Source: Deltaproteobacteria bacterium (GTDB lineage: Bacteria > Desulfobacterota > Desulfobacteria > Desulfobacterales > ETH-SRB1). Taken from it: a stretch of DNA of 7,899 nt. The DNA lies in contig JAFCZU010000141.1 of the NCBI GenBank assembly GCA_019314185.1, forward strand, positions 1 through 7,899, read 5' to 3'. How positions within the stretch are numbered: the first letter of the stretch is position 1; each line of letters begins with the position of its first letter. The position numbers and the translations under genes are program-made. Shown piece after piece: positions 1 through 7,899 of the stretch. The notes under the pieces are model-generated. The model saw only the letters and a list, made by a program, of their open reading frames with translations, was not told where the DNA came from and did no database searches.

Positions 1-146
1 GATGTTTCAAAAGATCTTCAAGGGGTAATGATTCTTTCTTTGACATAGCCAACCTCCAGAAATTTTGATCAAATATTATTTGAAAGGGGAAACTGTTTAT
101 GGTTCACGGTTGTCTGAAGCATTTTAACCGTTATTGTAAATGTAAG

Positions 147-287
147 CGTTCACGGAACGTTGAAATTAGAAAATAGAAATTGGAAATTGGAAATTTGGCC
201 TTCATGCTTTTGTACTGTTCTTCCCAATTTCTACTTTAATCTCTCCCAAATTTCTACTTTCCAATTTCAAGTTTCAAGCCGTGAACG
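147..287. repeat. Inverted-repeat (MITE-like) element with CGTTCACGG ends
   Basis: The ends are perfect 9-bp inverted copies: CGTTCACGG at 147-155 and CCGTGAACG at 279-287. Inside them, the left arm (about 160-198) is rich in GAAATTGGAAATT-type words, and the right arm (about 224-275) carries the complementary CCAATTTC/CAAATTTCTA words, so the element can fold as a long imperfect hairpin with a centre near 200-222. An additional end motif, GTTCACGG, lies at 102-109. There is no coding capacity, so if mobile it would depend on a transposase elsewhere. Dispersed repeats built from such GAAATTGGAAATT words occur in many environmental bacterial genomes (from memory). Mobility is inferred. Confidence 0.65.
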
Positions 288-370
288 ACTATCAATAAAT
301 ATACGCTGGAATTGATTTATATTCAACAGATAATTCGTTCTATATTTTACTCGCTCTTATCTGAATATGT

Positions 371-419
371 GTAAAAAATTACCATAAAATTATGTAAAAA
401 ATACCATAAAATTATGTAA
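371..419. repeat. Short AT-rich tandem repeat, 22-23 bp unit
   Basis: Two near-identical units follow each other at 371-393 and 394-415. They differ by a single T insertion and share the 18-base block TACCATAAAATTATGTAA at 380-397 and 402-419. A third copy is only hinted at (GTAATTTAC). The function is unknown; it could be slippage-derived or an AT-rich binding region. Confidence 0.7.
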
Positions 420-654
420 TTTACTTCACAATTTCACACTAAAATACATGGTATTGTGTTCCTAATTTTCTATAAAGAATTAATTAAATTTGTCCTGGAA
501 TTCTACCTCAATCTCAAGCCCTATTGGAATTATTCAAACTCTCCACTTCTATTTTTTACTGCATGAACCTGAAAATTTCGTAACACTTTAGCTTTTTGAA
601 AATATATCCGCTGTAGTTGAAAGAGGAAACAATTGAGTACTAACCATGAAGGAA

Positions 655-661
655 AAGGAGG
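655..661 (+). promoter_or_regulatory. Ribosome binding site of the S8 peptidase gene
   Basis: AAGGAGG lies nine bases before the ATG at 671. It fixes this ATG as the start. An out-of-frame ATG at 646 would give only a short 24-residue peptide and has no comparable site. Confidence 0.85.
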
Positions 662-670
662 AACCAAAAA

Positions 671-3600
671 ATGGCCAAGAAATACCCGGAACAAATAGTA
701 ATGGAAGGCATCACGTTTAAGAAGTCAGCTAACGAATTATATGTAGAGTTGCAGCCGGAATTAACCAAGATAGGCGTAGAGAAATTTCTTGATGAAAAGG
801 CAGCGCTTGTTCAATGGGAGTTCAAGCCAGATAATAGAAGAGCGCTAACGCTTCGGCAGTTCAATAAGACATCGACTCACTGCAAATGGCTATCGCTGGC
901 AAAGGGCAGAAAAGAGCTGGTCAATGACATAGCCAGCCAGCTCGAGGGTGACGAACGAGTCCGCGTCGCCGGACTGATATATGTGCGTGAAGACCTTAAA
1001 CATCCAAATGGCTTTACATTCGACGACCGGATAATTATCAGATTCGACGAGAAAGCAGCGAAAAAAGAGTTTCAGGCGCTTTTCAAAAAACTGGGCGTCG
1101 AAAAAGTGGAAGGCCCGCGAGGTGAATTGGGTAAGGGTTTAATGCTTGTACGAGTACTCGATACCCAGAAGCAGACTAGCTATGAGATAGCTCAGAAACT
1201 GGCTGAAGAGAAGATTGTCGAGTCTGCCAAAGTGAACTTGATTCAGCTGCACAGCGGTTTCACTGCTATCCCTAATGATACCTTTTTCACCAATCAGTGG
1301 AACCTTCGTAACACAGGGCAGGCCATGTCGGATGGAAATGTTGGTACGGCAGGATGTGACATCAACGTGGAACCTGCTTGGGATATATCTAAGGGGAGCC
1401 CACTTGTAGTAATCGCCATACTTGACAGCGGTTGTGACCTTGGCCACCAAGACCTAATGCCGAATTATGTACAGCGAGACCGAATGTACGACGCCTTGAC
1501 AGGCGGTAATAATGCGGATGATTATTATCGTCATGGGACTTGTGTTGCTGGTATTGCTTCATCGCGAACCAATTCATTGACAGCTCAAGGCGTAGCCGGG
1601 GTTGGTTGGCATTGCCGCATCATGCCAGTAGCAATACAGTTCAGTGAAGCCGAAATTGAGGCTTCTCTAAGATGGGCATTAAACAACCATGCAAACATCA
1701 TCAGTATGAGTTGGTACTGGGACGGGGCACATGCAGATATCGACACTTGTCTTCAAGATTGCTTTGATGCAGGGATAGTATTGGTCGCTGCCTCAGGTAA
1801 CAATGCAACAGGGGAACCGGATTTCATCTATTACCCGGCAAGCAACGCCAATGTTATTGCGGTCGGCGCCACAAATGAGAACGACGGTAGGTGTACCAGC
1901 ACGGATTGGGGGTTTGGCGGTAGTAACTACGGGCCAGAGCTCAGTGTAGTAGCCCCCGGCGTGCATACCTGGTCAACCGACATGAGAGGCCTGGGCGTTG
2001 GAAATGGGTACAACGATTCTTTTGGAGGTGGCGACGCTGCAGGTGACTACTATGAGGATTTCGGTGGCACGTCCGGTGCGACACCTCATGTAGCCGGGAT
2101 AGCAGGGCTTATGTTGGCCTACAACCCCACGCTAACGCCCGCCCAGATTCGTACCATTATCGAGGATACTGCGGACGACTTGGTGGGAGACCCGGCAGAG
2201 GATACGGCGGGATGGGACAAATACATGGGGCATGGCCGCATTAACGCGCATGCCGCGTTGGTGGAAGTGCAGACCAATCATCCGTTTAGCCCCGCAGACG
2301 TCTATATACGTGATTCGCTCTCTGACACTGGCACAGAGCCTTACATTGGCTCACCCTTGTGTTACAGCCCAGACATAATCATCCGTAAGAACGCAGTGGC
2401 TAATCCTCAAGCAGCCTTCGCGGATATGACGGTCGATCCAGGCAGTGATAACGTTGAGATCGGCAACGATAATTACATTTACGTCCGCGTGCACAACAAG
2501 GGGGCGGCAAATTCGGACATCCATGCACGGGTGCATTTTGCACCTCTAACCACAACCTGCGCGCCAGACTTGTGGGAATATATTGGTCAGGTCGATTTCC
2601 AGGATGTCCCGGCAGGCGGAAGTGCAGTTTCTGATGCAGTAGTGTGGGAGAATGTACCCGATCCCGGTTTAGTGGGTCACTTCTGCTTAATTGCAACAAT
2701 CGAGGGTTTTCGTGATCCTCAACCGGATCCGGTGGGCATCAGCAACGCTACACAGTACATGCAGTTTATCCGTGATCACAATAATATCTGCTATCGCAAT
2801 GTGGTGTTTGAAGATGTGTTGCCCGATACCATCTTGTCGTTAAATTTTTTACTGCCTGGTTTTGCCGGGGAGCTCAACAGATTCGATCTGAGGATTGAAA
2901 AAAAGGCTTTAGCCCTCCGCGCAAAAGTCGATGTCAGACTCCACCACGGCATGTTCAAGGATACGAGGGTTCACTTGGATCATGTGATCGAACGTATGGA
3001 AAGACCAGTAAAGGGATTCCGTGTTTTTGAACTTAAGGCAGAAAAGCGGCCCGCGATAAAGGGGCTAGTTGCCGCTCCACTTAGCCGAAACCTGGCGCAG
3101 TTGGACTTCAGGATTCCCGAAGATGCAAAACCAGGCGAGGTATACCGACTGGCAGTACAACAGGTCTTCAAGGAAGAAGTGATTGGCGATTTTCAGGTTA
3201 TGGGTAAAGTCGTCGATCCAAAGAAGGTGAAGTTCATTGCAGTTCGGGGAGACTATCTGGTGCATAAGGCAAACTGTAAATATCTGGAGAAGACCGCCAG
3301 GCAGTTATGGGCGCCCTTCGAATCTTTGGAAGCAGCCAAGGCAGTAGGTTATGATATGGCTCCCGATTGCCTTAACCAGCCTTTTACAGCAAAGGATATT
3401 TCGTATCGGCTTGCCCGCAGAATGCTTCATTACCTAAACCAAGTCGAACTAGCTGATGACTTGGACCAATTTATAAAAGGGACCTTAGATAAGAAGTATT
3501 TTGAAATGCGTTATGGCAAAGAAAGGACGAAAAAAAGAGGTCCCGACTTGGGAATTGATATATACAGAAATATCTTGGATGCGCGTGACGAGTTGGGAAG

Positions 3601-3682
3601 ATTCACTAAACTGGAGGAAATTGAGGAAGTGAAAGGTGTTGGCCCTGACGAGTTCATTGACCTGATCAATTCGTTCAAGTAG
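671..3682 (+). CDS. Subtilisin-family (S8) serine peptidase with beta-sandwich tail, Ada-like module and helix-hairpin-helix end
   Basis: A 1003-residue endopeptidase. The subtilase triad is clear: Asp252 in ILDSGCD, His288 in RHGTCVAG, Ser468 in GGTSGATPHVAG, with oxyanion Asn377 in ASGNN. Residues about 118-195 (IIIRFDEKA start, then an alpha/beta pattern ending VNLIQLHSG) resemble the fervidolysin-like prodomain that precedes many S8 domains; residues 10-117 are unassigned. After the catalytic domain (about 205-535) come a CARDB-like beta-sandwich (about 565-710) and a second beta-sandwich (about 711-850). These are followed by an Ada-like Cys/His module (about 855-903; His865, Cys869, Cys900) and a helix-hairpin-helix-like end (about 960-1003, EEVKGVGPDEF). 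No Sec signal peptide is visible (MAKKYPEQIVMEG), so location is uncertain: cytoplasmic, or exported by another route. The peptidase call is secure; the accessory domains are read by eye. Confidence 0.95.
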   Translation: MAKKYPEQIVMEGITFKKSANELYVELQPELTKIGVEKFLDEKAALVQWEFKPDNRRALTLRQFNKTSTHCKWLSLAKGRKELVNDIASQLEGDERVRVAGLIYVREDLKHPNGFTFDDRIIIRFDEKAAKKEFQALFKKLGVEKVEGPRGELGKGLMLVRVLDTQKQTSYEIAQKLAEEKIVESAKVNLIQLHSGFTAIPNDTFFTNQWNLRNTGQAMSDGNVGTAGCDINVEPAWDISKGSPLVVIAILDSGCDLGHQDLMPNYVQRDRMYDALTGGNNADDYYRHGTCVAGIASSRTNSLTAQGVAGVGWHCRIMPVAIQFSEAEIEASLRWALNNHANIISMSWYWDGAHADIDTCLQDCFDAGIVLVAASGNNATGEPDFIYYPASNANVIAVGATNENDGRCTSTDWGFGGSNYGPELSVVAPGVHTWSTDMRGLGVGNGYNDSFGGGDAAGDYYEDFGGTSGATPHVAGIAGLMLAYNPTLTPAQIRTIIEDTADDLVGDPAEDTAGWDKYMGHGRINAHAALVEVQTNHPFSPADVYIRDSLSDTGTEPYIGSPLCYSPDIIIRKNAVANPQAAFADMTVDPGSDNVEIGNDNYIYVRVHNKGAANSDIHARVHFAPLTTTCAPDLWEYIGQVDFQDVPAGGSAVSDAVVWENVPDPGLVGHFCLIATIEGFRDPQPDPVGISNATQYMQFIRDHNNICYRNVVFEDVLPDTILSLNFLLPGFAGELNRFDLRIEKKALALRAKVDVRLHHGMFKDTRVHLDHVIERMERPVKGFRVFELKAEKRPAIKGLVAAPLSRNLAQLDFRIPEDAKPGEVYRLAVQQVFKEEVIGDFQVMGKVVDPKKVKFIAVRGDYLVHKANCKYLEKTARQLWAPFESLEAAKAVGYDMAPDCLNQPFTAKDISYRLARRMLHYLNQVELADDLDQFIKGTLDKKYFEMRYGKERTKKRGPDLGIDIYRNILDARDELGRFTKLEEIEEVKGVGPDEFIDLINSFK

Positions 3683-3982
3683 GCAGAGCGCTGTATGCAG
3701 TAATTGGCCCTGATGTCTGCGGCCTGCACCGCTTGGGCGGAACCAAGGTCTACCCGACTGATTGGGATCCTGTGTTCTGGCCTGAATAGTTTGTACAGTG
3801 ATTATTTCGCAAGCAAAGCGAGCGCTTGGGGTTCACGTGCGATGGATATTCGTATCACTTTTCTGATGTGGAAAGTGACGCGGCTGCTGTGGGTCCATAA
3901 GGAAAATGGAGATTTATTTCATCCCTATGATGAACCTGTCACGACGTAGTTGTGCCCTAAAAACAAACAAATGGAGGAAGCT
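3683..3982. other. Intergenic gap with possible decayed coding remnant
   Basis: This is 300 bases between the S8 stop and the next good start. An 81-codon open stretch (3704-3949) exists but begins at TTG or ATG (3713) without a ribosome binding site and is rich in Trp, Cys and Ser, so I do not call it a gene. The neighbouring frame reads more like protein in two pieces, 3685-3786 (ending VYPTDWDPVFWPE) and 3802-3897 (including LGFTCDGYSYHFSDVE), separated by TAG (3787) and TGA (3799). Because both pieces are in the same frame, a small gene inactivated by nonsense changes is possible. No terminator with a T-run was found. Confidence 0.3.
3973..3977 (+). promoter_or_regulatory. Ribosome binding site deciding the start of the 116-aa protein
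   Basis: GGAGG sits five bases before ATG at 3983. The open frame extends upstream to a TTG at 3950, but that codon directly follows a stop and has no ribosome binding site, so the ATG at 3983 is preferred. Confidence 0.8.
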
Positions 3983-4333
3983 ATGATTGAATCGATTAAT
4001 AAATATGAAGTGATGTTATCTTCCCATCCTCAATTTAATGAATGGATAGCAAATATTCTATTGCGGAAGGACAACCGCATAATTGTGGACGTCCGATTTG
4101 TAGATAATCCGGACCTACTAGCTCAGTACGGAAGCATCAATGAAGGTGCTATTTCACTCGTCTATGTTGGCATGAAGCGCTTCTCTAATTTCCTCAATAT
4201 ACTCCAAAATGAGAAACCGCTATTCGTTCAGTTGGTGCATGCTTCCTCAAGCAACCCTGCCAGAATCCTACTCCGAACAGGGGCGGAACCCGTCGGCGAG
4301 CAGGAGCCGCGGAACCTATTTAGGATCACATAG
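3983..4333 (+). CDS. Small hypothetical protein, 116 aa
   Basis: I do not recognise this protein. It begins MIESINKYEV and has no signal peptide, lipobox or membrane segment, so it is probably cytoplasmic. The pattern suggests a mixed alpha/beta fold: a helix about 7-27, a strand at RIIVDVRFVD, a strand at ISLVYVGM, a helix around FSNFLNIL, then a strand at LFVQLVHA and a final basic/polar tail (ARILLRTGAEPVGE). There are no cysteines and no obvious catalytic motif. It lies 300 bases after the S8 gene and 189 bases before the lipoprotein, all on the same strand, so it may or may not be in their transcript. A role as partner or inhibitor of the S8 enzyme, which also lacks a signal peptide, is only a guess. 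The gene itself is well supported by its ribosome binding site and open frame. Confidence 0.7.
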   Translation: MIESINKYEVMLSSHPQFNEWIANILLRKDNRIIVDVRFVDNPDLLAQYGSINEGAISLVYVGMKRFSNFLNILQNEKPLFVQLVHASSSNPARILLRTGAEPVGEQEPRNLFRIT

Positions 4334-4440
4334 CCGTAAGACCTCGCTGCCATGGTACCGGGATAGCAGGAAATAAATAGGACAGGTTGTCGTCAAACAG
4401 TACACTGGTAAATGAAAAAAAACGTTAAACAATCAATCAC

Positions 4441-4486
4441 AACGGATGTCGGCGACAATTCATTCGTTGTTGTCGCCTACACCGTT
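4441..4486. repeat. Strong stem-loop between the small protein and the lipoprotein gene
   Basis: The core is GGCGACAA (4451-4458) pairing perfectly with TTGTCGCC (4470-4477) around an 11-base loop. It extends outward through a C/T mismatch, TGT/ACA, one bulged A, and AACGG (4441-4445) with CCGTT (4482-4486). No T-run follows on the + strand, so it is not a standard intrinsic terminator; an A8 run lies upstream at 4415-4422, too far for a clean minus-strand terminator. It sits about 25 bases before the lipoprotein ribosome binding site, so an mRNA-stability or leader role, or an operator, is possible. The structure is seen directly; the function is inferred. Confidence 0.6.
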
Positions 4487-4522
4487 TACTTCCCATAAAT
4501 TCAATCAGTTAAGGAGGAAATT

Positions 4523-5248
4523 ATGTCTAAACATCTAATCTGCAGGCTGGTAAGCATGTCTTGCGTTGTTGCTTTGGTGCTCTTGACTGGCTGTGAACCA
4601 AAGATAGAGGGCAAGCCGGTGAATCTTGAACCGAATGACCCCAGGCCGATCCTCAGTGTCCAAGTCGCGGATGCTGACGAAACGACGCTGCTCGTTCAGA
4701 AACTTGGTCTCGAGGTCGTTCGGATGGAAGGGCTTACCGTCTTCTTCTTCGAAGATGCCAACCAGCTACCCCACTTGGTTGATCTGGGTTATGACCTCAA
4801 AAGGCAGAATGCGTACGATGTATTCCGGCGTGTCGTCCGCATTGATCGCTCAGTTCCGGAAGCTGAATTGGTTGCCAATGGTGTGCGGATCATAAACCGT
4901 GAAAAACAATATCTAATTGTAGATGCCACAATAGGGCAGCTCAGAGCACTCGTACGCAGTGGCTCCCAAATCGTAGCGATTTCGGGGCATGAGCCACGTC
5001 CACGTCAGGTTCGAATCGCTGTGGAGAGCATGGAAGACGTGGCAAAAATCGGCGCTATGGAGGTCGACATCTATAGCGCCAAACCAGAACGTAAGGAATC
5101 GATCGACTCTCATCAGACCGTCCGCAAGGTCAAAATTGTGATCTATGGGGGAGCCTTTGATTACCAGATCGATCAGCTCAAGGACGTGGGTTATAACGTC
5201 GAGATATTACCGGAGCCTGCGCCTATAAAAAGAGGGGGACAATCATGA
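4523..5248 (+). CDS. Lipoprotein with three propeptide-like modules, partner of the downstream carboxypeptidase
   Basis: A 241-residue protein with a lipoprotein signal: basic start, hydrophobic stretch, then lipobox LLTGC with the modified Cys24. Glu rather than Asp follows the Cys, which in Gram-negatives would permit sorting to the outer membrane. AAGGAGG (4511-4517) lies five bases before the ATG. The rest reads as three related small alpha/beta units: about 43-97 (ILSVQVAD...LGLEVVRMEG...LVDLGYDL), 103-153 (VVRIDRS...GVRIINRE...LRALVRSGSQIVAI) and 162-229 (QVRIAVES...AMEVDIYSA...IDQLKDVGYNVEIL). This pattern of strand, helix, 'LG-x-V' strand, strand and helix ending in 'GY-x-V' resembles domains found N-terminal to many M14 carboxypeptidases. 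The stop overlaps the carboxypeptidase ATG, so the two are coupled. There is no catalytic motif. Role as a trans-acting propeptide, chaperone or inhibitor is inference. Confidence 0.85.
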   Translation: MSKHLICRLVSMSCVVALVLLTGCEPKIEGKPVNLEPNDPRPILSVQVADADETTLLVQKLGLEVVRMEGLTVFFFEDANQLPHLVDLGYDLKRQNAYDVFRRVVRIDRSVPEAELVANGVRIINREKQYLIVDATIGQLRALVRSGSQIVAISGHEPRPRQVRIAVESMEDVAKIGAMEVDIYSAKPERKESIDSHQTVRKVKIVIYGGAFDYQIDQLKDVGYNVEILPEPAPIKRGGQS

Positions 5249-7053
5249 AAAAGTGGATTAAAAGTACGTTGTGGGCTTTCAGCCTCACATTTGCGTTGTC
5301 CGGGTTATCGCATGCTGATATCGACTTCAGTAACTTTCACAGTCCGAGTCAGGTCGATACAATTTTAAATGAGCTAGTTGCGGCCTATCCGGGGCTAGCC
5401 CAACTGTCAACCATTGGTACAAGCCATGGTGGGATGCCCATCAAAGCACTTAAAATCTCCGATAACGTGGCGACGGATGAATCTGACGAAGGCGATGTAC
5501 TTTTCGTTGCCATGCATCATGCGCGTGAATGGATCAGTGTCGAAATGGCTTTGTATCTCGCGGAACAAATTCTATCCCAATATTCTACCAACCCCCAGCT
5601 ACAAGCAGACGTCAACAACCTCGAGATCTGGATTGTTCCGGTCGTCAACCCCGATGGATTTGCCTACACTTGGTCCCCGTCGGGCTATCGTTTCTGGCGT
5701 AAGAACCGACGAAACAACGGAGATGGGACTTTTGGTGTTGATCTGAACCGGAACTGGGGCTACGAGTGGGGCCTTTCGAGTGGTTCCTCGGGAAGCACAA
5801 GTAGTGACACGTATCGTGGGCCCGCAGCATTCAGCGAGCCTGAAATCTCGGCGTTAAGAACATTCGTCAATGGCCTCGATAACCTGAAGACCATGTTGAC
5901 CTACCACAGCTTCAGCGAGCTTTTTCTGCGTCCGTGGGGTTACACCACAATGGACGCCTCTGGGGAAAAAACGCTCCGGCAGCTTGCGTTGCGGAGTATC
6001 AATGTAATACAGGCAGTGCATGGACACACATATTCAGAGACGATCGGATACACTGCTTCGGGAGAGACCACGGACTGGTTTTGGGGAGAACATCGTGTTT
6101 CCGCATTCACGCCCGAGTTGAGGCCTGCCTCTGGAGGCTTGGGTGGGTTCGACCCTCCACCTGCGGAGATTGTACCGAGCAATCAAGAGAACCTGCCAGC
6201 GGCTCTGGCGTTGATACATGATGCAGGCGCGAGAGAATTGTGGATGAAAGACTATGCGGCAGACACTGGGGTGGAACCTTCGGCCGTGTGGACGGGTACA
6301 AATTGGAGCCATGCATTCTGGGTAAGTCCGGATATCTGGACTGTTCCGGCTACCCTTGATCAGGGCGCCACTGTCGATTTGAACATCCGCATTCGAAACA
6401 ATACAGGGACTACCCAAACCAACGTGCGGTTGGACATTTACTACACTGACCCGCGGATCTCACTTGAGTTTCCGAACCCGGATGCTACACTCATTGCCAG
6501 CCAAACGTCGTTGACCGTTCCAGCTGGGGGTATGACGGTGACGGTACCCTGGACTGTACCAGTTGGTACAAATAGTTGGGGCGAACGGCATTGGTGTGTT
6601 GGTGCCATAGTCATGCATGATAGCGACCTTCCGCTCACGACAGAGGCGCGGCGGAGCAGTAATGTTGCCATTCGAAACTTAAACACAACGGAGACTGTTG
6701 TTGGAACGAACTTACTAGTTGCGGCAACAAATTATCTTGATGTTGATGCGGAACTCATGGTTTCTGTTGATGATCTTCCACCTGGCTGGCAGGTCGTGTT
6801 GCCTCAACGCCCCAAGCCAGTCGAAAGAAAAAAGCTTACTTCTATTGAGCGCAAGGGATTACTTGTGGGAGCAAAGGGTCGTTTGCTTCGACCTGGGGAT
6901 ACTATCTATTTACCTGTTCGCGTCATTCCGCCGAGTACAGCACGCACTGGTGATAAGGTTGACATAAACGTTCACGGCGGCCTTCTGCCATTGGTGGCAG
7001 GCAAACGTACGGCCGTAGGTAACGGGTTTACCTATCAAGTTGTAGTTCCATAA
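5245..7053 (+). CDS. Secreted zinc carboxypeptidase (family M14, carboxypeptidase T/A-like) with C-terminal beta-sandwich tail
   Basis: A 602-residue enzyme that removes C-terminal residues from peptides. A Sec signal peptide (about 1-24, ending LSHA) is followed at once by the catalytic domain (about 25-335). Zinc ligands are His92 and Glu95 (HHAREW) and His221 (YHSFSE). The catalytic glutamate is Glu291 (FTPEL). Substrate-binding residues are Arg149 and Arg152 (YRFWRKNR), Asn168-Arg169 (DLNRNWG) and Tyr269. All key residues are present, so it should be active. The S1' pocket segment ASGETTDW has Glu274 where carboxypeptidase T carries an Asp, hinting that basic as well as hydrophobic C-termini may be accepted. 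No prodomain lies between signal and catalytic domain, unlike carboxypeptidase A/B/T precursors. Residues about 361-480 and 481-602 form two beta-sandwich modules resembling those in the S8 peptidase upstream. An ATGA overlap and GAGGGGG ribosome binding site link it to the lipoprotein gene. Confidence 0.96.
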   Translation: MKKWIKSTLWAFSLTFALSGLSHADIDFSNFHSPSQVDTILNELVAAYPGLAQLSTIGTSHGGMPIKALKISDNVATDESDEGDVLFVAMHHAREWISVEMALYLAEQILSQYSTNPQLQADVNNLEIWIVPVVNPDGFAYTWSPSGYRFWRKNRRNNGDGTFGVDLNRNWGYEWGLSSGSSGSTSSDTYRGPAAFSEPEISALRTFVNGLDNLKTMLTYHSFSELFLRPWGYTTMDASGEKTLRQLALRSINVIQAVHGHTYSETIGYTASGETTDWFWGEHRVSAFTPELRPASGGLGGFDPPPAEIVPSNQENLPAALALIHDAGARELWMKDYAADTGVEPSAVWTGTNWSHAFWVSPDIWTVPATLDQGATVDLNIRIRNNTGTTQTNVRLDIYYTDPRISLEFPNPDATLIASQTSLTVPAGGMTVTVPWTVPVGTNSWGERHWCVGAIVMHDSDLPLTTEARRSSNVAIRNLNTTETVVGTNLLVAATNYLDVDAELMVSVDDLPPGWQVVLPQRPKPVERKKLTSIERKGLLVGAKGRLLRPGDTIYLPVRVIPPSTARTGDKVDINVHGGLLPLVAGKRTAVGNGFTYQVVVP

Positions 7054-7087
7054 AGTCTATACACCTCCAAAGGAAGATAATTGCCTA

Positions 7088-7157
7088 TAGGGATAGGGAC
7101 ACCCATCGCTGAGCGCCCCTCCCACACCACCGGACTTACGGATCACGTATCCGTTAG
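7088..7157 (-). mobile_element. Probable relic of a group II intron 3' end (domains V-VI)
   Basis: On the minus strand the segment reads ...ACGGATACGTGATCCG, then TAAGTCCGGTGGTGTGGGAGGGGCG. This resembles, from memory, the domain V hairpin and following linker of bacterial group II introns (typically GCCGGATGCGGG...CACGTCCGGTGGTGTGGGAGGGG). The tip stem (ACG/CGT) and base stem still pair but are shortened and altered. The next part can form a domain VI-like stem, GGGAGGGG (plus 7116-7123) with CCCTATCCCT (plus 7089-7098), leaving an unpaired A in the 3' arm. No reverse transcriptase reading frame lies upstream on the minus strand within the window, so only a fragment remains. The alternative is a chance or other structured repeat. 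Confidence 0.5.
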
Positions 7158-7207
7158 ACTTGCGGGACGTACATAAGTTGAGGTGAGTAGACTTGCGGGA
7201 CGTACAT
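7155..7207. repeat. Pair of 20-bp direct repeats, 33-bp period
   Basis: The block TAGACTTGCGGGACGTACAT occurs at 7155-7174 and again, identical, at 7188-7207. The sequence between continues as AAGTTGAGGTGAG, and a related ATAAGTTGA word recurs after the second copy (7173-7181 and 7213-7221). This looks like two units of a decaying tandem array, directly abutting the intron-like relic. No function is evident. Confidence 0.75.
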
Positions 7208-7283
7208 TAGTTTATAAGTTGACGTGGTAATTGAACTAAAAAAGGTAGTTGACTATGTTGAATAATTGTAAGGATAAAGCCAA

Positions 7284-7405
7284 GTAGGTTGGTTGAGGAA
7301 CGAAACCCAACATCAACAATTGCACGAAATTGCAAAATGATCGAGAGAACAATATCGGTGCAACAACCATATTTTGTTGGGTTTCGCAAGCTCAACCCAA
7401 CCTAC
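7284..7405. repeat. GTAGGTTGG-type terminal inverted-repeat element (122 bp)
   Basis: The left arm at 7284-7313 (GTAGGTTGGTTGAGG...CGAAACCCAACA) and the right arm at 7375-7405 (TGTTGGGTTTCG...CTCAACCCAACCTAC) are near-perfect inverted copies, about 30 bp each; the left arm lacks one G and the short CGAAAC-adjacent spacer differs slightly. The 61-base centre has no gene. Repeats with this GTAGGTTGGGTTGAG/CGAAACCCAACA signature are widespread in cyanobacteria and other bacteria (from memory) and are likely non-autonomous mobile or palindromic elements. Confidence 0.8.
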
Positions 7406-7583
7406 AAGCTTAATCATAAATTTTGGCGGGAATCAATTAGATGGGATTGTGGAAGGATTCGGTACCAGTTATTTAGGGACTTATCACCCGGATGTCCGTT
7501 TCCGAGCCCAATTTATCGCAAGGAGGGCCAAGGTAGAAAATAGTACGGCTGAGGGAAAAGTCTTTCCAAATTTTGCCAAATAA

Positions 7584-7600
7584 TCAGATTTAAAATCTGA
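7584..7600. repeat. Perfect 17-base palindrome
   Basis: TCAGATTTAAAATCTGA has 8-base arms around one central base. It lies about 115 bases before the beta-helix gene start. It could be an operator for a dimeric regulator or a dispersed palindromic repeat; as a hairpin it is AT-rich and weak, and no T-run follows, so it is not a terminator. Confidence 0.55.
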
Positions 7601-7700
7601 GCTATCGGCTTTGCGCCTTGGTTAAAGTTAGACATTACACGGGGTATTTTATCGTCGAATAATCTCAAATAAGACACTTTTCTACAGAAACCAACTGAAA

Positions 7701-7709
7701 AAGGAGGTG
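7701..7709 (+). promoter_or_regulatory. Very strong ribosome binding site
   Basis: AAGGAGGTG is a nine-base perfect match to the usual 16S rRNA 3' end and stands five bases before the ATG at 7715. It supports that start and suggests efficient translation. Confidence 0.85.
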
Positions 7710-7714
7710 CCATC

Positions 7715-7899
7715 ATGTCAAAATATGTTGGTCAAATCTTAGGTCGGAATCTTAGCCTGAAAGTTCTTTCGTTTATCCTGACGACACTGTTTTTGGGGAA
7801 CACGGCTATAGCGGCTGTCATCAAGGTGCCAAATGATCATCCTTCAATACAGTCGGCTATCAATGCGGCGAAATCAGGAGACGTCATTTGGGTGAAGGA
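7715..7899 (+). CDS. Secreted right-handed beta-helix (pectin-lyase-fold) protein, 5' part only
   Basis: Sixty-one codons are visible before the window ends. A Sec signal peptide is clear: basic start (MSKYVGQILGRNLSLK), hydrophobic core (VLSFILTTLFLG), and a likely cut in NTAIAA near residue 33. The mature start IKVPNDHPSIQSAINAAKSGDVIWVKE matches the well-known opening of parallel beta-helix repeat proteins (VP-x-D-x-P-[ST]-IQ-x-AI-x-A-A-x-x-GD-x-[IV]-x-V). Such proteins are often cell-surface polysaccharide-binding or carbohydrate-active proteins, or carry C-terminal anchoring or CARDB-like domains, but the function cannot be told from this part. It is separated from the carboxypeptidase gene by 661 bases with repeats, so it probably has its own promoter. 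Confidence 0.85.
   Translation, partial: MSKYVGQILGRNLSLKVLSFILTTLFLGNTAIAAVIKVPNDHPSIQSAINAAKSGDVIWVK

Follow-up and report, generated by a model that had tools for sequence, protein, structure and literature searches.

The window, which is the whole stretch of 7,899 nucleotides analysed here, encodes an S8 subtilase, a small protein and, further downstream, a predicted lipoprotein whose gene runs into that of an M14 carboxypeptidase:

671–3682, + strand: S8 subtilase gene
about 3983–4333, + strand: open reading frame for a small protein
4424–7117, + strand: block common to the window and the nearest genome (L003), containing two genes only (blastn, flanks read)
4523–5248, + strand: lipoprotein gene, 241 aa, ATG start, with three tandem prodomain-like modules (ORF, AlphaFold2, 52 homologous clusters)
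4523–4594, + strand: lipoprotein signal peptide with lipobox LTGC and Cys24 (sequence; the signal ends LLTGC-E)
4640–4816, + strand: module 1, about residues 40–98, predicted E43–47, H51–61, E65–69, E72–76, H82–87, E93–95 (AlphaFold2, hhalign)
4817–4990, + strand: module 2, about residues 99–156 (AlphaFold2, hhalign, hmmsearch)
4997–5221, + strand: module 3, about residues 159–233, with VDIYS and GAFDxQID (AlphaFold2, alignment, hhalign, hmmsearch)
5245–5248, + strand: ATGA stop/start overlap from the lipoprotein gene to the M14 gene (sequence)
5245–7053, + strand: M14 carboxypeptidase gene of the CPT/CPA type, 602 aa, with an apparent signal peptide and without a prodomain (PF00246, CPT match)
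5320–6219, + strand: M14 catalytic domain, about residues 26–325 (CPT match, residue alignment)
6220–7050, + strand: M14 C-terminal region, about residues 326–602, possibly NEW3-like (PF10633, E 0.19, below the cut-off)

Homologues of the lipoprotein fell into 52 clusters in the protein search, with identities of 35–91%. The lipobox pattern was present in 42 of them. Of the ten without it, read by eye, five begin only within the protein, a near-lipobox containing Cys is present in three, and P0041 and P0051 lack one altogether. The AlphaFold2 model, based on an alignment of 50 sequences (the window's protein and 49 of the 52 homologues, with P0030, P0037 and P0038 omitted as fragments), reached a mean pLDDT of 87.3 with 178 of the 241 residues at 90 or above, and predicted three tandem beta-alpha-beta-beta-alpha-beta modules at residues 43–95, 102–152 and 161–229, the last of which is preceded by the linker EPRPRQ. 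The preliminary description had singled out one such unit at residues 162–229, which coincides with predicted module 3, and two further modules are now added to it. M14 propeptides have the same order of strands and helices (an open sandwich), and in the model all three lipoprotein modules adopt this prodomain fold as generally defined. At the sequence level, no Pfam or NCBIfam model scored above its cut-off in the family members tested, PF02244 (Propep_M14) matched none of 25 family members and gave no hit above its threshold among 38 relatives, and none of the solved M14 propeptides matched the modules. The structure search gave weak and scattered ferredoxin-like matches (among 50 of 857 Foldseek matches and 50 VIA rows), so the kinship of the modules is left unsettled by fold alone. 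One match among these 50 of 857 was 3wqb_B (99 residues), presumably ORF2, the external chaperone in an Aeromonas S8 protease complex, with a probability of 1.00 but a weak E value of 0.089. Viral contigs gave 22 pattern matches, none of them a relative.

The first 24 or so residues of the M14 enzyme look like a signal peptide (judged by eye), which runs into the catalytic domain with no prodomain in the same chain, as the preliminary description had read it. Among solved structures the enzyme is closest to carboxypeptidase T, the match beginning at residue 29 (E 6.8e-69), and PF00246 covers residues 40–318 (E 5.5e-74); the HxxE motif, the distal His and the catalytic Glu of M14 metallocarboxypeptidases are all present. 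The residues that we take to be the zinc ligands by CPA numbering (H92, E95 and H221), and also R152, N168, R169, Y263 and E291, were considered in an alignment of 16 rows including the window, and neither the zinc ligands nor the catalytic residues vary in any of the 16. Among the 120 M14 homologues listed, of at least 7990 scored, the catalytic domain starts at about residue 15–44 in 114; the other six comprise three apparently N-terminally truncated proteins and three with the lipoprotein domain in front. A missing cis prodomain is the usual state in this M14 subfamily.

The overlap of the two genes by ATGA, also reported in the preliminary description, was confirmed at 5245–5248. The sequence GAGGGGGA lies at 5232–5239 before the M14 ATG, and AAGGAGG lies at 4511–4517 ahead of the lipoprotein gene. 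The same ATGA overlap occurs in L003 and in the L004 pair (64% identical), and the lipoprotein C-termini of P0002 and P0007 (GDNHEKVD) are identical, by eye, to what the start of the M14 gene in the window encodes in the shifted frame, indicating that the two genes overlap there as well. It is likely that the overlap couples the translation of the lipoprotein and the M14 enzyme. In blastn, positions 4424–7117 of the window align with 5867–8559 of L003 at 98.3% identity with abrupt ends on both sides, and outside this block the likeness is confined to three short stretches of 82–87% (window 157–541). The block adjoins the S8 protease in the window, whereas its neighbour in L003 is a C25 protease that carries a C25 propeptide of its own. 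As judged from this comparison, the lipoprotein and M14 genes are kept as one 2.7-kb unit while the surroundings changed. A role of the lipoprotein for the S8 protease encoded upstream is disfavoured, because a C25 protease stands at that place in the nearest genome and the modules have no match to the S8 prodomain of the window (hhalign at most 0.53%). The small open reading frame at 3983–4333 was also considered as part of a protease system and rejected, its second relative, in G001, adjoining other genes.

A comparison of profiles links the modules to other M14 enzymes. HMMs built from the lipoprotein family only were run on 508 ORFs, several copies of one locus included, and their best hits beyond their own family in this set were domains lying just before M14 catalytic domains. 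Within these 508 ORFs, module 1 (E 0.014) and module 2 (E 3.4e-4) hit the N-terminal domain of a Sinorhizobium M14 protein, and module 3 hit that of a Paraburkholderia M14 protein (E 2.1e-4). Such domains had been found by tblastn with the fusion protein P0132 as the query, a choice that mildly favours them. An M14 match was present in 27 plasmid records, of which 13 were read; nine of these have, by eye, an N-terminal domain in the prodomain position; eight were used, Embleya L014 being dropped as a near-duplicate of L013. The remaining four have no N-terminal domain (L018, L019 and L020 without a signal peptide, L022 with a signal-like start), and the Sinorhizobium protein has no evident signal peptide. 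The eight domains lie in the prodomain position and are putative prodomains.

Against a profile of these eight domains, hhalign gave 92.0, 92.3 and 88.9% for modules 1, 2 and 3, above the values of the modules against each other (25, 30 and 19%). In the controls, the highest values were 1.25% for 150 column shuffles, 0.2% for reversed profiles, and 3.0% for the C-terminal domain of EF-G (20 sequences), which we take to be of the same fold class as the modules. Taken singly against their best module, the Sinorhizobium, Paraburkholderia and Variovorax domains reached 94, 88 and 73%, those of Embleya, Streptomyces and Nonomuraea 27–38%, and those of Streptomyces lunaelactis and Streptantibioticus about 8% or less. 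When either the Sinorhizobium or the Paraburkholderia domain was left out, the values stayed at 78–95%; they were 78, 49 and 68% without both, and 49, 45 and 6% when Variovorax was removed too. The kinship of the modules with bacterial M14 N-terminal domains looks real but distant, resting mainly on three domains. The earlier interpretation is in part supported: the likening of the modules to the units found ahead of M14 domains is borne out by fold order and by profile relation, but not by PF02244 or by sequence match to solved propeptides.

The preliminary description had proposed a search of genomes for the same adjacent pair and for fused versions, and both exist: the two genes lie side by side in the window and also in L003 and L004, and four fusions were found. 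In P0132, P0134 and P0165 (800 aa), the three modules lie N-terminal of the M14 domain with the lipobox retained, while in P0171 (805 aa) they lie behind the C-terminal region of the M14 protein, whose catalytic domain also starts in the residue range given above, and there is no lipobox. When the N-terminal portion of P0132 served as the query, only the three N-terminal fusions came back; P0171 was missed although it holds the domain, and four fusions is therefore a minimum. That the two are joined in either order is strong evidence for a common function of the modules and the M14 enzyme. The P0171 fusion also shows that the modules need not come before the enzyme, and with its C-terminal modules a classic cleaved N-terminal propeptide does not fit all members. 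The structure prediction of P0132 (21-row alignment, mean pLDDT 63, pTM 0.38) formed the three modules (mostly 87–95) and left the catalytic core unformed, only two further M14 rows being aligned, so that the packing of the modules on the enzyme is unreadable from this model.

Linkage extends beyond these cases. For 17 of the 52 lipoprotein clusters, the longest contig is exactly equal in length to that of one of the 120 listed M14 homologues, compared with only 0–2 coincidences when the lengths were offset by 1–10 bases; the count of 17 is probably too low, because only the longest contig per cluster was visible. A partner was seen for 23 of the 120 listed M14 homologues (these 17, P0053 on the L003 contig, P0096 on the L004 contig and the four fusions), and for the other 97 no partner was seen on the longest contigs, which may mean either absence or lack of view. 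The lipoprotein gene is hence both adjacent to and conserved with the protease gene, as is characteristic of pairs with a propeptide analogue in trans. Over 22 pairs (the window, the 17 and the four fusions), the pairwise divergence of lipoprotein and M14 protein correlated with r 0.93, reached by none of 2000 permutations; co-inheritance alone would also produce a high r, which therefore means that partners were not swapped and says nothing of contact. The mean pairwise difference over these pairs was 1.7 times greater in the lipoprotein than in the M14 enzyme, and prodomains likewise diverge more than their enzymes.

We favour, with a probability of about 60%, a two-gene carboxypeptidase system in which the prodomain function has been split off into a lipoprotein of three M14-prodomain-related modules. 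The lipoprotein would be made first and anchored in the envelope, and the exported M14 enzyme would fold against its modules, which would cover the active-site side as cis prodomains do. The enzyme would then stay bound and inactive at the membrane until dissociation or degradation of the lipoprotein, and this release would arm it. We infer the steps beyond the lipoprotein and the M14 enzyme working together. Inhibition and protection of the cell are the most likely role, folding help comes second, and tethering would be a by-product of the lipid anchor. A bolder version, which we offer tentatively and would put below even odds, is that the M14 zymogen was split at least twice, that the separate, usually lipidated module chain is an obligate folding partner as well as a reversible inhibitor, that arming occurs by leaving the membrane and not by propeptide cutting, and that both kinds of fusion are forms of the same machine, either ancestral or joined again. 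Against a split zymogen stand the lack of a match to PF02244 among the family members tested or to a solved propeptide, and the C-terminal fusion, which is odd for a propeptide. Moreover, human CPO lacks a prodomain yet is active (PMC6214572), so a prodomain-less M14 enzyme can be active unaided. Rossellomorea L022 likewise encodes a prodomain-less M14 protein with a signal-like N-terminus, and no module match was listed for its upstream ORF among the 508 ORFs.

The strongest competing explanation is self-protection of the potempin type, in which the lipoprotein would block stray enzyme in the envelope with no role in folding or as a zymogen part, its prodomain likeness being that of a recruited inhibitor domain. 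The gene order is the same as in the potempin–KLIKK operons (PMC7296668, PMC4404884), and Spi, encoded next to SpeB, is described as a propeptide analogue (PMC2873492). On the other side, the one-to-one linkage, the overlap and the fusions point to a closer 1:1 assembly than would be required of a guard, which is not decisive. We regard self-protection as a serious candidate that probably falls short of the full answer, although it overlaps with the split-zymogen reading in that both include inhibition, and their odds are not exclusive. It is unlikely that the lipoprotein only anchors the enzyme or positions substrate as a tether or scaffold, without inhibiting or folding it: the lipobox pattern in 42 of 52 homologues and its retention in the three N-terminal fusions, which would make the enzyme itself a lipoprotein, fit such a role, but P0171, P0041 and P0051 retain modules without the anchor, and the module profiles resemble M14 N-terminal domains. 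That the lipoprotein is a co-transcribed bystander of the envelope with a separate job and the enzyme is constitutively active is very improbable, for although CPO is active without a prodomain (PMC6214572) and 97 of the 120 listed M14 homologues have no seen partner where only contig sizes are visible, the fusions in both orders, the 17 contig pairs, the r of 0.93 and the confinement of the two genes to one 2.7-kb block speak against it.

The preliminary statement that no system of this layout had been described went too far, as SpeB–Spi, ASP–ORF2 and the potempins are in print; none of these concerns M14, and no trans prodomain for M14 was found in the open-access literature searched. SpeB retains its own prodomain and Spi is not known to be a three-module lipoprotein, whereas the present pair joins an M14 enzyme to a three-module lipoprotein. 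The likeness is that of a partner encoded in trans and adjoining its protease gene, Spi being called a propeptide analogue whose gene lies beside, and is co-transcribed with, that of the C10 cysteine protease SpeB (PMC2873492). ASP–ORF2 of Aeromonas similarly takes its partner from an adjacent gene, an external chaperone that is needed for maturation of the S8 protease and inhibits it (PMC5638518), ASP being titled 'propeptide-deficient' in the reference list of that paper, and 3wqb_B is the weak Foldseek match noted above. It differs in being a subtilase, in the downstream position of the ORF2 gene, and in that the C-terminal end of ORF2 touches the catalytic site (PMC5638518); the protease here belongs to M14, not to C10 or S8. 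The potempins of Tannerella share with the window a lipoprotein gene directly upstream of that of a secreted protease, there of the KLIKK group (PMC7296668, PMC4404884), and their specific inhibition is given as unpublished data (PMC7296668). The protease families are different, the available parts of PMC7296668 and PMC4404884 mention no relation of potempins to prodomains, and the KLIKK C-terminal motif is absent from the M14 enzyme, which ends FTYQVVVP. A secreted metzincin gene paired with that of a TIMP-like lipoprotein (PMC8235301) is alike in combining a secreted metalloprotease with an inhibitor-like lipoprotein, and differs in not being M14 and in its partner being TIMP-like, not prodomain-like. 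M14 enzymes with a cis prodomain, and the bacterial M14 proteins with an N-terminal domain in that position (Sinorhizobium, Streptomyces, Nonomuraea, Embleya, Variovorax and Paraburkholderia), share the catalytic domain and the module profile with the window's pair, but have one module in the same chain where the window has three on a lipidated chain of their own. Other proteases are thus known to have propeptide analogues in trans or lipoprotein inhibitors, and the M14 variant appears new as far as this literature goes.

Carboxypeptidases A and B are the textbook example of zymogens kept in check by a covalently attached prodomain. If the two-gene reading is true, folding, inhibition and membrane retention could be studied apart from one another in a naturally split system that also has relatives fused in either order, and M14 would be one more family of proteases served by a propeptide analogue in trans. 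The same reading proposes a function for a lipoprotein family with no Pfam or NCBIfam match above cut-off in the members tested.

In the genomes sampled the lipoprotein is rare, occurring in one of 58 relatives and one of 395 genomes of the phylum, and M14 homologues at E 1e-60 or better were found in two of 247 genomes and in one of 299 from the phylum to which G447 belongs. All three M14-bearing genomes (G001, G447 and G089) encode an M14 protein without a cis prodomain and, directly upstream, a certain or candidate module gene. This is the lipoprotein in G001 and G447, although in the latter no more than the end of the gene can be read. The upstream protein of G089 is different (291 aa, apparently with a signal peptide, with a HEAT-like part that falls just below the PF13646 cut-off, and with two candidate modules), and G126, of the same genus, has the same layout with a 295-aa protein ending 23 bases before the M14 gene. 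In these two genomes of one genus (loci L007 and L057), the M14 protein downstream of the candidate-module protein is distant and prodomain-less. It is possible that this lineage represents an independent second case of the split; against the eight M14 N-terminal domains, hhalign gave 66% for the first candidate module of its upstream protein and 0.3% for the second.

The two-gene block of the window, in which the lipoprotein gene overlaps the M14 carboxypeptidase gene, is 98.3% identical to the corresponding block of L003, the locus in the nearest genome with the same pair (window 4424-7117 versus L003 5867-8559). The block has sharp ends, its neighbours are mostly unlike between the two genomes, and inspection of the window and L003 by eye revealed no obvious terminal repeats. 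Immediately beyond the end of the common block, the window carries a pair of direct repeats at 7155-7212, each 25 bases long; the copies are 96% alike and have a spacing of 33.

The three-module domain of the lipoprotein also occurs in a natural fusion, the 805-aa protein P0171, at residues ~615-805; in contrast to the usual M14 prodomain layout, the order is reversed, with the modules located C-terminally to the enzyme. In two genomes of one genus, a distant M14 without a prodomain adjoins a gene for a HEAT-plus-module protein, and the two proteins possibly represent a second split zymogen:

L007, 555-1430, HEAT-plus-module protein gene, directly 5' of the distant M14
L057, 1501-2388, HEAT-plus-module protein gene, directly 5' of the distant M14

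A family of small proteins (~103-116 aa), with no signal peptide evident, is encoded at three loci:

window, 3983-4333, + strand, 3' of the S8 protease gene
L003, 5068-5379, 3' of a C25 protease gene
L062, 4888-5289, 5' of another lipoprotein-like ORF

The window and L003 members share 26% identity (E 5e-10, pairwise comparison), and neither has a Pfam or NCBIfam match above cut-off.

The S8 subtilase of the window (671-3682; 1003 aa) has no evident signal peptide; at its C-terminus lies a helix-hairpin-helix motif, matched below the cut-off of PF12836. Similarly to the window, where the S8 gene lies upstream of the M14 gene, the Streptomyces plasmid locus L002 has an S8 peptidase gene (1-621) immediately 5' of its M14 gene.
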